Shown: piece by piece, positions 1 to 64,000 of the stretch
Position numbering within the stretch: the first letter of the stretch is position 1
How the letters are laid out: each line of letters opens with the position of its first letter
NCBI RefSeq assembly: GCF_900129315.1
Contig: NZ_FQUS01000004.1
Coordinates: forward strand, 124,001-188,000
Reading direction: 5' to 3'
Origin: Fodinibius roseus
Lineage (GTDB): Bacteria > Bacteroidota > Rhodothermia > Balneolales > Balneolaceae
Length of the DNA stretch: 64,000 bases
Made by a program: the position numbers and the translations under genes
Notes under the pieces: generated by a model
The model's input: the letters and a program-made list of their open reading frames with translations, nothing else
The model's database searches: none
Told to the model about the DNA's origin: nothing

Positions 1-1
1 A

Positions 2-439
2 GCCGTGGGTGAAATTAATGTGGTCCAAAAAATGAAAGAAGTGAATGCCGTAATCGGCGGGGAGGGCAACGGCGGGGTTATTAATCCCGACCTTCATTAC
101 GGGCGTGATGCCCTGATGGGCGCTGCCATCATGATGCAGCTGCTTGCCGAACGCGACATAACGGCCGAGGACTACCGGAACTCCCTGCCCGGTTATGTCA
201 TACGAAAAAGCAAGATGGACCTGGCTGATATTGACGGGGACGCTATTCTGGAAAAAGCGCAGAAAGTGTACCGGGATTACCACCCTGATACCACCGACGG
301 GGTAAAAATTGATTTTGAAGACGGATGGGTACATCTTCGAAAATCAAACACTGAACCGATTATTCGTATCTATTCCGAAGGGATCTCCGCAGAAAAAGCC
401 AAAGAACTCGCGGATACGGTTGTTGCGGCCGTCCGGTAG
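2..439 (+). CDS. Phosphohexomutase C-terminal part (phosphoglucosamine mutase / phosphomannomutase family), 5' truncated
   Basis: This is the C-terminal part, about 145 residues, of an alpha-D-phosphohexomutase; the reading frame is open to the window edge, so the start lies outside. Two family landmarks are visible: the sugar-recognition loop GGEGNGGVI near the left edge and the C-terminal phosphate-binding loop RKSNTEPIIRIYSE. The family moves phosphate between C1 and C6 of hexose phosphates in the cytoplasm, feeding cell-wall or polysaccharide precursors. GGEGNGG and SNTEP occur in bacterial GlmM-like and archaeal-type PMM/GlmM enzymes, so the exact substrate cannot be fixed without the missing catalytic serine region. 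Confidence 0.85.
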   Translation, partial: AVGEINVVQKMKEVNAVIGGEGNGGVINPDLHYGRDALMGAAIMMQLLAERDITAEDYRNSLPGYVIRKSKMDLADIDGDAILEKAQKVYRDYHPDTTDGVKIDFEDGWVHLRKSNTEPIIRIYSEGISAEKAKELADTVVAAVR

Positions 440-512
440 ATTTTATTCGGAGTCTTACTTTATTATCTTAATTTCCCTAATTGTTTAATGTTCATCTATT
501 CGGAAGTTATTT

Positions 513-1394
513 ATGATTACATCCATGACCGGATTTGGTCGCGGCGAAGCTTCGTCGGATAATATATCGGTAACGGTGGAGCTTAAAACCGTTAACAGCC
601 GCTATCTCGATATTTCACTGCGACTGCCCCAGCTTATACAGGAGAAGGAACTCGAACTCAAGGAGCGCCTCCAGCAGCATATACAGCGGGGCAAAATAAA
701 TGCTTCCGTTCGTGTTGATAAAGCTGATACCGGCCGGCCGGACATCACTTTCAATAAAAATCTGGTGCGCGGCTACAAAATGATGCTCAATGACCTGCGT
801 GATGCCGCAAATATCGAAAAACCGATTTCCCTGGGCGATCTGATGCAGTTCAACGACATTTTTGAGTCCCGCGAGGAGGACGATGAAACACGGCAGATCG
901 TCTGGGAGCTCACCCGGTCCGCCACCGAAAAAGCCGCCGGAGCCCTTACCGGCATGCGCCGGCAGGAAGGCAGTCAGCTTAAGGAGGATCTGCTCCAGCG
1001 GGTTGATCATATCGAAGAGATGCTGAACATTATCCGGGAAAAAACGAACGGGCGCGCTAAGAAAACCAAAGAGGAACTTTTGGAACGTATCAACGACCTG
1101 ATCGATAACGACAAAATTGACGATGACCGACTGGAAATGGAAGTTGCTGTGCTCGTCGATAAAATGGATATCACAGAAGAAATTGTCCGCACGCAGTCGC
1201 ATCTCAAGTTTTTCCGCGAGGCCGTCGAAAATGAGAACGCGGTCGGTCGTCGCCTGAACTTCCTGAGCCAGGAGATAAACCGGGAAATCAATACTATCGG
1301 CTCCAAGGCCAATGATTCGGAAATATCTCAGTATGTCGTACAGGCTAAAGAAAGCCTGGAACAAATAAGGGAACAGGTGCAGAACGTTGAATAA
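513..1394 (+). CDS. yicC: YicC/YloC family endoribonuclease
   Basis: The 293-residue product begins MITSMTGFGRGE, the N-terminal signature of the YicC family, and ends with the conserved DUF1732 region (HLKFFREA, RLNFLSQEINREINTIGSKA). Family members are toroidal endoribonucleases implicated in turnover of small RNAs and in stationary-phase survival. The length matches the family. The stop overlaps the TTG start of gmk by 8 bp, which implies translational coupling, and the yicC-gmk-rpoZ-coaBC order is widespread in bacteria. Confidence 0.95.
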   Translation: MITSMTGFGRGEASSDNISVTVELKTVNSRYLDISLRLPQLIQEKELELKERLQQHIQRGKINASVRVDKADTGRPDITFNKNLVRGYKMMLNDLRDAANIEKPISLGDLMQFNDIFESREEDDETRQIVWELTRSATEKAAGALTGMRRQEGSQLKEDLLQRVDHIEEMLNIIREKTNGRAKKTKEELLERINDLIDNDKIDDDRLEMEVAVLVDKMDITEEIVRTQSHLKFFREAVENENAVGRRLNFLSQEINREINTIGSKANDSEISQYVVQAKESLEQIREQVQNVE

Positions 1395-1965
1395 AACAGA
1401 GCGTCGCGGGAAAATCATTGTTCTTGTGGCTCCCAGCGGAGCCGGTAAAACAACGCTGGCCCGGCGGTTGCTTAATGAGTACCCGGAAATAAAGTTTTCA
1501 ACTTCCGCTACTACCCGTCCCCCCAGAAAGGGTGAAATTGAGGGCGAAGACTACTATTTTCTGAACGAAGACGAGTTTAGCCGAATGATTGAGGGAAATG
1601 CGTTTTTAGAATGGGAATATTACAGCGGATACCGGTACGGGACGCTGCAGTCAGAAGTTGATAAATTGGTTGATTCTGGGTATTTTCCCCTGCTTGATAT
1701 TGAAGTGAAAGGCGCTCTCAACGTGCTTGAAATATACGGATCGGAAGCAATATCCATTTTTATAGAGCCGCCTTCAATGGACGTTCTGCGACAGCGCCTC
1801 CGGAAACGCGGAAGCGAAACGAATGTCACATTAAAAAAACGTTTGCAGCGGGCCGAAATGGAAATGAACCACGCCCGGCACTTCGATCATATTGTGGTAA
1901 ACGACGATCTCGATACGGCGTACGAAGAAATTCGGACAATTATTGAACCTTTTATTACTGATTAG
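1387..1965 (+). CDS. gmk: Guanylate kinase
   Basis: This 192-residue protein phosphorylates GMP to GDP with ATP. The P-loop APSGAGKTT lies near residues 14-22, followed by the GMP-binding region (STSATTRPPRKGEIEGEDYYF, conserved Arg, Tyr and Glu residues) and the lid (RLRKRGSE). The start is TTG at 1387, inside the end of yicC; no in-frame ATG would keep the P-loop strand intact. Its stop is followed two bases later by rpoZ. Length and motifs are normal, so the function is secure. Confidence 0.96.
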   Translation: MNKTERRGKIIVLVAPSGAGKTTLARRLLNEYPEIKFSTSATTRPPRKGEIEGEDYYFLNEDEFSRMIEGNAFLEWEYYSGYRYGTLQSEVDKLVDSGYFPLLDIEVKGALNVLEIYGSEAISIFIEPPSMDVLRQRLRKRGSETNVTLKKRLQRAEMEMNHARHFDHIVVNDDLDTAYEEIRTIIEPFITD

Positions 1966-1967
1966 TT

Positions 1968-2261
1968 ATGTCTATAAAAACGCTTGATGTTGAAAAACTG
2001 AACAAAAGTACCGGTAATCAGTACGAATTGATTACCATCATGTCGAAGCGTGCACGCCAGATTGCTGCACAGGAAAAGCTTCAGCTGGATGAGAAGCTCA
2101 AATATTTTGAAGGCTTTGAGGATGAGGATGAATTCTCCTTTAACGAAGAACAGGAGAATATTTCCAAGGATTTTGAGAAGCTGCCTCACCCTACGCAGCG
2201 AGCGGTGGATGAAATGCGCCGCGGCGACATTTATTTCAGATATCCACAGGACGAAGAATAG
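1968..2261 (+). CDS. rpoZ: RNA polymerase omega subunit, Bacteroidota type
   Basis: The 97-residue protein contains the omega core: a start-proximal segment (TGNQYELITIMSKRARQIA) that matches the helix binding the beta-prime C-terminus, then an acidic tail with LPHPTQRAVDEMRRGDIYFR. Omega assists folding and assembly of beta-prime and is involved in ppGpp response in some bacteria. It begins 2 bp after gmk and its stop directly precedes the coaBC start, a tight housekeeping operon. The acidic middle (DEDEFSFNEEQE) is more typical of Bacteroidota-type RpoZ than of the proteobacterial form. Confidence 0.9.
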   Translation: MSIKTLDVEKLNKSTGNQYELITIMSKRARQIAAQEKLQLDEKLKYFEGFEDEDEFSFNEEQENISKDFEKLPHPTQRAVDEMRRGDIYFRYPQDEE

Positions 2262-3464
2262 ATGTTATCCGGCAAACGGATAGTGTTAGGCGTCACCGGG
2301 GGAATTGCAGCTTATAAGGCTGCTTTTCTTTTACGTGCTTTCCAGAAAGCCGAGGCGCAGGTGCGTGTTACCATGACCCCCAGTGCCCTGCAATTTGTGG
2401 GTAGCGATACCTTCTCTTCGCTTTCCCGTCATGCTGTTGCTGTCGATATTTTTCCCGGTAATCAGTCGGACAAAAACCAGTGGACCCGGCATATTAGCTG
2501 GGGGGAATGGGCCGATCTTTTTGTTATTGCCCCGTGTACCGCCAATACGATGGCTAAAATAGCCGGCGGGTTTTCCGATAATATGCTTACCGCCACGGTT
2601 CTCTCGGCACGGTGTCCCCTGCTTGTCTGTCCCACCATGGACGGGGAAATGTACCGGTCAGCAGCTGTTAAGCGGAATTTAGCGACGCTCCGCGGGGACG
2701 GTATCCATATCCTTGAACCCGAAGCCGGTTACCTGGCCAGTGGGCTCGAAGGCAGGGGACGTCTTCCGGAAACCGAAATGATCCTGGAGGAGTGCCGGGC
2801 GATCCTCGAAGAACAACAGCTTCGGGGTCTCCTGTCAGGGAAGAAGGTGGTAGTCACAGCCGGTCCCACCCGCGAGTTTATAGATCCGGTCCGTTTTATT
2901 TCCAATCCCAGCTCCGGCAAGATGGGGTTTGCCATGGCAGAGGCTGCACGTACTATGGGAGGCGAGGTAACGGTTATCCACGGTCCGGTCCATATTCCGA
3001 AACCGGGAGGAGTCGATACGATAGAAATTGTCTCGACGGATGAACTCTTCGAGCAAGTAAAGGCCCATGCGGATGCCGATGTCATTATCATGGCCGCGGC
3101 GGTGGCAGATTTTACGCCTGAATCGCCCGCCGAGCAAAAAATAAAAAAGAACGATGATGCTTCATCGCTAAAACTGAGCCGCACGCCGGATATTCTATCC
3201 TGGCTCGGCCATCATAAAAGAGAGGGGCAGACTCTCATCGGATTTGCGATGGAGACCGAGAACATGGTTGAGTATGCTCAAAAGAAGCGGGAAAGCAAAA
3301 AAGCAGACTGGATAGCCGCCAATTCGATTGCGGACCATAATTCCGGCTTTGGAACCGACACCAATACCGTAACCCTGCTGGGTGAGAATGTCCGGCAGGA
3401 TTTTTCAGGCACCAAGAAAGACGTCGCCCGCCAGCTGCTCGACCGCATTTTCAATACGGGCTAA
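2262..3464 (+). CDS. coaBC: Bifunctional phosphopantothenoylcysteine decarboxylase / phosphopantothenate-cysteine ligase
   Basis: The 400-residue protein catalyses two steps of coenzyme A synthesis. The N-terminal flavoprotein CoaC domain (about residues 1-190) shows [10 protein letters not shown], the histidine region [10 protein letters not shown], the [14 protein letters not shown] segment and CPTMDGEMY. The C-terminal CoaB domain (about 190-400) shows [20 protein letters not shown], the nucleotide-binding SSGKMG and the AEQKIKKND lysine motif. It starts immediately after the rpoZ stop. Its stop codon overlaps, tail to tail, the stop of the minus-strand acyltransferase-like gene, so there is no space for a terminator between them. 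Confidence 0.96.
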
Positions 3465-4603
3465 AATTCCCATTTATAAGTTCGGTGCGTTTTGTGATGA
3501 CGGCAGCCAAGTGCTTCGAGGCTCCGTTGCATGAGCCAGTTTTTTTCACTCACCCACGCCCCTTCGAGGTATTCAAGGCTGGGGGCTGCCTCCCTGGTAT
3601 ACTGGATACCCCTGGTAAAGGTCAGTGCCTCTAATCCCATCTTCCTGAACTTGGGTTTCGTCCCGTATACCAGCGATCGTAAATGCCTGGCTCGCCGCTT
3701 AAACCAAAGCAGCTTGGGATAATGCCACCACCGGAGTCGCCCGCCGGTCTCCCGGGAGATCTCGTTCAGGTCGGGCACACACACGATAAAGGAGGCCGGC
3801 TCATCATCTACAAAAGCAATAAGCACACTGTCGGGAATCATGACGGGTTTTAGTTTATCCACCATTTCCCGGACGGTGTCCCGGGTCAACTCCGTAAACT
3901 CTTCTTCCCGTTCATCAATCTCCTGCTCACTCCATGCCTCGTTATAAATTTCCCGGATATACTCGGCATCACGATAAATATTGTTCATATCAATGGAACG
4001 CAAGGAAACATTGGAACGGCTCTCTATGCGATCGGTTATTTTTTTCATCCGTTCGGGAATGGGCTTGGCAAATTCACGCTTGTAGCTCCAGTGATCATCC
4101 AGTTTAACAGCACCCGTCTGCTCAAGCAACTGTTTGTAGTAGGGGGGATGGTAAAACATGCCGTAAATGGGCGGTTCGTCGTAATTTTCTACCAGCAAGC
4201 CCCAATAGGTATCGTTTTCACCAAAATTAATCGGCCCCCGCATGGCCCGGTAGCCCCGGTCATAATGCCATGCTTCAGCAAAATCTATGATTTTTCGCAC
4301 AAGCCGGCGATCATTTTCCATTTCAAGAAAACCGATCCCTCCCATCCTCGGCTCCAGTACACGATCGCGGGCCGGGTTATTCATCACGGCAAAGCGGGCC
4401 CTCACCCGGTTACCCTGTTTAACCAGGAAACGTTCACATTCGCCATTATCAAAAAAAACGTTATGTTCAGGGTCGAAAATATTTTCTATTTCGAATCGGA
4501 ACGGTGGTGCCCAGTTAGGATAATCTTCATATATTTGGAATGGAAGATCATGAAAGGCATCTATTTGTTCTGAATTCTCAACAAGCTCAATTTCGTACGA
4601 CAT
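3461..4603 (-). CDS. GNAT-superfamily acyltransferase-like protein (paralogue of the gene at 57518)
   Basis: The protein is about 380 residues when read from the internal Met at 4603; the frame is open to 4669, but the alignment with its paralogue begins after that Met (YEIELVENSEQIDAF). Both share an N-terminal block (APPF/APLK, FFDNGE/FYENGE, FLV), a central block with GP-N-F, G-LV, Y--PYY, and a C-terminal GNAT-like domain. No biochemical role is known to me for this subgroup. No sphingolipid gene is adjacent here, unlike the second copy. It diverges from the next gene across about 85 bp. The enzymatic assignment is family-level only. Confidence 0.7.
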   Translation of the reverse strand: MSYEIELVENSEQIDAFHDLPFQIYEDYPNWAPPFRFEIENIFDPEHNVFFDNGECERFLVKQGNRVRARFAVMNNPARDRVLEPRMGGIGFLEMENDRRLVRKIIDFAEAWHYDRGYRAMRGPINFGENDTYWGLLVENYDEPPIYGMFYHPPYYKQLLEQTGAVKLDDHWSYKREFAKPIPERMKKITDRIESRSNVSLRSIDMNNIYRDAEYIREIYNEAWSEQEIDEREEEFTELTRDTVREMVDKLKPVMIPDSVLIAFVDDEPASFIVCVPDLNEISRETGGRLRWWHYPKLLWFKRRARHLRSLVYGTKPKFRKMGLEALTFTRGIQYTREAAPSLEYLEGAWVSEKNWLMQRSLEALGCRHHKTHRTYKWEF

Positions 4604-4688
4604 AATATTGGATACCATATAAGAATCGTTGTTAACGTATTGAGCGGCATCTTGTATTATTACCGCCAACTAAATATCTGCATCTGAT

Positions 4689-5654
4689 TTGAAGGAACAA
4701 AAGAAAAAAAGAGTTATCGTTTTACTGCTTCTGATCTCGTGTATGGTAAGCGGATTCATGTTGTTCAATATTTCAGACCGTCCGCCGGCAAAGCTTCAAT
4801 CTTTTGCCCAGGCTGATTCACTGATCGCATATGAACTGAGAAGTTTCAGTATCAGCGACCAGCAAATCAGCCGTTCTTCCATGGAGGTGGATTCAACCTT
4901 CAGCCGCAAAATCTACCATATTGATTTACCGGCCGGCTTTTCTAAAACGCAGCTGCATGCCGAACTAAACAGAAGATTCCACGCTCTCGGCGTCTCCACT
5001 CCGGCGCGGGTAAGCTTTTCGGACCAGCAAATGCGTATCCACCTGGAATATAAGGGAACAGTTTTTCGGACGGTGGCCCTGCATACCGATCCTGATCTCG
5101 TCTATCACAGAGACCGCGCCAGTATCATTGTTGCCATAGAAAGATTTCCGGATGATGAGTTGTTGAATACCTTAACCACCTTCGGCGAGCCTATTCCCAT
5201 TGTGCTTTCCATTAATCATCCGATGGAAGCCAATGAGCTCCAGAAATCACTGGCAGGACAGTACGACCGTATCCTCTTTTGGCTCCGGAATGATGAGAAT
5301 GAGGATTTAATGCAGCATAACCCCTCGGTGGCGTTGCGGCGACTCAAACAGTTTGAGAATGTCCTGCCCAATGCGAAGCTGTTGCTGTCAGGTAGCGATA
5401 ATTCGCCCGACGCCAAGAACATGGCCGCCCGAACCGATTTAACATTTGTTGATGCCCGCGAGGCTTTATACCTGCATGAATATCTTGGCAAGGCTTCTTT
5501 TCTGGAAGAACTGAATAAACTGAAGTCGGGGCAGTCCTACTCTCTGGCTATTATTACAGGAAATGAAACAACATTACACTGGCTGGGTGAAAAACTACCT
5601 GAACTAAAAAAAGCCGGTGTTGAACTTATTCCACCGCCTAAAATAAATTTTTAA
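4689..5654 (+). CDS. Membrane-anchored divergent polysaccharide deacetylase-like protein, apparently degenerate
   Basis: The 321-residue product (TTG start) has a short basic N-terminus and one membrane segment at about residues 8-27 (VIVLLLLISCMVSGFML). The last 190 residues follow the layout of the YibQ/DUF610 divergent polysaccharide deacetylases: a strand IIVAIERF where DDxG is expected, a segment around INHPMEANEL, a later LTFVDAREAL, and the end LGEKLPELKKAGVELIPPPK, matching the usual terminal GieLVp block. The metal and catalytic Asp/His positions look lost, so a binding or scaffold role in the periplasm is more likely than hydrolysis. The assignment is from pattern, not alignment scores. 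Confidence 0.55.
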   Translation: MKEQKKKRVIVLLLLISCMVSGFMLFNISDRPPAKLQSFAQADSLIAYELRSFSISDQQISRSSMEVDSTFSRKIYHIDLPAGFSKTQLHAELNRRFHALGVSTPARVSFSDQQMRIHLEYKGTVFRTVALHTDPDLVYHRDRASIIVAIERFPDDELLNTLTTFGEPIPIVLSINHPMEANELQKSLAGQYDRILFWLRNDENEDLMQHNPSVALRRLKQFENVLPNAKLLLSGSDNSPDAKNMAARTDLTFVDAREALYLHEYLGKASFLEELNKLKSGQSYSLAIITGNETTLHWLGEKLPELKKAGVELIPPPKINF

Positions 5655-5656
5655 GT

Positions 5657-6517
5657 ATGCTTGAACAATTTGATACCGACCGATGGCTTAACAAGCTCCA
5701 ACTGGAAGAGTTTCCGGGTCCCGAAACGGTCCACCTCAAATACCCCGTTCTGCTATGTCATGGCTACGGAGCAATCGCTTCGCTGGTCAAACCATCTCCC
5801 CTCTACGATGTCTCAATGCTTCTGCGTTCTCACAATGTAACCGCCTTCGCCCCTAACATTGTGCCTTATGCCAAAATTGAAACGCGCGCCCGGGGATGGG
5901 TGCATTCGATTCGTGAATTGACGGATAAACAGCACTATGAGAAGGTGAACATCATCGCGCACAGCATGGGGGGACTGGATATGCGCTATGCCCTTTCCGA
6001 GCTGGATATCGCGCACAACGTGGCCTCATTTACTACAGTCTCAACTCCCCATCATGGTACTTCTCTCGCCGAACTGACGCTTAAAACACCGGATGCCATC
6101 CGTGAGAAGTTAGCTGATTTCCTGGACTGGATGGGTGATCGGATCTACCCCAAGACCAAAAGCGATTCTGTGGGGTCCGCGGTGCAGCTCACCCGCCGGT
6201 ATATCACGGAAGAATTCAATCCGAAAATCACGGATGTACCCGGTATTCCCTATTATTCATACAGCTCGGCGGTGGGCAAGGGCACCTCGGTCCCCATTCG
6301 CGTCATCAGCCGTTATCAGAATAATCATATCTACGAACAGGAAGGGATCAATGACGGCATGGTTTCTGTCGAAAGCTCGAAATGGGGTCATCATATCAAG
6401 ACGTCCAGCCTTTCGCACCTGGAACAGATGCATGTCCGCGTCAAAAACGACCGGGAAACCATCTACCGTTCTTTCTGGCTGGATGTGGTAAAGATGCTGG
6501 AGGAAAAGGGACATTAA
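5657..6517 (+). CDS. Alpha/beta-hydrolase lipase, LipA/LipB-like triacylglycerol lipase
   Basis: The 286-residue alpha/beta-hydrolase carries the oxyanion segment LLCHGYGA, the nucleophile elbow AHSMGG with Ser at about residue 102, and the loop TVSTPHHGTSLAEL typical of bacterial class I lipases and their cytosolic relatives. An acidic residue in NDGMVS and a late His (SHLEQMH) complete a plausible Ser-Asp-His triad. No signal peptide is visible, so it is probably intracellular or exported otherwise. It begins 2 bp after the preceding membrane protein, implying one transcript. Confidence 0.8.
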   Translation: MLEQFDTDRWLNKLQLEEFPGPETVHLKYPVLLCHGYGAIASLVKPSPLYDVSMLLRSHNVTAFAPNIVPYAKIETRARGWVHSIRELTDKQHYEKVNIIAHSMGGLDMRYALSELDIAHNVASFTTVSTPHHGTSLAELTLKTPDAIREKLADFLDWMGDRIYPKTKSDSVGSAVQLTRRYITEEFNPKITDVPGIPYYSYSSAVGKGTSVPIRVISRYQNNHIYEQEGINDGMVSVESSKWGHHIKTSSLSHLEQMHVRVKNDRETIYRSFWLDVVKMLEEKGH

Positions 6518-6543
6518 CCTATTCCACCGGGCGTTAGGATCTG

Positions 6544-6582
6544 CTTATCGGGACTTGATCCCGCTGGACAAACCAAGATAAG
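6544..6582. other. Nested inverted repeat between convergent genes
   Basis: CTTATC at 6544-6549 pairs with GATAAG at 6577-6582, and inside it CGGGA pairs with TCCCG around a five-base loop. It lies between the convergent lipase and surE genes. No T-tract follows on either strand, so it is only a weak candidate for a bidirectional stop or RNA-stabilising hairpin. Confidence 0.3.
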
Positions 6583-6619
6583 GATAGCCCGTGTTTCTTG
6601 TTGAAAAAAGCGGATAGTA

Positions 6620-7384
6620 TCAGAGCTCTATATCATCCACTTTCTTGAGCAGGGCGTAAGCCGTCATGTCATATTGGATAGGTGTCAATGCCGCATATCC
6701 CTTTTCCAGCACATTGACATCCAGGTCATCTCCTTCATCCAGCAGCTCAAGCCTGCCGGTAAGCCAGTAATAGGAACGATTGTTGGGATCAACACGCCCC
6801 TCGAACTCCTCAACATACCGGCTGTCCGCCTGGCGCGCCCATTTGATGCCTTTGAGCTCGCCGGCCGGAACATTCAAATTTAACGTCACCCCCTGTGGCA
6901 GTCCCACGCTCAGTACATAGCCGATCACCTTACGGGCCGCCTCTTTGGCACCGCTGAGGTCGGCGTCCTCATCAAAATCAGTGCAGCTTATGGCGATAGA
7001 CGGATACCCCAAAATAGTGCCCTCCGTAGCAGCACTTACCGTACCCGAATACAGGATGTTGACGCCGGCGTTACTCCCGTGGTTGATACCGCTGACGACC
7101 AGGTCGGGCTTTCGCTTCATCAGCTGGTCGTGTGCTAACTTGATTGAATCGGCCGGCGTGCCCGAAACCGCCTGGCCGTTAAAGCGGCCGTCAATCTGGA
7201 AAGAACGGGAACGCAGCGGTGTATCCACCGTTACCGCGTGTCCCGCCGCACTCTGTTGTCGATCGGGGGCAATAATTTCCACATCGCCAAACTCATCGGC
7301 TACTTCGGCCAGGGCGCGGATCCCCGGCGCAAAGATACCGTCATCGTTACAAACAAGGATTACCGGGCGTTCGGAATTACTCAT
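6620..7384 (-). CDS. surE: 5'/3'-nucleotidase SurE
   Basis: The 254-residue protein starts with ILVCNDDGIFAPGI, the metal-binding NDDG signature of SurE. It continues with APDRQQSAAGHAVT, GTPADSI and SGINHGSNAG, all conserved in the active site. SurE removes phosphate from nucleoside 5'- and 3'-monophosphates and is a stress and survival factor in many bacteria. The length is normal. It is transcribed towards the lipase gene; the upstream 245 bp to panB hold an intergenic hairpin. Confidence 0.96.
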   Translation of the reverse strand: MSNSERPVILVCNDDGIFAPGIRALAEVADEFGDVEIIAPDRQQSAAGHAVTVDTPLRSRSFQIDGRFNGQAVSGTPADSIKLAHDQLMKRKPDLVVSGINHGSNAGVNILYSGTVSAATEGTILGYPSIAISCTDFDEDADLSGAKEAARKVIGYVLSVGLPQGVTLNLNVPAGELKGIKWARQADSRYVEEFEGRVDPNNRSYYWLTGRLELLDEGDDLDVNVLEKGYAALTPIQYDMTAYALLKKVDDIEL

Positions 7385-7590
7385 AAATAAATCCGTTACT
7401 TTAATTTAAAAAAATGCTGTAGTCGAATCATTCCAACAGAAATCAGGTTGTTTCTGCATTCATTCGAAAATAATTCAGGTCAAATTCTTCATTGCAGGGA
7501 AACCGAAACAAAAAAGCGTATTTATATATTACATCTGCTTACTTCCGCATCAGAAACTGACCGCTTAATCCCTTTCCCTCCCCAAACTAA

Positions 7591-7629
7591 CCCTTATTTC
7601 TCACCATAAATTTTTATGAGAAATACGGG
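7591..7629 (-). terminator. Long hairpin abutting the panB stop codon
   Basis: CCCTTATTTCTCA at 7591-7603 pairs with TGAGAAATACGGG at 7617-7629, 12 of 13 positions, around a 13-base AT-rich loop. Read on the minus strand it begins at the base after the panB stop codon. There is no canonical run of T after it, so it could be a terminator-like or mRNA-end-protecting hairpin. Its outer arm carries the CCCGTATTT sequence seen at other intergenic sites in this window. Confidence 0.5.
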
Positions 7630-8457
7630 CTAACCGTACTGTTCCTGCTCACTGGGAAAATCACCGGATTTGACATCCTGAATATACGATTGAACGGCCT
7701 CGGTCATTCCCGAATGCATATCGGCGTAACGGCGTAAAAATCGCGGTTTGAATTCCTTATTGAGCCCAAGCATATCGTGTGTCACCAATACCTGTCCGTC
7801 GCACGCCGCGCCGGCTCCGATGCCGATCGTAGGAATAGAAAGTTCGGCCGTTACTTTTTGAGCAAGTTCCGCGGGTATTTTTTCCAGGACAATGGAAAAA
7901 CAGCCCGCTTCCTCCAGAAGCCTGGCATCTTCGAGGAGCTGATCTGCTTCTTCGTCCCCGGTAGCCCGCACTTTGTACGTCCCGAATTTATAGATGCTCT
8001 GGGGTGTCAGTCCGAGGTGACCCATAACGGGGATCCCCGCCTCCACAATTTTCGCAATTGTTTTTACAATCGGTTTTCCGCCCTCCAGCTTGACCCCGTG
8101 AACCCCCGCTTCCTTCATCATGCGTCCGGCACTGGTCAGGGCTTCTTTGGCGGTCACCTGATAACTCATAAACGGCAGATCAGCAATAACCAGCGCCGTT
8201 TCAACGCCGCGAACGACACAAGAGGCGTGATATATCATATGGTCGAGCGTCATCGGAACGGTGGTCTCATAGCCGGCCATCACGTTACTGGCGGAATCGC
8301 CCACCAGGATCACGTCAATTCCCGCCTGGTCTACAATATGAGCCATCGTAAAGTCATAGGCTGTGAGCATACTGATCTTCTGCCCCCTCTCCTTCATGTC
8401 AACGATGGTCTGGGTGGTTATTTTAGGCGGTCGGTCTGGGGATGATTGCGTACTCAT
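7630..8457 (-). CDS. panB: 3-methyl-2-oxobutanoate hydroxymethyltransferase
   Basis: This 275-residue TIM-barrel enzyme makes ketopantoate from 2-oxoisovalerate, the first committed step to pantothenate and CoA. Visible motifs are [16 protein letters not shown] (Mg2+ ligand Asp), [24 protein letters not shown] and [14 protein letters not shown]. Its start overlaps the fabZ stop by 4 bp (ATGA), so the two are translationally coupled. The role complements coaBC at 2.3 kb. Confidence 0.97.
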
Positions 8458-8900
8458 TCGTCTTCTTTTGGAACAATTGCAGAGGTTGCTTCAAGCTCAC
8501 ATACCACTTTGTCATCAACCGTAGCAGTCCCCTCCATCGTTGTAAAGTTACGGCGCCTGTTGGTAAGGAACACTTCCATCATAAGCTGGTCGCCCGGTAC
8601 CACGGATTTGCGAAACTTGGCCTTATTGATATTAGTGAAAACAATAAGATGATTATCGGGATCTTCTATATGCATTTCAGTAAGCATAATACAGCCCGTC
8701 TGAGCCAGTGCTTCTACCTGTAACACACCGGGCATCAGAGGTTTTCCGGGAAAATGCCCGTTAAAGAAATCCTCGTTAGCTGAAACATTTTTATATGCAA
8801 GAATACGTTTCTCTTCCAGCTCTAAAACGCGGTCAACCAATAAAAAAGGATAGCGATGGGGTAATACTTTCTTTATTGCTTCGATTTCCATTAATGACAT
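8454..8900 (-). CDS. fabZ: 3-hydroxyacyl-[acyl-carrier-protein] dehydratase FabZ
   Basis: The 148-residue hot-dog-fold protein dehydrates 3-hydroxyacyl-ACP in fatty acid elongation. The active-site His lies in [13 protein letters not shown] and the catalytic Glu in QVEALAQTG. The N-terminal [17 protein letters not shown] is diagnostic for FabZ rather than FabA. The length is standard. The upstream region to ubiE contains a 120-bp nested inverted repeat that would lie in the leader if transcription starts upstream of it. Confidence 0.96.
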
Positions 8901-8945
8901 GTCAAAAAATATTTATTGGTAATAAAATTTAAATTGGAAGTACAG

Positions 8946-9067
8946 TGAGTGGTAAAAAACCACCATCCCCCCGGCGTGCAGATAGCGGCCTGGCGTTATC
9001 TGGCGCATTCAAGGTTCAGGATCTGCGGTCCGGTCGCTGTCGGACGCTGTCTAACCTCAACCACTCA
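8946..9067. repeat. Nested imperfect palindrome upstream of fabZ
   Basis: TGAGTGGT at 8946-8953 pairs with ACCACTCA at 9060-9067; inside, GCAGAT near 8979 pairs with ATCTGC near 9021, and a further GTCCG/CGGAC hairpin sits within the right half. The element fills most of the 188-bp gap between the fabZ start and the ubiE stop. It could be a structured leader RNA or a palindromic repeat unit. No other full copy was seen in the window. Confidence 0.4.
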
Positions 9068-9088
9068 TGAGGATTGAATATACATTAT

Positions 9089-9778
9089 TTATTGAACGGT
9101 ACCCACATAAATATAAGCAATGCCTCCGGTTAGCTTCTCAAACATCTGTGAAGTAAAGGTATCAGATTTTTTCATCAGGTTAACAAAATTGTTTCCCGCC
9201 GGAAATTCGGCGCTCGTCCTGGGCAGGTAGGTATATGCCTCCCGGTTACCACTGATCCATCCCCCGACTGCAGGCATGATGTACTGGCTGTACATCTCGT
9301 AGGGGTATTTTAGCAATCCTTTAGGCTGTCCGAATTCCAGTACCACCACCTTCCCACCGGGTTTGACCACCCGTCCCAACTCTTTAAGTGCCTGTATGGG
9401 ATCATCCACATTACGGATACCAAAGGCAATGCTGGCAATATCAAACCGGTCGTTCTCATAGGGCAGGTCCATGGCATCAGCCACTTCAAAATCGACCGTT
9501 AGGTCATGCTCCTGTGCCTTTTCGGGAGCGTGTTCGATCATCTCCTTGCAAAAATCCGTGCCCAGCACATATCCGCCGTCACCCACTTTCTCTTTGAATT
9601 CCAACGCCAGGTCGCCCGTCCCGGTAGCACAATCAAGTACATGATGGCCCTCCCGTGCCCCGCTTAGCTGCACGGTTCGGCTCCGCCAGGCATGGTGGAC
9701 CCCAAACGATAGAATGGAGTTAACCCGATCGTAGTCATCGGCTATGTCAGCAAACATCCTGCGAACTTTTTCACTCAT
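9089..9778 (-). CDS. ubiE: Demethylmenaquinone / ubiquinone C-methyltransferase
   Basis: The 229-residue class I SAM methyltransferase carries the UbiE/MenG hallmarks: FADIADDYDRVNSILSFG at the N-terminus, SAM loop DCATGTGDLAL, FGIRNVDDP and GGKVVVLEFGQPK. It methylates the quinone ring in the last steps of menaquinone synthesis. Given the complex III and oxidase cluster downstream, menaquinone is the expected substrate, so it acts as MenG. The length is usual and nothing is missing. Confidence 0.94.
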   Translation of the reverse strand: MSEKVRRMFADIADDYDRVNSILSFGVHHAWRSRTVQLSGAREGHHVLDCATGTGDLALEFKEKVGDGGYVLGTDFCKEMIEHAPEKAQEHDLTVDFEVADAMDLPYENDRFDIASIAFGIRNVDDPIQALKELGRVVKPGGKVVVLEFGQPKGLLKYPYEMYSQYIMPAVGGWISGNREAYTYLPRTSAEFPAGNNFVNLMKKSDTFTSQMFEKLTGGIAYIYVGTVQ

Positions 9779-9933
9779 AAACGCTCTGTACCTTTAAATT
9801 TCGCTGTATTCATTGATTTGGAAGCCGGATACCGAATGCTCAAGTCGCGGTGACGGGTGAAATTGGGAGAACGGCCTCTTTTACGAATTCCCATTAAGGA
9901 CATACCAGGAAACTGATCTTTTACTTCCAATAT

Positions 9934-10557
9934 CTAAACTCCGTTTCTTAAATGGTCCGTATTATTCAGATATACCGACTCAAACTGATCTCCATCCCAC
10001 TGCAGGTGATACAGTGCTCCATTGCTGTGTTCTATGCGATGCATCGCAGAGAGTCCGAGCTGCAGCCAGTGCGATAATAAAATCCGGATCAGGCGTCCAT
10101 GAAGCACAAACAGCAAATTACGCTTCTGTTGCTCGCTGATAATCTCTTCAGCCCTTGTTGCCGCTCTATCCAGCACCATTTTGGGACTTTCAGCCTCTTG
10201 CAGGGCAAAATCAATATTTCCTGATTTCCAGTTCTGCTGAAGTTCTTTCAGCTCCGGCTCGATTTCGGCGATGGTCCGTCCCTCCAGCACACCAAAGTTC
10301 ATTTCATCAAGCTCCCTGTGGGGCTGAACGCTCAAACAACAGGTCTTGCCCACAAATTCTGCCGTTTCGCGCGAGCGTTTTAAGCTGCTGCAGTAAATGT
10401 GGTGGAGATCTCTTTCTTTTAAATGCTCGGCTATCGCCTGTGCCTGGCGGCGGCCCATCTCATTCAGCGGGGCATCAATCCCTCTCCCCTGCATTTGATT
10501 ACGCCGGTTATATTCCGTTTCTCCATGACGGGCCAGATATATATTTGTCAAACTCAC
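9934..10557 (-). CDS. Histidine phosphatase family protein
   Basis: The 207-residue protein has the phosphohistidine nucleophile in LARHGETEYN at about residues 8-17, the SSLKRSRETAE segment (second Arg), the acid residue in LDEMNFG, and the second catalytic His in FVLHGRLIR. This places it in the phosphoglycerate-mutase-like broad-specificity phosphatase group (GpmB/CobC-like). The substrate cannot be told. It follows the upstream membrane protein gene by one base and is probably co-transcribed with it and comF. Confidence 0.85.
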   Translation of the reverse strand: MSLTNIYLARHGETEYNRRNQMQGRGIDAPLNEMGRRQAQAIAEHLKERDLHHIYCSSLKRSRETAEFVGKTCCLSVQPHRELDEMNFGVLEGRTIAEIEPELKELQQNWKSGNIDFALQEAESPKMVLDRAATRAEEIISEQQKRNLLFVLHGRLIRILLSHWLQLGLSAMHRIEHSNGALYHLQWDGDQFESVYLNNTDHLRNGV

Positions 10558-10558
10558 G

Positions 10559-11194
10559 TCAGCCTTTGCCTTGTTTTCTGCTTAATGCCAGTTCTTTAAA
10601 TTTTTTCTCCATGTCCTGCACTTCCGAAGGTGCCTTATTGTAGTAAATGGCATACTTTACTAAAACCATTTTAAACACACGATCGTTAAGGGAGAGTTGA
10701 TCAGCCTTGTCCTCGTCAATTTTGTCCCATAAGCGTTTTAAAAGGCCCAGTTTCATCAGAAAAAAGAATACGAGCCCCATTCCGGCGGCCAGATACTGCC
10801 CGTTCATGCCAAGGAGGCTTATGATCACCAGCGAGATGATTAACAGGTAGCCGTCTTTGTTCATCACCTTGAACAACTTTCCCAGGTATATCGTCACAAA
10901 CGCGCTTTTAAAACGATACCAAAAAAAGTGAAACGCAATGGCAATAACGGCGGCAAGGACAGGGTGTATGTAGATTAACAAAACGAGCAGCAAGGTAAGC
11001 GACAGGCTGTCGGCGCTGCGCACCCAGGCTACGGCTTCCTCGACAAGATGATCTAAAGAACGTTCCTCCAGCAGGCCGGGCACAAACTGTTCGATATGTT
11101 TGGCCGTGGTGTGAAACCAATCGCCGGTACGCGTGACGATACCCAACTGGGTTTCCAAATATAAGTTTTGCGGTCGCGAAGTAAATTTACTCAT
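10559..11194 (-). CDS. Hypothetical membrane protein
   Basis: I do not recognise this 211-residue protein. About 50 soluble residues are followed by three or four hydrophobic segments at roughly residues 62-90, 115-133 and 135-150 (SLTLLLVLLIYIHPVLAAVIAIAFHFF, YLLIISLVIISLLGM, MGLVFFFLMKLGLL). The soluble C-terminus is basic (KKFKELALSRKQGKG). It sits between comF and the histidine phosphatase with gaps of 50 and 1 bp. No catalytic motif is visible; a small inner-membrane protein of unknown role is all that can be said. Confidence 0.7.
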   Translation of the reverse strand: MSKFTSRPQNLYLETQLGIVTRTGDWFHTTAKHIEQFVPGLLEERSLDHLVEEAVAWVRSADSLSLTLLLVLLIYIHPVLAAVIAIAFHFFWYRFKSAFVTIYLGKLFKVMNKDGYLLIISLVIISLLGMNGQYLAAGMGLVFFFLMKLGLLKRLWDKIDEDKADQLSLNDRVFKMVLVKYAIYYNKAPSEVQDMEKKFKELALSRKQGKG

Positions 11195-11244
11195 AGACCT
11201 AAAAATATCCTTCTTTTTGGAAAAAATGAATTATATGCCAAAAA

Positions 11245-11958
11245 TTATGCCTGTGCAACCGTCAGAATTATAATGGCACGGGCTCCGGATGCCAAAACGG
11301 TCTGGGCAAGCTCAAAGGTGGTTGCGCCGGTCGTGAATACATCATCAACAATCACCACCGAATGATCCGATATCATTGATGGGTTGTTCACGCTAAAGGC
11401 ATCTTTGATATTTCTGAGACGTTTTTCCAGTGTAAGGCCCGTTTGTGTGCGCGTGTTTTTTATTCTCACCACACTTTTGATATCACAGATGGGAATTTGC
11501 GGCCATACCTGCTGAAACCCGAGGGCTATTTTGAAAGCCTGGTTGAATCCCCGGAATCGATACTTCAGATAATGGAGGGGGACGGGTAAAATAGAAATCG
11601 GGCCCTGAAGAAGTGTGTGATTCAAAAAAGGATGTTTTCGTATACGTTCTCCCAGCTTTCGTCCCAGGTCAATTCCTAACGTGATAAGACGTTCATATTT
11701 TAACAGGTGCATCAGGTCCTGCAGAACCCCGCCCTTGTCAAAATTCCACAGGGCCTGTTGGGCTAAAATACCCTCGGGCAGCAGGGTATCGCTGGAAGCA
11801 CGTTCGTTTTCCGGATTTGCATCTTCAAAACGATCGTTCAGACAAAATGAACACAACTGACGCTGCTGCGCAGTATTTTCCCGGCCGCAACATACGCAGA
11901 CCCGGGGAAAAACAATACCCGAAAGGCCTTTTGTTATATTATTAAAAAAATGCTTCAT
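11245..11958 (-). CDS. comF: ComF-family amidophosphoribosyltransferase-like protein
   Basis: The 237-residue protein has two N-terminal CxxC pairs (CVCCGRE and CSFCLND), the zinc-ribbon expected in ComF proteins, then a phosphoribosyltransferase domain ending with the PRPP loop VVIVDDVFTTGAT. ComF takes part in DNA uptake and natural transformation in several bacteria, though the enzymatic reaction is not settled. The length is normal. It is divergently oriented to the rodZ-like gene, with a terminal-inverted-repeat element in the gap. Confidence 0.9.
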   Translation of the reverse strand: MKHFFNNITKGLSGIVFPRVCVCCGRENTAQQRQLCSFCLNDRFEDANPENERASSDTLLPEGILAQQALWNFDKGGVLQDLMHLLKYERLITLGIDLGRKLGERIRKHPFLNHTLLQGPISILPVPLHYLKYRFRGFNQAFKIALGFQQVWPQIPICDIKSVVRIKNTRTQTGLTLEKRLRNIKDAFSVNNPSMISDHSVVIVDDVFTTGATTFELAQTVLASGARAIIILTVAQA

Positions 11959-11997
11959 TTAACTAAGAGGTTTTTTATACGTTAAAAGTTCATTTGG

Positions 11998-12106
11998 CCC
12001 GTATTTGCATGAGAGGGCTCCTCCGTTTTTGGTTATCCAATTAAGTAAAGGATTGGGGTCCCCTTTTCCCTATTGCCTCACAAGGATTTAGGGTTTGAAA
12101 TACGGG
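11998..12106. repeat. Intergenic repeat with 9-bp terminal inverted repeats, copy 1
   Basis: This 109-bp element starts with CCCGTATTT and ends with AAATACGGG. Inside it carries GCATGAGAGGGCTCCTCC (12007-12024) and AAGTAAAGGATTGGGG (12043-12058), both closely matched in the copy at 18900-19036. It has no coding capacity and lies in the divergent comF/rodZ intergenic region. The size and ends suggest a small non-autonomous element or REP-like unit; no target-site duplication was established. Confidence 0.6.
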
Positions 12107-12249
12107 TCAGGTGCTATGAGTGAGATCCATTAGCGGGCAAATCCTTACCAAAAAATTTACCTCCCAAAATTTTTGCCGACCATGATATTTGCTTAGATTT
12201 ACTGTTTATACCTAATGGCCTTTTATGACCTCAAACCTGGAAACCTAAT

Positions 12250-13290
12250 ATGCCATCACTTGGAAATGATCTGGCGATCATCCGAAAAAGCCGGAAAATA
12301 ACCCTTGAAGAAATTCATGACTCCAGCAAGATCCCGAAAACGGTCTTAGCTTCCATTGAAGATAACTCCATCTTTGAGGATATAACCAGCAATCCCACTT
12401 ATATTCGTAGTTATGTACGAAGTTATGCCAAAGCTGTTTCGATTGATGAACGCGACATAATTTATGCGCTCAACAAGGTAGAGAAGAACAGCTATAGCGG
12501 GTCGCTCATTGACGATGACCGGCGCCAGAAAATAAAGGACAAAAAAATATCCGATTCTGAAGGTAAAGAAAAGAGGAACAGGGGTGAACCGGCGCCGACT
12601 TCGATTTCCGAAAATCCCCTTTCAAAAACACGGGAAATAGACTCCGTGGACTGGGCTGATATGGGCCATCAATTCAAATCCACCCGTACCCCCTCGGCAA
12701 AATGGCGTATTACCCTGACCGTTCTCATACTCCTGGCGATTGGGGCTTTCTTGATCTACTGGTTTTATGTCAGGACGCCCGGCAACAACGCAACGAATAT
12801 CCCCCAACAAGAACCACCGAGCCGGACAACCACCACGGACGATTCACTTCAACTGGATGTCAGATCCCTGACAATCGAAGATAGTGCCCAGCGAACCCGC
12901 GGCGGGGGCCGATCAAGCCAATTCCGGGAGGCGGGCGAAGGGCTGCCCGACACCCTTTCGATTGTATTGTATGCTGCCTACGGTACCCTGGAACCCGTCA
13001 GGGTCTATACGGATATCCTTGATGAAGTTAATCCTTACTGGATTGAAAATGGCGAAGCCATCCGGTTTAATTTTGTCAACGATTTTCAGTTTCGCGATGG
13101 GCTGGACAACATCATTCTGCTAATGAATGGACATGTTATCCCCGACTTCCGGGAACGATTTTTTAATCCGGAGACGGGTCGAATAGAAATAACACGCTCT
13201 TTTTTTCAGGATGATCCCAGATGGCTTCAACCACCTCCGGATACCCTGGATATTGATGTCCCACCCCCTTCCATAATTCATCAGTTATAA
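12250..13290 (+). CDS. RodZ-like HTH membrane protein
   Basis: The 346-residue protein has an N-terminal Cro/RodZ-type helix-turn-helix (residues about 5-75, LGNDLAIIRKSRKITLEEIH, then YIRSYVRSYAKAVSI), a charged linker, a membrane segment at about 152-172 (ITLTVLILLAIGAFLIYWFYV) and a periplasmic domain of about 170 residues. This matches RodZ, which links MreB to the elongation machinery. The periplasmic part has a plausible DUF4115-like beta region (YAAYGTLEPVRVYTDI, EAIRFNFVNDFQF). It is 27 bp before ligA. The precise role is inferred from architecture. Confidence 0.75.
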   Translation: MPSLGNDLAIIRKSRKITLEEIHDSSKIPKTVLASIEDNSIFEDITSNPTYIRSYVRSYAKAVSIDERDIIYALNKVEKNSYSGSLIDDDRRQKIKDKKISDSEGKEKRNRGEPAPTSISENPLSKTREIDSVDWADMGHQFKSTRTPSAKWRITLTVLILLAIGAFLIYWFYVRTPGNNATNIPQQEPPSRTTTTDDSLQLDVRSLTIEDSAQRTRGGGRSSQFREAGEGLPDTLSIVLYAAYGTLEPVRVYTDILDEVNPYWIENGEAIRFNFVNDFQFRDGLDNIILLMNGHVIPDFRERFFNPETGRIEITRSFFQDDPRWLQPPPDTLDIDVPPPSIIHQL

Positions 13291-15318
<2,028 letters not shown>

Positions 15319-15436
15319 TAATTTTTGGGAATATAATTGACTGTTGGTATAATTTGCTAATCGAAGTATCTTGTAAGTACAAATTAATGCCCTGCCGGAC
15401 TATTGACTGTTTTGGGGGGCGGATTTAAAATATACT

Positions 15437-17923
15437 ATGAGTATTCTCGAAAAACTGGGATTGGCTCCCAAGAAGAACCGGGGAGCGCCCGTTATCGGCG
15501 AAAAGAAGAAAAAACAGGAGCAGGCCTCTTCCCTACAAAAAAATATGTATGTTCGAATACTGATCATTGTCGGATTCCTGGTTGTCCTGGCGGCTTCTGT
15601 TCCCCAAACCTCCTTTAAAGAACCGGTGAACTACAGCGTAGGCGAACCCTGGAGAGCAGACGACCTGACTGCTCCGTTCACCTTTCCCATTAAAAAGGAC
15701 GAGGAGACGATAGCACAGGAACGTGAGGAGATCAAAGCATCCACCCCGCCCATCTATAATGTAAATCATGACGCCGAAATGCGGGTACTGGGTAAGATTG
15801 ATTCTCTTTTTCAGCATTTTGAGCCTGTTCTGAACAGCTATGAAGAATGGATTGCGGCTCAACAGAAGGATGAGACGACGGCTAAAAAAGATAGCCTTCA
15901 GTTTGTGAGTCGCAAAAACAGCGCTCCCCATAATCTCTCCCGGGATTCCTGGAACACCCTGTTGGAAAATTACCGTCGCACGGAAATCCTCAACCAACCG
16001 GTCAATACCCGATCCGGACCGGCCAATGAATTTATCGGCGATTATCTAAAAACCCAGCTTGAAGACGTTACGGAAACATTATTTAATGATGGGATTATCA
16101 ATGTAGATAAGAATGAGCTGTCCATCGATGAAATAATTGTTCGTGACCTGAAGGAATATACCGAGCGAACCCGCAACATTGCCAATATTCGTGATATAGA
16201 AGAAGCCAGGGAGTACGCCCGGCACCAGTTTTCCGACATTTTCTATGAGGATATGAGCATGGTTGCCTCTGAGCTTTTCAACCAGGCCATACAGCCCAAT
16301 ATCATTTTTGACAAACAGGAAACCCAGGCACACATCAATGAGGCGCTGTCCAGTATCTCTCTGAGCAAGGGGGCCGTGGCACAGGGACAGGTTATCATCC
16401 GCCGTGGAGATATTGTTACGGAGGAGCGGCTTAACCGGCTGGAAAGCCTGGCCGATGCCCGGGCACAGAATGCTACTGATCTGGAGCGCTGGCTGCGATA
16501 TGGGGGAGACATTCTGGCGGTCTTTGCCATTGTGACGATCTTTTTCTTTTATCTCTACCTGTACAGGCGGCGTATTTTTATGAATAATGCCATGCTGTTG
16601 CTTGTACTCATCGCAATGTCCCTTATCTGTGTGAGCAGCTCCATCGTCTACGGACTGGAGAGCATTTCCTCCTATATCGTGCCGGTTGCCATTGCGCCCA
16701 TCATCCTGACAATTATCTTTGACTCACGCGTCGGATTGCTGGCTACCATTACCTTAGCCCTTATTACAGGGCTGATCGATGGCAAGAATTTCGAGTTTGT
16801 AGCGGCCACTACCGTAGCTTGTAGCCTGGGTTTATTCTCGGTCCGTGATATCAAGAAGCGATCCCAGTTCTTTTTTACGACCCCCGGTATCGTTTTCCTC
16901 TCTTATAGCGTGGTGATTCTGGCTTTTAGCATGACCTCTTTCAACGGGTGGACAAACCTGGGGAACGAGCTCTTTTTTGTACTTCTCAACGCCATCTTTA
17001 TCTTCATTACCTACCCGCTTATTCTACTCTTTGAAAAATCGTTCAAAGTCACCACTGACTTTACGCTTCTGGAGCTCAGCGATACCAATCTTCCCCTGCT
17101 TAAAAAGCTGATGACCAAAGCCCCGGGCACCTTCCACCACAGCCTGCAGGTTTCGAACCTGGCGGAAGCGGCGGCCGGAGCCATCGGAGCCAACAGCTTG
17201 CTTTGCCGGGTGGGCGGACTCTATCACGATATAGGAAAAATGGAAAACCCGGGTTACTTCACTGAAAACCAGACGGAAACCAATGAACATGATAAGCTCA
17301 AACCCCGGATGAGTGCACTGGTCATCAAGGCACATGTATCCAATGGAGTTAAAATAGCAAGAGATCGGGAGCATAAATTACCCGAAGTTGTCATTGATTT
17401 TATTGAGACTCATCACGGTACTACACTGATCAAATTTTTCTGGGACAAGGCAAAAGAACAGGCCGATGAGGATAAGAAAGAGATCCGGGAGGAAGATTTC
17501 CGGTACGACGGTCCCCTGCCCCAGACCAAAGAGACAGGTATCATGCTGCTGGCCGATTGTATTGAAGCCTCCTCACGTGCGATGAAAGACCCCAATTACC
17601 AGAAGTTGGAAACGCTCATTGATAAAATGATCGATGCTCGCGTAAACGAGGGACAGCTCAGCAAAACGCCTCTCACCTTTCAGGATCTTACGACCATCAA
17701 AAATACTTTTCTCAATATATTGGTGGGAATCTATCACAGCCGCGTAGAGTATCCCGAGGACAAAAAAGAGGGCGGAGACGGCGATGCTAAAAGGAAACAA
17801 AAAGCTGATACGATCGACGAAACGGAATTTCCCCCGAAAAGTGCCCCGGATCGTCTCCCGGAAAAAAAAGAGGGACAGGACTCCGAACCGTCACCGCCGA
17901 TTGACGAATACTACAATTCCTGA
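15437..17923 (+). CDS. 7TM receptor-type HD phosphohydrolase (PgpH-like c-di-AMP phosphodiesterase)
   Basis: The 828-residue protein has an N-terminal membrane helix (about 37-53), a large extracytoplasmic 7TMR-HDED domain (about 60-350), seven closely spaced membrane helices (about 355-540) and a C-terminal HD domain with GGLYHDIGKMENP, HH in ETHHGTT and DCIEASSRAM. This is the PgpH architecture, which hydrolyses cyclic di-AMP in Firmicutes. In this phylum c-di-AMP cleavage is likely but not proven. The C-terminal 50 residues are charged and low in complexity. It is followed 7 bp later by xerD. Confidence 0.88.
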   Translation: MSILEKLGLAPKKNRGAPVIGEKKKKQEQASSLQKNMYVRILIIVGFLVVLAASVPQTSFKEPVNYSVGEPWRADDLTAPFTFPIKKDEETIAQEREEIKASTPPIYNVNHDAEMRVLGKIDSLFQHFEPVLNSYEEWIAAQQKDETTAKKDSLQFVSRKNSAPHNLSRDSWNTLLENYRRTEILNQPVNTRSGPANEFIGDYLKTQLEDVTETLFNDGIINVDKNELSIDEIIVRDLKEYTERTRNIANIRDIEEAREYARHQFSDIFYEDMSMVASELFNQAIQPNIIFDKQETQAHINEALSSISLSKGAVAQGQVIIRRGDIVTEERLNRLESLADARAQNATDLERWLRYGGDILAVFAIVTIFFFYLYLYRRRIFMNNAMLLLVLIAMSLICVSSSIVYGLESISSYIVPVAIAPIILTIIFDSRVGLLATITLALITGLIDGKNFEFVAATTVACSLGLFSVRDIKKRSQFFFTTPGIVFLSYSVVILAFSMTSFNGWTNLGNELFFVLLNAIFIFITYPLILLFEKSFKVTTDFTLLELSDTNLPLLKKLMTKAPGTFHHSLQVSNLAEAAAGAIGANSLLCRVGGLYHDIGKMENPGYFTENQTETNEHDKLKPRMSALVIKAHVSNGVKIARDREHKLPEVVIDFIETHHGTTLIKFFWDKAKEQADEDKKEIREEDFRYDGPLPQTKETGIMLLADCIEASSRAMKDPNYQKLETLIDKMIDARVNEGQLSKTPLTFQDLTTIKNTFLNILVGIYHSRVEYPEDKKEGGDGDAKRKQKADTIDETEFPPKSAPDRLPEKKEGQDSEPSPPIDEYYNS

Positions 17924-17930
17924 GGGACCG

Positions 17931-18839
17931 ATGCATTACACGGAAGAGCTACAGCGCTACCTGCAATTCGTTAAACTGGAGAAAAATCTTTCTGAAAATT
18001 CCATTGTCTCCTATAGGAACGACCTGCAGCGGTATCTGAAATTTCTTGCCCGTGATCTGTGCATCCGTGACCTGAACGGGATCAGTCTGCATCATATCGA
18101 ACAATACCTGGAGGAGCTCTCAGCATTGGACCTCTCGGTTAGCTCGATAGCCCGCAATATCTCCAGTATCCGGGGCTTTCACGAATTTGCGGTGGTTGAA
18201 GATCTCGCGAAAGCCAACCCGGCCGAACTGGTTGAATTACCCAAACAGGCTAAAAACCTCCCCGAAGTGTTGAACCCGGAAGAAGTGGCCGCTCTCATCG
18301 ATGTCCCCAATCGCGAAACAGACGCCGGCATCCGCAATGCAGCCATCATGGAGACGCTCTACGCTACCGGTATGCGCGTGAGCGAGCTTACCGGCCTGGA
18401 GCTGGATAACCTCTTTTTTGAGATCGGTTTTATCCGGGTGCTGGGCAAAGGCAACAAGGAGCGGCTGGTGCCTGTCGGAGAAATAGCGCAGTCGGCCCTG
18501 GAGCACTATATTGAGGTTGTCCGGCCCAAATTTCAAAGCGATAAAAATCCCCAGAAAGCCAAAAACAAGATCTTTCTGAGTCAGCGGGGCAACCCTTTGT
18601 CGCGCATGAGTATATGGAATATTGTCAATGACGCGGCAGAACGGGCCGGCGTTGAAAAAAATGTCTACCCCCATATATTCCGCCACTCCTTCGCCACCCA
18701 TCTTTTGGAAGGCGGCGCCGACCTGCGCGCCGTCCAGGAAATGCTGGGACATTCTTCGATCAACACCACCGAAATCTACACCCATGTGGACCGGTCGCTG
18801 CTGCACCAGGTTCATAGGGAGTTTCATCCAAGGGCATAA
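17931..18839 (+). CDS. xerD: Tyrosine recombinase XerC/XerD
   Basis: The start was set at ATG 17931, giving 302 residues; the frame is open further upstream but that part lies within the end of the phosphohydrolase gene and is basic, not XerD-like. Catalytic residues are visible: Arg in ATGMRVSEL, Lys in GKGNKERLVP, HxxR in HIFRHSFATHLL, His in LGHSSINTTEIYTHV and the final Tyr in that segment. The N-terminal SAM-like domain has LEKNLSENSIVSYRNDL. It resolves chromosome dimers at dif. Although a recombinase, it looks like the core chromosomal enzyme and no element boundary was found. Confidence 0.92.
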   Translation: MHYTEELQRYLQFVKLEKNLSENSIVSYRNDLQRYLKFLARDLCIRDLNGISLHHIEQYLEELSALDLSVSSIARNISSIRGFHEFAVVEDLAKANPAELVELPKQAKNLPEVLNPEEVAALIDVPNRETDAGIRNAAIMETLYATGMRVSELTGLELDNLFFEIGFIRVLGKGNKERLVPVGEIAQSALEHYIEVVRPKFQSDKNPQKAKNKIFLSQRGNPLSRMSIWNIVNDAAERAGVEKNVYPHIFRHSFATHLLEGGADLRAVQEMLGHSSINTTEIYTHVDRSLLHQVHREFHPRA

Positions 18840-18899
18840 ACGGTGGCATTATAACAGTTACCCGCAGCCATGTCCCTAACGGTGCGGTAGGCGAACTAT

Positions 18900-19036
18900 C
18901 CCGTATATATTTCAATGTTTATTGTCTGCATAAGAGGACTCCTCCTTTTTTGGTTGTGGTTAATCAATCAAGTAAAAAATTGGGGGCTCTTTTCCTTCCC
19001 GCCTTGCTGAACAAATTTCCCGGAGAGAGATACGGG
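18900..19036. repeat. Intergenic repeat with terminal inverted repeats, copy 2
   Basis: The element starts CCCGTATATAT and ends GAGATACGGG. It shares GCATAAGAGGACTCCTCC (18928-18945, 16 of 18 with copy 1) and AAGTAAAAAATTGGGG (18970-18985) with the copy at 11998-12106, in the same order and orientation. It sits between xerD and a decayed region. The middle is 28 bp longer than copy 1. It is non-coding. Confidence 0.6.
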
Positions 19037-19129
19037 CTACAAAAATATGAGCCCATTTTGCTGATAAATACGCATATAATTACAAAGGAATGGATAAACG
19101 GTTCGGCAACATAAAAGCAGAGAGAAACC

Positions 19130-19321
19130 ATGGAGCGGTATCACTGGCAAAAAATTGAAAAAATACTTGACAAGGCATTGACCTTTGATACGCTTGCAGA
19201 ACAGGAACTTTATATCAGGGAGGCCTGTAAGGACAATCAATCACTTTTTCTGGAGATTCGGCTCTTGATTCGCTCGATTCACGATGCGGAGAGAATCCAC
19301 TATCTTGAAGAGGAGGAGTAG
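19130..19321 (+). pseudogene. N-terminal scrap of a serine/threonine protein kinase
   Basis: The 63-residue frame (RYHWQKIEKILDKALTF, then YIREACKDNQSLFLEIRLLI) resembles the short helical region found ahead of the kinase domain in many Balneolota/Rhodothermota serine/threonine kinases. No kinase domain follows: the frame stops at 19321 and the next sequence belongs to a truncated TonB-dependent receptor. It is therefore probably the remnant of a kinase gene cut by a deletion, although a small standalone protein cannot be excluded. The assignment is from memory of the family pattern. Confidence 0.5.
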
Positions 19322-19400
19322 GAGAATATCGTTTAGCGGCAAAGTTATCCGGGACGCGGAACCACGCCGGGTCCCATCATGTTGAGTGTGTTAGTATTAT

Positions 19401-20897
19401 CAGAAATACCAATTTCCCCGGCAGACCGTGGCGGACGGGATGGATGCCCTTCGTTCATTCACGCTGCGTGGACTCAGTCCTGACCATACGCTGGTCCTCA
19501 TCAACGGGAAAAGGCGACATAAGTCGGCTCTGATTAACCGCCTGGGGTCAGGCATACAGAAAGGCTCCAGTCCCGTGGATATGAATGCGATCCCCGCAAG
19601 TGCCGTCAAACAGATGGAAGTATTGCGGGACGGGGCTGCAGCCCAATACGGCTCCGATGCCATCGCCGGTGTTGTGAATATCGAACTGAGAGATGAGCCC
19701 GTTCCGTTTTCAGTTGGCTACAAGGTGGGTAACCACGCCACCGATGATTTCTCCAATGACGGGACAACACACGATATCAACGCTGCTTACGGTTTTTCCG
19801 TTGGAGATGAGGGATATATCAATCTCTTTGGAGAAATGCGCATGCGGGAACCCACAAATCGCGCGGGGGCCGATCCGCGGGACCAGGTGGAAGAAGGAGA
19901 TGCCGATGAAGTCTTGGTCAATGCCGCCGGTCGCTTCGAAAGCTACAGCGATTTTGGAGAGACCCTCACGGGCAAGCTGGCTCTTCGTTATCAACCGCAG
20001 GAGGAGCTCATTTTCCGTGGCGCGGTAAGCACGGGATTTCGCGCACCAAATCTGGCACAGCGCTACTTCTCCAAAATATCAACCACTTTTATCGATAATG
20101 TGCCCTACGAGGTCGGACTCTTTAATAATGCCAGTGATGTGGCAGATGTCCTGGGTGTACCGGATTTAAAAGAGGAAAAATCCTTTAACGCAAGTGGGGG
20201 CCTGGCGGTAAGTCCGACGGATAACTTAACCTTCACCGTTGATATCTTTCACATCGACATAGAGGACCGTATTATTCTATCCGGCAATTTGTCGGGGCCG
20301 GAAATTGAGAATCTGGTTTCTGAGTTCGGGGCACAGCGGGTGCAGGTGTTCTCCAATGCCGTTGATACCCGGACCTGGGGGATCGATCTTACGGCCTCTT
20401 ACCGTACCCTGGTGGGAGATCAGGGCTCCTTGTTGTTGAAGGGGGCCCTAAATACCACTCGCAACCGACTCGTGAGCGGTGTCCGCACCCCTTCTCAATT
20501 GGATGAATCTTTTGGAGAAAGTATTTTCGGGCGGGAGGCTCGCCTGGAACTCGAAAAAGAGCGCCCTAAAAATACCCTGAATCTGGAGGCTACCTATGAC
20601 AATGGGCCCTTTAGCTTTTCTGCCATCAGCAAGCGATATGGCGAGGTCCTGGTGCCTGACAATGATCCCGCACAGGATTATACCCTGAGTGAAGAGTGGG
20701 TTATCAATATGTCTGCCAGCTATGAAGTGGTTGAAGATTATGCCACTCTTATGGTCGGAGCCCGTAACTTACTGGATAATTACCCGGATCTTACCCCCTC
20801 TCATTCAAACTTTTTGGGCATCTTCCCGTACCCGACAGCCTCACCAATGGGATTCAATGGACGATACCTATATTCCAAGCTGAGTATTACCTTTTAA
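19401..20897 (+). pseudogene. TonB-dependent receptor, truncated at the N-terminus and deleted internally
   Basis: Homology to a long TonB-dependent receptor starts abruptly at about 19401 (QFPRQTVADGMDALR), just after an in-frame stop at 19392, so the signal peptide, the carboxypeptidase-like domain and the first part of the plug are gone. The plug resumes with TLRGLSPDHTLVLINGKRRH and AAAQYGSDAIAGVVNI. After PTNRAGADPRDQ the frame jumps to a late barrel segment (VNAAGRFESYSDFGETLTGK), so several hundred residues usually found here are missing, but in frame. The barrel then runs to a normal C-terminal LSITF with a terminal Phe. Without the export signal it is very likely non-functional. Confidence 0.75.
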
Positions 20898-20997
20898 GAG
20901 GATGCTTCTGGGTTTAGTTATAAGTACGAGGCTTACATCTGCTAAATTCAGGACCCCCTCGTACCTTTAACTTCGGGAATATTATTCAATCTCTAAG

Positions 20998-21094
20998 CCT
21001 GAGCGCATCAAAACCGCAGCATACAGGCATAAGCGAGGAATTTGAATGCGCGAAAATGCCAAAAATGGCCCAAGGAACGGTTTTCTACAGCCTC
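20998..21094 (+). repeat. Structured intergenic repeat, copy A
   Basis: This 97-bp unit lies 100 bp after the receptor remnant. It aligns along its whole length with copy B at 31792-31890: shared CCTGAGYGCAT, CAGCATAYAGG, GAATGCRC, GGCC and GAACGGTTTT. The arms GCGCAT and ATGCGC form a hairpin, whereas copy B has GTGCAT and ATGCAC, so the change keeps pairing. It is non-coding and abuts a rho-independent terminator. Confidence 0.65.
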
Positions 21095-21106
21095 TTTTAA
21101 ATAAGT

Positions 21107-21139
21107 GCCGGAGGCTCTATCTTGGGCCTCCGGCTTTTT
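21107..21139 (+). terminator. Rho-independent terminator
   Basis: A perfect 9-bp stem, GCCGGAGGC (21107-21115) and GCCTCCGGC (21126-21134), with a 10-base loop, is followed by TTTTT. It closes the decayed receptor region and insulates the ggt gene. Confidence 0.9.
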
Positions 21140-21243
21140 AATTAACCAAATGAATTTTATATATAGGCAGATTCGCTCTATTTTTACCTAACATTTTTTT
21201 GCTGATAAATAGTACCTGCAATATTCAAAACGTAATTCCCGAT

Positions 21244-22944
21244 ATGAAATGTTCTTCCCGTTTGGCAGCAGTCGTATGCGTATTCCTGCTGTTTGTATTA
21301 CCGAGTCAAAGTCCGGGCCAGGCAGGCTGGTCTAAATCGTTCGAACATGCGGTGGTCGTTACTGCCGAACAGCGGGCGTCTCAGGCAGGCCGTGAGATAC
21401 TTCAACAAGGCGGCAATGCCGTGGATGCGGCCGTCGCCGTTCAATTCGCCCTGGCTGTGACCCTGCCCAGGGCCGGGAATATCGGGGGCGGCGGTTTTAT
21501 GGTCGTCCGTCTCGCGGACGGGACCAGCCGGGCTCTTGATTTTCGCGAACAGGCCCCCCTGCAGGCAGATGAGGACATGTATATGCGGGATGGGAAATAT
21601 GTGCCCAAACTCAGCCGCGAAGGGGCACTGGCATCCGGCGTTCCGGGAGTCGTTGACGGAATGGTAAAAGCCCTGCAAGAATACGGGAATCTCTCCCTGA
21701 ACCAGGTCATACAACCTGCCATCGAGCTGGCCCGCGAGGGATACCGCTTGTCCTACCGGCAAGCCAAAGCCTTGAATGACAACAAAAAAGGATTAAAGAA
21801 ATATGAGGGGTCCGCCGGTTATTTCATCCGGCAGGACGGGACCCCCTGGCAAGAGGGCGATCTGTTTCGTCAGACCGATTTAGCCCGGACCTTACAGCGT
21901 ATTGCCGACCGGGGACGAGCGGGCTTTTATGAAGGGAAGACTGCAGAGCTCCTGGTGGACGAGATGGAAAAACAGGGCGGAATTATTAGCCGTGAGGATC
22001 TTCAGAGTTATGAAAGCGTCTGGCGAAATCCCGTCCAGGCTTCTTTCAATGGTTATGAGCTCAACATCATGCCTCCGCCAAGCAGCGGGAGTATTGCCAT
22101 TGCTCAAATCCTGGATATGCTGGAGCCCTACGATCTGAAAGAGCTGGGATTCAATTCGGCCAAATATGTCCATCTCATTACCGAAACCATGCGCCGCGCT
22201 TTCGCGGACCGGGCCCATTTTTTGGGGGATCCCGATTTTGTGGATATCCCGCAGGCGGAACTCCTGGACCCGGACTATAATGAAGAACGCATGGAAAGTT
22301 TCAGCTGGGAGACCGCTTCCTCCAGCGACGATATAGGCCACGGCGATATTCCTTTCCGGGAATCCACCGAAACCACTCACTACTCTATTATAGACGAAGC
22401 GGGCAATGCCGTAGCGGTTACAACGACCCTGAATGGTTCGTTCGGCAGCATGGTGGCTGTCAGCGGAGCCGGATTCCTGTTGAACAATGAAATGGACGAC
22501 TTCACGGCCGAGCCGGGAGAACCGAATATGTTCGGACTCATTCAGGGAAAAGCCAACGCCATTGCCCCCGAAAAGCGTATGCTCAGCAGCATGTCTCCCA
22601 CGATAGTCACCCAAAACGATTCTGTTCGCATGGTGCTGGGGGCAGCCGGCGGACCCCGTATCATAACGGCTACCCTGCACAATTTTCTGAATATGGCCGT
22701 TTTTGAGATGGATCCGGCTGAAGCCATTTCAGTCCCCCGCTTCCACCACCAGTGGATGCCCGACAAACTCTATTACGAAGAATTTGGCCTCAGCCCCGAC
22801 ACCCGAAAATTACTAAAGCAGAAGGGGCATACGCTCAGCGCTTCTGACGGACTGGGACGTGTTCACACTATTTTTGTGGACGACGACGGGTTTAAGCTGG
22901 GAGCACCGGACCCGCGCGGGGATGGCATGGCCGCTGGATTTTGA
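21244..22944 (+). CDS. ggt: Gamma-glutamyltransferase
   Basis: The ATG at 21244 is preferred because it begins a clear signal peptide (KCSSRLAAVVCVFLLFVLPSQSPGQA), giving 566 residues; the frame is open 45 bp upstream. GGT is a periplasmic Ntn-hydrolase that cleaves itself into two subunits at a Thr, here in ETTHYSI at the start of the small subunit. Other hallmarks are GGNAVDAAVA, GNIGGGGFM and the small-subunit NNEMDDF and LGAAGGPRI. It degrades or transpeptidates glutathione and gamma-glutamyl compounds. It stands alone between a terminator and mtnA. Confidence 0.95.
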   Translation: MKCSSRLAAVVCVFLLFVLPSQSPGQAGWSKSFEHAVVVTAEQRASQAGREILQQGGNAVDAAVAVQFALAVTLPRAGNIGGGGFMVVRLADGTSRALDFREQAPLQADEDMYMRDGKYVPKLSREGALASGVPGVVDGMVKALQEYGNLSLNQVIQPAIELAREGYRLSYRQAKALNDNKKGLKKYEGSAGYFIRQDGTPWQEGDLFRQTDLARTLQRIADRGRAGFYEGKTAELLVDEMEKQGGIISREDLQSYESVWRNPVQASFNGYELNIMPPPSSGSIAIAQILDMLEPYDLKELGFNSAKYVHLITETMRRAFADRAHFLGDPDFVDIPQAELLDPDYNEERMESFSWETASSSDDIGHGDIPFRESTETTHYSIIDEAGNAVAVTTTLNGSFGSMVAVSGAGFLLNNEMDDFTAEPGEPNMFGLIQGKANAIAPEKRMLSSMSPTIVTQNDSVRMVLGAAGGPRIITATLHNFLNMAVFEMDPAEAISVPRFHHQWMPDKLYYEEFGLSPDTRKLLKQKGHTLSASDGLGRVHTIFVDDDGFKLGAPDPRGDGMAAGF

Positions 22945-23028
22945 AATCAATGAAATTTTATTTCCTGATAGAATTGTTATACCATTGAGGTACAAAAAAA
23001 AATTACTGATTACAGGGGTAGCAAAAGT

Positions 23029-24084
23029 ATGAACAACGACACCAAAACGGCCATTCAGTCAATCGAATGGCGTGACGACCATGTCCGAATTCTTGATCAA
23101 ACGTACCTTCCGGGCCGGGAAGTGTATAGTGATATTCGCGACGTCGGACGCATGTGGGAAGCCATCAAAAAATTGCGCATTCGCGGCGCCCCGGCTATCG
23201 GTATCGCAGCCGCCTACGGGTTTTATCTGGGGATTAAGGAGCTGTCCGAAAATTCGTTCCAGAGCTTTTTTATAGAGGTGGAGCGGGTAGCTGAATATTT
23301 GGAATCCGCCCGTCCCACCGCCGTAAACCTGCACTGGGCGCTCCACCGGCTGAAGACTACTATTAAAGCACATAAGGACAAAGATATTTCTGAACTCAAG
23401 GAGATTGTCCTCAAAACGGCCAAAACCATCCACGACGAGGATAAGCGGACCTGCAAAAAAATTGGAGAAAACGGGGTTAACCTTATTACCGAAGGAGACC
23501 GGATTCTTACCCATTGCAATACCGGAAGTCTCGCTACCGGCCAGTACGGGACGGCGCTCTCGGTTATCTTCCATGCCCATGAGAAAAATAAAGATATCCG
23601 GGTTTGGGTAGACGAAACCCGTCCCCTCCTGCAGGGTTCACGACTGACCGCCTGGGAGCTCATGAATGCGGAAATACCAATGACCCTCATTACCGATTCG
23701 ACGGCGGGATCACTGATGCGCCGCGGGGAGGTGGACAAAGTTATCGTAGGAAGTGACCATGTGGCTGCCAACGGCGATGTGGCGAACAAAATAGGCACAT
23801 ATCCCCTTGCGGTACTGGCCAAAGAAAATAAGATACCCTTCTATGTAGCGGTTCCTTTCTCCACCATTGACATGGAACTGCAGGAGGGGGATAACATTCC
23901 TATCGAGGTGCGTGAAGAAGATGAGATTACCCGGTTCAACGACTCAGAGGTGGCTCCCAAGAAAGCAGAGGCCTACAACCCGGCTTTTGACATTACCCCT
24001 CACCGGTATGTAACCGCCTTCATCACCGAAAAAGGCCTTATTGAGCCACCCTTTGATGAACATTTCAAAACGCTGGTCAAATAA
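23029..24084 (+). CDS. mtnA: S-methyl-5-thioribose-1-phosphate isomerase
   Basis: The 351-residue protein belongs to the aIF2B/MtnA fold and isomerises methylthioribose-1-phosphate in methionine salvage. It has RGAPAIGIAAAYG, the catalytic Cys in THCNTGSLAT and the catalytic Asp in GSDHVAANGDVANKIGTY. An AGGGGT ribosome site sits about 10 bases before the ATG. No other methionine-salvage gene lies near, so the pathway must be completed elsewhere. The paralogous ribose-1,5-bisphosphate isomerase is less likely given the length and the YPLAVLAKENKIPFYVAVP block. Confidence 0.93.
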   Translation: MNNDTKTAIQSIEWRDDHVRILDQTYLPGREVYSDIRDVGRMWEAIKKLRIRGAPAIGIAAAYGFYLGIKELSENSFQSFFIEVERVAEYLESARPTAVNLHWALHRLKTTIKAHKDKDISELKEIVLKTAKTIHDEDKRTCKKIGENGVNLITEGDRILTHCNTGSLATGQYGTALSVIFHAHEKNKDIRVWVDETRPLLQGSRLTAWELMNAEIPMTLITDSTAGSLMRRGEVDKVIVGSDHVAANGDVANKIGTYPLAVLAKENKIPFYVAVPFSTIDMELQEGDNIPIEVREEDEITRFNDSEVAPKKAEAYNPAFDITPHRYVTAFITEKGLIEPPFDEHFKTLVK

Positions 24085-24109
24085 GAAACAGTCCTTTGTT
24101 TTCCTGATA

Positions 24110-25186
24110 CTAATCTCCCAGGCAAATACCGATGTCACGGGCCGTCTGTACCGTATCGCTCTCCAGGGAAACCGATTTCATTTTACCCTCTATGCTGGTT
24201 ATGGGAATGCGCGTGAGCTTGTTATTCTGCAGGACCACCAGCTTATTGAAATCACGCTCCTGCACACACCGGATCGCCGCGGCTCCAAACCGAAGAGAGA
24301 TGAGACGATCGTAGGTAGAGGGGGACCCCCCGCGCTGGAGGTGGCCCAGGACGACGGAACGCGATTCCTTGCCCGTTCGCTCGCTCAACTCATCCGCCAG
24401 CCGATCGGCAATCCCGCCAAGCTGTACCTCTTGTCCCACTGCCTTGCCTTTGGTAACCAGCTCGCCATCTTTTTCCAGGGCTCCTTCAGCGACAACAATC
24501 ATGGTATACTTTTGGCCGTTGGCTTCACGCTCCCTGATTTTCTCTTCAATGGAATCGTAGGAAAAAGGGATTTCCGGGATAAGCACTACATCAGCTGAGG
24601 CGGCAATACCCGCATACAGGGCAATCCATCCGGCATAACGCCCCATCACTTCTACAACCATCAGCCGCTGGTGCGATTCGGCCGTGGTCGTAATACGGTC
24701 AATGGCACCGGTGGCAATATCAATGGCCGTATCAAAACCCAGTGATATATCACAGCCGTAGATATCGTTATCAATTGTTTTGGGGACACCCACGATATTA
24801 ATGCCCTTTCTGATAAGCCGGCTGGCGATATTCATAGATCCATCACCCCCTATCGCAATCAGCGCATCCACCTCATGCTCTTCAAACGTCTGTACCAGGT
24901 GATCGGAAACATCTTTTGTATCCCAGCTTCCGTCTTCCTTTTGGTAGGGCATCTCGAATGGATTCCCCCGGTTTGCGGTCCCCAGGATCGTTCCTCCCTG
25001 CAATGTAATTCCCTTCACCGATTGCGCATCTAACTTGATAAACGGATCGTCGGTATAGAGCGACCCGTAACCATTTTTAATGCCCACTACTTCCCACCCG
25101 CGTTTCAGGGCCGCCAGGGTGGCCGCCCGGATGGCTGCATTCAATCCCGGCGCATCACCACCTCCTGTATTAATCGCTACTTTCAT
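24110..25186 (-). CDS. pfkA: 6-phosphofructokinase, mixed group III type
   Basis: The 358-residue enzyme phosphorylates fructose 6-phosphate. Motifs are NTGGGDAPGLNAAIR, AIGGDGSMNIA, PKTIDNDI and VEVMGRYAGWIA. The residue after GGD is Gly, as in ATP-dependent enzymes, while PKTIDNDI has Lys where classical bacterial ATP-PFK has Gly; PPi-dependent enzymes carry Asp and Lys. This Gly/Lys pair is the group III pattern and favours ATP as phosphoryl donor. It follows the Sua5-type gene by 14 bp and converges on mtnA. Confidence 0.93.
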   Translation of the reverse strand: MKVAINTGGGDAPGLNAAIRAATLAALKRGWEVVGIKNGYGSLYTDDPFIKLDAQSVKGITLQGGTILGTANRGNPFEMPYQKEDGSWDTKDVSDHLVQTFEEHEVDALIAIGGDGSMNIASRLIRKGINIVGVPKTIDNDIYGCDISLGFDTAIDIATGAIDRITTTAESHQRLMVVEVMGRYAGWIALYAGIAASADVVLIPEIPFSYDSIEEKIREREANGQKYTMIVVAEGALEKDGELVTKGKAVGQEVQLGGIADRLADELSERTGKESRSVVLGHLQRGGSPSTYDRLISLRFGAAAIRCVQERDFNKLVVLQNNKLTRIPITSIEGKMKSVSLESDTVQTARDIGICLGD

Positions 25187-25200
25187 AATAAATTATTTGT

Positions 25201-25866
25201 CTATTTTTCTAACGGTTCCCGCTGCATGCGAAACACCTCCTCGAGTGCTTCCATTCCCAGGCCCTCACGCAGTAATTTGGTATTGTCATCGGTCATATCC
25301 AGGATGGACGTCTCGCGGGAAGGCAATTCCTGCTGATTATCAATCGTCACATCCACCAGCTTATCGAATTCTCTCAAAAAAGGCTCGCGCTCAAACCCGG
25401 CAAGGGCATCTTTATCCATTTCAGGCTTTTTAGCTGTAATGGCCAGCAGAGGATCACCCACTTCCCGCACTAATCCTTCGGCGATGGGATAATCCGGTAC
25501 ACGGATACCGACCGTTTTTTTCTTGGGATGAACCAGCAGCTTCGGTACCTCTTTGGTGGCCGGCAGGATAAAGGTATAAGGTCCCGGAATAAGCCGCTTG
25601 ATAAGTTTAAAATTGTGATCGGAGATATGGGCAAACCGGGCAATGCCGGAAAGAGAATCGCATAAAATAGTCAGATGATCATTCTTTCCCAGCTGTCGAA
25701 TCTGGCGTATGCGCTCAATACCTTTTTTATTTTTATAATCGCATCCTATCGCATATTGACTATCCGTGGGAAACAAAATCACCGCTCCCTGCTTAATCAT
25801 ATCTGCAACTTCAAAAAGGCGCTTTACGTGAGGTGTTTCCGGATGCAGTTTAATTCGTTCTGCCAT
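25201..25866 (-). CDS. Sua5/YciO/YrdC family protein, YciO-like
   Basis: The 221-residue protein has the nucleotide and threonine-binding fold of TsaC/Sua5: LFPTDSQYAIGCD, then the PGPYTFILPATKEVPK and VGIRVPDYPI blocks. The PGPYTFIL-PATKEVPK wording is characteristic of the YciO branch, whose role is uncertain, rather than of TsaC, which makes threonylcarbamoyl-AMP for tRNA t6A. It may still be the only such enzyme in the genome. It is transcribed with pfkA. Confidence 0.85.
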   Translation of the reverse strand: MAERIKLHPETPHVKRLFEVADMIKQGAVILFPTDSQYAIGCDYKNKKGIERIRQIRQLGKNDHLTILCDSLSGIARFAHISDHNFKLIKRLIPGPYTFILPATKEVPKLLVHPKKKTVGIRVPDYPIAEGLVREVGDPLLAITAKKPEMDKDALAGFEREPFLREFDKLVDVTIDNQQELPSRETSILDMTDDNTKLLREGLGMEALEEVFRMQREPLEK

Positions 25867-26355
25867 AAATAATCCTCAATTATATTATCTGTTTGGGGTT
25901 AATTCAATTTGGATATGATACAAGTAACTTCATTAATAAAAGGTGCAACAAAAAATCATATAATAAGGGATGGGACATACAACTTTTTGAACTCGTACCT
26001 TCCGGATTTGGTTTCGATCTCGGGTAGTCATCATCGTCAACGGTTAAAAAATATAAGATATTTCATAGTGTCCCGGCAAAAATGTGTGCATTGGATATCA
26101 CCAGATTCCTGTTGCATCGGTATAAAACATTTCCACAGAGTCATAAAGCGCCAGTCTTACGGCCGATCCGGATAGCGCTACAGGAGAAGATTATAAATAC
26201 CGATCTCTGCACTTTCATTCAAGTTGTAATGCGTTTTTTCCGGCGGCGTGGGCTGCTGGTCTCAGCTACCCGGCCCGGATCCCAAAACACCAAACGGACT
26301 CCGGCCGCCGGGGTGCCAAAAAGAATGAGCAAGTCGTCAATTTTTTCATGATGGG
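25867..26355. other. 489-bp gap without a recognisable gene
   Basis: The gap lies between the starts of the YciO-like gene and the end of the amidohydrolase, both on the minus strand. Two short plus-strand frames (25909-26175 and 26082-26351) overlap each other and have no recognisable motif. The left part is AT-rich, as expected for the YciO-pfkA promoter. I see no tRNA, repeat copy or convincing terminator. Confidence 0.5.
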
Positions 26356-27696
26356 TTAATGATCCTCACTTTCCAGCAGGTCATATACGGCGGAACTCAT
26401 AGTAAGAATGCCTGTCCGAATAGTTGGCTCTATATCCGGCAGGTATTTGCTGGAATGGGTGGACGGGGGCTCAATCAATCCTTTTTCGGCAGCTTTCATA
26501 TCTTCAGGTTTTACCGATCCCAGCGAAAATAAAAAAGCGGGTATTTCAGGTTTTGCACTTCCGTATTCCCCAAAATCCTCCCCATACATCAGCGGTGATA
26601 TTTCGCGTACATTTTCTGCTCCCACAGCCCTGGTAAATGAATCTTTCAGTCTTTCCCCCAGTGCCGGCGTATTATAAACAGAGGATACATGAGAATCACT
26701 TTCCAGCTCCAGCCGGGGCCAGTCTTCTTCAGGGAGACCGGCGGACAGGCCTACCCCCCTGCTCATCTCATTGATCCTTTTGATGAGTTTTTCACGCGTA
26801 TCATCGTTCAGCGTCCGGAAGACCAATTCCAGTTCCACCTCGTTAGGGATAATATTCCCGCTGGTCCCCCCGTGAATAGATCCCACGGTGATGTTGGCCG
26901 GGTCCAGCGCAGAAATTTCACGGCTTATGATCGTTTGAAGGTTAAGAACAAGCCGCGAGGCGATAACAACCGGGTCGATCGTCAAATCCGGATATGCCCC
27001 ATGTCCCCCTCTGCCTTTTACCACAATACGTCCCACATCTACATTCGCGTAAGCGTAACCCGGCGCGTACCCCACTTTTCCTGAAGCCTGGGCTGAATTC
27101 ACGTGAAGCCCCAGTATATAGTCCGGCAGCGGGAAACGTTCAAACAATCCATCCTCAATCATTGCCCTGGCACCCGACAGCTTTTCTTCCGCCGGCTGAC
27201 CGATGAGTACGAGCGTTCCCTCCCACTGATCCCTCAGGCTTGTAAAGACTTGTGCCGTTCCCACCATAACACTCATATGCATGTCATGACCGCAGGCGTG
27301 CATAACAGGAACAGACTCACCGTCGGAGGTGGTAACCGTTTTGTCACTGGCGAACGAAACCCCTGTTTCCTCTTTAATCGGCAAGGCATCCATATCAGCC
27401 CGTATCATGACGACTGGTCCCTCTCCGTTCTCCAACACGGCCACAATACCGTGTCCCCCGACCCCTTCAGTCACTGAAAATCCCCGTTGCTCCAGCTCTA
27501 CGGCCAGTCTCCCGGAGGTCTCTGCCTCCTTGTTGGACAGTTCGGGATGGGCGTGAAAATGTTTATACAACTTTTCTATATCCTCATACTCCCGGTCAAT
27601 AACATCTTTTATTTGCCCGGTTTGTCCCCACAGGGAATAACTGCAAACAGATAATATGACCAGGCTCAGTAAGGAGGATTTCAACATTTTATTCAT
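26356..27696 (-). CDS. Secreted M20-family amidohydrolase (N-acyl amino acid / hippurate hydrolase type)
   Basis: I set the start at Met 27696 (446 residues) because it gives a signal peptide (KSSLLSLVILSVCSYSLWGQ); the frame is open 120 bp upstream. M20D metal and catalytic motifs are visible: FHAHPELS, RADMDALPI, HACGHDMH and QPAEEKLSGA. The dimerisation domain with GRGGHGAYP follows. Such enzymes release amino acids from N-acyl or N-aryl conjugates and short peptides. The signal peptide suggests periplasmic scavenging. The substrate is unknown. Confidence 0.9.
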   Translation of the reverse strand: MNKMLKSSLLSLVILSVCSYSLWGQTGQIKDVIDREYEDIEKLYKHFHAHPELSNKEAETSGRLAVELEQRGFSVTEGVGGHGIVAVLENGEGPVVMIRADMDALPIKEETGVSFASDKTVTTSDGESVPVMHACGHDMHMSVMVGTAQVFTSLRDQWEGTLVLIGQPAEEKLSGARAMIEDGLFERFPLPDYILGLHVNSAQASGKVGYAPGYAYANVDVGRIVVKGRGGHGAYPDLTIDPVVIASRLVLNLQTIISREISALDPANITVGSIHGGTSGNIIPNEVELELVFRTLNDDTREKLIKRINEMSRGVGLSAGLPEEDWPRLELESDSHVSSVYNTPALGERLKDSFTRAVGAENVREISPLMYGEDFGEYGSAKPEIPAFLFSLGSVKPEDMKAAEKGLIEPPSTHSSKYLPDIEPTIRTGILTMSSAVYDLLESEDH

Positions 27697-27940
27697 AGGT
27701 TTACTTGTAAAAATTCTGTTGTCGGTGCGGATACTATTGTACAAACGTTGTATGCGGTTAAAAGAACATTCGAGCATCATGAGTACTACCTGACCCAGTC
27801 CACCGGGATCGGACAACCGGAATGAGTCGGCCGGGGAATGTAACTGTCTGCAAAGACAGACTTAATTTCATTATATACAATATCCGAAATTTTTCTCACC
27901 AATGTCCAACAACCAAATGACTCGTGATTCCCACTGCCGG

Positions 27941-29254
27941 TTATTCAAGCTCTTTGATGTACAAATTCCCAAATACAAAACGGTTTCCCCTGCCATGATC
28001 ATCCTGCAAGGCAATCTTACCCGTTGGCGCGATCCCCGGAAGCCGGGCATCATCAATAACAACTGTCCCGTTTAACACTACGGTAATCCGATCTCCTTTC
28101 ATAGTAATACGGTATCGGTTCCATTCACCGGGCGGAGCATCGGCATTGACTCTTGGAATAAGGGCCTGCCTGACCTCCCTGGGCATATCACGATCAGCCC
28201 GGTACCCGTATATTTCTCCGGAGCCAATAAAGCGGTTGCCCATATTTACCTGGTTTTTTGAACTTCCCCGAACATAAATCCCCGTATCCCCGGCATAAGG
28301 AACCACCACTGTTTTATTGCTGCCATCCTCCGTTTTAAGATTCTCGCCGTTTGGTAAAACGACCGGACTTTCGGCCATTTCCGGCCGGCCGGTAAACTTC
28401 ATATCCGCCGTCAGAATAAAGTCAGCATACTTCCCTTTACTCCAGAGGCTTTTTCTTTCCTCTTCGCTCCCGCCATCATAATTGATCAGCCAGTCCTCGC
28501 CCGTCCAATGTCCCCGGTGTCCCGGCAGCAATTCCCAGTGCCTTCCCACATCCCGGCCATTATACAGGGACACAAATCCCCGGTCTTTAGTCGCTACCTG
28601 CTCGGAAGCAAGATCAGCTGCCGGTAACTCCCGGAGGCGTATATTTCGGAACTGAATTTGAGATCCATCGGATTTCAACGCTATATAACCTTTGCGAAGA
28701 GAGGCGTAAAGCCCCATTGCAGCGGGCTTGCCATCCACTCGCAGTGTTACCGCTCCATTGCTGCTTTTAACGCGAACGTGATGCCATCTTTCCCCGGCAG
28801 CAGGCGGTCCGCCGCCGCTCGAATCTCCGTCGGCTTTTTGGAGCTGTGGGTTTTTGACCGTCCGTATGCCCGCACCACCCACAGCCTCTATCAGGCCATT
28901 ACCCGAATCCCAAAATTGAATATTGATGCCTCGCGGCCAGGGACTTCCCTTTGCCGGAAGAGCATCACTGTGGATCAGTATCCCCGCCCGGCCGTGGGAC
29001 ATCGGTTTTTTATATTCAAACTCTAAAATATAATTTTCGTACTGCCTGTCGGTGCGTAACACCCCCTTCGGTATTCCCGTGGCACTTATCGAATTACGGG
29101 CAGCCGTCCAGCTCTCGGATGCCCCGATAACATTTATCCAGCCTGAAAGATCCGTGCCGTTAAACAGCGGCTTATCTTCATCTCCGGGTGAGTGGGCAAC
29201 CAAAAACAACGTACTTAAAAATAGGCAGGCAACATTAACAACTTGGATAATCAT
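27941..29254 (-). CDS. Secreted double DUF1080 (3-keto-glycoside hydrolase-like) protein
   Basis: The 437-residue protein has a signal peptide (residues 1-20, VACLFLSTLFLVAHS) and two tandem DUF1080 concanavalin-like domains. The first runs about 27-205 (LFNGTDLSGW, EFEYKKPMSHGRAGILIHS, PRGINIQFWDSG), the second about 225-437 (SLYNGRDVGRHWE, GDTGIYVRGSSKNQVNM, IALQDDHG). DUF1080 proteins include enzymes that cleave 3-keto-disaccharides. No other sugar-utilisation gene is adjacent; the 244 bp to the amidohydrolase hold nothing I recognise. Confidence 0.85.
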   Translation of the reverse strand: MIIQVVNVACLFLSTLFLVAHSPGDEDKPLFNGTDLSGWINVIGASESWTAARNSISATGIPKGVLRTDRQYENYILEFEYKKPMSHGRAGILIHSDALPAKGSPWPRGINIQFWDSGNGLIEAVGGAGIRTVKNPQLQKADGDSSGGGPPAAGERWHHVRVKSSNGAVTLRVDGKPAAMGLYASLRKGYIALKSDGSQIQFRNIRLRELPAADLASEQVATKDRGFVSLYNGRDVGRHWELLPGHRGHWTGEDWLINYDGGSEEERKSLWSKGKYADFILTADMKFTGRPEMAESPVVLPNGENLKTEDGSNKTVVVPYAGDTGIYVRGSSKNQVNMGNRFIGSGEIYGYRADRDMPREVRQALIPRVNADAPPGEWNRYRITMKGDRITVVLNGTVVIDDARLPGIAPTGKIALQDDHGRGNRFVFGNLYIKELE

Positions 29255-29365
29255 CGATATTAAGTATGGTCATGGGTTTCAGTGGTAGTGTTCTTAAGCG
29301 TAAAATCTGAAAATATAGCTTTTCCACCTCTTTATCTGCAAAATTAAAACGGAAAGCCGTCAGGA

Positions 29366-30709
29366 TCAGCTATCAGATGCTCCTTTTTCGGAGGCCTTTT
29401 CTTTAAATTCGCTACCCGCAAAACGAACAACCAAAATCCATCCCATCAAAATGATCAACGCTGCCAGCGACAGCCAGCGCACATTTGCAATACCGACGTA
29501 ATAAGCAACTACAAGATTTAAAACGACTGCCATTACTTTTGCTGAGCGCTGTACAAACATATCAATAAACGCTTTGGCCTTGTATTTGATATCTTTGCTG
29601 GTAGGCGTATACAAGGCTTCCTTTGCGGATTGGTTAATTGAATAATTAAGGCTGTTGTCGCTGGCAGACATAATGGTGGCAAAAAGCAGGCTCGGTAACA
29701 CCAGAAATCCTATTGACCCCAGTGTAATAGCAACAGGCAAAAAAAGCAGTGCAATGCCAACCCCATACCGCTTCATGATAAAACTGGTCAAAAATAGTTG
29801 TACCACAAAAGAAAGGATACCGGTTACCTGACCGACGTAACCAAAATAGGCATCCCTGTTTAAATCACCCGTAACCTGGGCTGCTATAGTCGCCGACAGC
29901 TGAAAGTCCACTATATTGGAAACTATTTCATAAAGGCCTATGAGGCCGACAATGGCCAGCAAATATTTTGAATTAATGACCAGCCTTGCTCCTTCAAATG
30001 CCGCATTGCTCTTATTATTTTCAGTACAAACGGATGTTTCCTCTTCGCTCCCTGCTTCACTTTCCCGCTGGTCAACTATATAGCCGATCACTATCATCAC
30101 GGCCATTGGAACCAGGCATACATAAAGTAATGTAGGACGCCCCCATTCTCCTACAAAACCAGCTACTACGGAAGAGCCCACCATCCCTCCAACAATTCCG
30201 CCAAGTCCCACAATCCCGTACGTCCGTTTAGCCTGGTCTGCGCTAAAAATATCATTGGAGAAAGCCCAGAAAAAGGTGAGAAGCGCTGAATTAAACATAT
30301 CCCCCAACACATAGAACGACCAGCTTACCCCGGCTGCGGGCTCACGCATCAGGTTGGCGAACAGGACGAATAGTCCGCTAAAAATGAGACACAGGATGAG
30401 ATTTATGCTGCGCCGCGAAAACTTCCGGGAAAGAATGGTAAACAGCACTACCACACCATATACAACGAACATGTTAACAACCTTTGCAAGCTGTTCAACC
30501 TCTGCCCCGCTGAAGGAAGTCCCCAATAGCTGAAGCGGTGTATTCTGATAGTAGCTTACAAGCAATCCACGCTTCATCGGTTTCAGAATCCAGAATGTAG
30601 CAATGACCATAAAGAAAAAAGTGGACATAAGCAGAGCTGTCGGCCACTCATTTTTTCTTATATCAAAAAAATGCTTGTAAATACGATTTAAAAAACTCTT
30701 TTTACTCAT
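29366..30709 (-). CDS. MFS/NTT-like transporter (ATP:ADP translocase family relative)
   Basis: The 447-residue protein has about 11-12 membrane segments. Its opening (NEWPTALLMSTFFFMVIATFWILKPMKRGLL) and middle (FFWAFSNDIFSADQAKRTYGIVGLGGIVGG) are typical of the NTT/Npt1 nucleotide-transporter family and its MFS relatives. A later KEALYTPTSKDIKYKAKAFIDM is also characteristic. In free-living bacteria the substrate is unknown, and energy parasitism is not implied. It stands alone, 337 bp from the divergent UPF0173 gene. Confidence 0.8.
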   Translation of the reverse strand: MSKKSFLNRIYKHFFDIRKNEWPTALLMSTFFFMVIATFWILKPMKRGLLVSYYQNTPLQLLGTSFSGAEVEQLAKVVNMFVVYGVVVLFTILSRKFSRRSINLILCLIFSGLFVLFANLMREPAAGVSWSFYVLGDMFNSALLTFFWAFSNDIFSADQAKRTYGIVGLGGIVGGMVGSSVVAGFVGEWGRPTLLYVCLVPMAVMIVIGYIVDQRESEAGSEEETSVCTENNKSNAAFEGARLVINSKYLLAIVGLIGLYEIVSNIVDFQLSATIAAQVTGDLNRDAYFGYVGQVTGILSFVVQLFLTSFIMKRYGVGIALLFLPVAITLGSIGFLVLPSLLFATIMSASDNSLNYSINQSAKEALYTPTSKDIKYKAKAFIDMFVQRSAKVMAVVLNLVVAYYVGIANVRWLSLAALIILMGWILVVRFAGSEFKEKASEKGASDS

Positions 30710-31046
30710 CCATTTTTTTTTGTGACTGTAGTCTAAACAAGGCTATGCTACCTTTGGTATCGATTTTCTGTTCAACTTCACCTTTTTTTAATATTTATCT
30801 TTATTACTGCAGCACTTTGACGGGGTAAAGATAAAAAAGTATCTATTAGGACCTGCAATATAACATCCAGCCACCAACCACGTTACCCGAAACACAGTTG
30901 ACTTGGCAAAACCTTCGTATACTATAATTCCGGCCCAACATCCCTCCAGTTGTCGCCAAGTATTTGCATGGCCTAATTATTATCTTTAACCTAAAATAAA
31001 AGATCCGTAATATCTTTTTAACTTAATCAATAAAATTAAAATATCT
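30710..31046. other. 337-bp divergent intergenic region
   Basis: This AT-rich stretch separates the transporter and the metal-dependent hydrolase and must carry both promoters. A sequence TATCTTTT near 31009, some 30 bases before the ATG at 31047, is close to the Bacteroidota -7 element TAnnTTTG, but no matching TTG was secured at the right distance. No gene or repeat copy is seen. Confidence 0.35.
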
Positions 31047-31766
31047 ATGGAAACAGCAGTTCAGGCACAATGGCTCGGACACTCGGCTTTTAAACTCCTC
31101 AGTCCGTCCGGCAAAACCATTTTAGTGGATCCGTTTCTCTCTCAAAATCCATCGACCCCGGAGGAACACAAACAACAGGATGATATCGACTATATTTTAT
31201 TGACTCACGGGCATGCCGATCATGTGGGGGATACCCTTGATATCGCCCGGCAGACGGGAGCTACCGTCGTGGCGATGGTTGAACTCTCGCGCCTGCTTGT
31301 CAGCAAACACGGCCTGGACGAGGATCAGGCTGTAGAAATTAATAAGGGAGGAACCGTTGCTTTTAATGATTTTTCCGTAACAATGGTATCGGCCAACCAC
31401 AGCTCTTCCTTCGAGGGCGACTACGCCGGCGATCCGGGCGGATTGGTTATTGCCTTCGACGAGGATATTACCTTCTATCATTTGGGCGATACCAACATTT
31501 TTTACGATTTAGAGTTGTACGGAGAGTTGTATGACCCGGACGTTATCGCCGTTCCGATGGGAGATTATTATACCATGGGCCCCGAAGAAGCCGCTATGGC
31601 ATGCGATCTCATTCAGGCCGACTACGCCGTGCCGGTTCATTACGCTACGTTTCCCGTGCTAACCGGCGATCCCGAAGAGTTCAAAACTTATACCGAGGAA
31701 GCAACCGATACCGAGGTCTGGATTCCAGAAGCGGGAGAAAACTTTTTGGAAGAAGGCCTTGAATAA
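31047..31766 (+). CDS. Metal-dependent hydrolase, UPF0173 / UlaG-like metallo-beta-lactamase fold
   Basis: The 239-residue protein shows the metallo-beta-lactamase HxHxDH motif in LTHGHADHVGD, the N-terminal WLGHSAFKL, and later GDTNIF and VPVHYATFP. This fits the UPF0173 (YtkL) group related to UlaG lactonases; the natural substrate is not known. Length and order are normal. A structured repeat begins 25 bp after its stop. Confidence 0.88.
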   Translation: METAVQAQWLGHSAFKLLSPSGKTILVDPFLSQNPSTPEEHKQQDDIDYILLTHGHADHVGDTLDIARQTGATVVAMVELSRLLVSKHGLDEDQAVEINKGGTVAFNDFSVTMVSANHSSSFEGDYAGDPGGLVIAFDEDITFYHLGDTNIFYDLELYGELYDPDVIAVPMGDYYTMGPEEAAMACDLIQADYAVPVHYATFPVLTGDPEEFKTYTEEATDTEVWIPEAGENFLEEGLE

Positions 31767-31791
31767 CCTGGAGTTTTGGTTAAAATCAACC

Positions 31792-31890
31792 CCTGAGTGC
31801 ATTCAAAACCACAGCATATAGGGTATATGTGAAGTTTTGAATGCACAAAAATGCAACGATTGGCCAAAAGAACGGTTTTGCAAAACCCTC
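31792..31890 (+). repeat. Structured intergenic repeat, copy B
   Basis: The 99-bp unit aligns with copy A (20998-21094). It contains a perfect 13-bp inverted repeat, GTGCATTCAAAAC (31797-31809) and GTTTTGAATGCAC (31834-31846), then a perfect 14-bp palindrome GGTTTTGCAAAACC (31874-31887). It fills the space between the convergent hydrolase and DUF420 genes and reaches to within 2 bp of the DUF420 stop. It could act as a two-way transcript end. Confidence 0.7.
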
Positions 31891-31892
31891 AG

Positions 31893-32456
31893 TCAACTAT
31901 AAGCACGAAGTACAAAAAAGATAATCACTCCGGTCACGGAAACATACAGCCATACCGGAAGGGTAATTTTGGAAACTTTGCGGTGCAGCTTCAGCTTCCC
32001 TGAGAAAGCGAGGTAAAAGCTGGTTAAAATCAACGGCAGGACCAGGGCAGACAGAATAATGTGTGATACCAGAATAAAAAAATAGATCGGCCGGATCATA
32101 CCCTCTCCCGTAAAAGATGTACTCCCATGGAAATTGTGGTAGATGACATAACTGATTAAGAAAAGTGAAGAGGTTACAAAAGCAGTGAGGTTAAACTTCA
32201 TGTGCCTGCTAAAATTCCGGTTCCGAATAGCTTTATAACCAAATAGCAGCAATACCGTACTGGTACTGTTTAATAACGCATTGAGCGCAGGCAGACTGGT
32301 AATCAGGCTCGAATTGTAATCACTCCCTCCTTTGAAATAAATAAGCCAGACCAAAAATCCCAGGGCAACACCACTTATTAATAGTATAACCCCGATAGCT
32401 TTAAACGGGCTGATATCTTTAAGAAGGTCCAGGGTAAACGGTTTCTCGTGAGTCAT
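31893..32456 (-). CDS. DUF420 membrane protein, oxidase-associated
   Basis: The 187-residue protein has five predicted membrane helices and the DUF420 wording: LNALLNSTSTVLLLFGY, HMKFNLTAFVTSSLFLISYVIYH, HIILSALVLPLI, and RKVSKITLPVWLYVSVTGVIIF. Members such as Bacillus CtaM/YozB are needed for haem-copper oxidase activity. It lies next to the large respiratory cluster but on the opposite strand, 359 bp from actA, consistent with a role in oxidase maturation. Confidence 0.85.
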   Translation of the reverse strand: MTHEKPFTLDLLKDISPFKAIGVILLISGVALGFLVWLIYFKGGSDYNSSLITSLPALNALLNSTSTVLLLFGYKAIRNRNFSRHMKFNLTAFVTSSLFLISYVIYHNFHGSTSFTGEGMIRPIYFFILVSHIILSALVLPLILTSFYLAFSGKLKLHRKVSKITLPVWLYVSVTGVIIFFVLRAYS

Positions 32457-32815
32457 GTAAAGAAAGTTTAAAAGGTTACCTCGGCAGAGATCAAAGGTAC
32501 GAATAATAGGTAATTTATTAAGAGCTATTCCGGGGAAACGTGAAAATCTCTCCTTATCGGCTCAACTGTCATTATTTCATCGCCTCCTGAAAACAAGTCG
32601 GCTTTTATGTTAGGCATTTTTAAAAAATTGATTATATATTAGCCCACTGTTCTGGAAGTGGTATTAAGATCAGTACCTTCCCTATTTAGAATAAATTTAA
32701 ATATAGCCGAAGGTATTTTTGCGGGTTCTAAAAGAGTTGGATTTTCCATACCTTCAGGCCGAAACTTTTGTTACGAACAATTGCCAAATAAGCAACGATA
32801 AATTATACGTGACCT
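32457..32815. other. 359-bp divergent region before the respiratory operon
   Basis: The AT-rich gap between DUF420 and actA should hold the promoter for the 14-kb respiratory operon. The short frame starting at 32719 overlaps the actA start and has no motif. I could not identify a definite promoter or operator. Confidence 0.35.
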
Positions 32816-33460
32816 ATGGCTCAGATTTTTCCAAAATGGGCAGACGAAGTTCCGCGCCAACTATTGCTTGGGCTTATCATTTTTGCAACAGCAGCAGTTG
32901 CCGGTGTCTGGTATTATTTTTCTCCCGAATACACCGATGTGGGGTATGCCCCTGAACAACCTGTTCCATTCAGCCATCAAATGCATGCCGGTCAGTTGGA
33001 TTTTGACTGCCAGTATTGCCACACGAATGTTTTTGAGTCAAAGCACGCCAATGTGCCGGCCACAGAAACCTGCATGAATTGCCACAACCAGGTGATGACC
33101 GACAGTCCGCGTCTGGAAAAAGTTCGGGAGAGCTGGGAGACGGGAGAAGCCGTTGAATGGATACGGGTACACAACCTGCCGGACTACGCTTATTTCAATC
33201 ATGCAGCACATGTAAACGTCGGCGTCGGGTGTGAAAGCTGTCATGGCCGTGTTGATCGTATGGAGGTCGTCCAGCAGGTAGAACCGCTCAGCATGAGCTG
33301 GTGCCTTGACTGTCACCGCAATCCCGAACAGCAGGTGCGTCCCGTCGAAGAAGTAACGACGATGGGTTATGAGATTGTAAACCAGATAGAAAAAGGACAA
33401 GAGCTTGTGTCTGAAAACAATATCAATCCCCCGACTGATTGTCAAAGCTGTCATTATTAA
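32816..33460 (+). CDS. actA: Alternative complex III pentahaem cytochrome c subunit ActA
   Basis: The 214-residue protein has an N-terminal membrane anchor (about 15-36, LLLGLIIFATAAVAGVWYYF) and five CxxCH haem sites: CQYCH, CMNCH, CESCH, CLDCH and CQSCH. Five haems and the following Act genes identify ActA of the quinol:cytochrome c/HiPIP oxidoreductase ACIII. It sits on the periplasmic face next to ActB. It opens the operon; actB starts 55 bp later. Confidence 0.95.
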   Translation: MAQIFPKWADEVPRQLLLGLIIFATAAVAGVWYYFSPEYTDVGYAPEQPVPFSHQMHAGQLDFDCQYCHTNVFESKHANVPATETCMNCHNQVMTDSPRLEKVRESWETGEAVEWIRVHNLPDYAYFNHAAHVNVGVGCESCHGRVDRMEVVQQVEPLSMSWCLDCHRNPEQQVRPVEEVTTMGYEIVNQIEKGQELVSENNINPPTDCQSCHY

Positions 33461-33515
33461 TTGCCAATTAGGTATAGCACGCCGAACGAACTTGAATTAA
33501 TGCAATCGTAACAGA

Positions 33516-36500
33516 ATGAGCGAAGAAGTCAAAAATCCCAACTACTGGAAAAGCCTGGGCGAACTTGCAAGAAACGAAGAATATGAGAAGTTCGTCGAGC
33601 GTGAGTTTCCCGAAAATGCTACTGAACTCAACGACGAGGTATCGCGACGCAGTTTCCTGCGCGTAATGGGGGCTTCTATTGCCCTGGCCGGCTTTGCGGC
33701 CTGCCGCCGTCCGGTTCAGAAGATCCTGCCCTACTCCGATATGCCGGAAGAGGTAACGCCCGGCAAGCCGTTGTTCTACGCATCGGCCATGCCTTTTCAG
33801 GATGCCCTGACCGGCATTGTCGTAGAAAATCATGAGGGACGACCAACCAAGATCGAAGGAAATGAGCTGCACCCGGCCAGCAGGGGAAATACCAGCATTT
33901 TTGGGCAGGCAGCTATCCTTAATATGTACGACCCCGACCGGTCGCGCTATGTCAGGAAAGACGGGGAGCGATCTTCGGTAAACGCCTTTACTGATTTCTG
34001 TGGCGATCATTTTTCTGATACTGCTCAAAATATTGCTTTTGTTTCGGAAGCCAACTCCTCTCCCACCTACAACAGGCTGAAGGATCAGGCGTTAGCCCGG
34101 TTCTCCAACGCCCGGTGGATTACCTACGAGCCTTTTGGAGAAGATAATGCGCTCGAGGGGACCAATATTGCGTTCGGGCAGCGGCTGCGTACCTTCAATC
34201 AGTTTGACAGCGCCGATGTTATTGTTGCTTTCGATGATGATTTTCTGAATCCCGCTGCGGCCAAAAACAGCGAGGAAAACACCAGGAGATTTACGGACGG
34301 CCGCCATATTGAATCGCCTGAGGACGGCATGTCACGTTTCTATGCGATCGAAAGTACGTTTTCAATAACCGGATCGAACGCCGACAACCGTCTGCGTATC
34401 AAGTCGAGCGATATTGAACCTTTTATCTACGCCCTCGCCGCAGAACTGTCTGATTCGGTTAGCGGACTCTCGGCGTTCAGCGGCATCAGTAACAAGTATT
34501 CCGATCACGAGTGGATTCCCGTATTAGCTGAAGAACTGTTGGAAAATCGCGAAAATTCCATTCTGACCGTCGGACGGGAGCACAAGCCGTCGCTGCATGC
34601 TGCAGTGGCCGCCATGAATCTTGCACTCGGCAATGCGGGACAGACCGTTAGCTATCACCAGGTACCACACCTTGACGAAAATAACAGCCGGGAGGCTTTG
34701 GTCAACCTTACTGAAGATCTCAACGCCGGCAGGATCGACACGGTTGTCTTGGTGGGCACCAACCCCGCATTCACCGCCCCGGCCGACCTGAACTTTGCTG
34801 ATGCGCTTTCCGGAGCGGGACAGGTTATTCACCTCTCTGATTATTACGACGAGACCTCCAGTCTGGCCCAATGGCATCTTAACCGGGCCCACTTTCTTGA
34901 GGCCTGGGGCGACGGCTCCTCCTATACGGGTACCCGTTCTGTTATTCAGCCCCAAATCGAACCGCTCTATTCCGGCATAAGTGAAATTGAGTTTTTAAAC
35001 ACGATCCTGACGGGGGAACAGCGCGACGGCTACGAGCTCGTCCGGGAGACCTGGCAATCGTACTATACGTCGGATTTTGAGAGCGGATGGAAACAAGCGC
35101 TCCACGACGGTGTGGCCGCGGAAGAGGAGTTTCCAACGGTTTCCGTTACTCTTTCCGATAACTTCAGCTCTGCTGCGGGTGATTTTGCAACCGGCAGCGA
35201 AGCTTCCGAAGGCATGGAACTGGTCATTCGGCCCGATTCCACCGTCTTTGACGGACGCTTTGCCAATAACGGCTGGCTGCAGGAATTGCCCAAGCCGATG
35301 ACCAAGATTACGTGGGACAATGTGGCACTGATGAGTAAGAAGACCGCCGACCAGCTGGACGTTACGGCAGCGGGACTCGGGGAAGCGGAAGTAGAGGTCG
35401 TTGCTATCACGGTCGACGGAACCACCGTTGAAATGCCGGCCTGGGTGCAACCGGGACACGCCGATAACAGCATCACCATCACCGTTGGGTACGGCCGCGA
35501 GGGTATCGGGCGTGTGGCAAACAAGACCGGCGTTGACACCTACCCGCTGCGCACGACTTCAAATATGTTGTATGCAAGCGACATCTCGGTAGAAAAGACC
35601 GGTAAAACCTATGAAATCGCCTGTACCCAGGATCATAATACGATGGAGGGGCGGTCGCTCCTGCGCCACGCCACGCTGCAGGAATATCGCGATGATCCCA
35701 ACTTCTCAAGCTACGAATCTTCTTATAATGCTGAGATGCCGGGTGTCGCTTATGCTGAAGAAACGACCGGCGACAGTGATCCACTCTCAATTTTCGACGC
35801 TATTGACGAGCAGGAATACCCGGCTGATGAACCGCAGTGGGGTATGTCGATCGATCTGAACGCCTGTACCGGCTGCGGTGTCTGTACGATCGCCTGTACG
35901 GCAGAAAATAATATTCCGGTCATCGGTAAACGCGAGGTAAGCCGGGGACGCGAAATGCACTGGATCCGGAACGACCGGTATTTTGACGGCGATGTCAACA
36001 ATCCGAAGGCCCTGCACCAGCCTGTGCCCTGTATGCACTGCGAGCTGGCCCCCTGCGAGCAAGTATGCCCGGTAGCGGCAACCACCCACAGCGATGACGG
36101 CATGAACCAGATGACCTATAATCGCTGCATCGGTACCCGCTATTGCGCCAACAACTGCCCGTATAAAGTACGCCGTTTCAACTTTTTCAACTATACCAAA
36201 GAGTTTTTAACCGAAGGGGATGATCCCGAGATTGTCCAGATGGCGATGAATCCGGAAGTAACTATTCGTTTCCGCGGGGTTATGGAAAAATGCACCTATT
36301 GCGTGCAGCGGGTTAACCGTGCCAAGATCGAGACCAAAATCGAGACGGACGGCGAGACGAAAAAACCCGCCGACGGTTCGGTCGAAACGGCATGCCAGCA
36401 AGCGTGTCCCGCCGATGCTATTTACTTCGGTGATCTTACGGATCCCGAAAGCGAAGTGGTCAAAACAAAGAAAAACAACCGAAATTACCTGCTTCTCGAA

Positions 36501-36569
36501 GAGCTGAATACACGACCGAGAACGTCGTATCTCTCCAAAATTCGTAATCCCAATCCCAAATTGGCTTAA
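33516..36569 (+). CDS. actB: Alternative complex III iron-sulfur/molybdopterin-like subunit ActB
   Basis: The 1017-residue subunit has a twin-arginine signal ([12 protein letters not shown], about residue 45), a large molybdopterin-oxidoreductase-like domain without an obvious cofactor site, and a C-terminal ferredoxin domain with four cysteine clusters ([39 protein letters not shown] plus ACQQAC). ActB carries the Fe-S clusters and passes electrons from quinol to the haems. The size is typical. It precedes actC by 17 bp. Confidence 0.95.
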
Positions 36570-36586
36570 TTCTCAATAACTTTACG

Positions 36587-38020
36587 ATGAGCACAGATTA
36601 TCAATACGTACCGGAGCCAAAACTCGTAAAAGGTGATCATACCTTTGGGAGTATTACCGATCTTATCGCTAAGACACCTCTGTCTCCCACGCCCAAATTG
36701 TGGTATCTGGCATTTGGACTTGCTAACATCCTACTTATTGTTCTTTTAGGTGCTATCGGGTATCTCATTTGGGATGGCACCGGTATCTGGGGATTAAACA
36801 ACCCGGCCGGATGGGGTTGGGCTATTATCAACTTTGTCTGGTGGGTTGGAATCGGTCACGCCGGTACGCTGATTTCGGCTATTCTATTCCTTTTTCGCCA
36901 GGGATGGCGGACCGCGATCAACCGTTTTGCAGAGGCGATGACCATCTTTGCCGTGATGTGTGCCGGTATCTTCCCGGCTATTCACGTGGGACGTATATGG
37001 GTGATCTACTGGGTGTTTCCCATTCCCAACCAGATGGCCGCATGGCCGAACTTTTCGAGTCCCCTGTTGTGGGACGTTTTTGCAGTGAGTACCTATTTTA
37101 CGGTTTCCCTGCTCTTCTGGTATGTGGGATTGATCCCCGATTTAGCTACACTGCGGGATAAAGCCAAAAGCAAAGTGGCCAAAATTTCGTACGGTATCGC
37201 CGCCCTGGGCTGGACCGGCAGCTTTCGCAACTGGTGGAACTACGAAAAAGCGTATATGATACTGGCAGGACTTGCTACGCCGCTGGTGCTTTCGGTACAC
37301 ACTATCGTATCGTTCGACTTTGCGGTTTCCGTCATTCCGGGCTGGCACAGCACGATTTTCCCCCCTTATTTTGTGGCCGGTGCTATCTATTCCGGCTTTG
37401 CCATGGTACTGACGCTGATGCTTATCGCCCGCAAGATATACGGGCTTGAAGATATCATGAACATCGATATCATGGAAAAAATGAACCTGGTGATGATGAT
37501 AACGGGGAATCTGGTGGCCTTTGCATACCTGATGGAAGGCTTTGTTGCCTGGTACAGCGGGTATATTTACGAACAGGGCATATTCTGGCTCTATGTCGTA
37601 GGTCCCTATGCCTGGGGATTTTGGATCCTGATGTTCTGCAACGTCGTAACGCCGCAGTTTCTCTGGTTCAAGAATATTCGGCGCAACGTAGCTATTACGT
37701 TCGTGATATCCATTATAGTCAACATCGGCATGTGGTTTGAACGCTTTATGATTTCCGTAGCTTCCCTGTCTACCGATTTTATGCCCTCGGCGTGGGATTA
37801 TTATTCGCCCAGTTTTTGGGATATTGCAACCTATATAGGAACATTCGGACTCTTTTTTACTTTCTTCCTGCTCTTCCTGCGTTTTCTGCCGATGGTTGCC
37901 ATTGCCGAAGTCAAAGGCGTTATGCCGCAGGCTGATCCGCACAATTACGACGGGGAGACCAACGAATTTGACCCGAGCAAAACCGAACCTGTAGTAGTAC
38001 AACAAGAGCAAACCGTTTAG
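36587..38020 (+). CDS. actC: Alternative complex III NrfD-like membrane subunit ActC
   Basis: The 477-residue NrfD/PsrC-type protein has about ten membrane helices and is the quinol-binding subunit of ACIII. Visible blocks include [40 protein letters not shown] and [16 protein letters not shown] soluble C-terminus rich in acid residues ends the protein. It is flanked by actB and actD at 17 and 12 bp. Confidence 0.94.
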
Positions 38021-38032
38021 TAACTGATAATC

Positions 38033-38581
38033 ATGGAAACAGAAAACAATAATATTTACGGTGTATTAGCTGAGTTCCGTAATCCCAAAGAACTTGTTGA
38101 TGCGGCTGCTTCAGTAAAAAAATCAGGCTATAAAGATTTCGACACCTATGCTCCTTTCCCCGTCCACGGAATGGAAGAGGCAATGGGACTCAAAGAATCT
38201 CCTTTGGGCTGGATCGTGCTGGGAGGTGCCATAACCGGCATGGTTGGAATCCTCGCCCTTATGATATGGGTGATGGGCTACGAATATCCGATGAATATCA
38301 GCGGCAAACCCTATATCAATCTGCCCATTTATGTACCGATCACTTTTGAAATAACGGTTCTGTTCTCCGCATTTGCAGCAGTCTTCGGGATGTTCTTTCT
38401 CAACAACCTGCCACGTTTCAATAATCCGCTTTTTAATGTGGAACGCTTTGAGAAAGCTTCGGATGACGGCTTTTTTGTCTGTGTAGAAGCGTCGGACGAT
38501 CTTTTTGCCGAAGAAAAAGTGGCTAAACTGTTTCAGGATAACGGGGCCACACACATAGAAACCATTTACGATTCGGAATAA
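38033..38581 (+). CDS. actD: Alternative complex III subunit ActD (DUF3341)
   Basis: The 182-residue protein has the DUF3341 layout: a soluble N-terminal part with YGVLAEFRNPKELVDAA, two membrane helices (about 60-82 and 100-122), and a C-terminal region with LPRFNNPLFN and DDGFFVCVEA. ActD is a structural subunit of ACIII. The order act B-C-D-E-F is conserved with Rhodothermus marinus and other ACIII loci. Confidence 0.93.
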   Translation: METENNNIYGVLAEFRNPKELVDAAASVKKSGYKDFDTYAPFPVHGMEEAMGLKESPLGWIVLGGAITGMVGILALMIWVMGYEYPMNISGKPYINLPIYVPITFEITVLFSAFAAVFGMFFLNNLPRFNNPLFNVERFEKASDDGFFVCVEASDDLFAEEKVAKLFQDNGATHIETIYDSE

Positions 38582-38616
38582 CTCACAAAACAATCTTTAG
38601 TTTGCACAATAATCCG

Positions 38617-39717
38617 ATGAAAGCTACCAAGTATTTATTTATTGCGGCCGTTGCACTGCCGATGATCCTCGCCTCATGTCGCGGACAAATTTCCGAAAAG
38701 CCCCCGGTTCACCCCAATATGAATATGGACCAGCAAAAACGGTTTGAACCGCAGGAGCGCAATGAATTCTTTGACGACAATCGCGCTATGCGTCAGCCTG
38801 TGGAAGGGACGGTAGCCCGGGGCAATTTAAAAGCGGACAAAGCCTACTACCAGGGTATTAACGAGGACAGCAGTTTCGTTGATGAAATTCCACCAGAACT
38901 CACAAAGTCATTTTTATACCGGGGGAAAGATCGTTACGAGGTATTCTGTACTCCCTGTCACGGCATCGCCGGGGACGGGCAGGGCATCATCATGACCAAT
39001 AACTACGGCTTTGTGCCGGCGCCGAGCTTTCATATCGATCGCCTGCGAAACGTGAGCGACGGCTATATCTATTCAACCATTGCCAACGGAATCCGCAATA
39101 TGCCTTCCTACGCCCAACAAATCCCGGTCAAAGATCGCTGGGCTATCGTTGCCTATGTGCGTGCCCTGCAGCAAAGCCAAAATGCCACAGAAGAAGAAAT
39201 TCGAAGATACGATGTTGATATCGCATCCATGCAGGAAGAATACCAACAGCAGCAGGCAGCACTGGCGGAAGCCGAAGAGGCCGCCTCTCAGGATGAAGGC
39301 GGAGAGGTTTCCGTGGAGCGGGGCGAGACTATTGCTGCGGATAATGCCTGCGGGGCCTGTCATTCTACGGACGGCTCTAGAACCGTGGGGCCCACCTGGC
39401 AAAATCTGTATGGGTCTGAACGACCGCTGGACGATGGCTCAACCGTAACGGCTGATGAAGAATACCTGCGTGAATCCATTGTAGAGCCCTCCGCCAAAAT
39501 TGCTGAAGGCTTTCCCCCGTCGATGGTGCCGTACGATCATCTGAGTGACAGTGAAATCAATTCAATTATCGAATATATTAAATCGCTAAGTGACCTGGAG
39601 CCTCCGGCGGAAGAGGATTCAGAATCAAACGAGGAAAGTGCTTCTACAGGTCAACCCGCAGATACGACGATGACGGCTGAGGCATCAACACAAAAAAAAA
39701 GCCTGTTAGTTCCGTGA
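38617..39717 (+). CDS. actE: Alternative complex III cytochrome c lipoprotein ActE with an extra cytochrome c domain
   Basis: Start ATG 38617 gives a lipoprotein signal (FIAAVALPMILASC), 366 residues. The first haem site CTPCHG (about residue 112) lies in the normal monohaem ActE domain. A Glu/Ala-rich linker then leads to a second domain, CGACHS, with [28 protein letters not shown] and IIEYIKSL, closely like the tail domain of the CoxB subunit here. The end is a Ser/Thr/Glu-rich tail containing a run of nine A bases at 39692-39700. A -1 slip there would join it to the next cytochrome frame. Confidence 0.92.
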   Translation: MKATKYLFIAAVALPMILASCRGQISEKPPVHPNMNMDQQKRFEPQERNEFFDDNRAMRQPVEGTVARGNLKADKAYYQGINEDSSFVDEIPPELTKSFLYRGKDRYEVFCTPCHGIAGDGQGIIMTNNYGFVPAPSFHIDRLRNVSDGYIYSTIANGIRNMPSYAQQIPVKDRWAIVAYVRALQQSQNATEEEIRRYDVDIASMQEEYQQQQAALAEAEEAASQDEGGEVSVERGETIAADNACGACHSTDGSRTVGPTWQNLYGSERPLDDGSTVTADEEYLRESIVEPSAKIAEGFPPSMVPYDHLSDSEINSIIEYIKSLSDLEPPAEEDSESNEESASTGQPADTTMTAEASTQKKSLLVP

Positions 39718-40058
39718 AAACCGATACTACTGATACGACAACCGGGGCGCGATCGGACACGCTGTCTGCCAGTGCTCGCAACGGCAAAGAACTTTTTGAA
39801 GATCATGACTGCCAAAGCTGTCACCCCATTGACGGGGAGAAGCAACTGGCGCCTCCGATAAGTGGTTTATTCGGAAGTGAACGTGAACTTGAGGACGGGT
39901 CGACAGTGATCGCTGACGAAGGTTATATCAAAGAATCGATACAATACCCGGGTGCAAAAGTTGTAATGGGGTTCAATAACAACATGCCTTCGTTCAGAGA
40001 TCTCATGACGGGCCGGGAGCTGCAGGAAGTTACAGACTATATCAAGGCATTGCGTTAA
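39681..40058 (+). CDS. Cytochrome c domain in the -1 frame after ActE, possible frameshift extension
   Basis: This frame is open from the codon after a stop at 39678-39680 to 40058. Reading as a separate gene requires a GTG at 39714 that overlaps the actE stop by 4 bp, giving 114 residues with no signal peptide; yet it has a haem site CQSCHP, LFGSE, EDGSTVIADEGYIKESI and YIKALR, homologous to the ActE and CoxB tail domains. A haem c domain must be exported, so independent translation makes little sense. A -1 slip on the A9 run gives a continuous Thr/Ser linker. The alternative is a real or sequencing-derived one-base change. Confidence 0.75.
   Translation, partial: GINTKKKPVSSVKTDTTDTTTGARSDTLSASARNGKELFEDHDCQSCHPIDGEKQLAPPISGLFGSERELEDGSTVIADEGYIKESIQYPGAKVVMGFNNNMPSFRDLMTGRELQEVTDYIKALR
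39692..39700 (+). other. A9 slippery run at the ActE / cytochrome c junction
   Basis: Nine A residues lie within the 37-base window where the actE frame and the -1 frame are both open. Such runs promote transcriptional slippage or -1 ribosomal frameshifting in bacteria. Slipping would bypass the actE stop at 39715. Confidence 0.6.
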
Positions 40059-40103
40059 CATTAACGTACTTATACCAAAAGCTTAATTGTTTTCAAAGAA
40101 ATT

Positions 40104-41288
40104 ATGAGCAATCCTAAATTAACCGATACGCTGGATTTTCCATCTGACCTGAATGTAACCAAATCGCTATTTGGGGTAGGTATAGTAGGTTTAATAGCCA
40201 GTGGCATAGGATATTTTCTTGAACACGACCAGTTTTTCTTTTCATACCTGGTCAACTTCGCCTTCTTTTCCAGTATTGCCCTGGGCAGCTTATTCTTTGT
40301 GCTTGTTCAACATCTTACGCGATCACACTGGAGCGTAGCCATTCGCCGCATCCCTGAAGCTATTTCATCCAACTTTTGGATCTGGGGACTGTTTATTATC
40401 CCTTTGCTGCTGGGCATGCACTCACTTTATCACTGGACCCACGCCGACGCCGTAGCACACGACCCGGTACTGCAGGGAAAGTCGGCTTACCTGAATACCA
40501 CTTTTTTCATTATCCGGCAGTTCATCTACTTTGCACTTTGGAGCTTCCTGGGCTACCGCCTCTACAATAAATCCGTCGAAATGGATGAAACCGGCGACTG
40601 GGGACTCCAAACCCTGTTGCGCAGAACGAGCGGACCCGGACTCTTTTTCTTTGGAATTACGCTGGCTTTTGCTTCCTTCGACTGGCTGATGACTCTCGAT
40701 CCCCACTGGTATTCCACCATCTTCGGCGTCTATTACTTCGCAATGAGTTTCCAGGGATTATTTGCCACCCTCATCCTTATCGTACTTTTCCTGTGGAAAA
40801 AAGGATTGCTCACCAATACCATCCAACGGGGACATATCTATGATCTGGGCGTCCAGCTGTTCGGATTTACGGTCTTTTACGCCTACATCGCCTTCAGTCA
40901 ATTTTTACTGATCTATTATGCCAACATCCCCGAAGAAACCGTGTGGTATTTGGAACGTCTCAGCGGCGGATATGAATATTTAGCTTACTTTTACCTGTTT
41001 GGACGCTTTGTCATTCCCTTTATCGTGCTGCTTCCCAAGCGCAGCAAGTCCAATTACAATATTATCGGCTCAATGTCCGTATTAATACTGGCTGCGCACC
41101 TGGTTGAATTGTACTGGCTTGTGATGCCGGTACTCGACCATCACGGGTTCCACTTCAACTGGATGATTATAACCACTTTCTTTGGCCTGGGAGGCATCTT
41201 CCTGGGACTGTTTTTCCACAAGTTCAAACAGAATAAGATGATTCCCGTAAATGACCCGCAACTGGGTGATTCCCTCAACAAACACTAA
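40104..41288 (+). CDS. actF: Alternative complex III membrane subunit ActF
   Basis: The 394-residue polytopic protein has about ten helices and resembles the ActC-like, quinol:cytochrome c oxidoreductase ActF subunits: HSLYHWTHADAVAHDPVLQGKSAYLN, FASFDWLMTLDPHWYSTIFGVYYFA, and LYWLVMPVLDHHG near the end. It completes the ACIII gene set. The following 70 bp to the HTH-membrane gene contain no terminator, so transcription may run on. Confidence 0.93.
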   Translation: MSNPKLTDTLDFPSDLNVTKSLFGVGIVGLIASGIGYFLEHDQFFFSYLVNFAFFSSIALGSLFFVLVQHLTRSHWSVAIRRIPEAISSNFWIWGLFIIPLLLGMHSLYHWTHADAVAHDPVLQGKSAYLNTTFFIIRQFIYFALWSFLGYRLYNKSVEMDETGDWGLQTLLRRTSGPGLFFFGITLAFASFDWLMTLDPHWYSTIFGVYYFAMSFQGLFATLILIVLFLWKKGLLTNTIQRGHIYDLGVQLFGFTVFYAYIAFSQFLLIYYANIPEETVWYLERLSGGYEYLAYFYLFGRFVIPFIVLLPKRSKSNYNIIGSMSVLILAAHLVELYWLVMPVLDHHGFHFNWMIITTFFGLGGIFLGLFFHKFKQNKMIPVNDPQLGDSLNKH

Positions 41289-41359
41289 ACGTAACTATCG
41301 TCTAATGCGTTGAAAGCAGTAAGGGCCTGCCCGCTGCGATGACAAGTTTTTAAAATCTT

Positions 41360-41917
41360 ATGACAAGCGAAGAGAACAAATACAGTCCGGAGTTTAAAAA
41401 GAAGGTTGCCCGAAAAGCGCTTGAGCAATCCAAACAAAATCTTGAGTCCCTCTCTGAACAATACGGCGTGCCCGTCTCGGTTATTCTTATGTGGGCGACC
41501 GAACTTGAAAAAGGGGGCGATCAGGTATTTGAAACGGCCGAAGAAAATGTTGAAAAGGAGAAAGAAGAATCGGAGAATCTTGACCTGTCCATATCCGATG
41601 AAGAGGTAGCAAGCGCGATGGAGCATGGCGTCATGTTTGATAACCTGAATTATAAACGCCTTGTTTTTTGGAGCGTTCTGGGCATTATTCTCGTTATTGT
41701 ATTTGTTCAGGCCCTTTTTGAAATGTTCCAATATAATGAACGGGCCCTGCAAGATCGTGTCTCTGCCGAAAGTGGTGAGTTTTACCAGGCAACCCAGCTC
41801 AAAAAAAAGGCAGAAGAAAGGATAACCAGTTTTGGGATTGTCAACCTTGAAGAAGGGACTTACAGAATGCCCGTCGACAGCGTAATCAATGATATGGCTG
41901 CGGATGGGGACAACTGA
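41360..41917 (+). CDS. HTH plus single-membrane-helix protein within the respiratory operon
   Basis: The 185-residue protein joins three parts. Residues about 7-48 (KYSPEFKKKVARKALEQS, then LSEQYGVPVSVILMWATELE) look like the transposase-type helix-turn-helix of IS3 OrfA proteins. An acidic coil (about 50-85) follows, then a membrane helix at about 98-118 (LVFWSVLGIILVIVFVQALF). The C-terminal stretch ends in FGIVNLEEGTYRMPVDSVIND, like small proteins next to SCO genes that carry a GWxDxxxGxxRIPI motif. It lies between actF and SCO. A domesticated HTH used for membrane-proximal binding is possible, but the function is unknown. Confidence 0.7.
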   Translation: MTSEENKYSPEFKKKVARKALEQSKQNLESLSEQYGVPVSVILMWATELEKGGDQVFETAEENVEKEKEESENLDLSISDEEVASAMEHGVMFDNLNYKRLVFWSVLGIILVIVFVQALFEMFQYNERALQDRVSAESGEFYQATQLKKKAEERITSFGIVNLEEGTYRMPVDSVINDMAADGDN

Positions 41918-41939
41918 TTTATAGATATAGACAGAATAT

Positions 41940-42782
41940 ATGTACTATGTAGGGCCAGCAGCTATTGTACTCTTAAGCTTACTCCTACAGCCGGCAAACT
42001 CCGTTGCACAGCTTAATAGGCAGAAACCTGAAAACATAGAGAATGTCGGAGTCACTGAGCGTCTGGGCGAAAAGATTCCGCTGGATCTGACATTTGCCAG
42101 TGCGAAAGGAGATTCAGTTTCCCTACAGGAACTGTTTGAGGATAACAAGCCGGTGCTTTTGAACCCGGTTTATTATGAATGTCCCCAGCTCTGCTCTATG
42201 ATTAAAGAAGCAATCTTTCAGGGCGTAAAGGACTTGCAGTGGAGTCCGGGCAGCGACTATAATATTATTACTTTCAGTTTCGATCATGAAGAAGGACATA
42301 AGCTGGCAGCAGAAAACAAGCAGCGATTTTTAAACAAGCTGGATAGAAAAGGGGCCGAAAACGGCTGGCATTTTCTAAGTGGCAATAAAGAAAATATCAA
42401 AAAACTGACCGGGGCCGTAGGCTTTGATTATAACAAGCTTGAAAACGGGCAGTATGCCCACGGGGCAGCCATCATGTTTTTGAGTCCCAATGGCACCATA
42501 ACAAGATATCTTTACGGCCTGAAGTTTGACGAATTCAATATGCGGAATGCACTTTACGAAGCGGCGGACGGCGAAATCGGCAGTACAGCCGAACAAGTAT
42601 TGCTCTACTGCTATCAATACGATGCGGATTCCAACTCGTATGCACCTGTTGCCTGGAGAATTATGAAGTTAGGTGGCTTTGCTACCATGATAATTCTGGG
42701 TATATTTCTTGGCTTTATGTGGCTGCGATACCGATATTCTACTAATGAAAAGCAAATAAAAGAACCGAATGGACGCGCTTAA
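41940..42782 (+). CDS. SCO1/SenC/PrrC-family copper chaperone
   Basis: The 280-residue protein has a signal peptide (about 1-23), a thioredoxin-like SCO domain with the copper CxxxC motif CPQLC and the conserved His in YAHGAAIMF, and an unusual C-terminal membrane helix (about 243-262). SCO proteins deliver copper to the CuA site of oxidase subunit II, which is the very next gene; the two overlap by 14 bp. The C-terminal anchor would hold the domain at the membrane after signal cleavage. Confidence 0.92.
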   Translation: MYYVGPAAIVLLSLLLQPANSVAQLNRQKPENIENVGVTERLGEKIPLDLTFASAKGDSVSLQELFEDNKPVLLNPVYYECPQLCSMIKEAIFQGVKDLQWSPGSDYNIITFSFDHEEGHKLAAENKQRFLNKLDRKGAENGWHFLSGNKENIKKLTGAVGFDYNKLENGQYAHGAAIMFLSPNGTITRYLYGLKFDEFNMRNALYEAADGEIGSTAEQVLLYCYQYDADSNSYAPVAWRIMKLGGFATMIILGIFLGFMWLRYRYSTNEKQIKEPNGRA

Positions 42783-43719
42783 CGATCTACTACTACCGCC
42801 GGCGAAATCAACGCTGGCTCACCAGACTGACACTCTTTTTTGGTTTGTTCACCTGAGCGGACTTGTACTAACGATTGGACTTATCGGGGTTCTCATCTAC
42901 TTTGTCATTAAATACCGGCGGGAGTCGGAAGACGAAGTAACGCCTCTGATAACCCACAATAACAAGTTGGAGGTCACCTGGTCAGTCATACCGCTCATTA
43001 TGGTACTCATTGTCTTTGGATGGGGATACCAGGTTTTCATGGAACAACGGGTAGCCCCCGACGACGCTTATGAAGTAAACGTTACGGGACAAAAATGGAT
43101 TTGGCAGTTTACTTATGAGAACGGGGCCCGGACCAATGGTGAACTACATGTTCCCGCCGGACGGCCGGTTAAGCTGATTATGAACTCCAGCGATGTCATT
43201 CACTCCTTTTATGTGCCCGACTACCGTATCAAACAGGATGTCCTGCCCGGCCGTTATACGGAGGTTTGGTTTAATGCGCCGGAACCCGGCGAGTCCATCG
43301 TCTTTTGTACCGAATATTGCGGTACCTCACACTCCGATATGACTGCGAAAGTGATTGTTCATGAAGAAGGTGAATTTGAAAACTGGCTGGCGGATAATGC
43401 CGGGGGCGGTGGCATGCCTGAAGACCTGGCCCCCGCCGAATGGGGAGAGCAGCTGGCGCAGGAATGGGCCTGCTCAACCTGTCATTCTGCTGACGGAAGC
43501 GATATGACCGGTCCCACCTGGCAGGGATTGTTTGGGCACGAGGTCCAGTTGTCGGATGGTTCGACGGTAACGGCCGATGAAAATTACATACGTGAATCGA
43601 TTTTAGAGCCCGGGGCCAAAGTCGTTGATGGATATCCGAATGTGATGAATACCTATCAGGGACAGCTGAATGACGAACAGATCAATGCGATTATAGAATA
43701 CATAAAAACACTGAAATAA
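42769..43719 (+). CDS. coxB: Cytochrome c oxidase subunit II with fused cytochrome c domain (caa3 type)
   Basis: The 316-residue subunit has two membrane helices (about 20-42 and 62-82), a cupredoxin domain with the CuA ligands (His in DVIHSFYVP, Cys pair in [12 protein letters not shown]) and a C-terminal monohaem domain with [17 protein letters not shown] and [11 protein letters not shown]. Fused subunit II defines the caa3 class and fits direct electron delivery from ACIII. The tail domain is homologous to those of ActE and the -1-frame cytochrome. It is followed 1 bp later by coxA. Confidence 0.96.
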
Positions 43720-43720
43720 T

Positions 43721-45454
43721 ATGTCTACTGAAGAAACAAATCTTAAAAAAATCCAGGTTCAACGGTATGAACCGGAATCAGATCCTGACCAACATTATCT
43801 GAATGAAGAGACAGGAATATGGGCATGGTTGACGACCGTCGACCACAAAAAAATCGGGCTGATGTATCTCGCCTCTGTCACCTTTTTCTTCTTTGTGGGT
43901 GGCATTATGGCGCTGCTGGTGCGTACTGAACTGTGGACACCTGCCAAAACCTTTATCGAGGCTAATACCTATAACCAGATTTTTACGCTTCACGGCGCCA
44001 TTATGGTGTTCCTGTTCCTGGTGCCCTCGGTACCCGCCGCGCTGGGCAACTTTTTTCTGCCTTTACAGCTCGGGGCCAAGGATGTAGCCTTTCCCAGGCT
44101 TAACCTGCTAAGCTATTATCTTTATGTAGCGGGAGCCCTCATTGCCATAGTATCGATTGTAAATGGCGGTATTGACACCGGCTGGACGTTCTACACCCCC
44201 TACTCTTCGACGACGGGCGGGGCGGTTACCACCATGGTCTTTGGCGTTTTTGTCATCGGCTTTTCTTCCATCCTAACCGGGGTCAACTTCATAACGACCA
44301 TCCACAAGATGCGGGCACCCGGACTCAGCTGGGATAAACTCTCCCTCTTTTCCTGGAGCCTCTATGCTACCAGCATTATACAGATTCTGGCAACGCCGGT
44401 TCTTGCGATCACGCTGGCACTGGTCGGCTTGGAGCGTTTGCTCGGTATCGGCATCTTTGATCCCGCGCTCGGCGGCGACCCGGTACTCTTCCAGCACTTT
44501 TTCTGGTTTTACAGTCACCCGGCCGTATATATCATGATTGTACCGGGCTTCGGCATTGTTTCGGAAGTCATTACGACCTTTTCCAAAAAACATATCTTTG
44601 GATACTGGGCTATCGCCCTTTCCTCCCTGGCCATTGCCTTTATCGGGTTTCTGGTCTGGGGACACCATATGTTCGTTTCCGGTCAGGCTTCCCTGGCTTC
44701 CATGGTCTTCTCGTTCCTGACTTTCCTGGTCGGTATTCCCACCGGGATTAAGATGTTTAACTGGACAGCCACCCTTTACAAGGGATCTATTAAACTGGCA
44801 TCGCCCCTGCTGTATATTTTCGGATTTTTCTTCCTTTTCCTGGTAGGTGGACTGACGGGCATTGTGCTCGGATCTATTGCGCTGAACGTACACCTCCACG
44901 ATACCTACTATGTGGTCGCCCACTTTCACTTTGTTATGGTAGGCGGCATGGTGATGGCCTTTTTAGCCGGAGTACACTACTGGTGGCCAAAGATGACGGG
45001 ACGCCTGTATAATGAGACCCTGGCCAAGATTGCCTGCGGCATTATTTTTGTCGGCTTTAACGTTACCTTCCTGCCCCAGTTTGTGATGGGATCCCTGGGC
45101 ATGCCGCGGCGGTATTTCAATTACATCGAACAATTTCAGGTCTATCATCAAATTTCGACCATAGGCTCCTATATCCTGGGTATCGGCTTTGTAATGATCT
45201 TCTATTACCTGGTAAAATCAATCTACACCGGCGAAAAAGCCTCCCCCAACCCCTGGGGCAGCCGGGCACTCGAGTGGCAGGTCAATTCTCTGCCTCCGCT
45301 TCACAATTTCCATCACACACCCGTTATTATCAACGGTCCGTATGACTACCACAAGCCGATGGATGAATTTCAGCTCGGCCTTGCTGAAAGCGGAAACGGC
45401 CATGGAACCGAAGTGGACGTCAGCAGCACAGAAGAAAAGCCCCAAGCGGAATAA
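43721..45454 (+). CDS. coxA: Cytochrome c oxidase subunit I, A2-type
   Basis: The 577-residue subunit has twelve or more helices with haem a/a3 and CuB ligands: [35 protein letters not shown], and [19 protein letters not shown]. The segment before the CuB His reads FYSHP, so the classical D-channel Glu is absent and the Tyr-Ser pair marks the A2 subfamily, as in Rhodothermus and Thermus caa3 oxidases. The cross-linked His-Tyr partner is implied by HPAVY. It pumps protons while reducing oxygen. Confidence 0.97.
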
Positions 45455-45494
45455 CCAACCGAGTATTAAATTATAAAACAGTACAATCTGAATT

Positions 45495-46148
45495 ATGGCA
45501 AATCATTCAACCTCCTCACATTCCCGATATCTGCAGCATCATTTTGTGGATGCCGAGCAACAGTTCGACGCTGCCAAAATGGGTATGTGGGTATTCCTGG
45601 TAACGGAAATCCTCTTTTTTGGCGGACTTTTTGCCGCTTATATTGTATACAGGCTGTGGTACCCGGAACTTTTCGTCATGGCCTCAGAAGAGCTTAACAC
45701 GCTGTGGGGCGGTGTTAATACGGTCGTACTTATCGGAAGCAGTCTGACTGTTGCCATGGCGATCAAGTCGGCCCAGCTTAATCAAAAAAGAAACATCGCC
45801 ATTAACCTGGGAATCACCCTGGCCCTTGCAGCTATTTTTATGGTAATTAAATATTTTGAATGGACGCACAAGTTTCACCTGGGAATCTTTCCCGGTGAGT
45901 TTTATGCCTACGAAGGCATCGATCACCCCAAGGCCAATGTCTTTTTTAGCCTTTATTACCTGATGACCGGCCTGCACGGTCTTCACGTTATTATCGGGAT
46001 CGGACTCATGATCTGGCTGTTGGTACGTTCGGTCAAAGGCCATTTTGACAGCGAATACTATACCCCGGTTGAGATTACCGGTCTTTACTGGCACCTGGTC
46101 GATATCATCTGGATTTTCCTTTTCCCCCTGTTCTATCTAATTGACTGA
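45495..46148 (+). CDS. coxC: Cytochrome c oxidase subunit III
   Basis: The 217-residue protein has five to six membrane helices with subunit III motifs: AAKMGMWVFLVTEILFFGGLFAAY, TVVLIGSSLTVAMA, FFSLYYLMTGLHGLHVIIGIG and YWHLVDIIWIFLFPLFYL. It stabilises proton uptake and assembly of subunit I. It begins 40 bp after coxA and precedes coxD by 23 bp. Confidence 0.95.
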   Translation: MANHSTSSHSRYLQHHFVDAEQQFDAAKMGMWVFLVTEILFFGGLFAAYIVYRLWYPELFVMASEELNTLWGGVNTVVLIGSSLTVAMAIKSAQLNQKRNIAINLGITLALAAIFMVIKYFEWTHKFHLGIFPGEFYAYEGIDHPKANVFFSLYYLMTGLHGLHVIIGIGLMIWLLVRSVKGHFDSEYYTPVEITGLYWHLVDIIWIFLFPLFYLID

Positions 46149-46171
46149 TAACTTAAAAACGATTTATCCCT

Positions 46172-46474
46172 ATGAGCGGACATCATATTTCAACAGATAA
46201 AACCCTATTGGGTGTAGCCGGCGGACTCCTGGTTTTGACGGTGCTTACCGTTGTTGTACACTATTTGCATCTTCCCGATCCCTGGTCCATCATCGTTGCC
46301 ATGGGCATTGCTACATTTAAAGCAATGCTGGTAGCGCTCTTCTTTATGAACCTGTACTGGGACAAGCGCTTTAACCTGATGCTTTTTGGAACCTCTATTG
46401 TCTTTCTTGCGCTTTTGGTAGGCCTCACCCTCCTCGACACGCTGTTTCGCGTTGATGTCCTACCGAGCTTCTGA
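46172..46474 (+). CDS. coxD: Cytochrome c oxidase subunit IV (caa3 type)
   Basis: The 100-residue protein has three membrane helices and the small subunit IV pattern (VVVHYLHLPDPWSIIVAMGIATFKAMLVALFFMNLYWDKR). It ends the oxidase operon and is followed by a strong terminator. Function is by family and position. Confidence 0.9.
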   Translation: MSGHHISTDKTLLGVAGGLLVLTVLTVVVHYLHLPDPWSIIVAMGIATFKAMLVALFFMNLYWDKRFNLMLFGTSIVFLALLVGLTLLDTLFRVDVLPSF

Positions 46475-46523
46475 AAATACGATAATGCCATAATCCTCTG
46501 TTTGCTCCATCTGGCATCTACCG

Positions 46524-46553
46524 GCCGGTCCCTTTGGGGGATCGGCTTTTTTT
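46524..46553 (+). terminator. Rho-independent terminator of the respiratory operon
   Basis: GCCGGTCCC (46524-46532) pairs with GGGATCGGC (46538-46546), eight pairs plus one G-T, with a five-base loop, followed by seven T residues. It is 50 bp after coxD. Confidence 0.88.
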
Positions 46554-46743
46554 ATTGGGGCCACCGGTTTCTGTTAAATGCCTCAATTATTAATCAAACA
46601 TAGCAAACAATCTTTTATCCCGTATTTCTTAGTGGGAAATATGGATTATATCCCTATTTTAAAAATTATGCATACTTAGTTGATCCCTGTTGAAAAAAGC
46701 CCGGGAGCATCAAGCATAATGACTTTTAAAATGTAAAATAAAA

Positions 46744-47673
46744 ATGAACAAAGCATCTCAGCCCAAGCGGGACAACAAGCCTCATACGGGAAAATCACTG
46801 GGTCCTGTAAATAACCTTGAACATCACCTGCATCCGGAATGGTGGAAACGGATCTTCAACTCAATCTACCTGAAAACGGATGCTGATGTAGTAGGTGATG
46901 ATAAAATAACGGAAAGCGAAGTCACGATTTTCCATGAATTGTTGGAAGTCAAAAATGGACATTCACTGCTGGATCTCGCCTGCGGTCAGGGTCGTCATCT
47001 TATTGAATTAGCCAAGCGGGGGGACTATAACCTGTTTGGTCTCGACAGATCAAGATATTTACTACAGCGAGCCAAAAGCAATGCGAAAAAGCGTGGAGCT
47101 GCTGTAAATCTCAAGGAGGGAGATGCGCGAAAACTTCCCTATGCTGCCGACTCATTCGACTTCGTAACAATACTGGGAAATAGTTTCGGTTATTTTGAAG
47201 TTCCCGAGGAGGATGCCAAAATACTGAAAGAGGTGTTCCGAGTACTAAAACCTGGAGGAAAGCTTTTAATGGATATAGCCGATGGCTCCTTCCTCAGAAA
47301 AAATTTCATCCCCAGGAGCTGGGAATGGATAGATAAAAAGCATTTTGTGTGCAGGGAACGATCTCTGGCTGCGGACAATAGACGCCTGATATCAAGAGAG
47401 GTCGTTACCCATACTGATACGGGGGTTATCGTCGATCAGTTTTATGCGGAACGGCTTTACACCGAAGAGGAGCTGGAAATGCTGGTGGACAAAGTTGGAT
47501 TTCGGGAAATCCAACTTCACGGAAACATTAAGGTTGATTCAGTGCGCAACCAGGACCTGGGGATGATGGCCAACCGGTTTATCCTTACCGCGGGGCCACT
47601 AAGGAATGGACCCCTCAAAAAAGTAAGAAAAACATCCGCAATGTGGTTGTGGTTATGGGAGATCCCAATCTAG
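46744..47673 (+). CDS. Class I SAM-dependent methyltransferase
   Basis: The 309-residue protein has the SAM-binding motif LLDLACGQGRHLIELAKRG, then GLDRSRYLLQRA (motif II) and the post-motif RVLKPGGKLLMDI. The target is unknown. Its last 31 bp overlap the start of the ATP-grasp gene, so the two are translated together, and similar pairs probably act on a small amide or peptide-like metabolite. No sugar or quinone marker is visible. Confidence 0.85.
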   Translation: MNKASQPKRDNKPHTGKSLGPVNNLEHHLHPEWWKRIFNSIYLKTDADVVGDDKITESEVTIFHELLEVKNGHSLLDLACGQGRHLIELAKRGDYNLFGLDRSRYLLQRAKSNAKKRGAAVNLKEGDARKLPYAADSFDFVTILGNSFGYFEVPEEDAKILKEVFRVLKPGGKLLMDIADGSFLRKNFIPRSWEWIDKKHFVCRERSLAADNRRLISREVVTHTDTGVIVDQFYAERLYTEEELEMLVDKVGFREIQLHGNIKVDSVRNQDLGMMANRFILTAGPLRNGPLKKVRKTSAMWLWLWEIPI

Positions 47674-48671
47674 CTGACGCGGTCAAACCCGATGCAAAAT
47701 TTGATACGGATGATTTTGATACCATTGACAAGCTGAAAAAGGCGCTGAATAAACTGAAGAACTACCGCTTCAGCTATATCGACAATCACAGCACGTTAAT
47801 AACGGACCTTCAGAAAATAAAAGGTAAAACAGACCTGGTCTTCAACCTGTGTGATGAGGGATTTAGCAATGACGCCCAGAAAGAACTGCATGTCCCTGCG
47901 TTATTGGAAATGTTGAATTTACCCTATACGGGCTCCAACCCCCAAACACTCGCTTACTGTTACGACAAATCCCTGGTCAGGGGCATCGCCACGGAGATCG
48001 GAGTCCCCGTAGCTAAGGCCTCCGTAATTACTGCAGAAGATAATCTGTATGAGCTCACTATTCCCTTCCCGGTCATCGCCAAACCGAACTTTGGCGATTC
48101 CAGTTTTGGCATTACGCAAAAAAGCGTTGCTTATTCTATTGAAGAGCTGGCCGGCGCTATCCTGAGAATTAAAGAGCAATTCGGTTACAGTAAGCCGGTC
48201 CTGCTTGAAGAGTTCCTGACCGGCGCGGAAGTTTCCGTAGGTGTTATCGGTAATTTGGGCAACTATACGATCTTTCCGGTCATAGAGGAAGACTACTCCG
48301 AGCTGCCCGAAGGGTTGCCCAAGATTTGCGGGTATGAAGCAAAATGGATTACAGATTCTCCCTATATGCAAAAGTTAAAGTCGGTCAAAGCTAACCTCCC
48401 TTTGCCTGTCGAGCGGGAACTTATCAATCACAGCCTGAAGTTGTTCCAGCGCTTGGACTGTAAAGATTATTGCCGGTTCGACTGGCGATTAAGCAGCTCT
48501 GGGGAACCCAAACTGCTGGAAGCAAATCCCAATCCCGGTTGGTGCTGGGACGGTCACCTGGCAAAAATGAGCAGTTATGGGGGAATGGACTATTCCACCA
48601 TGCTGGAGGCTATTCTAAGCGCTGCAGAATTGCGTCATAATCCCTCGGAGAGGCTTCCGGTTCGCATATAG
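47643..48671 (+). CDS. D-Ala-D-Ala ligase-like ATP-grasp protein
   Basis: The 342-residue protein (GTG start, strand VVVVMGDPN) has the ATP-grasp layout of D-Ala-D-Ala ligase: NLCDEGF, LPYTGSNPQTLAYCYDKSLVR, PVIAKPNFGDSSFGI, LLEEFLTGAEVSVGVIG, and the Mg2+-site LLEANPNPGW. Many relatives join amino acids or acids to small substrates rather than making peptidoglycan. It overlaps the methyltransferase and is followed by a structured repeat. The substrate is unknown. Confidence 0.85.
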   Translation: MVVVMGDPNLADAVKPDAKFDTDDFDTIDKLKKALNKLKNYRFSYIDNHSTLITDLQKIKGKTDLVFNLCDEGFSNDAQKELHVPALLEMLNLPYTGSNPQTLAYCYDKSLVRGIATEIGVPVAKASVITAEDNLYELTIPFPVIAKPNFGDSSFGITQKSVAYSIEELAGAILRIKEQFGYSKPVLLEEFLTGAEVSVGVIGNLGNYTIFPVIEEDYSELPEGLPKICGYEAKWITDSPYMQKLKSVKANLPLPVERELINHSLKLFQRLDCKDYCRFDWRLSSSGEPKLLEANPNPGWCWDGHLAKMSSYGGMDYSTMLEAILSAAELRHNPSERLPVRI

Positions 48672-48752
48672 GCGGCCCATATATATGAATATATGTGAGG
48701 ATTTCAGCCGACCGATAACGCCGGCATTGGGCAAAAAACCAGTTTTACAAAA
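48672..48752 (+). repeat. Diverged intergenic repeat, possible copy C
   Basis: The unit begins at the base after the ATP-grasp stop. It shares TATATGTGAGG and the tail TTGGGCAAAAAACCAGTTTTACAAAA with copy B, but the first arm is different (GGCGGCC). The match is partial. Confidence 0.4.
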
Positions 48753-48830
48753 TTTCTTTTAGTTATTGATGTGTGTTGATGTGTATATATGGGAAAGAAA
48801 CCTGGAGGAAGCTTAGTATTGGGATTTATC

Positions 48831-49355
48831 ATGAAGTTAAAAATATCATTTATCACCATTGTGACTGCCGGCTTATTTCTTGCGGGTTGTGAGCTGCAAC
48901 AACAGAGTGCCGAGCCGTATTCGGATATTTCAACGGATGGATTGCGTCTACAGTTGGAAGTCGAACCTGCTCAAATCACTGTAAATCCCGAAGAAGAGTT
49001 TACAGTGACCTATTCCGTTCAGAATAACAATCCGGAAAAAGTTAAGCTGGTCAGCGGGTGCACCGCATTTGCGAGGGGTATGGTATTCCGCCAGGAAGAA
49101 GTCGTAAGATTAGAGGGCTCGTCCGACGTGTGTTTTACCGCTATAAGCAGCTATGAAATTCCCGCCGGGGAAAAGCTGGAGCTGGAATGGCAGGTCAAAC
49201 CGTTTTCGCTCAAGACTTATCCGGATGACCGGGAACCTGATACTACGCTTGCCGAAGCCGGGAAATACACCTTCAGGGTAAAACCGGATATTATGAAAAT
49301 CAATGGAGAGGAGACGAGCCTGCCGGACATAGAAAGAAAGGTAGTGCTAAAGTAA
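48831..49355 (+). CDS. Lipoprotein with BsuPI-like beta-sandwich domain
   Basis: The ATG at 48831 starts a lipoprotein signal (KISFITIVTAGLFLAGC) of 174 residues; an earlier in-frame ATG at 48789 adds a non-signal stretch. The mature part (VEPAQITVNPEEEFTVTYSV, then YEIPAGEKLELEWQVKPFSL) resembles the intracellular-proteinase-inhibitor/BsuPI fold. Two Cys (CTAF and CFTA) may pair. Its ligand is unknown, and it could be unrelated to the methyltransferase/ATP-grasp pair. Confidence 0.7.
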   Translation: MKLKISFITIVTAGLFLAGCELQQQSAEPYSDISTDGLRLQLEVEPAQITVNPEEEFTVTYSVQNNNPEKVKLVSGCTAFARGMVFRQEEVVRLEGSSDVCFTAISSYEIPAGEKLELEWQVKPFSLKTYPDDREPDTTLAEAGKYTFRVKPDIMKINGEETSLPDIERKVVLK

Positions 49356-49749
49356 CCTGGTAATGTATGGAGGGATACATAATTAAATAACGACACCGAT
49401 ATTTACCCTTTTCTACTTCCGTCCCTTCCGGTAACGGTTGGTCAATTCGAACCGAATGGATAGGTATTGTCAGCTACAGTTTTGCAACTGTGGACTGCTT
49501 TTTATATTCTCCTCCATTTAGATAATTTCTGAAATTCCTTCTTTAGCCTGGATTATTCATAACTAATAAGGAATCATTTGTGATACTTTTATTATTTTAA
49601 GCCTTTGATATAGTCAATTATTCTTATGGAATAACTCAGGTTGAGGGTGGATGTTTCGGGGCAACAAAGAGTTAACTGTTACCGGAGCATCAGACCTTTT
49701 ACGAAAAACCTTATCCCTTGCATTAATAAAAATAGATCCCATACTCGCC
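49356..49749. other. 394-bp gap before the nitrilase-like gene
   Basis: AT-rich sequence with no recognisable gene. ACAGTT and AACTGT form a short perfect inverted repeat near 49474 with a four-base loop. The frame of the next gene is open back to 49651, but that stretch lacks nitrilase features, so it is treated as leader. Confidence 0.4.
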
Positions 49750-50721
49750 ATGAATATTGCAGTTGCCCAGTTTGAACCCAGAGACGGAGATAAATCGTAT
49801 AACCTCTCCGTGATCGAAGCACTGACCCAAAAAGCCAAAGAGCAGGAAGCCGATTTGATTAGCTTTCACGAGATGTCCGTTACCGCCTATACCTTTACCA
49901 AGGATCTCAACCTGGATGAACTTACCGAACTGGCTGAAGTTGTTCCCGGGGGACGCAGCACGCAGGAATTAATGCGGATTTCGTCCCGCCATGACATCCC
50001 TGTTCTTGCCGGACTGGTGGAAAAGGAAGGCGACAAACTGTATAACACCTATGTTGCGGTATCGGGGGACCAGCTGCTTGCAAAATTCAGAAAGCTGCAT
50101 CCCTTTATTAACGGACATCTTTCCCCCGGGAATGAATACGTGGTATTTGACCTGCTGGGATGGAAGTGCGGGATCCTGATTTGCTACGACAATAATATTA
50201 TTGAAAATGTAAGAGCCACTGCGCTGTCAGGTGCGGAGCTGATTTTCGCTCCCCACGTGACGGGCTGCACGCCCTCCAGCATGCCGGGCAGAGATTATGT
50301 CGACGATGAACTTTGGGAGAACAGGAAGGATGACCCGGTGTCACTGCGGCTGGAGTTTGACGGTCCCAAGGGCCGGCGGTGGCTGATGCGATGGCTGCCG
50401 GCCAGAGCGTATGACAACGGCGTTTATTATGCATTCACGAATCCCATAGGATATGATGGGGATCAGCTTAAAAACGGCAATTCCATGATCCTGGACCCCT
50501 ATGGGGAACTGCTCTCCGAGGTAAAGTCTTTTGACGATGAGATTACGGTTGCAAGAATCACAAAGGAAAAGCTAAAGCATGCGGGCGGACGGAGATACCG
50601 AAACGCACGAAGGCCTGAATTGTACCGGGAGATCATCGGCCGGGATCATAATCCCGAGACGAATCCTGCCTGGATGAAGGAACAGGGGGAAGGTAAAGAA
50701 GAGAGTGGAAACACAGCATAG
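49750..50721 (+). CDS. Carbon-nitrogen hydrolase (nitrilase superfamily)
   Basis: The ATG at 49750 is used (323 residues) because the family N-terminus NIAVAQFEPRDGD starts there; an upstream in-frame GTG/ATG would add 33 unlike residues. The Glu-Lys-Cys triad is visible in SFHEMSV, KFRKLHPF and ILICYDNN. The family hydrolyses or transfers amides, N-carbamoyl compounds or nitriles. Insertions around GRDYVDDELW and the ARAYDNGVYYAFTNPIGY block are typical. Position near the methyltransferase and ATP-grasp genes suggests a shared amide pathway, though the gap is wide. Confidence 0.85.
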   Translation: MNIAVAQFEPRDGDKSYNLSVIEALTQKAKEQEADLISFHEMSVTAYTFTKDLNLDELTELAEVVPGGRSTQELMRISSRHDIPVLAGLVEKEGDKLYNTYVAVSGDQLLAKFRKLHPFINGHLSPGNEYVVFDLLGWKCGILICYDNNIIENVRATALSGAELIFAPHVTGCTPSSMPGRDYVDDELWENRKDDPVSLRLEFDGPKGRRWLMRWLPARAYDNGVYYAFTNPIGYDGDQLKNGNSMILDPYGELLSEVKSFDDEITVARITKEKLKHAGGRRYRNARRPELYREIIGRDHNPETNPAWMKEQGEGKEESGNTA

Positions 50722-50862
50722 AGCTTTTTTTATAAACAATATAGGAGCCAGTCTCCGGTACCTGGACCCATGGGATCAAATGTAACATATGTTCATACAA
50801 TAAATAAACGGGTAGACCTGTCGGTAACCGGGCTCTCTTTGCAGGAAAATTTCACCGGAAAG

Positions 50863-51828
50863 CTATCCGGTATCGGGCTGTTCTCCGGCACGGTTCACCA
50901 CCAGTACCAGTATAAATTCAAGCGCGATGAGAATGGCAACGCCCACCAGGTGTATCACTTGATAAACGGGAGGAATCCCCAGGTAATAAAGTCCCGCCCC
51001 CGTTGCTATCTGCAGCAGTATCAGCCCGAAAATCCAGCTGCCGAGCTTGTTCAACAGTGGCTTGCCGGTACGCCGGCGCGCAACGTAAAAAAGGAGTGTC
51101 CCGGACAAAAGAACGGCCCATGAAAAGGATCGGTGCAGTTCGTCGACAGGCCCCACTTTTGATATCCACAGATTCCGGGCGGGGGGACGGTCCATGTTTT
51201 TCAGAAGATCGATCGCCTCGCGCACTTGCGTACCTATGCTCAGCTGCACAAAGGTAATGACTAACAGTAACAAGCCGCTTCCCAGAAGCCAGCGCCGGGT
51301 TTTGGGCGGGATCCGTAGCTCAAGTTGTTGTTCCGAAGCTTTAAACACCGCATAAATAAGGGTCATCATAATAATCATGGCCAGCAGCATATGCAGGGTA
51401 ATCAGCCACTCACTGAGCCCCGTAATAACCACCTGTCCCCCGAGCCATCCCTGAATCAGAACCAGAACCAAAGCAGCGCCGGAACTATAAACCACGGACG
51501 GCTCTTTTTTGCGATAAGGAATAGAAAGTACAAAAGTAGCGACAATCAGCAACCCGATAATCACCCCGATCAGCCGGTTGATATACTCAGTCCAGGTTTT
51601 CAATACATTAAACTGGGTGGCATCAAACCCGGCGGGCAGGTCGGAAACAGCTGTAGGCGGGATCCACATGCCGAAACACCTGGGCCAGTCGGGACAACCA
51701 AGTCCCGCCCCCGAGGCCCGAACAAGTCCCCCGATAAATATCAGAAATATCGTGGCCCCGACGGTAGTCAGCGCAACCTTTTGATACCTATTGAGCTTCA
51801 TATAATTTTGCACAACGACCAACGCCAT
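50863..51828 (-). CDS. ctaA: Haem A synthase (COX15/CtaA)
   Basis: The 321-residue protein has eight membrane helices and converts haem O to haem A for the oxidase. It carries the loop cysteines in GLGCPDWPRCFG, the early GGLVRASGAG, and the haem-ligand His residues in TWTEYINRLIG, HMLLAM, DELHRSFSW and QVIHLVGV. It is divergent from ctaB across a 69-bp gap, so the two are likely controlled together. Both serve the caa3 oxidase upstream. Confidence 0.95.
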   Translation of the reverse strand: MALVVVQNYMKLNRYQKVALTTVGATIFLIFIGGLVRASGAGLGCPDWPRCFGMWIPPTAVSDLPAGFDATQFNVLKTWTEYINRLIGVIIGLLIVATFVLSIPYRKKEPSVVYSSGAALVLVLIQGWLGGQVVITGLSEWLITLHMLLAMIIMMTLIYAVFKASEQQLELRIPPKTRRWLLGSGLLLLVITFVQLSIGTQVREAIDLLKNMDRPPARNLWISKVGPVDELHRSFSWAVLLSGTLLFYVARRRTGKPLLNKLGSWIFGLILLQIATGAGLYYLGIPPVYQVIHLVGVAILIALEFILVLVVNRAGEQPDTG

Positions 51829-51897
51829 TTTTTTCCCGGGGTACCACTTTTGAATAAAAATTGGTACCTTATGACCTATTAAAATTACAGACGAGGC

Positions 51898-52803
51898 ATG
51901 AATTTAAGCACAGATTTTACGCTTTCAAAGTTTATTAATACAAAGAAGATTGCAGCCTATTATGAGCTGACCAAGCCCGGGATTACGCTGACGGTCCTCG
52001 CCAGCATGCTCATCGGATTTATCCTGGGCTCCGGAAGTGAGGTCGACTACCTGCTTCTGCTTCATGCCGCCCTCGGTACCTGGCTCATCGCCTCGGGCAC
52101 GGCCGCACACAACCAGTTTTTGGAGTGGCGGCTCGACGGAAAAATGAAACGCACCCAAAAACGTCCCGTTCCCTCCAGCAAGATTACCCCACAACAAAGT
52201 GTGTTATTTTCTATGGGTTTGATGGTAGCGGGACTCATTTACCTTATTGCGGTTGTGAATTATGTGGCGGGACTTGTTTCCCTGCTGACCACCCTTATCT
52301 ATCTTGGCATTTATACGCCCATGAAGCGTGTGTCCGTAATCAACGTATTCATCGGTGCCATTCCCGGGGCCCTCCCTCCCGTTGGCGGCTGGGCCGCCGC
52401 GACGGGACATCTCGGCAGTACGGCCATGTGGATTTTATTCGGCATTGTCTTTTTATGGCAAGTGCCGCATGTTATGGCTATTGCCTGGGTCTGCAAGGAT
52501 GATTATACCAACGCCGGCTTTCAGATGCTCCCCAGAAATGACCCCGGGGGATATAAAGCTCTTGCGCTGATCCTTCCCTGCCTCATTGCGCTCATACCGG
52601 TGTCTTACGGGCTGTATTACGTGGATATGAACAGCTGGCTCTACCTGGGGGGAGCGCTCGCCAGCTCCGTCGTTTTTCTGTACTACGGACTACTCTTTGC
52701 CCGGGACCGTGATAAAGCATCGGCTAAAAAACTGATGTTTGCCTCTTTCGGCTATCTACCCGCCGTCTGGGCTTTCGTCATTCTGGACCTGCTGTTGCTA
52801 TAG
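51898..52803 (+). CDS. ctaB: Protohaem IX farnesyltransferase (haem O synthase)
   Basis: The 301-residue UbiA-type enzyme farnesylates protohaem IX. The first Asp-rich motif region reads HNQFLEWRLDGKMKRTQKRP, and the second motif lies in WVCKDDYTNAGFQML. Eight to nine helices follow. NVFIGAIPGALPPVGGWAA is diagnostic for CtaB/CyoE. It begins 69 bp from the divergent ctaA. Confidence 0.95.
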   Translation: MNLSTDFTLSKFINTKKIAAYYELTKPGITLTVLASMLIGFILGSGSEVDYLLLLHAALGTWLIASGTAAHNQFLEWRLDGKMKRTQKRPVPSSKITPQQSVLFSMGLMVAGLIYLIAVVNYVAGLVSLLTTLIYLGIYTPMKRVSVINVFIGAIPGALPPVGGWAAATGHLGSTAMWILFGIVFLWQVPHVMAIAWVCKDDYTNAGFQMLPRNDPGGYKALALILPCLIALIPVSYGLYYVDMNSWLYLGGALASSVVFLYYGLLFARDRDKASAKKLMFASFGYLPAVWAFVILDLLLL

Positions 52804-53057
52804 GTTAATCCTGTTTTCCCATCCTGATGGTTTATAAATATCAGTAATGCCGATGCCGGCACTCTCTGGCCGTAACTTTAAAACCACCGAAAGGAGAAGA
52901 AGACATAAAGTTATCTGAATCCGCTATCTATTATTACTCCCCGCGAAACAGGACCTGAGCTCCCGGATTCGCTTTACAGTTTTTGCCTTTCCGCACCATG
53001 AGGTTTTCTGAGCTTCAAATATTCCGTATACCATTTCAAAAGAGGACCATATTTATA

Positions 53058-55514
53058 TTACTCGTAGATCGGGGGATATTTTATCGGGTCAGCTTCACTC
53101 ATAACGGCGTATACGGCCTCAAAAATATCCTCTTTATTCGGCTTGGAGAAATAGTCTCCATCTGACCCATAGGCCCCGCGATGTTCCGCGGCGGTCAGGC
53201 ACTGCGGCTCGGAGTCAAGATAAAAATATCCATTCTGCTCTTGTAGTACCTTGTTCATCATAAAAGCGGAAGCCCCGCCCGGCACATCCTCATCCACAAA
53301 AAGGATACGATTTGTCTTCCGGAGCGACTCCGCAATCATATGCTCCAGGTCGAACGGCAGGAGAGTCCGAACATCAATCAGCTCAACAGAAATACCGACC
53401 TCTTCGAACTGCGGCAACACGGACTGGCAAATATTGAAGGTTGAACCATATGAGACGACGGTAATATCCGTCCCCTCAGAAACAACACTTGGCATACCCA
53501 GTGCTACGGTAAACTCCCCCAAATTATCCGGCAGCTTCTCCTTCAGGCGATAGGCATTGAGTGGTTCAACAACCAGTGCGGGGTCATCACCCTGCAGCAG
53601 AGTGTTATACATGCCCGCAGCCTCCGTCATATTCCGCGGCACACACAGGTGCAGACCCCGGATGCCATTGAGGATCATACCCATAGGCGAGCCCGTATGC
53701 CATATTCCTTCCAGCCGGTGTCCCCGCGTGCGCACAATAAGCGGGGCCTTTTGTCCCCCGGCACTCCGGTAGCGTATGGTTGCCAGATCATCACTTAACC
53801 CCTGAAAACAGTAAAGGATGTAGTCTAAATACTGGATCTCAGCAATGGGACGCAGCCCGCGCAGAGCCATGCCGATTCCCTGCCCCAAAATAGTAGCTTC
53901 CCGGATTCCGGTATCCTGCACCCGGAGTTCGCCAAACTTTTTCTGCATATTTTCCAGACCCTTGTTTACATCCCCGAGCTTGCCCGTATCCTCTCCGAAA
54001 ACCAGCGTTTCAGGATATTTTTCGAAGATCTTTTCAAAATTATCCCGCAGCACAATGCGCCCATCCACCCGTTTTGCATCAGCACTGTATGTTGGTCTTA
54101 CTTCTTCAACATGTAGCGGAGACTGGTTGTTTTCGCTGTACAAGTGAGAACCATAACGTTTTTCATTAATCTCAAAATGTTCGTCAAGCCATTCATACAG
54201 CTTCTCTTTTGCCGGGAGTTCTTCATCCCGGGTAATTCTGCATGCTCTGCGGACGGCAGAGAATCCATGCTTTCGAAGGGGGACCTTCGGTATTTCCAGC
54301 TGCCTTTTAAGATATTTTAGCTTTGACTTATGACTGCTTTCCTCAATAATATCATCCATCAGCCCTCTGACCGTATTGAGATCTTCCTTCAGCTCGGTGA
54401 TATAGGCTTCCCTGGCCGCATTCTTAGCTTCTTCGGCCTCCTCCCGGGCAGCCTCTTCAAGTTGGTTTATCTCTTCTTCGGAAGCAATCTCCTGGTCCAG
54501 CAGCCAGCTGCGCATCTTGCGGATACAACAGTGCTCTTCCTCCCACTGCAACCGTTCATCCGGCTTATAGCGCTCATGAGAGCCTGAGGTTGAGTGTCCC
54601 TGCGGCTGGGTAACCTCTTTCACGTGAACCAGGACCGGCACATGCTCGCTCCGCGCAAGATCGGCAGCCTTCCTGTAGGTATTCATCAAAGCCTGGTAGT
54701 TCCATGCTTTAACCGTAAGTATTTCTACTCCCTCTTCCTCTTCCGTTCGCTGAAAACCGGAAAGAACTTTAGATATGCTTTCCTTGGTCGTCTGGTATTC
54801 CCGCGGCACCGATATGCCGTAGCCGTCATCCCAGACCGAAAGAACCATCGGTACCTGCAACACACCGGCGGCATTTATGGTCTCCCAGAAGATTCCTTCC
54901 GACGTACTGGCATCGCCGATGGTTCCCCACCCGATCTCCTTTCCCCCGTCAGAAAACTTCCGGAATCGCTCCAGCTCAGGCAGAGTTTTGTGATTACGAT
55001 ATACTTTGGAGGCCTGTGCCAATCCCAACAAACGCGCCATCTGTCCCGCCGTGGGAGAAATATCAGGCGAGGAGTTTTTCATCCGGGTGAGGTCTTTCCA
55101 GCTTCCATCCTCATTAAGGCTTCTCGTACTGAAATGGGCATTCATCTGGCGTCCCCCGGTATGAGGATCAGCCTTGGTATTGGCATGCGCATAAAGCTGT
55201 GCAAAAAACTGCTGTACCGTAACCTGACCGATAGCCATCATAAACGTCTGATCGCGGTAGTAGCCAGACCGAAAATCTCCCTCTTCAAAATATTTTGCCA
55301 TCGCAATTTGAGGCAATTCTTTACCATCCCCGAAAATCCCGAACTTAGCCTTACCGGTCAGCGTTTCTCTACGTCCTATATACGAAGCTTCACGACTTAC
55401 TACGGCTAATTTGTAATCCGCCAGGATCTCCTGTTTTTCAGCATCAGTCAAATTAGCAGTAGTAAAACCGTTCGATTGCGTTCTGCTCTTCTTCCTCGTT
55501 CCCGTAGGTGCCAT
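53058..55514 (-). CDS. Fused alpha-beta 2-oxo acid dehydrogenase E1 (branched-chain type)
   Basis: The 818-residue protein carries E1-alpha (about 1-400) fused to E1-beta (about 485-818). In the alpha part, RDQTFMMAIG, the TPP segment GDASTSEGIFWETINAAG and DDGYGISVP are visible. In the beta part, VFGEDTGKLGDV, QYLDYILYCFQGLSD, and the LPFDLEHMIAESLRKTNRILFVDEDV end are visible. It uses thiamine diphosphate to decarboxylate branched-chain 2-oxo acids and starts branched fatty-acid and acyl-CoA supply. No E2/E3 gene is adjacent. A perfect 11-bp inverted repeat lies 127 bp upstream. Confidence 0.9.
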   Translation of the reverse strand: MAPTGTRKKSRTQSNGFTTANLTDAEKQEILADYKLAVVSREASYIGRRETLTGKAKFGIFGDGKELPQIAMAKYFEEGDFRSGYYRDQTFMMAIGQVTVQQFFAQLYAHANTKADPHTGGRQMNAHFSTRSLNEDGSWKDLTRMKNSSPDISPTAGQMARLLGLAQASKVYRNHKTLPELERFRKFSDGGKEIGWGTIGDASTSEGIFWETINAAGVLQVPMVLSVWDDGYGISVPREYQTTKESISKVLSGFQRTEEEEGVEILTVKAWNYQALMNTYRKAADLARSEHVPVLVHVKEVTQPQGHSTSGSHERYKPDERLQWEEEHCCIRKMRSWLLDQEIASEEEINQLEEAAREEAEEAKNAAREAYITELKEDLNTVRGLMDDIIEESSHKSKLKYLKRQLEIPKVPLRKHGFSAVRRACRITRDEELPAKEKLYEWLDEHFEINEKRYGSHLYSENNQSPLHVEEVRPTYSADAKRVDGRIVLRDNFEKIFEKYPETLVFGEDTGKLGDVNKGLENMQKKFGELRVQDTGIREATILGQGIGMALRGLRPIAEIQYLDYILYCFQGLSDDLATIRYRSAGGQKAPLIVRTRGHRLEGIWHTGSPMGMILNGIRGLHLCVPRNMTEAAGMYNTLLQGDDPALVVEPLNAYRLKEKLPDNLGEFTVALGMPSVVSEGTDITVVSYGSTFNICQSVLPQFEEVGISVELIDVRTLLPFDLEHMIAESLRKTNRILFVDEDVPGGASAFMMNKVLQEQNGYFYLDSEPQCLTAAEHRGAYGSDGDYFSKPNKEDIFEAVYAVMSEADPIKYPPIYE

Positions 55515-55640
55515 AATTTCTGTTTTTCAGTTCGTTCACGACTGTGGCATTATTTAGTAAATCACAAAGCTCTGAAAGTAATTTTCAAGTCATCTTCCGG
55601 ATATAAACCTTAATAATATTGCTAAATTATGTATGATCAC

Positions 55641-55674
55641 CATACGTTCAATTACATCAATACTTGAACGTATG
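55641..55674. promoter_or_regulatory. Perfect 11-bp inverted repeat, candidate operator
   Basis: CATACGTTCAA (55641-55651) and TTGAACGTATG (55664-55674) are perfect inverted repeats separated by 12 bp, so half-site centres are 23 bp apart, about two helical turns. No T-tract follows in either direction, which argues against a terminator. It lies between the fumC stop and the E1-fusion start, 127 bp ahead of the latter. Confidence 0.5.
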
Positions 55675-55790
55675 TTTCCATCTCTACTCCTGCATCACTA
55701 CCTCTCAATCCTATAAAAAGGAGCAGGAGAAGATATCTTCCGGCCCGGTGAATGTAGGACAATGCTTTAGCCGCACAAAATCCTGCACAG

Positions 55791-57185
55791 CTATTCCATA
55801 AATCCGCCACGTGTCATTTTTATCGGATCCAGAGCTTCACTAAGCTCTTCGTCGGAAAGATCCGTCATTTCCCGGGCTACTTCCTTCACCGGGCGTCCCT
55901 CTTTATAGGCTTTTTTAGCAATTTTTGATCCCTTGTCATATCCTATTATAGGATTCAACGCTGTAACCAATACCGGATTCCGTCCCACCGTATCAGCAAC
56001 CTTCTCTCTGTTTACGGTAAGGCGCGTAACAGAACGGTCTGCCAGGTTACGGGCGGCATTGCCTAAAATCATGATTGACTCCAGTAAATTGTGGGCAACC
56101 ACCGGCAGCATGACATTCAGCTCAAAGTTGCCGGATTGGGCCGCTATCGTAATCGCCGAATCGTTGCCGATAACCTGTGCACAAACCATCGTGACAGACT
56201 CTTCGATGACCGGGTTGATCTTGCCCGGCATAATAGAAGAACCAGGCTGCAGCGCCTCCAGCTTAATCTCACCAATACTGCTGTTGGGACCTGAATTCAT
56301 CCATCGCAGATCATTACCGATCTTCATCAGCCCCGTGGCAATGGTCTTGAGCTGTCCGCTTAGTTCTGCCGGGGCATCGACCGTCGCCTGTGCCTCAAAA
56401 TGATTGGCCGCCTCTGAAAAAGATAAGCCGGTGGCATCAGAAAGCGCTTCAGCCATCCGGGCTCCAAACTCCGGGTGGGTGTTGAGTCCCGTTCCCACCG
56501 CCGTACCGCCCTGGGGCAGCTCCGAAACCCGTTGCAACGCTGATTCCAATCGCTCAACACCCAGCTCGAGTTGGCGGGCGTATCCTTCAAACTCCTGTTT
56601 AAGGGTGACCGGCATTGCATCCATCAGGTGCGTCCGGCCTGTTTTGACCACATCCGGAAACTCTGCTCCCTTTTTCTCAAAAGCAGATTTTAGGTGCCTC
56701 AGGGCGGGGATCAATTTCTCTTTGACCGTTACTAAGGCTGCCACCCTGATAGAAGTGGGAATCACATCGTTCGAACTCTGTCCGTAGTTTACATGGTCGT
56801 TGGGATGAATTTCCGGCTTCACTTCCTCTCCCTTGAGCTCATTGGCTCTCTTAGCTATAATTTCATTGGCATTCATATTGGTTGAGGTCCCCGAACCGGT
56901 CTGGAAGATATCCACAACGAAATCGTCGTCAAACATTCCTTCACTGACTTCAGCCGCCGCTTTTTGGATCGCTTCTGCGATATCTTTATCAAGCTCACCG
57001 AGCGCGGCATTTACCGATGCGGCGTGTTTTTTCACCAATCCCAGCGCCATAATAAACGCCCTGCTGAACCGCAGATCACTGACCGGAAAGTTATTCACCG
57101 CCCGCTGGGTTTGTGCGCCGTAATAAGCATCTTTCGGTACTTTTACCTCTCCCATTGAATCCTTTTCAACTCGGTATTCACTCAT
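55791..57185 (-). CDS. fumC: Class II fumarate hydratase
   Basis: The 464-residue enzyme hydrates fumarate to malate in the TCA cycle. It shows TGSGTSTNMN, the active-site segment THLMDAMPVTLKQE and the signature GSSIMPGKINPV. Lengths and blocks are those of FumC, not aspartase or argininosuccinate lyase. It is alone, with 332 bp to the acyltransferase gene upstream of it. Confidence 0.96.
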   Translation of the reverse strand: MSEYRVEKDSMGEVKVPKDAYYGAQTQRAVNNFPVSDLRFSRAFIMALGLVKKHAASVNAALGELDKDIAEAIQKAAAEVSEGMFDDDFVVDIFQTGSGTSTNMNANEIIAKRANELKGEEVKPEIHPNDHVNYGQSSNDVIPTSIRVAALVTVKEKLIPALRHLKSAFEKKGAEFPDVVKTGRTHLMDAMPVTLKQEFEGYARQLELGVERLESALQRVSELPQGGTAVGTGLNTHPEFGARMAEALSDATGLSFSEAANHFEAQATVDAPAELSGQLKTIATGLMKIGNDLRWMNSGPNSSIGEIKLEALQPGSSIMPGKINPVIEESVTMVCAQVIGNDSAITIAAQSGNFELNVMLPVVAHNLLESIMILGNAARNLADRSVTRLTVNREKVADTVGRNPVLVTALNPIIGYDKGSKIAKKAYKEGRPVKEVAREMTDLSDEELSEALDPIKMTRGGFME

Positions 57186-57517
57186 AAATATCGCCTTGTT
57201 AAGTTCAAATTAGTTGCCAAAACTGTTACAAACGAACTCACCATTAATAAAGACTTAAAGGTAGTGATTTTTTAGGAAAGTTTGGAGATTAATAGGACTG
57301 GGACTTTGCTCGGCAACGGGATCCGGGTAACAACAGTTTCGATCATTCGACCGGCAAAAGCGGGCTCATCCCGCCCCGCTCCTCACGCCAGGTAGTGCGA
57401 ATAAGAGACGACTCTGGTCTTCCTCTCTTTCGGGGGAACGGATCGGGAAGCTTCAAACGGTGGGACTATGACAGGCGGAATACAGCGTTGACTTTTCACG
57501 TTCACATCCTGCAGTTA
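57186..57517. other. 332-bp gap between fumC and the sphingolipid-type operon
   Basis: No gene or repeat copy is visible. On the minus strand a short hairpin followed by TTTT lies near 57356-57374 and is listed separately. The AT-rich stretch adjoining fumC is the likely fumC promoter. Confidence 0.4.
57356..57374 (-). terminator. Possible terminator of the SPT/acyltransferase operon
   Basis: On the minus strand GCGGG and CCCGC form a five-pair stem around a five-base loop and are followed by TTTT. It is about 145 bp past the acyltransferase stop. The stem and T-run are short, so this is tentative. Confidence 0.35.
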
Positions 57518-58651
57518 CTATAGCTCTTTGCTGTACATCCGGTAGGTTTTTTCGATTTTAGCACCGATTTTTTCCGCAACACGGATCATCCCGGTATTTG
57601 ACTCTAAAACCCAGCTCAACTCTGATGATTTATATCCTTCCTGCTTGCCGTTGATAATCGTCTCTTTATGGAGTAGAGCATCTATCCCCCTGCCCTGGTA
57701 TTCCGGAATCACCCCCATCAGGGCCGTACGAATCTGGTTAATATTGCGGCGATGCCACAGCAACTTGAAAATACCCGTCGGAAAAAGCGTACCATCCATA
57801 TGCCTGAGTGCCTGGTTCAGATCCGGCAGAGCAATAGAAAAAGCGACCGGCTCTCCCTTTATTTCCGCAATGTGTGCAACTTTCGGATCCAGAATAAGCT
57901 TTAAATCCTTGGCCAGATCTTCAAGCTCACTTTTCGTTATTGGAATAAAGCCCCAGTTACCCGCCCAGGCCTTATTAAAAATACGGCGGACAATCTTAAC
58001 CTCTTCGTCGAGGTTTTTAAGATCCACTTCCCTGATCTGCAGCATCGGCAGGCGCCGGCGGACAACCTCCTCAGCCCGGTACATGCGGTCCAGGGAGACC
58101 GTTGCCTGGGTCACTCGAAACGCATACATATCCATAGCTTTTTCATATCCGGCGTTTCTGATGAGTTCATCGTAGTAAGGCTTGTGATACGGCATCATAA
58201 TGCTGGGATAGTACTCAAAGCCATCAACCAAAATGCCGATCTCGTCCATCATACTGGGATTTGACGGGCCCAGCACATCGCTGTGCCCGCGCTCTCGCAG
58301 CCAGTCGGAAGCTACCTTCAGCAGTAGATTGGCGACCGACTGGTCGTTTATACATTCAAAAAAACCGAAAAAGCCGGTATTATTATTGTGATGTTCGTTG
58401 TAACGATGGTCCCTGATAGCAGCTATGCGACCACATATGTTGTCATCCCGTTCGACCAGAAACATGGCGATTTCACCATTTTCATAGAAAGGATTTTTTT
58501 CCTCATCAATCAGCTTTTTTTGCTCCATCTTAAGCGGAGCAACCCAGTGCTCATCGCCGGCGTAGTGCCGGTAGGGAAACTCGAGAAACTGCTTACGCTG
58601 TTCGTCCGTCGAAACAAGCGTAATTTTGTGTGTGCGCTGAGAAACTTTCAC
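57518..58651 (-). CDS. GNAT-superfamily acyltransferase-like protein, candidate bacterial ceramide synthase
   Basis: The 377-residue protein is a paralogue of the gene at 3461. Shared blocks are FPYRHYAGDEHWVAPLK, NPFYENGEIAMFLV, DVLGPSNPSMMDEIGILVDGF and PYHKPYYDELIRNAGY. The C-terminal half has GNAT-like RTALMGVIPEYQGRGIDALLH, whose GRG fits an acyl-CoA pyrophosphate loop. It starts 3 bp after the serine palmitoyltransferase stop. In Caulobacter, ceramide is made by SPT, a GNAT-like N-acyltransferase (bCerS) and an SDR reductase, and all three types occur here. Acylation of the sphingoid amine is therefore a reasonable but unproven role. Confidence 0.65.
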   Translation of the reverse strand: MKVSQRTHKITLVSTDEQRKQFLEFPYRHYAGDEHWVAPLKMEQKKLIDEEKNPFYENGEIAMFLVERDDNICGRIAAIRDHRYNEHHNNNTGFFGFFECINDQSVANLLLKVASDWLRERGHSDVLGPSNPSMMDEIGILVDGFEYYPSIMMPYHKPYYDELIRNAGYEKAMDMYAFRVTQATVSLDRMYRAEEVVRRRLPMLQIREVDLKNLDEEVKIVRRIFNKAWAGNWGFIPITKSELEDLAKDLKLILDPKVAHIAEIKGEPVAFSIALPDLNQALRHMDGTLFPTGIFKLLWHRRNINQIRTALMGVIPEYQGRGIDALLHKETIINGKQEGYKSSELSWVLESNTGMIRVAEKIGAKIEKTYRMYSKEL

Positions 58652-58654
58652 GAT

Positions 58655-59899
58655 CTATTGGGTTTCCAGCAATGACTGACCATTCCGGTCGATGATTCCC
58701 TGGTTAATGCCCACTTTACGGAAAGCGTCTAATATGCGATCAAGATGTTCATTGGTATGTGTGGCCATATAGCTGGTCCGCAACAGCGACATACCCTGGG
58801 GCACCGCGGGGGGTACCACGGCGTTAACATAAACCCCCGATTCGAGCAGCTCTCTCCAGAATTTAAAGCACTCTTCCATCTCACCAATAACAATAGGAAT
58901 AATGGGGGTTTCACTGTTCCACACATTAAATCCCATGGCCCGCAGCTCCCTGCGCATATAATCCGATATTTCTCTCAGCCGGTCCAGCCGCCAGGTTTCT
59001 TCTTTTAATATTTCAAGGGCCTTCAAAACGGTAGCGACATTGGCCGGCGGCATGGAGGCGCTGAAAATATGAGCCGGTGAATTATGCCGGATATACTCGA
59101 TCACTTCCTTGTCCCCCACCAAAAAGCCTCCCAGCGAAGCAAACGACTTTGAAAATGTTCCGCTGATCAAATCGATGTCATCCATCATATCAAAAGTCGA
59201 GGCGGAGCCGCGCCCCCCTTCGCCAATGACTCCGATAGCATGGGCGTCGTCCAGGTAAAGACGGGCCCCAAATTTTTCTTTCAGTCGAACCAGTTCGGGT
59301 ACTTTGGCAATCGTACCGGACATAGAGAATACGCCGTCGCTTACAATAATCTTGCCCGCCTGTTTATCCGCCCGTTTCATCAATTTCTCAAGCTGCTCCA
59401 TGTCATTATGTCGAAAACGCATGGTTTTAGCATTTGAGATAAGCGTACCGGTAACAATACAGGCATGGTTGTCTTTATCCGAAAAAATAATATCCTTACG
59501 GCCCGCAATGGTTTGGATCGCTCCCTCATTGGTTTGATAACCGGTACTAAAGAGCACACACGCGTCTTTGCGCATAAAGTCGGCCAGCTTTTCCTCCAGC
59601 TCAATATGTAAGTCAAGGGTACCATTCAGATAGCGGGATCCGGTACATCCCGTCCCATATACTTTGATGACATCCCGTGCCGCCTCTATAACCCTGGGAT
59701 CATTCGTCAGGCCAAGGTAATTGTTCGAACCGGCCATAATTACATCCTGGCCGTCAATCTGAACTATAGTCCCGTCAGTAGCCTGTAAAGGCTTGAAGTA
59801 AGGATACAAACCCTCTGATTTTATCTCCTCAGCTTTGGTAAAATTGTATGCTTTGGTGAATATGTCGTTTGTTTTGAGGTCTGACCTGGAATTAGCCAT
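58655..59899 (-). CDS. spt: Serine palmitoyltransferase (alpha-oxoamine synthase family)
   Basis: The 414-residue PLP enzyme condenses serine with an acyl thioester to start sphingolipid synthesis. The N-terminal AEEIKSEGLYPYFKPLQ, then AGSNNYLGLTNDPRV and GTGCTGSRYLNGTLDLH match bacterial SPT rather than BioF or KBL. The PLP Lys is in GTFSKSFASLGG, and DDAHAIGVIGEGGRG holds the cofactor Asp. It is followed 3 bp later by the acyltransferase-like gene and preceded by two glycosyltransferases, pointing to glycosylated sphingolipids. Confidence 0.88.
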   Translation of the reverse strand: MANSRSDLKTNDIFTKAYNFTKAEEIKSEGLYPYFKPLQATDGTIVQIDGQDVIMAGSNNYLGLTNDPRVIEAARDVIKVYGTGCTGSRYLNGTLDLHIELEEKLADFMRKDACVLFSTGYQTNEGAIQTIAGRKDIIFSDKDNHACIVTGTLISNAKTMRFRHNDMEQLEKLMKRADKQAGKIIVSDGVFSMSGTIAKVPELVRLKEKFGARLYLDDAHAIGVIGEGGRGSASTFDMMDDIDLISGTFSKSFASLGGFLVGDKEVIEYIRHNSPAHIFSASMPPANVATVLKALEILKEETWRLDRLREISDYMRRELRAMGFNVWNSETPIIPIVIGEMEECFKFWRELLESGVYVNAVVPPAVPQGMSLLRTSYMATHTNEHLDRILDAFRKVGINQGIIDRNGQSLLETQ

Positions 59900-59993
59900 T
59901 CGTTCCTGCTTTCGACTTTTATATGAGTGCTTATCGTTGCAAATATACTTCCATATTATTCATCAATCAAATTATGAATAATATTATGTTATT

Positions 59994-61121
59994 TTATCGG
60001 GATCGGTTGACCACAACGTGCAAGTATTTTACATACTGATCAGCAACATAGTTCCAATTAAATTGTTTTCGTACGTGATTTCTCGCTTGTTCGGATAAAT
60101 CCTTCAGTTCTCCCCCGTTTAATAAAGCATGAACCGTATCTGCAAATTGTTTGGCGTCCAGGGTGGGCACGCGATAGCCGTTTTTACCCTGGGTTATCAC
60201 ATCCCTGATGCCCTCGAGATCGGCCGCAACAGCCGGCGTTCGTGCCATATTCGCTTCCAACAATACAATGCCGAAACCCTCCATATCCCCCTCAACCGGA
60301 ATGTTCGGCATCACGAACAGGTCGGCTGCCGCATAGGCCTGTTTCAAGACTTGATCAGGCTGGCGTCCCAGCAAAAAAATGCGATTGCTATACGGCACCT
60401 CCCCGGTGGCCTCGCTAATGCTGTCGTATTCGGGTCCGTCACCTACGGTAACGTAGACCACCTGGTCGCTGAGCCGGGGCATGACCTCCCGGATAAACCA
60501 CTCATGTCCTTTCCGTTCGACTTTCCGTCCCACCGTAAGAAGCATAAATTTTTCATCCAGCGGAATACGAAAATTCTTCTGCAGCCGGTTTCGCGATTCC
60601 TGCTTACCGGGAAACTGGCCGAGCCGGCTCAAGTCAAACCCGTTAGGCAGGGCCACCCCTTTGCCGGGAGCCATGCCCCGCTTGATACACTCTTCCCGTG
60701 TTGCCTGGGAAACGGAAATCACTCCGTCAAGCCGTTTAAAAATTTTGGGGATAAACCACTGGTAGATCCCGACCGGCAGCGTTACATCCCTCCCATGGTT
60801 GATCGTAACCAAGGGCACTGAAATACGGCTCCTCAGAAAATAGGCCAGGCTGGCTGTTACCATAGAGGAAAACAGGACAATATCCGCCTCATTCTCCCGT
60901 ACTTTATGCGGAAGTTCCATCAGTTGCCTGAATAAAAAAAGGGCTGCTTTGGCAACGATTTTTCCTCTACCGGATACGTTGACGGTCTCTTTAAAAACAG
61001 TGACAGATTCTTTCTGCTCCAGCTCTCGAATCAACTGCTGACTTACCCGCTGCATTCCCCCCACATTGTCGAGTATGTCGCCTTCCTGCGGATGGCTGTG
61101 TGATACGTATAATATGCGCAC
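59994..61121 (-). CDS. GT4-family glycosyltransferase
   Basis: A GTG start at 61121 is used, giving 375 residues from VRILYVSHSHPQEG; an AGGA lies about 8 bases upstream, and an ATG at 61184 would add residues unlike GT4 proteins and would overlap the upstream gene. GT-B motifs include GGMQRVSQQL, LLTVGRKVERKGHEWFI, VGDGPEY, and the EX7E-like region MPNIPVEGDMEGFGIVLLEA. The sugar and acceptor are unknown. It is 10 bp after the other GT4 gene and 95 bp before SPT. Confidence 0.85.
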   Translation of the reverse strand: MRILYVSHSHPQEGDILDNVGGMQRVSQQLIRELEQKESVTVFKETVNVSGRGKIVAKAALFLFRQLMELPHKVRENEADIVLFSSMVTASLAYFLRSRISVPLVTINHGRDVTLPVGIYQWFIPKIFKRLDGVISVSQATREECIKRGMAPGKGVALPNGFDLSRLGQFPGKQESRNRLQKNFRIPLDEKFMLLTVGRKVERKGHEWFIREVMPRLSDQVVYVTVGDGPEYDSISEATGEVPYSNRIFLLGRQPDQVLKQAYAAADLFVMPNIPVEGDMEGFGIVLLEANMARTPAVAADLEGIRDVITQGKNGYRVPTLDAKQFADTVHALLNGGELKDLSEQARNHVRKQFNWNYVADQYVKYLHVVVNRSR

Positions 61122-61131
61122 AATTATGATC

Positions 61132-62286
61132 CTAAAATTTGAGTTGAGGCCGCGGCTCTTGTAATGCTTCCCGGTAATTTTCAAGCAGCTTTCTGTTCAC
61201 ATTATCCCAGGAGTATGCCAGGGCCTTTTGACGCGCCGCCCTGCTCATCTCTTGCCAGACCGTTTCATTATCGGCAATCCTGGCAACGCACCGGGCAAAT
61301 TCCTGTGTATCCCGGGGAGCAGCCAGGTAGCCGTTTACACCCGACTCAACCAGCGACCGGCTTCCTGTAGCATCCGCCACCACGCAAGGCAGTCCACTGG
61401 ACATCGCCTCGAGTGTAACATTGCCAAATGTTTCCGTTTCTGAGGGAAAAAGAAAAACGTCGCTGCTCGCATACGCCCGGCTGAGCTCTTCACCGGTAAT
61501 AAAGCCGGTAAAATGAGCTTCCGGCAGCATATGCTCCAGCTCTTTTTTAGCCGGTCCGTCCCCCACCACCATCGCTCTCATATCCGGATTCTCCTGTTGC
61601 AATATTTTTATCGTATCTACGAAGGTTTGGAGGTTTTTCTCCCATACCAGTCGTGAGACAAAACTTACGATGGTATCCGAATCTTCATACCCTATGGAGC
61701 GGCGCCAATCCATGTCACGATGTTTGGGATTAAAATCATCCGTATTGACCCCGCGCTCCCAGATCCGGATCCCTTCATCAATCCCCTCCTCGTTTAATTC
61801 AGTAGCCATGGAAGGCGAGGGCACATAAATATGCTTGCACTGGCTGTAAAACCACTGCAGGTATTTCCATCCCAGCATCTCCAGCATTCCCAGGTTATAG
61901 TATTTCAGGTAGCTGGTAAAATGCGTGTGATAGGAAGCTACGATCTGAATATTATTCGCCTGAGCCCATCGCATCGCCCGGAAACCGAGCACGTCGGGGG
62001 TGGCCAGGTGGACAAGTGTGGGCTCGAAGGCCCGCAGCTTTTTCTGAGCCGACTCCGGAAAGCCTACCGTAACACGGTACTCCGACCGGCCGGGCATCGG
62101 GGCCGAAGGGACCGGCACAAACTCTCCTTCATGATCGATGGCCGGATCATCCACGGTGGGACCAAAGACCAGGACGGGGACGTTCTGCGACTCTAAATAA
62201 GCCACCAGCCGATTCAGAGTGAGCGATACCCCGTCCTGTATGTGATTATAATTTCCGGTAAATATGGCAACACGAAGCTCATTCAT
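61132..62286 (-). CDS. GT4-family glycosyltransferase (lipid-glycosyl type)
   Basis: The 384-residue GT-B protein begins with the strand RVAIFTGNYNHIQDGVSLTL and resembles PimB/MgtA/SqdX-like lipid glycosyltransferases: ASYHTHFTSYLKYY, WERGVNTDDFNP, VSFVSRLVWEKNL, VVGDGPAKKEL and FPSETETFGNVTLEAMSSGLP. It heads the minus-strand operon that continues with the second GT4, SPT and the acyltransferase. Together they suggest attachment of sugars to a sphingoid lipid. Confidence 0.87.
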   Translation of the reverse strand: MNELRVAIFTGNYNHIQDGVSLTLNRLVAYLESQNVPVLVFGPTVDDPAIDHEGEFVPVPSAPMPGRSEYRVTVGFPESAQKKLRAFEPTLVHLATPDVLGFRAMRWAQANNIQIVASYHTHFTSYLKYYNLGMLEMLGWKYLQWFYSQCKHIYVPSPSMATELNEEGIDEGIRIWERGVNTDDFNPKHRDMDWRRSIGYEDSDTIVSFVSRLVWEKNLQTFVDTIKILQQENPDMRAMVVGDGPAKKELEHMLPEAHFTGFITGEELSRAYASSDVFLFPSETETFGNVTLEAMSSGLPCVVADATGSRSLVESGVNGYLAAPRDTQEFARCVARIADNETVWQEMSRAARQKALAYSWDNVNRKLLENYREALQEPRPQLKF

Positions 62287-62388
62287 AAATTTTCCAATGC
62301 ATCATTGAGATTTGTATCTTTGCAGCTGAACCCATCCGTTTTATTTGGGTTAACAAAGTTAACTTAGTCACCAAATATACAAAATTTG

Positions 62389-63363
62389 ATGAAAGCCTTC
62401 GTAACCGGCGGCACAGGTTTTATTGGAAGTCATCTGGTGGATGCCCTGCTGGATCACAGCGCCTATTCGGAGATACGGTGCCTCATCCGCAGTAACCGAA
62501 AATGGCTAAAGGGTAAAAACATCACGGCTGTTATGGGGGACCTGGATGAGCTTTCCGCACTGAGAGATGCTGTTCGGGATACGGATATTATTTTTCATAT
62601 AGCGGGACGCGTGATGGCGCCGACCTACCGGGAGCTTGAGCACGCCAACGTTGAGGCTACGGAAAATATTATCCGGGTGGCTCAAAAAGCGGGCGTTCCC
62701 AAAATAATTGTGCTTTCATCCCTGGCGGCAGTAGGTCCCAGCAATGGGCGGCCCGTGACCGAGGAAGACCCCTTGAAACCAGTTAGCATGTACGGGCGAT
62801 CCAAGAAACAGATGGAACGGCGCATCCACGAAATTGCCCATGGCGACACTTCTATTACCATTTTACGTCCCCCAGCCGTATACGGCCCGCGCGAAGATCA
62901 GATCTACTCGTTCTTTAAAATGGTCGACAAGCGTATTTGTCCCATCATCGGCGACGGAGAAAAGCCGGAAATTTCGATGGTTTACGTCGCAGATGTCGTT
63001 CAGGGCATCCTGAAAGCCGCCCGGCAGGCAACACCGGGCGTCCACACCTATTTTTTGACAGACGGCACCCCGCATACCTGGAACAAGATACGGGAAACGA
63101 CCAGCCGGGTGCTGGGCAAAAAAAATATCCCGATCTACCTGAAGCCCGGTCTGGTAAAAAAAATTGCCGGTCTGGTAGAAAAAACGGCATCATTTTTCGG
63201 GATATATCCCGTTCTTAACAGCGAGAAGGCAAAGGAAATGATCCTGGAATGGACCTGCTCCAGCGAAAAAGCCCGCAAAGAACTGGGATACACTCCTCAA
63301 TATACCCTTGAGGAAGGCGTATCACGAACTATTCACTGGTATCAACGACATCACTGGTTATAA
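62389..63363 (+). CDS. NAD-dependent epimerase/dehydratase (extended SDR), candidate ceramide reductase
   Basis: The ATG at 62389 gives 324 residues; a TTG three bases earlier is also possible. The Rossmann GGTGFIGSHL, the NAD-stabilising AGRVMAPTYRELEHANVEAT, the active-site YGRSKKQ (YxxxK) and RPPAVYGPRE are visible. It diverges from the glycosyltransferase operon. In Caulobacter an SDR (CerR) reduces the 3-oxo group during ceramide synthesis, so the same role fits here but other lipid or sugar SDRs look alike. Confidence 0.75.
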   Translation: MKAFVTGGTGFIGSHLVDALLDHSAYSEIRCLIRSNRKWLKGKNITAVMGDLDELSALRDAVRDTDIIFHIAGRVMAPTYRELEHANVEATENIIRVAQKAGVPKIIVLSSLAAVGPSNGRPVTEEDPLKPVSMYGRSKKQMERRIHEIAHGDTSITILRPPAVYGPREDQIYSFFKMVDKRICPIIGDGEKPEISMVYVADVVQGILKAARQATPGVHTYFLTDGTPHTWNKIRETTSRVLGKKNIPIYLKPGLVKKIAGLVEKTASFFGIYPVLNSEKAKEMILEWTCSSEKARKELGYTPQYTLEEGVSRTIHWYQRHHWL

Positions 63364-63369
63364 GACATT

Positions 63370-64000
63370 ATGAGATATATCAATATCAGAAACTTTTTTA
63401 CTCTCGTTTTTTTACTGCTGACAACTACACCTACGCTGCACGGACAGCTTAGCCTGGAAAAAGATTACTCCTTCGTCATGAATGTGCCATCGGTCGTCGC
63501 AATGGCCAGCTCTCCCGCTCACTTTTATGTACTCTCTGAAACCGAGGGAATGGCCGTTTTTCGTTCCCGGTCCGACTCGCTGCAGTGGTTATATTCATCT
63601 ACCGGCATGCAGCGCCGTGGCAACCGGGTCATTGCCGATATCCGGTTTGCCTACCTGTTTGGCGAGGGTCCCCGGCTTACGGTACTTGAACCTACTTCCG
63701 TGCTTGGCGTATATTCCTCCACGGATCTTCCCGCCCGTCCCCTCGATGTCAAACGAATGGGACAACAACTCTATGTTGCCCTGGGCAACCGGGGCATCGG
63801 TACCTTGTCGCTCGAAACTCCGTCAGCCGTGGATTCCGGGATCGACTTTGTTACTACCCCCGACCTGGAGGGACCCGAAATCATCAGCCTGGCGGGCACC
63901 GCTCATCGGCTTTTCGCGCTCAGCAGCAACCAGCAACTCTTTCAGCTTGACCGGGATGAGGACACCGTTTCTCTGAGCCGCTCCCTCGAGCTCCCGGAAA
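63370..64000 (+). CDS. Secreted beta-propeller-like protein, 3' truncated by the window
   Basis: An ATG at 63370, 6 bp after the SDR stop, opens a frame that stays open to the window edge (210 codons). It begins with a signal peptide (NFFTLVFLLLTTTPTLHGQ). The mature part has repeated short strands of the type YVLSETEGMAVFR, YLFGEGPRLTVLE and YVALGNRGIGTLSL, spaced about 40 residues, which resembles LVIVD/WD-like propeller repeats. The reading frame is real: the competing frame 63482-63976 is its shadow. The function is unknown; it may be an envelope partner of the lipid operon. Confidence 0.75.
   Translation, partial: MRYINIRNFFTLVFLLLTTTPTLHGQLSLEKDYSFVMNVPSVVAMASSPAHFYVLSETEGMAVFRSRSDSLQWLYSSTGMQRRGNRVIADIRFAYLFGEGPRLTVLEPTSVLGVYSSTDLPARPLDVKRMGQQLYVALGNRGIGTLSLETPSAVDSGIDFVTTPDLEGPEIISLAGTAHRLFALSSNQQLFQLDRDEDTVSLSRSLELPE

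Follow-up and report, generated by a model that had tools for sequence, protein, structure and literature searches.

A haem c domain out of frame with actE in Fodinibius roseus, and a run of nine A residues that may join it to ActE

The dnaX gene of E. coli is subject to ribosomal −1 frameshifting. The locus that we describe here lies in a 64,000-nucleotide stretch of the Fodinibius roseus genome (the window, meaning the whole of the DNA analysed), where the frame of the cytochrome gene actE is overlapped at its end by a −1 frame encoding a further haem c domain. Like E. coli dnaX, this locus has a slippery heptamer in frame, with a GAGG (39679-39682) ten bases 5' of it. Unlike E. coli dnaX, it has no downstream stem-loop that we could find, the neighbouring gene starts carry no clear Shine-Dalgarno sequence by eye, and the direction of the shift is not conserved in G006, the one other genome in which we find the domain. 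Set against −1 ribosomal frameshifting of the dnaX type, then, the heptamer is present, and the downstream structure and the conserved direction are not.

Runs of A provide a second point of comparison. The precedent for slippage at A9 is T. thermophilus dnaX, where the shorter form makes up half of the product; actE likewise has nine A residues within a coding region, but the slip in dnaX leads to the shorter form, while a slip in actE would lead to the longer one (PMC1088944, in the extract available). In C. rodentium tssM1, transcriptional slippage on A11 occurs at about 20%. There as here a stop soon after the A-run removes a C-terminal domain, and added A residues give two length variants; the two loci differ in that the run is A9 here, in that slippage was found by experiment for tssM1 and our case is known from sequence, and in that the extra part here is a whole haem domain (PMC4256274, in the extract available).

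For ActE itself the described counterpart is the one-haem ActE of R. marinus, which has been proposed as electron donor to the caa3 oxidase, by way of the cytochrome domain of that enzyme; ActE in the family of F. roseus has two haems, and a possible third in F. roseus and G006 only (R. marinus after the extract of PMC5928083). The first domain of F. roseus ActE matches R. marinus ActE (6f0k_E, E 6e-76), and the second (E 3.7e-24) and third (E 2.4e-22) both match the R. marinus caa3 cytochrome domain (1w2l_A). A caa3-type third domain on ActE would, we infer, give the complex longer or more numerous exits for electrons. If the slippage reading is true, frameshifting would set the haem count of an electron-transfer chain. 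Searches of the open-licence literature, mostly of titles and abstract openings, returned neither a cytochrome nor an alternative complex III whose haem number depends on frameshifting, nor any programmed frameshifting of a c-type cytochrome; among the best matches listed, no open-licence paper concerned a recoded ActE by its title or abstract opening. In one paper that mentions both alternative complex III and a frameshift, the frameshift concerns a hydrogenase.

The actE locus and its third haem domain

The source genome is a 64-contig draft of 5.08 Mb. Positions 32816-46474 of the window hold the act operon, for alternative complex III, with cytochrome oxidase genes behind it. Several of the gene names are provisional family assignments; ActE was named by its match to 6f0k_E and CoxB by a family search. 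Both homology to a solved ActE and the act-operon context identify ActE as the alternative complex III subunit, and actA-F and the cox genes are present in all eight relatives compared. The ORF list begins the actE frame at a TTG (38602) ahead of the ATG, the actE stop is the TGA at 39715-39717, and the ActE query of the family and structure searches ran from 38638, seven codons into the gene. The features are collected in Table 1.

Table 1. Features of the actE locus, in positions of the window
Feature	Position	Strand	Description
actE	38617..39717	+	lipoprotein (MKATKYLFIAAVALPMILASC) of 366 aa, counted from ATG; subunit E of alternative complex III; two haem c domains
Third haem c domain frame	39681..40058	+	−1 relative to actE; CQSCH, Met of NNMPSF; no signal peptide
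Overlap of actE and third-domain frames	39681..39717	+	37 nt
A9 run	39692..39700	+	one of 65 distinct A9+/T9+ runs in the genome
GTGA	39714..39717	+	first ATG/GTG/TTG of the third-domain frame; overlaps actE TGA
actF	40104..41288	+	next operon gene; directly after actE in the domain-less relatives read

The initial annotation had described actE as ending at 39717 and a −1 frame, open from 39681, as encoding a full haem c domain with no signal peptide, and this is borne out by the frames, by Pfam (Cytochrom_C, E 9.8e-10, a complete domain) and by the match to 1w2l_A. Its observation that the nine A residues are the only long run in the overlap also holds. These frames and the run are observed directly, as are the integrity of the domain and the lack of a signal peptide ahead of it in F. 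roseus, judged by eye from the GTG at 39714. That this GTG overlaps the actE stop had not been remarked on previously. The CxxCH motif and the Met, which we take as the distal ligand, are invariant across 26 aligned domains. It is established that the attachment of haem c takes place outside the cytoplasm, and on this the earlier argument that the domain requires export for its maturation stands. Since the F. roseus domain has no signal peptide of its own, a shift at the run is the likeliest route by which it would reach the site of haem attachment.

Distribution, constraint and origin of the third domain

Among 58 genomes searched, F. roseus included, 33 of the 35 from the same family match ActE, all 33 to at least residue 330, and 22 of the 23 from other families of the order match it no further than residue 237. 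On these matches, the members of this family as a rule have an ActE with two haems. A search across the phylum, with the full 366-aa protein as query, gave a strict ActE match in 65 of 247 sampled genomes. An orthologue of the third domain (70% identity) was found in G006 alone of 11 other members of the genus, and a strict profile search of 128 genomes of the order (E <=1e-32) detected the domain in F. roseus and G006 only. A looser search of 92 family genomes (E <=1e-27) brought two extra matches at ~1e-28, in ORFs of 352 and 318 codons, which are the sizes of two-haem ActE and CoxB. Comparison of relatives for fused and split forms had been proposed as a check on slippage; neither the 58-genome nor the 247-genome search disclosed a fused three-domain ActE by open-frame length, a measure that is blind to a split third domain. 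Two ORFs of more than 400 codons, in G279 and G155, were considered as fused ActE and ruled out, as ActE in them ends after one haem domain and the open frames are GC-rich.

The nearest relative of F. roseus, both by actE identity and in a nine-genome operon tree, is G001, which is without the third domain. G008 is also without it, yet retains a stretch resembling its 3' flank, which suggests loss. The absence of the domain from G001 and G008 suggests that it was lost outright there, and indicates that it is dispensable.

Where it is present, the domain is conserved. Between F. roseus and G006, in which it is 74% identical, its pS is 0.73 (saturated) and its pN 0.146 over 92 codons, compared with 0.75 and 0.154 for ActE. 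At 34 columns in which 80% or more of 33 related domains agree, both carriers match at 25; the deviations comprise seven that are shared, two in G006 alone and none in F. roseus alone. Judged by these substitution patterns, the third domain is under strong purifying selection, constrained like ActE itself, and has been retained for function through most of the period since F. roseus and G006 diverged. The sole hint of relaxation is the longer branch of the F. roseus domain in the domain tree (0.24, against 0.13 for G006); despite this branch, the conserved columns show no relaxed selection on the F. roseus domain. The two genomes offer a clear test case for the survival of a constrained domain out of frame.

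As to origin, the third domains of F. roseus and G006 group together in a clade (100/99) that is sister, weakly (79/81), to the haem domain of frames of ~940-960 codons. Tandem duplication of the second ActE domain is unsupported, for the third domains fall outside the ActE and CoxB domains in the tree. We also considered a recent transfer between F. roseus and G006 and rejected it, as the local DNA of F. roseus is not clearly closer to that of G006 than to that of G001: identity is 0.74 and 0.76 versus 0.71 and 0.81 in two 150-column blocks before the linker, and 0.85 versus 0.84 in the block after it. The tree of second ActE domains pairs F. roseus with G006 (98/81); in the nine-genome operon tree F. 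roseus pairs with G001, and the position of G006 is weakly supported (0.63). The best match to the third domain elsewhere in the F. roseus genome (46%) is a haem c domain in an ORF of 962 codons (C40, 59913-60239; locus L051), and similar ORFs of 942-951 codons are found in G001, G006 and G008.

The A9 run and the split in G006

The run occupies the actE codons CAA AAA AAA AGC, and within it the heptamer A_AAA_AAA (39693-39699) has the form X_XXY_YYZ in the zero frame. Runs of A or T in the genome number 608 of exactly eight, 61 of nine, four of ten and none longer. The ratio of nines to eights is 0.10, far below the 0.32 that P(A|A) in the window predicts, so runs of nine or more are avoided or unstable in F. 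roseus, fitting slippage or mutation. Nine is the length at which such avoidance becomes evident in a large proportion of genomes (PMC1088944, in the extract available). At the genome density of such runs, a coding-strand A9 within the 37-nt overlap is expected 1.9e-4 times, an estimate made post hoc; we therefore take the run to be linked to the frame break, whether it caused the break, remedies it, or both.

When all 65 runs were examined, 11 besides that in actE proved to lie inside uninterrupted ORFs, with at least 50 codons on either side, the ORFs being judged by codon usage only and not by comparison with homologues. A9 is thus tolerated within F. roseus genes, and slippage on it may be modest. 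Ten of these 11 are A-runs on the coding strand, for example that in L086 (1912), and each is a possible slippage site.

A stimulatory RNA fold at the junction was sought and the idea dropped: no fold beat shuffled sequences in three stretches of F. roseus (z 0.20, 0.79 and 1.16) or in G006 (z 0.05, −0.52 and 0.04), and an Rfam search returned a single match at chance level (E 0.98).

In G006 the split falls at the same spot, but there the third domain lies in the +1 phase relative to actE, and GCAAAAGAAAG replaces the A-run. The idea that a slippery run is conserved among carriers consequently fails on G006, the only other carrier found, and we reject a conserved −1 frameshift signal, given the opposite phase and the missing run. 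Mixed directions among orthologues have been read as pointing to transcriptional realignment and not to ribosomal frameshifting (PMC3711429, in the extract available); this criterion, as given there, presumes a slippery run, and G006 is without one. What the two carriers share is the distance from the actE stop to the same GTG, which is at most 4 nt in both (GTGA in F. roseus, TAA-4 nt-GTG in G006).

The third-domain frame of G006 extends upstream through MYLRKKLLILQLMSLLLQKKVSNS, overlapping the actE tail by ~116 nt (locus L005, 1492-1607, − strand). Within the actE tail, this frame contains a signal-like leader, MYLRKKLLILQLMSLLLQKK, in which a hydrophobic part is followed by two lysines; it weakly suggests an overlapping gene. 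A relative whose domain gene had its own signal peptide had been named beforehand as evidence against slippage, and G006 comes close to providing one, although on a weakly supported leader. Nine of 20,000 synonymous recodings of the G006 actE tail reach the score of the leader, a score that was chosen after seeing the sequence. By hydrophobicity alone, recodings that are as good make up 0.0004-0.019 of the total under genome-like codon usage and 0.02-0.10 when codons are drawn as in the tail itself, over several window sizes and codon pools.

Alternative frames of operon genes in nine genomes were also examined for such stretches. Nine of 954 open 40-codon windows in the +1 frame pass as signal-like, compared with none of the 127 that overlie a polar host frame and none of 683 in the +2 frame. 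The nine windows overlap and fall on only four stretches. All four are in actB and three are orthologous; signal-like stretches therefore do occur in spurious frames. With windows of 36 codons, the G006 stretch is the only further one to pass. No signal-like segment was found in the two alternative frames of the F. roseus actE tail.

Possible routes to a third haem

Our reading of these results is that the cell probably joins ActE and the third domain occasionally, through slippage on the A9 run. A −1 shift there would produce the junction ...TQKKKPVSSV..., whether RNA polymerase adds an A and so makes A10 transcripts or the slip is ribosomal, on A_AAA_AAA. With the lipoprotein signal of ActE at their head, all three domains would then reach the periplasm, where haem could be attached. 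We infer the slippage, its rate, and the export and haem loading of the long form from sequence. Of what marks a slippage gene, two features are present, an A/T run of some nine bases or more where the frames overlap and a constrained alternative frame at the C-terminus; the run is not kept in the orthologue, and ActE is a candidate for this known class. The two-form slippage reading of the initial annotation survives in that the domain is constrained, needs export and has an A9 placed so as to fuse it to ActE, and loses its expectation of a conserved run. That a shift at A9 lets F. roseus add the domain to the C-terminus of a minority of its ActE, whether the arrangement was selected or is a salvaged loss, we put at a little under an even chance.

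Two explanations take the frame break as recent or as unreal. A-runs are mutational hot spots, and a three-domain fusion with a longer run may have lost one base recently, leaving the sampled strain with an allele that is broken or phase-varying; leakage through the run might still make some long form, but unprogrammed. An A9 in the overlap suits a break that arose at the run, the longer branch of the F. roseus domain is in keeping with it, and the apparent outright loss in G001 and G008 also speaks for it; the conserved columns, however, show no relaxed constraint, an A10 ancestor would itself be unusual in a genome with so few runs of that length, and the split of G006 at the same place in the absence of an A-run requires two independent breaks at one spot. 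We regard this loss as the main rival, possible if on the unlikely side. Long A-runs are also a classic site of sequencing and assembly error, and in a draft of many contigs the true run could be A10 (or A7) and the gene a plain fusion. The 11 other runs in uninterrupted ORFs of the same assembly disfavour a general error in run length, and G006 is split too, with no homopolymer there to explain an error, making this very unlikely.

The remaining explanations take the split as real. It is conceivable, though we think it unlikely, that two species of the genus maintain the split itself, in opposite phases, rather than any particular slippery site, and that it yields a small share of three-haem ActE or a separate exported domain. 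Alternatively, ribosomes finishing actE could restart at the GTG and so make the domain as a separate polypeptide (translational coupling). Stop and start lie within the 10 nt taken to indicate such coupling (PMC3711429, in the extract available) in both carriers, despite their differing phase, and both have an A-rich stretch upstream at a similar distance. By chance, though, starts this close to a stop are not rare (roughly one gene in three, by our own estimate), and 11 other gene starts that were read, like that of actE, are ATG, where a restart would use GTG. More seriously, the product would be cytosolic, with no signal peptide, and should not be a working cytochrome, yet its haem ligands are conserved; we consider restart improbable. 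Most doubtful of all is that the third domain is a separate gene overlapping the actE tail with an export signal of its own, a state kept in G006 and lost in F. roseus. The continuation of the G006 frame through its leader and the few recodings that equal its score speak for such a gene. Against it are the post hoc choice of that score and the recoding fractions of up to 0.10 by hydrophobicity alone, the equally signal-like stretches in spurious frames of actB, the two lysines behind the hydrophobic part, and the F. roseus tail, which has no such segment; we give it very little credence.

Two other genes of the window deserve mention. Inside the act-cox operon, 41360-41917 (+) encodes a 185-aa protein with an N-terminal helix-turn-helix like that of IS3 transposases (HTH_Tnp_1, 20.1 bits, under the cut-off of 24.1), followed by what appears by eye to be a membrane segment. 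The protein is present in all eight relatives compared, at 58-71% identity, and looks like the DNA-binding part of a transposase taken into a respiratory operon. Upstream of the operon, 29366-30709 (−) encodes a homologue of the TLC-family ATP/ADP transporters (E 4.4e-24), which are best known from intracellular bacteria and plastids.
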